From contig PWOI01000066.1 of assembly GCA_003557485.1 (NCBI GenBank), forward strand, positions 1 through 8,354: a stretch of DNA of 8,354 bases. Direction: 5' to 3'. The notes under the pieces were generated by a model. It did no database searches. It was given only the letters and a program-made list of their open reading frames with translations, and was not told the origin of the DNA. Positions 1 through 8,354 of the stretch are shown in pieces. This DNA is from Elusimicrobiota bacterium. Its GTDB lineage: Bacteria > CG03 > SLGR01 > PWQF01. Position 1 is the stretch's first letter; each line of letters opens with the position of its first letter. The position numbers and the translations under genes are program-made.

Positions 1-1
1 C

Positions 2-412
2 CTTTCCCGCGGGCGCCCCTACCTGGGGATATGCCTGGGGATGCAGATACTCTTTTCCGAGAGCCTTGAGTACGGGCATCATAGCGGCCTGGATATAATT
101 CCCGGAAGAGTAGGGAAGATAACCGGTGATGTGAAGATACCTCATATGGGATGGAACCGGGTTGAACCGGAGCCGGCCGGCTCGGAGATGTTCAATGGGA
201 TCCCGGGCGGGGAGTTTTTTTATTTTGACCATTCGTTCTGCGCGGTCCCGAGGGAACCCGATGCAGTGGCGGCTGTTACGGAATACGGGGGCAGTATTGT
301 CTCCGCCGTATCCGACGGAAAGATATGGGGGGTGCAGTTCCATCCGGAGAAAAGCGCTGCCCCCGGGCTGAAGCTGATAGAAAATTTTCTAAAATTTTCA
401 GAGGAGGCTTAG
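2..412 (+). CDS. hisH: Imidazole glycerol phosphate synthase, glutamine amidotransferase subunit HisH (3' part)
   Basis: HisH hydrolyses glutamine and channels ammonia to HisF, which makes imidazole glycerol phosphate and AICAR in histidine synthesis. The frame is open from the window edge, so the N-terminal third of a protein that is usually about 200 residues is missing and 136 residues are visible. The class I amidotransferase nucleophile lies in GICLGMQ (visible residue 11). The PHMGWN motif typical of HisH follows, and the other two triad residues are H and E of FHPEKS (about visible residues 114 and 116). An internal ATG at 41 falls just after the nucleophile, so it cannot be the true start. 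hisF begins 4 nt after the TAG stop, indicating one operon. No hisA lies between hisH and hisF, unlike many his operons. The identification is secure. Confidence 0.96.
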
Positions 413-416
413 GGGA

Positions 417-1187
417 ATGCTTGCTAAAAGGATAATCCCCTGCCTGGACGTCTGCGGCGGGCGTGTTGTTAAGGGAGTGGAGTTTATGAACCTTCGTGAC
501 GCCGGGGACCCCGTTGAGGCCGGGGAGAGGTACTCTTTAGAGGGCGCGGATGAACTTGTTTTTCTGGATATTACCGCAACAAGCGAAAAACGAAGAACTG
601 TAATTGAGCTTGTAGACAGGATAGCGGAAAAGGTATTCATCCCGTTTACCGTAGGGGGCGGTATAGAGAGCCTTGAGGATATAAGCGCAGCCCTTGATGC
701 GGGGGCGGATAAGGTTTCAATAAATACCGGGGCCGTGAGAAACCCGGAGATTCTCAGCAAGGCGGCTGAATCCTTCGGAAGCCAGTGTATAGTCGCCGCT
801 GTTGATGCCGGGAGAAGGGCCCCCGGGCGCTGGGAGGTCTTTATCTGCGGCGGGCGCGAGCCGGCCGGGATTGACGCGCTTGAATGGGCTGTGGAGGTTG
901 AAAGACTGGGCGCCGGAGAGATACTCCTTACAAGTATGAATTCGGACGGGAGACGCGCCGGTTATGATATAGAGTTAACGAGGGCTGTAACCTGTTCCGT
1001 GAATATCCCTGTCATAGCTTCAGGGGGTGCGGGGTCAAAGGAACACCTGGCGGAGGTCATTCTTGAAGGGGGTGCGGACGCGGTTCTGGCTGCCTCTATA
1101 TTTCACTACGAAGAATGCTCTATCAGCCAGGTAAAAGAGTATCTTGCGGGCCGGGGGATACCCGTAAGGATGGTATCCCTCCCCTGA
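417..1187 (+). CDS. hisF: Imidazole glycerol phosphate synthase, cyclase subunit HisF
   Basis: HisF is the (beta/alpha)8-barrel cyclase/lyase half of imidazole glycerol phosphate synthase. It uses ammonia from HisH to convert PRFAR into imidazole glycerol phosphate and AICAR in the cytoplasm. The 256-residue length is normal for the family. The opening [11 protein letters not shown] holds catalytic Asp11, and VAAVDAGR holds the second catalytic Asp at 130, the same positions as in Thermotoga HisF. Phosphate-binding glycine loops are seen at FTVGGGI (about 78-84) and IASGGAG. The ATG is preceded by GAGGAGG at 401-407, inside the end of hisH, at good spacing. This indicates coupled translation with hisH. 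No hisI or other his gene follows, because a minus-strand gene converges 23 nt later. Confidence 0.97.
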
Positions 1188-1210
1188 AAACCATAAAATG
1201 CGTCGGATAA

Positions 1211-1921
1211 TCAGGCCTGATGAGAAACACTCACGAACTCAGCAGCAAGTTTCGCGTCAAGGCTGCCTTTACGGCACCTATTTTTACATATACCGCCTCG
1301 GACTCCTATAATATCCGCGCCTGTCATAGCAATTTTAGGCAAATCTTCAAGTCCGAGGCTCCCTGCAAGGCTGGCATTAAGACCTTGAGCGTGGCAGGAA
1401 GATACAAATTCCTTCAGGTAGTCAACAGAAAGGTGCTGAAGCAGGCTTCTGCCATCCTTTATAAGCGTATCTATTAGGCATGTGTCTATTCCGATTTTAC
1501 CGGCAATTTCAGGCAGCAGAAGAGGATCAAGCGTTGATTTATGCATATACTCTGCGTATACAGCAGCTACTATTTTTGTTTCACTACTTGCAATCCTGAC
1601 AGAATTTACAACCCAGAAAAGAAGATTTGCGGCCTCTTCCAGAGTACGAACACCCCTAAGGCCCACCTTAACATAATCCGGCTTGAAACAGCAGGCTCCC
1701 ATACAAGCAAGTGAAACCGTTCCGGGAAGATAAGGCACATCTCCCACTGGAATACTAATAATGGTATTCTTAGGCAGTGCTTCCTGTACCTCCTTAATAA
1801 TCTTGGGGACAGGTGCTCCAAGTGAGCCCTCTTCCGGATTTTTGATATCTATTACATCAAATCCGATGTTTGAGATCAAAGAGGCTTCTTTTTTATTAAT
1901 TATTGTTATGAGAGTTTTCAC
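1211..1921 (-). CDS. mfnB: MfnB-type (5-formylfuran-3-yl)methyl phosphate synthase (4-HFC-P synthase)
   Basis: The MfnB family (COG1891, DUF556) condenses two glyceraldehyde 3-phosphate molecules into 4-(hydroxymethyl)-2-furancarboxaldehyde phosphate, the furan core of methanofuran and bacterial methylofuran. The 236-residue length fits the family. Recognition rests on FDVIDIKNPEEGSLGA (21-36), SIPVGDVPYLPGTVSLA (56-72), DYVKVGLRGV (82-91), CLIDTLIKDGR (148-158) and ADIIGVRGGICK near the C terminus. Lys27, Lys85, Asp151 and Lys155 sit at the numbers I recall for the residues studied in the Methanocaldococcus enzyme, so the active site looks intact. The start is GTG at 1921. It is the only plausible in-frame start after the upstream stop, and no good Shine-Dalgarno precedes it. 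The gene is last in a minus-strand block, 45 nt after the radical SAM gene. No other mfn genes are in view. Confidence 0.93.
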   Translation of the reverse strand: MKTLITIINKKEASLISNIGFDVIDIKNPEEGSLGAPVPKIIKEVQEALPKNTIISIPVGDVPYLPGTVSLACMGACCFKPDYVKVGLRGVRTLEEAANLLFWVVNSVRIASSETKIVAAVYAEYMHKSTLDPLLLPEIAGKIGIDTCLIDTLIKDGRSLLQHLSVDYLKEFVSSCHAQGLNASLAGSLGLEDLPKIAMTGADIIGVRGGICKNRCRKGSLDAKLAAEFVSVSHQA

Positions 1922-1966
1922 TAATGATAATTTAACAAAACACTCATTTTATATCAAGCCGAATAA

Positions 1967-3301
1967 TCATATTCTGTTAAGTAATCTTATCAGTCTTCCG
2001 ACAGGGCAGCTTATTAGTCCTATCCTGTAACCTATCCTGCAACCTCTTATGCATAATTTGGAAAAAATGCAGTACGAACACGGCTTAACCTCCCAATTAG
2101 CGAATGGTTTAAGCCTTTCAAGAAGAACCACTATTTCATCTTCTAATATGTTACCCACTTTCAGGTCGTAATCCGCTCCGTTGCAGGGGACCACACTGCC
2201 ATCTGGTTTTATGCAGGGAAAACTCCCGGGGTAACAGCGACTTGCCTCCACCGGAGGTTTCCTGAGACTCCTCAGAATAAAAGGCTCAATGAATCCCCAG
2301 AATAAAGCAGTTTGGAACGAAGAAAAAAGAAAAATCTTTTTCTTTCTTTCGCTCATCCGGCTTGTAGGCATATACACATTAATATCGAATCTTTTTGCGC
2401 CAAGAATCTTTGCCTTACGGTATACCTTGAAGAGTTCCCAGTAATTGACCCGCGCCATTACAAAACAGATATCGGCTGTCAAGTTTGCTTCATTTGAATT
2501 CCGTAGAACATCAAGCATTTTATCGTAATGACCCCGGTGTGAAAAGATAGTGTCAAATCTGCCATCCGCATCATAGAGAGTTATATTTATTTTATCTACA
2601 CCTATCTCTTTCAGCTTGCTGATTTTTTCTCTGTCCAGGAGCCATCCGTTTGTGCTTATGTCTACAACCGCTCCTCTATTTTTTGCGTGCTGCAGAAGTT
2701 CAAATATATCTTTGCGAACAAATGGCTCTCCACCTATAAAAAGTATCTTGACGGCATCTCTTCCCTCAGTCAGCCTGTCAATGACCTCCATGATTTTTTC
2801 CGAAGAGATCTCCCCGGTTTTTTTTCGAGTCGAAGAAATATAACAATGCTTGCATCCAAGGTTGCAGTTAAGAGTAGTTTCCAAGTACACATAAAGAGGC
2901 CCGAAAGGGTGCGTAACCGCTGTTGAATTTGTAATTCCGGCCTTTACAGGAATAAAGGGAAGAAGCGTCCTTGATTTGAATTCCATAAGTTCAGGCTTTT
3001 CACTGGCATCTTCCGTATCGCGCAACCCATTGCTCGCTACCTCCGGTTTGCCGCAATGCTTTATTATAAGTCCCTTTTTTCTCAATAGCCTTATGAACCT
3101 GTGCAGTGTCTTTACGGTGACACCCGACTTTGAGGATATTTCCAGGACCCCCGTTCCGGAGCAGTTTTCCCATACAGTGTATCCTGTTCTATTAAGCTGG
3201 TAGAATTTCCAGTCTCCGTCTCTATATAAGTAAAGATAACCCCCGTCTCCGACTTTCCTTTTTTTTACTTCCGGGTTTTTTATGTATATGCCGCTGCTCA
3301 T
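1967..3301 (-). CDS. Radical SAM/SPASM protein with N-terminal PqqD-like domain
   Basis: This 444-residue protein belongs to the radical SAM superfamily, which uses a [4Fe-4S] cluster and S-adenosylmethionine for radical chemistry. Residues of about 10-80 resemble a PqqD-type winged-helix peptide-binding domain (a QLNRTGYTVWENCSG core, then helices ending RLLRKKGLI). A linker follows to about 130. The radical SAM core starts at TTLNCNLGCKHCY, with cluster cysteines C146, C150 and C153, and GGEP at 190-193 is the SAM-binding motif. C-terminal cysteines at about 356, 363, 373, 408, 411, 417, 421 and 432 form a SPASM-like auxiliary cluster domain. This architecture is typical of enzymes that modify ribosomal peptides (PqqE, sactisynthases), but some members act on small molecules. 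The ATG overlaps the upstream TGA as ATGA, so translation is probably coupled. The substrate is unknown. Confidence 0.9.
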   Translation of the reverse strand: MSSGIYIKNPEVKKRKVGDGGYLYLYRDGDWKFYQLNRTGYTVWENCSGTGVLEISSKSGVTVKTLHRFIRLLRKKGLIIKHCGKPEVASNGLRDTEDASEKPELMEFKSRTLLPFIPVKAGITNSTAVTHPFGPLYVYLETTLNCNLGCKHCYISSTRKKTGEISSEKIMEVIDRLTEGRDAVKILFIGGEPFVRKDIFELLQHAKNRGAVVDISTNGWLLDREKISKLKEIGVDKINITLYDADGRFDTIFSHRGHYDKMLDVLRNSNEANLTADICFVMARVNYWELFKVYRKAKILGAKRFDINVYMPTSRMSERKKKIFLFSSFQTALFWGFIEPFILRSLRKPPVEASRCYPGSFPCIKPDGSVVPCNGADYDLKVGNILEDEIVVLLERLKPFANWEVKPCSYCIFSKLCIRGCRIGYRIGLISCPVGRLIRLLNRI

Positions 3302-3753
3302 CTTATTATCTGAAGTCTGAACATAATATCACCCATTCCATTTTTATGCTTGCTGTATATAAGGGCATTCTTAACGGAAAACCCGTTTTCTGTAATATCC
3401 TTTCCGATGCGAGTTCCGGATATATCACCGGCGCTTACGGAAACACCCTTGTTAATCGGGATGTCTACAAAGAAAGACCTGACGGCAAGGTTATTGTCAG
3501 ATCCGATATTGACATAATTACCGAACGATTTTTCGTTCAGTGGTTGTCTGAATCCGGGTTTGTCAAAACCAAGTGTGAGGTCCACAAGATGGAAAAAATC
3601 CGAACCAAGTATATGATCCGGAAAAGTGAAGTCAGAACCTATAACCGGCACTGCTAAGATAAGCACCCCTTCGTCAATCAATAGCAACCTGAATATTTCA
3701 AGCAGTTGATTGAAGGAAGCTCCTGAAACGTGTCCAAGCACCTGAAGGCACAC
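3298..3753 (-). CDS. C-terminal half of a class I SAM-dependent methyltransferase, separated by an in-frame UAG
   Basis: This is the continuation, in the same reading frame, of the glycosyltransferase-methyltransferase gene after a single TAG at 3760-3762. It begins IVCLQVLGHVSG, which matches the beta4 region after motif III of class I methyltransferases. It continues with LLEIFRLLLIDEGVLILAVP, the usual 'leader-helix then strand' segment ending in a VP loop, and closes with GDIMFRLQII, a typical last beta strand. The SAM-binding half of the fold lies before the TAG, so this piece alone could not bind SAM. A GTG at 3751-3753 could formally start 151 residues, but no Shine-Dalgarno precedes it. 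Its TGA overlaps the radical SAM start by ATGA. I regard it as the 3' part of one original 860-codon gene that is either broken or read through. Confidence 0.75.
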   Translation of the reverse strand: MCLQVLGHVSGASFNQLLEIFRLLLIDEGVLILAVPVIGSDFTFPDHILGSDFFHLVDLTLGFDKPGFRQPLNEKSFGNYVNIGSDNNLAVRSFFVDIPINKGVSVSAGDISGTRIGKDITENGFSVKNALIYSKHKNGMGDIMFRLQIIR

Positions 3754-3759
3754 TATACA

Positions 3760-3762
3760 CTA
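3760..3762 (-). other. In-frame UAG interrupting the methyltransferase domain
   Basis: On the minus strand the frame reads RLEKTL, TAG, then CIVCLQVLGHV with no shift. Hand translation of both sides places the codon at the strand that normally carries the motif III/IV acidic residue of class I methyltransferases, where an Asp or similar residue would be expected. One base change from GAG, TAC/TAT, CAG, AAG or TGG would produce it. TAG is an ordinary stop elsewhere in this window (hisH at 410-412 and the gene ending at 7867). A nonsense mutation or a sequencing/assembly error is therefore the simplest reading, with translational readthrough or UAG decoding as alternatives. Confidence 0.9.
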
Positions 3763-5880
3763 GAGAGTTTTCTCAAGCCTATAAAGGTCATCTCTTATAT
3801 TATCGAAGTTCGCATTTATGCAAATCGAATCAAGCCCGAGCTCTGCGCATTTTTTTTCAGCTATGTGCAGACGGTCCCGGTCAGGATCGACGTTTATTAC
3901 GACCGGGGCGTTATTAGTGTAAGCTTTCTTAAATATTTCTGACGTTTCTCCGCAGCCGCATCCGTAATCCATAATTAGTCCATTGTGGGTTTCGGGAAGA
4001 AAAGAGCGCAACGCATCTAATTCTCTTGCGCGCTTCCCCTTATCCTGAAGTTCAACAAGAAAGTCAGATTTTATGCCCTTGTAGACGTACTCTGAAGAAT
4101 ACCTATTCTCAAAAAATTCTCTCCATTTAATAATATTTTCCGAAATGCTTATGTTTTGAATTTCTGAACTTCGCATTTTATCTTCAAAACCATCTTTCCA
4201 TAATCCGGATGCGATACCCAGGTATTCTGACGTCATACTGAAAACAGAAGTTTCATATACTTTTACAATAGCCCTTTTGTTAAGAATCCTGTAAGTTTCT
4301 ATATACTTTGTAATCTCACCGGACCTTAAAAGGTGGAGATCAAGCATAGTTTTCTGAAGACGTCTCTCAAGCTCTTCAGAGACCGGATTTCCGGGGAAAT
4401 CGTACAGTTTTGCCGGGTCTCCTATGTCTATATCACTTATGGGGACACAGTAAGCGCTATTATCATCCGAAAACCTTTTCAGGCCTCCTGAATCAGTTGT
4501 TAGAACCGCAGCCCCCTGGATGCTCGCTTCATCCGCCATAATATTATACCCTTCTCTGAGAGAATATGCGATAAAAGGCATTTTGTGCTTTGCGGCAAGC
4601 CTGTAAAGAGCTCTGATACTCTTTCGGGAGGGGTTGGCTACAAGGTGCACTCTCCGCCTTACACTTTCTTCAACAGATGAGAGCATAGTGCAAAGCTGCT
4701 TAAAGCAGGAAGTCCCTTCCGGATCATCATCAGCAAAATTTCCGAATATAACCAGGTCCGTATCACTCAACTCCCCTTCGATTCCTGAGAATGCGTTAAG
4801 AACCACGTTCAATCCCTTCCAGTGATCAAACCTGGCTCCGGTTACCCAGGTGCTGGTGTTGGGATTTATATCTGTCCAGCTCTCGTTGACAGGCAGTGTT
4901 TCCGGTTCAGAGTAGTATTTGCGCATAGTTTTATTAATACTCTCGATTTCCTGTATAGTTTCTTCCCAGGAAAGTTTTATATTCGCACTTGAACAGATAT
5001 CTATTCCCGATGCCATCTCCTTGAGGGTAACCGGCAATCTTTCTGTAAATTCAGGGACCGAGTAAGGCTGGCATATAATCACATCCGATACGGAAAGAAA
5101 GTCAAGATATTCCAATCTAAGGTATTCTGTAAGTGCTTCGGCCCCTTTACATCCTAACCTAATCCCGTCTGTAGCTATATGTAGTCTCCAACATAAAGGC
5201 AGCCTTCCCCGAAATGAAGATAAATACTTTATCATAGGCATAACCTGTGGATCTTCAAGAAATACGCACCCTACAGAATTATCCTGAACTATACTACGGT
5301 AAAGCCGGGCATTGAGCCGGTTGGTTTCATCAAAACACTTGAGCAGGCGGCTTCCTATGCTGCCCGGCTTTCCCTGTATTAAGTTGTGAATGAGTTTTGT
5401 GGCTTGATAAAATTCTGTGTTCAGAGGATAGATAATATGCCATTCAACCTCTATCCCGGCGTCGGAGATCAGAGTGCAGATAGATGAGAGCATTTCGGAA
5501 ACCCCCCCGCCCCGGTAAGTTGCGCTGAATACAGTAATTTTCTGTTTATTATTCGCTTTCAGGCGAGCGATGCTCTTTTCAATACTGGTTCTAATTGACT
5601 CAGCTCTTCCGTGGCCTATCTGGTCGCCTGTCAGCCTTGAGTATCTGTTTAAGCTGAGCGGGGAAACTTCCGAAGAGGGGCGATACCTCAAAGCCTCCCT
5701 TACCTCAGAAGGATAAGTATCTGCCAGTTCAAGCAGAGTCTGAAATGCAAACCTCCAATTGCTGTCTGACCTGAAGCTTTTCTTGAAAAAATTTTCTTTT
5801 ATATACAGAGCGATATTTCTGGCATCACTTCCTGATGATACCCGTGAGAGTTTCTCAACTATAATGCCACTCACGGCCAC
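3760..5880 (-). CDS. TreT-like GT4 glycosyltransferase fused to the N-terminal half of a class I methyltransferase
   Basis: The protein has 706 residues up to the UAG. Residues 1-110 are a mostly helical extension that I do not recognise. From about 115 a GT-B fold resembles trehalose glycosyltransferring synthase (TreT): TYRGGGVSEML (121-131), EWHIIY and FYQATKLIHNLIQG (about 146-170), CWRLHIA (230-236) and ARFDHWKGLNVVLNAF (349-364). The retaining GT4 E-x7-E motif is in REGYNIMADEA, with E443 and E451. A GT4 enzyme transfers a sugar from a nucleotide donor, but the acceptor is unknown here. From about 585 a class I methyltransferase begins: MDYGCGCGE (637-645) is motif I and INVDPDRD (about 662-669) is the ribose-binding acidic strand end. 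The domain is cut at residue 706 by TAG and resumes beyond it. The start is GTG at 5880, preceded by AGGAAAG seven bases upstream and 42 nt after the HisA-like stop. Calling it trehalose synthase would be over-specific. Confidence 0.85.
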   Translation of the reverse strand: MAVSGIIVEKLSRVSSGSDARNIALYIKENFFKKSFRSDSNWRFAFQTLLELADTYPSEVREALRYRPSSEVSPLSLNRYSRLTGDQIGHGRAESIRTSIEKSIARLKANNKQKITVFSATYRGGGVSEMLSSICTLISDAGIEVEWHIIYPLNTEFYQATKLIHNLIQGKPGSIGSRLLKCFDETNRLNARLYRSIVQDNSVGCVFLEDPQVMPMIKYLSSFRGRLPLCWRLHIATDGIRLGCKGAEALTEYLRLEYLDFLSVSDVIICQPYSVPEFTERLPVTLKEMASGIDICSSANIKLSWEETIQEIESINKTMRKYYSEPETLPVNESWTDINPNTSTWVTGARFDHWKGLNVVLNAFSGIEGELSDTDLVIFGNFADDDPEGTSCFKQLCTMLSSVEESVRRRVHLVANPSRKSIRALYRLAAKHKMPFIAYSLREGYNIMADEASIQGAAVLTTDSGGLKRFSDDNSAYCVPISDIDIGDPAKLYDFPGNPVSEELERRLQKTMLDLHLLRSGEITKYIETYRILNKRAIVKVYETSVFSMTSEYLGIASGLWKDGFEDKMRSSEIQNISISENIIKWREFFENRYSSEYVYKGIKSDFLVELQDKGKRARELDALRSFLPETHNGLIMDYGCGCGETSEIFKKAYTNNAPVVINVDPDRDRLHIAEKKCAELGLDSICINANFDNIRDDLYRLEKTL

Positions 5881-5922
5881 CTGCAGTCTTTCCTGTTATT
5901 CAGGCAGATAGAACGGCTTATC

Positions 5923-6660
5923 TCACCAGCTTCTGATATAGTCAATTTCTTCAGGTCCTATATTCAAATTATGCAAAGCGGTTCCAAGAAGCACCCCGGA
6001 GACGTCCATATGGAACATCTTGCGTATATCATCCATCTTGCCCAATCCTCCTCCAGTGATGATTCTGGCGCCTTTCATAGTACAGAATTCTAAAGAAGAA
6101 GTCAGTGCGTCCCCAGGCCCATTCTCAGAACCCACGCCCGAAAGGTCAAGGAAAATGAAATCAACGACTCCAATATTAGTGAAGTAATCAAAAGCAGCTG
6201 CTGGCGAAATACCAAATAGTCCGTAAGGATCAAGCAGCGCTCCATCTTTTATGTCAAGACTTACAATAACACTGTGAGGTCCGAAAACGTTAATGGTATC
6301 AGAAACAAATTTTCTGTCAGCTATTGTCTCGGTGCTTAATATTATTTTGTCGGTTATGCTGAGAATATTTTCCGGAATATCCTTGAGAGTTTTAAAACCA
6401 AGATCAAGGAAGACTTTCATCCCTGTGCGCTCTTTTATACTGCTTACTTTATCCAGGTTAGAGCCTCTGCCAACTATACTGTCAAGGTCTGCGATATAGA
6501 GACTGTTCAATTTTAATTTATGCTTGAATGTTGCCGCGATTTTCACGGGTTCAGAAGAAGGGCACAGCGGAGAATTAACCGGGAGGTACTTCTCCCGTAA
6601 TCCTCCGGAAGCGTGTACCCCTTCTCCGTTTCTGATATCTATTACTGGTATTACGTCCAT
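5923..6660 (-). CDS. HisA/HisF-related TIM-barrel protein of the COG1411 type
   Basis: This 245-residue phosphate-binding (beta/alpha)8-barrel protein is related to HisA but is probably not the histidine enzyme. The N terminus VIPVIDIRNGEGVHASGG, then REKYLPVNSPL and SSEPVKIA, fits the COG1411/hisAF-related subgroup known from methanogens and from methanopterin-linked C1 gene clusters of methylotrophs, rather than canonical HisA. The two aspartates equivalent to the HisA catalytic pair are present: Asp8 in VIDIRNG and Asp136 in VSLDIKDG. LYIADLDSIVGRGSN and the phosphate loops IITGGGLG (about 200-207) and GVLLGTALH are also kept. The family's reaction is not established to my knowledge. The ATG is preceded by no clear Shine-Dalgarno and overlaps the end of an upstream decayed frame, so it may once have been translationally coupled. 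It heads the intact minus-strand block that ends in mfnB, which supports a furan-cofactor-related role. Confidence 0.86.
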   Translation of the reverse strand: MDVIPVIDIRNGEGVHASGGLREKYLPVNSPLCPSSEPVKIAATFKHKLKLNSLYIADLDSIVGRGSNLDKVSSIKERTGMKVFLDLGFKTLKDIPENILSITDKIILSTETIADRKFVSDTINVFGPHSVIVSLDIKDGALLDPYGLFGISPAAAFDYFTNIGVVDFIFLDLSGVGSENGPGDALTSSLEFCTMKGARIITGGGLGKMDDIRKMFHMDVSGVLLGTALHNLNIGPEEIDYIRSW

Positions 6661-6791
6661 TTACTGTTCAAAAGAAATGATGCAAAATACGCCCCTTCGT
6701 AAAGCGTATAGAATTTGTGAAGGCTCGTAATTATTGCAGCATCGCTCTGGGTATTCTTTACTATCTCTCCAAAATATTCTTGTTTTTCTAA
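6651..6791 (-). pseudogene. C-terminal remnant of a gene upstream of the HisA-like gene
   Basis: An open minus-strand frame of 46 codons ends in TAA at 6651-6653 and overlaps the HisA-like ATG by 10 nt, as operon partners often do. It reads like real protein (EYFGEIVKN, SDAAIITSLHKFYTLYEG, AYFASFLLNSKWT) and uses codons similar to the genes downstream. It has no ATG or GTG start and is closed upstream by TGA at 6792-6794, with another TGA ten codons earlier. I cannot assign a family. The likely reading is the surviving 3' end of a deleted or decayed operon gene. An overlapping ATG-started frame (6661-6795, 44 residues) exists but looks less protein-like. Confidence 0.45.
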
Positions 6792-6795
6792 TCAT

Positions 6796-7122
6796 CTCTT
6801 TTTAACGGGGTAGTTCTTCAGGTTTCAATTACCTGCCAGGAAGATTGTAGCAAAGTACCGGAATTTTTTCATCTTTTTTAAATCTCAGTAAGAAAACCAT
6901 AAAAGGAAAAATGTGGGAGATAGTAACCCCTTAAAGAAGAATATATCTTTTTTAAGTAGATTGTAAATATATTGGGATACAGACCTATTTATAGGGGAAT
7001 TCCGGAGGTAAACATTATACTTGCAATAGCAGTATTACCCATAATTATAATTTTTCAGTTTAGCGGGATAAATTCAAATTTCCCCGGGAGTTATGAATCG
7101 CCGACACTTCTGATTCTTTTTA
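6796..7122. other. AT-rich intergenic region without a convincing gene
   Basis: No frame here gives a convincing protein. The minus strand holds a short ATG frame reading MKKFRYFATIFLAGN then stop, signal-peptide-like but only 15 codons, which could be another decay relic. The plus strand has an open hydrophobic frame at about 6972-7130 with only non-ATG starts (TTG at 6972, or ATT at 7014 behind a GGAGGT sequence). I see no confident minus-strand promoter for the HisA-like block, although one is expected in this stretch. Confidence 0.5.
6931..6955. repeat. AT-rich inverted repeat
   Basis: Arms TTAAAGAAGA (6931-6940) and TCTTTTTTAA (6946-6955) pair over ten positions with a single G-U and a five-base ATATA loop. 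The lack of G-C pairs makes it a poor intrinsic terminator. It could be an operator-like palindrome or a remnant of a terminator. Its position, between the minus-strand block and the plus-strand genes on the right, would suit either. Confidence 0.4.
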
Positions 7123-7131
7123 TGGTATAAT
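7123..7131 (+). promoter_or_regulatory. Extended -10 promoter (TGGTATAAT)
   Basis: TGGTATAAT at 7123-7131 is a perfect TATAAT hexamer with the upstream TGn of extended -10 promoters. The best -35-like sequence, CCGACA at 7101-7106, is weak and spaced 19 bp, which an extended -10 can tolerate. Initiation would fall near 7138 and give a leader of about 410 nt before the membrane-protein gene at 7550. Other TATAAT matches at 7198 and 7276 lack a TGn or a usable -35 box. Confidence 0.45.
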
Positions 7132-7549
7132 CTCAGCAAACCTTTTATATTAAATCACGGATGCGGGTTTATGGTGGGAATCTCCGCGAAAACGAGTTAT
7201 AATTTAATAAAAGAGGTATTTTCCTTCACGGTACCGGACCGGATGATAAGAGTAAGTCTTCCTAAACCGTTATCTTATAATGATATTTAACCTCATGTAT
7301 ATAAACGAGTCGATAACTCTCTCACGCCTTTTCCTTCTATCCTATTATACCCCTGCATCCGCTTTCCGTTACAGAGGGGTAACTGGCGGCAGCGTAAGGG
7401 GATTATCAGATAAAACCGCAGAGACCGCAAAAAGAAGTTATAGTTGCGAAAACGGGGGTAATGTCCCGGAATAAGAGGAATACCGGCGTGGAGTCCCCGG
7501 GATCTTTACGCCGCCGAAACCCCGGAAACGGGGGAAAGGAGAAGGGCCT
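7132..7549 (+). other. Long, possibly structured 5' leader of the 7550 gene
   Basis: About 400 nt lie between the likely promoter and the next convincing start. The first half is AT-rich; the second half (from about 7365) becomes GC-rich with several potential hairpins: GTTAC/GTAAC around 7368-7383, GGCGT/ACGCC around 7485-7511, and the GAAA-capped stem at 7520-7533. I compared it from memory with common riboswitch cores (cyclic-di-GMP, SAM, TPP, cobalamin, FMN, glycine), RNase P RNA and SRP RNA and found no match. A 64-codon ATG frame at 7280-7474 has no good ribosome site and an unconvincing composition, so it is not called as a gene. Confidence 0.35.
7520..7533 (+). promoter_or_regulatory. 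GAAA-tetraloop hairpin just before the ribosome binding site
   Basis: CCCCG, GAAA, CGGGG forms a perfect five-base-pair stem with a GNRA loop. It ends three bases before AGGAG (7537-7541), the ribosome binding site of the gene starting at 7550. There is no following U run, so it is not an intrinsic terminator. A stable stem so close to the ribosome site could affect translation or form part of a leader fold. The role is inferred from position only. Confidence 0.4.
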
Positions 7550-7867
7550 ATGGATATGGCAGTCAAACTGGCGGGTCTTTTCTTAGGGGTTTTATTGAGG
7601 ACGTGGCTTCCTTTCAAGCGGAAGATGAAACAGGGGAAGATAAACGGGTTTGACAGAAAATACCTGAAACAGGCTCTCAGCGCCTCAGGCGTTGCGGTTA
7701 TAGCGACCCTCCTTCTTATCCCGCAGTACGGATTCGATTCCTACTCAGTCTCCGACCTTCGGTCTGGGATCACGGTGTTTTCCGCTGCCTTTGCCTTCGG
7801 TTTCGGGGCAAATACCCTGATAAACGAGCTGCTGAAGTGGCAGGAGAAGAATAATGTCCCGGCGTAG
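7550..7867 (+). CDS. Small membrane protein with three predicted transmembrane helices
   Basis: This 105-residue protein is of no family I recognise. Hydrophobic segments lie at about 4-20 (AVKLAGLFLGVLLRTWL), 42-59 (ALSASGVAVIATLLLIP) and 72-91 (GITVFSAAFAFGFGANTL), separated by a basic loop (KRKMKQGK, 23-30) and a polar loop (about 60-71), with a charged C-terminal tail. It probably sits in the inner membrane. AGGAG at 7537-7541 is spaced 8 nt from the ATG, favouring this start over the ATG two codons later. The gene overlaps the next one by 14 nt, so the two are probably translated together. Its size and topology recall phage holins, but no lysis or phage genes accompany it here. Confidence 0.8.
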   Translation: MDMAVKLAGLFLGVLLRTWLPFKRKMKQGKINGFDRKYLKQALSASGVAVIATLLLIPQYGFDSYSVSDLRSGITVFSAAFAFGFGANTLINELLKWQEKNNVPA

Positions 7868-8354
7868 TTCACTGGTGATCGGCGCGGCCCTTCTCTTTAT
7901 CCCTTCAGCGGCATCGCCCCGGCCTCCCAGGATATCGGGGAATTTTGAGAGGGGATCAAGGTATGCTGTGCCGTATGACGAGATAGGGCTGCCTTCAGCG
8001 TGGGCGGTGCTCCCGGAGGAGTTCGAACAGGAGACCTGGGCCTATGAGTACAATAAAGGTTATTTCCAGGTTGCCCAGAGGGTAAACCCGCTCTTTAGAT
8101 ACAGCGCGCGGCTTAGCTGGAACAGTAAGGATTTCCCCTGGCAGGAACCCGAGCTCAATAATAAAAACACAATGTGGTACTACCGGGCATACTGCTGGCT
8201 GACCTTCTCCAGGGAGCTGGCCCTGCGCCTGGAGTACTATATAAGAGACCAGAGGTATGAGATAAGGGACTGGGATAATATGACCCATGTTCCGAGCATG
8301 CAGCTCAGATGGGATATAGACAGGGAGAGAAAACGAAGGGCCAACCTTTTCCTC
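7854..8354 (+). CDS. Exported protein, probable outer-membrane beta-barrel (3' end outside window)
   Basis: This open frame of 167 codons runs off the window. It starts with a signal peptide: MSRRSS, a hydrophobic core LVIGAALLFIP, and a likely cleavage near SAAS (residues 17-21). The mature part is rich in aromatic and charged residues in alternating patterns, such as FRYSARLSWNS, MWYYRAYCWLTFS, LALRLEYYIRDQRYEI and PSMQLRWDIDR. This is what amphipathic beta strands of an outer-membrane barrel look like. AGGAG at 7842-7846 lies 7 nt before the ATG, inside the upstream membrane-protein gene, which it overlaps by 14 nt. I do not recognise a specific family. The barrel call rests on pattern only. 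Confidence 0.75.
   Translation, partial: MSRRSSLVIGAALLFIPSAASPRPPRISGNFERGSRYAVPYDEIGLPSAWAVLPEEFEQETWAYEYNKGYFQVAQRVNPLFRYSARLSWNSKDFPWQEPELNNKNTMWYYRAYCWLTFSRELALRLEYYIRDQRYEIRDWDNMTHVPSMQLRWDIDRERKRRANLFL

Follow-up and report, generated by a model that had tools for sequence, protein, structure and literature searches.

Organization of the gene block

The window, by which we mean the whole stretch of DNA that was analysed, is one complete contig of 8354 bp (G000:C99) and comes from a soda-lake bacterium. Four genes were present between positions 1211 and 6660, compact and co-directional on the minus strand, as the sequence-only reading of this DNA had described them. In minus-strand reading order, they encode a HisA-like TIM barrel of the Orf17/COG1411 type (5923-6660), a protein combining a TreT-like GT4 domain with a class I SAM methyltransferase domain, a radical SAM/SPASM enzyme with a PqqD-like N-terminus (1967-3301) and, from a GTG start codon, MfnB, the putative (5-formylfuran-3-yl)methyl phosphate (4-HFC-P) synthase (1211-1921). 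The genes are separated successively by a 42-bp gap, a 4-bp overlap and a 45-bp gap, and this spacing suggests a single transcription unit. Convergent to mfnB on the plus strand is the native flank, a partial hisH followed by hisF (41-1187; TIGR00735, 368 bits). Upstream of the block lies a low-GC, mostly non-coding stretch (6661-7500), the candidate promoter region. It includes a 44-amino-acid ORF (6661-6795, minus strand) that abuts the COG1411 start and contains a CC pair and one further cysteine; this ORF had no Pfam or database match and probably arose by chance. A search for RNA families found none.

MfnB and Orf17

MfnB is known as the source of the furan ring in the coenzymes methanofuran and methylofuran. 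The MfnB of the window matched PF04476 with 218.6 bits (cut-off 22.4) and scored below the NCBIfam equivalog cut-off (225.6 versus 341 bits), and it aligned over its full length to M. jannaschii MJ1099 (4rc1/4u9p) with an E value of 2.7e-54. The residues essential to MfnB are two lysines, including Lys27, and two aspartates (PMC6604932). In the alignment to MJ1099, the equivalents of Asp25, Lys27 (the Schiff-base lysine), Asp151 and Lys155 are all kept, which bears out the claim of an intact active site and suggests that the protein is capable of 4-HFC-P synthesis.

The HisA-related protein matched TIGR00734 with 138 bits and retains the equivalents of the HisA catalytic aspartates at residues 8 and 172. 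In a tree whose Orf17 references were proteins from annotated fae-mch neighbourhoods, it fell inside the Orf17 clade, separated from HisA/HisF at 100/99 support. The tree rules out an ordinary HisA and confirms the COG1411 type. Two further genomes, G034 and G181, gave TIGR00734 matches of 95-105 bits, which turned out to be HisA.

MfnB was found in 14 of 386 diverse genomes, among which the counts for G000 and G003 rest on one shared contig. True Orf17, told apart from HisA by score, tree and neighbourhood together, was found in 11 genomes, and all 11 also possess MfnB (385 genomes, not fully independent of one another; Fisher p 1e-19), so the proposed linkage of MfnB and COG1411 held. Orf17 adjoins fae and mch in Azospirillum, Thiodictyon and Phyllobacterium. 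Deletion of orf17 caused the loss of methylofuran and of every detectable intermediate, with dH4MPT retained; the protein is needed early in methylofuran synthesis and has no pathway step assigned to it (PMC8141765).

Probable host and probable foreign origin of the block

Positions 1-2452 of the window were 100% identical to a 3.4-kb contig from an independent assembly (G003:C69, SLGR01000209.1). G003, labelled Candidatus Sumerlaeota bacterium CSSed165cm_109 at NCBI, is a MAG of the same order as G000 and of another family. The hisF-mfnB junction is thus present in both assemblies, with 100% identity, which argues against a chimera at that point. G000 contains its own hisF, which resembles that of the sister genome G001 and lies in a different context. 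The window HisF was 64% identical to the HisF of G000 and 70% identical to those of G002 and G005:C21. The tetranucleotide correlation of the flanks was 0.94 with G003 versus 0.67 with G000, and the four-gene block showed the opposite trend, being closer to G000 than to G003. An MfnE-like gene was found in G003, and none was found in G000. We reject G000 as the probable host, since it lacks MfnE and has a separate hisF elsewhere. The window contig probably belongs to the species of G003 and was mis-binned in G000, and the window's own MAG, which had been assumed to be the host, is likely the wrong one, as judged from the flanks, the HisF type and the identical G003 contig.

The GC content of the block is 43%, compared with about 51% for the G003 genome. 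This difference suggests that the block was acquired horizontally, as an import into a genome of about 51% GC, and the low GC of the block would also explain the mis-binning. That two MAGs of different families contain one and the same contig sequence points to mis-binning in one or more public genomes. Family f3 (G003:C247, G005:C48, G007:C112) carries a second, diverged HisF-like gene, which is 50-53% identical to the window HisF in G007 and G005 and in G005 lies away from hisH.

MfnB in genomes lacking C1 markers

Mch and MfnF (DUF447) occurred in an identical set of 8 of the 14 MfnB genomes, and both were absent from the other six (G000, G002, G003, G078, G203 and G223). Neither was found in G000-G007, a set that includes both MAGs carrying the window sequence. 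The G003 MAG is 88% complete, and a missing Mch or MfnF there could reflect gaps. G078, which is 100% complete, contains MfnB, an adjoining MfnE-like gene and Orf17 (mfnB-mfnE and orf17 at L009 9407-10841 and L094 9074-9787) and lacks Mch and MfnF. It is the firmer case of MfnB without Mch or MfnF.

These results bear on the alternative explanation that the block contributes to the usual methylofuran pathway of C1 metabolism, the absent genes having fallen into assembly gaps. In its favour, methylofuran synthesis uses MfnB, Orf17 and MfnE alike (PMC8141765), and the incompleteness of the G003 MAG would allow for such gaps. However, Mch and MfnF were missing throughout G000-G007 and from the complete G078 genome with its MfnB, MfnE-like protein and Orf17, and the radical SAM enzyme and the glycosyltransferase lie outside the methylofuran pathway. 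We therefore consider ordinary methylofuran synthesis very unlikely. With the block in a genome without detected Mch or MfnF, the separate product that the sequence-only reading had envisaged gains support: the product is likely not methylofuran, a conclusion that we rate above the figure given below for the full account.

The MfnE-like proteins scored below the MfnE equivalog cut-off; for the kinase of G003, the best model was NF040622 (MfnE), with 124 bits against a cut-off of 300. Its gene lies on contig C204, not on the window contig, and is followed by a UbiA-like gene of 42% GC, a fragment of 135 amino acids at the contig end with weak UbiA scores. In G203, mfnE-mfnB adjoins a UbiA-like gene homologous to that of G003 (34% identity, E 3e-14). 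G002 contains a B12-radical SAM gene and a clear UbiA with the NDxxDxxxD motif beside mfnB, the latter not similar to the UbiA-like proteins of G003 and G203. UbiA-type genes accompanying MfnB-MfnE thus recur in two further genomes lacking Mch and MfnF (G203 and G002). These gene neighbours led us to propose that a UbiA-type transferase may act on furanylmethyl diphosphate in MfnF's stead.

Several further loci were observed. The G203 locus (C48; L102 1953-12372), in a genome without Mch, groups mfnB-mfnE with three radical SAM genes, the UbiA-like gene and a pair of PaaK/CapK-like ligases and looks like a furan natural-product cluster; the phylum of G203 was represented by two genomes only in the phylum search. 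An MfnE match in G223 turned out to be UMP kinase. On Streptomyces plasmids (L146 13935-18197, L147 11935-16196, L148 11914-16371), a conserved run of mfnB, aldehyde dehydrogenase, alcohol dehydrogenase and methyltransferase genes has no H4MPT genes nearby and is apparently another use of MfnB outside C1 metabolism.

The GT4-methyltransferase gene is interrupted by a TAG codon

The GT4 domain matched PF21269 (TreT N-domain) with 86.5 bits and also PF00534, contains the EX7E motif at residue 443 and was matched by TreT structures at E 6e-22. The methyltransferase tail matched Methyltransf_25 (24.4 bits), and domain searches gave no assignment for the N-terminal ~110 residues. The ORF (3760-5880) encodes GT4 and the first half of the methyltransferase domain (3763-5880) and closes with an in-frame TAG (3762-3760) inside that domain. 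Past the TAG, the same frame is open to 3298 (3298-3759) and ends in a stop codon that overlaps the radical SAM start codon, ATG; this stretch gave a coding score of 0.133 in the methyltransferase frame and negative scores in the other five. The described GT4-methyltransferase fusion therefore stood as to its two domains but not as a single open frame. In G003, 9 of 70 long ORFs terminate with TAG as a normal stop, which speaks against recoding. The TAG could have arisen by nonsense mutation or from faulty assembly; the second contig does not discriminate between the two, because the overlap with SLGR01000209.1 stops at window position 2452.

The interruption weakens the prediction of a methylated product and speaks against our main account, since it suggests decay or damage. 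It could mean that the islet is decaying and the cluster no longer makes its product, with a normal stop codon of G003 placed inside the methyltransferase domain. On the other side, the other three frames and the sequence past the TAG are intact and coding-like, and a TAG that is indistinguishable from an assembly error, the second contig ending before it, is an uncertain sign of decay. A decaying islet appears quite unlikely to us.

The radical SAM/SPASM enzyme

The radical SAM enzyme matched PF04055 with 88.2 bits and has the core motif CxxxCxxC (residues 146-153) together with SPASM cysteines spaced as C-x2-C-x5-C-x3-C (residues 408-421). Its PqqD-like N-terminal stretch scored 21.7 bits, just below the cut-off of 23.4. 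Of the domains previously assigned to this enzyme, radical SAM and SPASM were thus found with their motifs, and PqqD remained sub-threshold. The best equivalog model was NirJ1, with 110 of the 650 bits needed. The top matches spanned chiefly the core at 26-37% identity, and alignment-free structure prediction (mean pLDDT 44) was too poor to use. No RiPP precursor peptide gene was recognised near the block, where the sole small ORF is the matchless one of 44 amino acids. Beyond the PqqD-like domain, nothing was found in favour of attachment of the product to a peptide, and that suggestion is unsupported.

The four-gene arrangement occurs once

Among 386 genomes, the four-gene arrangement occurred only once, not counting the overlapping contig, which presumably derives from the same species. 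The conserved co-occurrence of the four genes that had been anticipated was not borne out, as no second genome contained them. Restriction to one genome thus applies to the four-gene arrangement but not to the use of MfnB without C1 genes. No full-length orthologue of the radical SAM enzyme was found in the 386 genomes. The GT4-methyltransferase had no orthologue in the genomes searched, where matches were confined to TreT-like GT domains at ~33% identity, and no relatives in viral contigs. Beside the other mfnB genes, no orthologue of either protein was present. In the literature collection searched, no publications joined MfnB with radical SAM enzymes, or UbiA with methanofuran.

It is gene order that points to joint action of the radical SAM enzyme and the GT4-methyltransferase with MfnB. 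Alternatively, MfnB and Orf17 could make a furan for a non-C1 product while the other two genes, sharing the islet, serve a separate pathway, such as one that modifies peptides or cell-surface glycans. The orphan and diverged nature of both proteins and their absence beside mfnB elsewhere are consistent with such a split, but the genes form a compact, partly overlapping run on one strand with mfnB and orf17 at its two ends, and radical SAM genes of other types are also present in the non-C1 mfnB loci of G203 and G002. We consider two separate pathways possible, if somewhat doubtful.

Proposed pathway

Our main account, to which we assign a probability of roughly 45%, is that the block was gained by horizontal transfer as an islet beside hisHF, in a bacterium lacking the methanopterin C1 pathway, and that the furan phosphate made by MfnB and Orf17 would be directed to a non-methylofuran product tailored by GT4 and the radical SAM enzyme. 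The individual reactions, their union in one pathway and the class of product are all predictions. MfnB would convert two molecules of glyceraldehyde-3-phosphate to the furan phosphate 4-HFC-P, and the Orf17-like protein would aid the same early step as in methylofuran synthesis. The MfnE-like kinase, encoded elsewhere in the genome, would then form furanylmethyl diphosphate. Without MfnF, another transferase would couple furanylmethyl diphosphate to an acceptor, and the UbiA-like gene beside mfnE is the candidate. GT4 would glycosylate the product, which is probably a glycosylated furan, and the radical SAM/SPASM enzyme would modify it. A methylation step is doubtful because the methyltransferase domain is interrupted.

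A broader proposal is that there exists a bacterial class of non-C1 furan compounds, in which the diphosphate produced by MfnB, Orf17 and MfnE is passed to a UbiA-type membrane transferase in place of MfnF, the islet making a glycosylated, radical-SAM-modified member. We regard this as speculative and unlikely. The occurrence of MfnB and an MfnE-like kinase, often with Orf17, in the absence of MfnF and Mch would imply an unreported furan metabolite. The presence of Orf17 with MfnB in genomes lacking MfnF suggests that Orf17 helps to form or process the furan moiety before coupling.

Comparison with known systems

The methylofuran genes of methylotrophs include orf22 (MfnB), orf21 (MfnE), orf9 (MfnF) and orf17 (PMC8141765). 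The window genome has MfnB and Orf17 in common with this pathway and, on another contig, encodes a kinase that resembles MfnE but scores under the equivalog cut-off. The genome differs from the pathway in the lack of detected MfnF (DUF447) and Mch, in the additional radical SAM/SPASM and GT4-methyltransferase genes and in the UbiA-like gene beside mfnE. Compared with methanofuran biosynthesis in methanogens (MfnA-F), the window MfnB keeps the catalytic residues of MJ1099, whereas MfnF was not found and the gene partners are different; this comparison covers MfnB, MfnE and MfnF. Radical SAM/SPASM maturases with a PqqD/RRE domain (PqqE, SkfB, mycofactocin MftC, NirJ/AhbD) have the core and SPASM cysteines in common with the window enzyme, whose PqqD-like N-terminus resembles theirs at a sub-threshold score and which differs in scoring far under all equivalog cut-offs and in having no recognised precursor peptide. 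The Streptomyces mfnB run (NZ_CP108274, NZ_CP027299, NZ_CP108584) lacks Orf17, radical SAM and GT genes, and its methyltransferase shows no similarity to that of the window. Like the islet, it encodes an MfnB (41-42% identical to that of the window) outside an H4MPT cluster, together with tailoring enzymes that include a methyltransferase.
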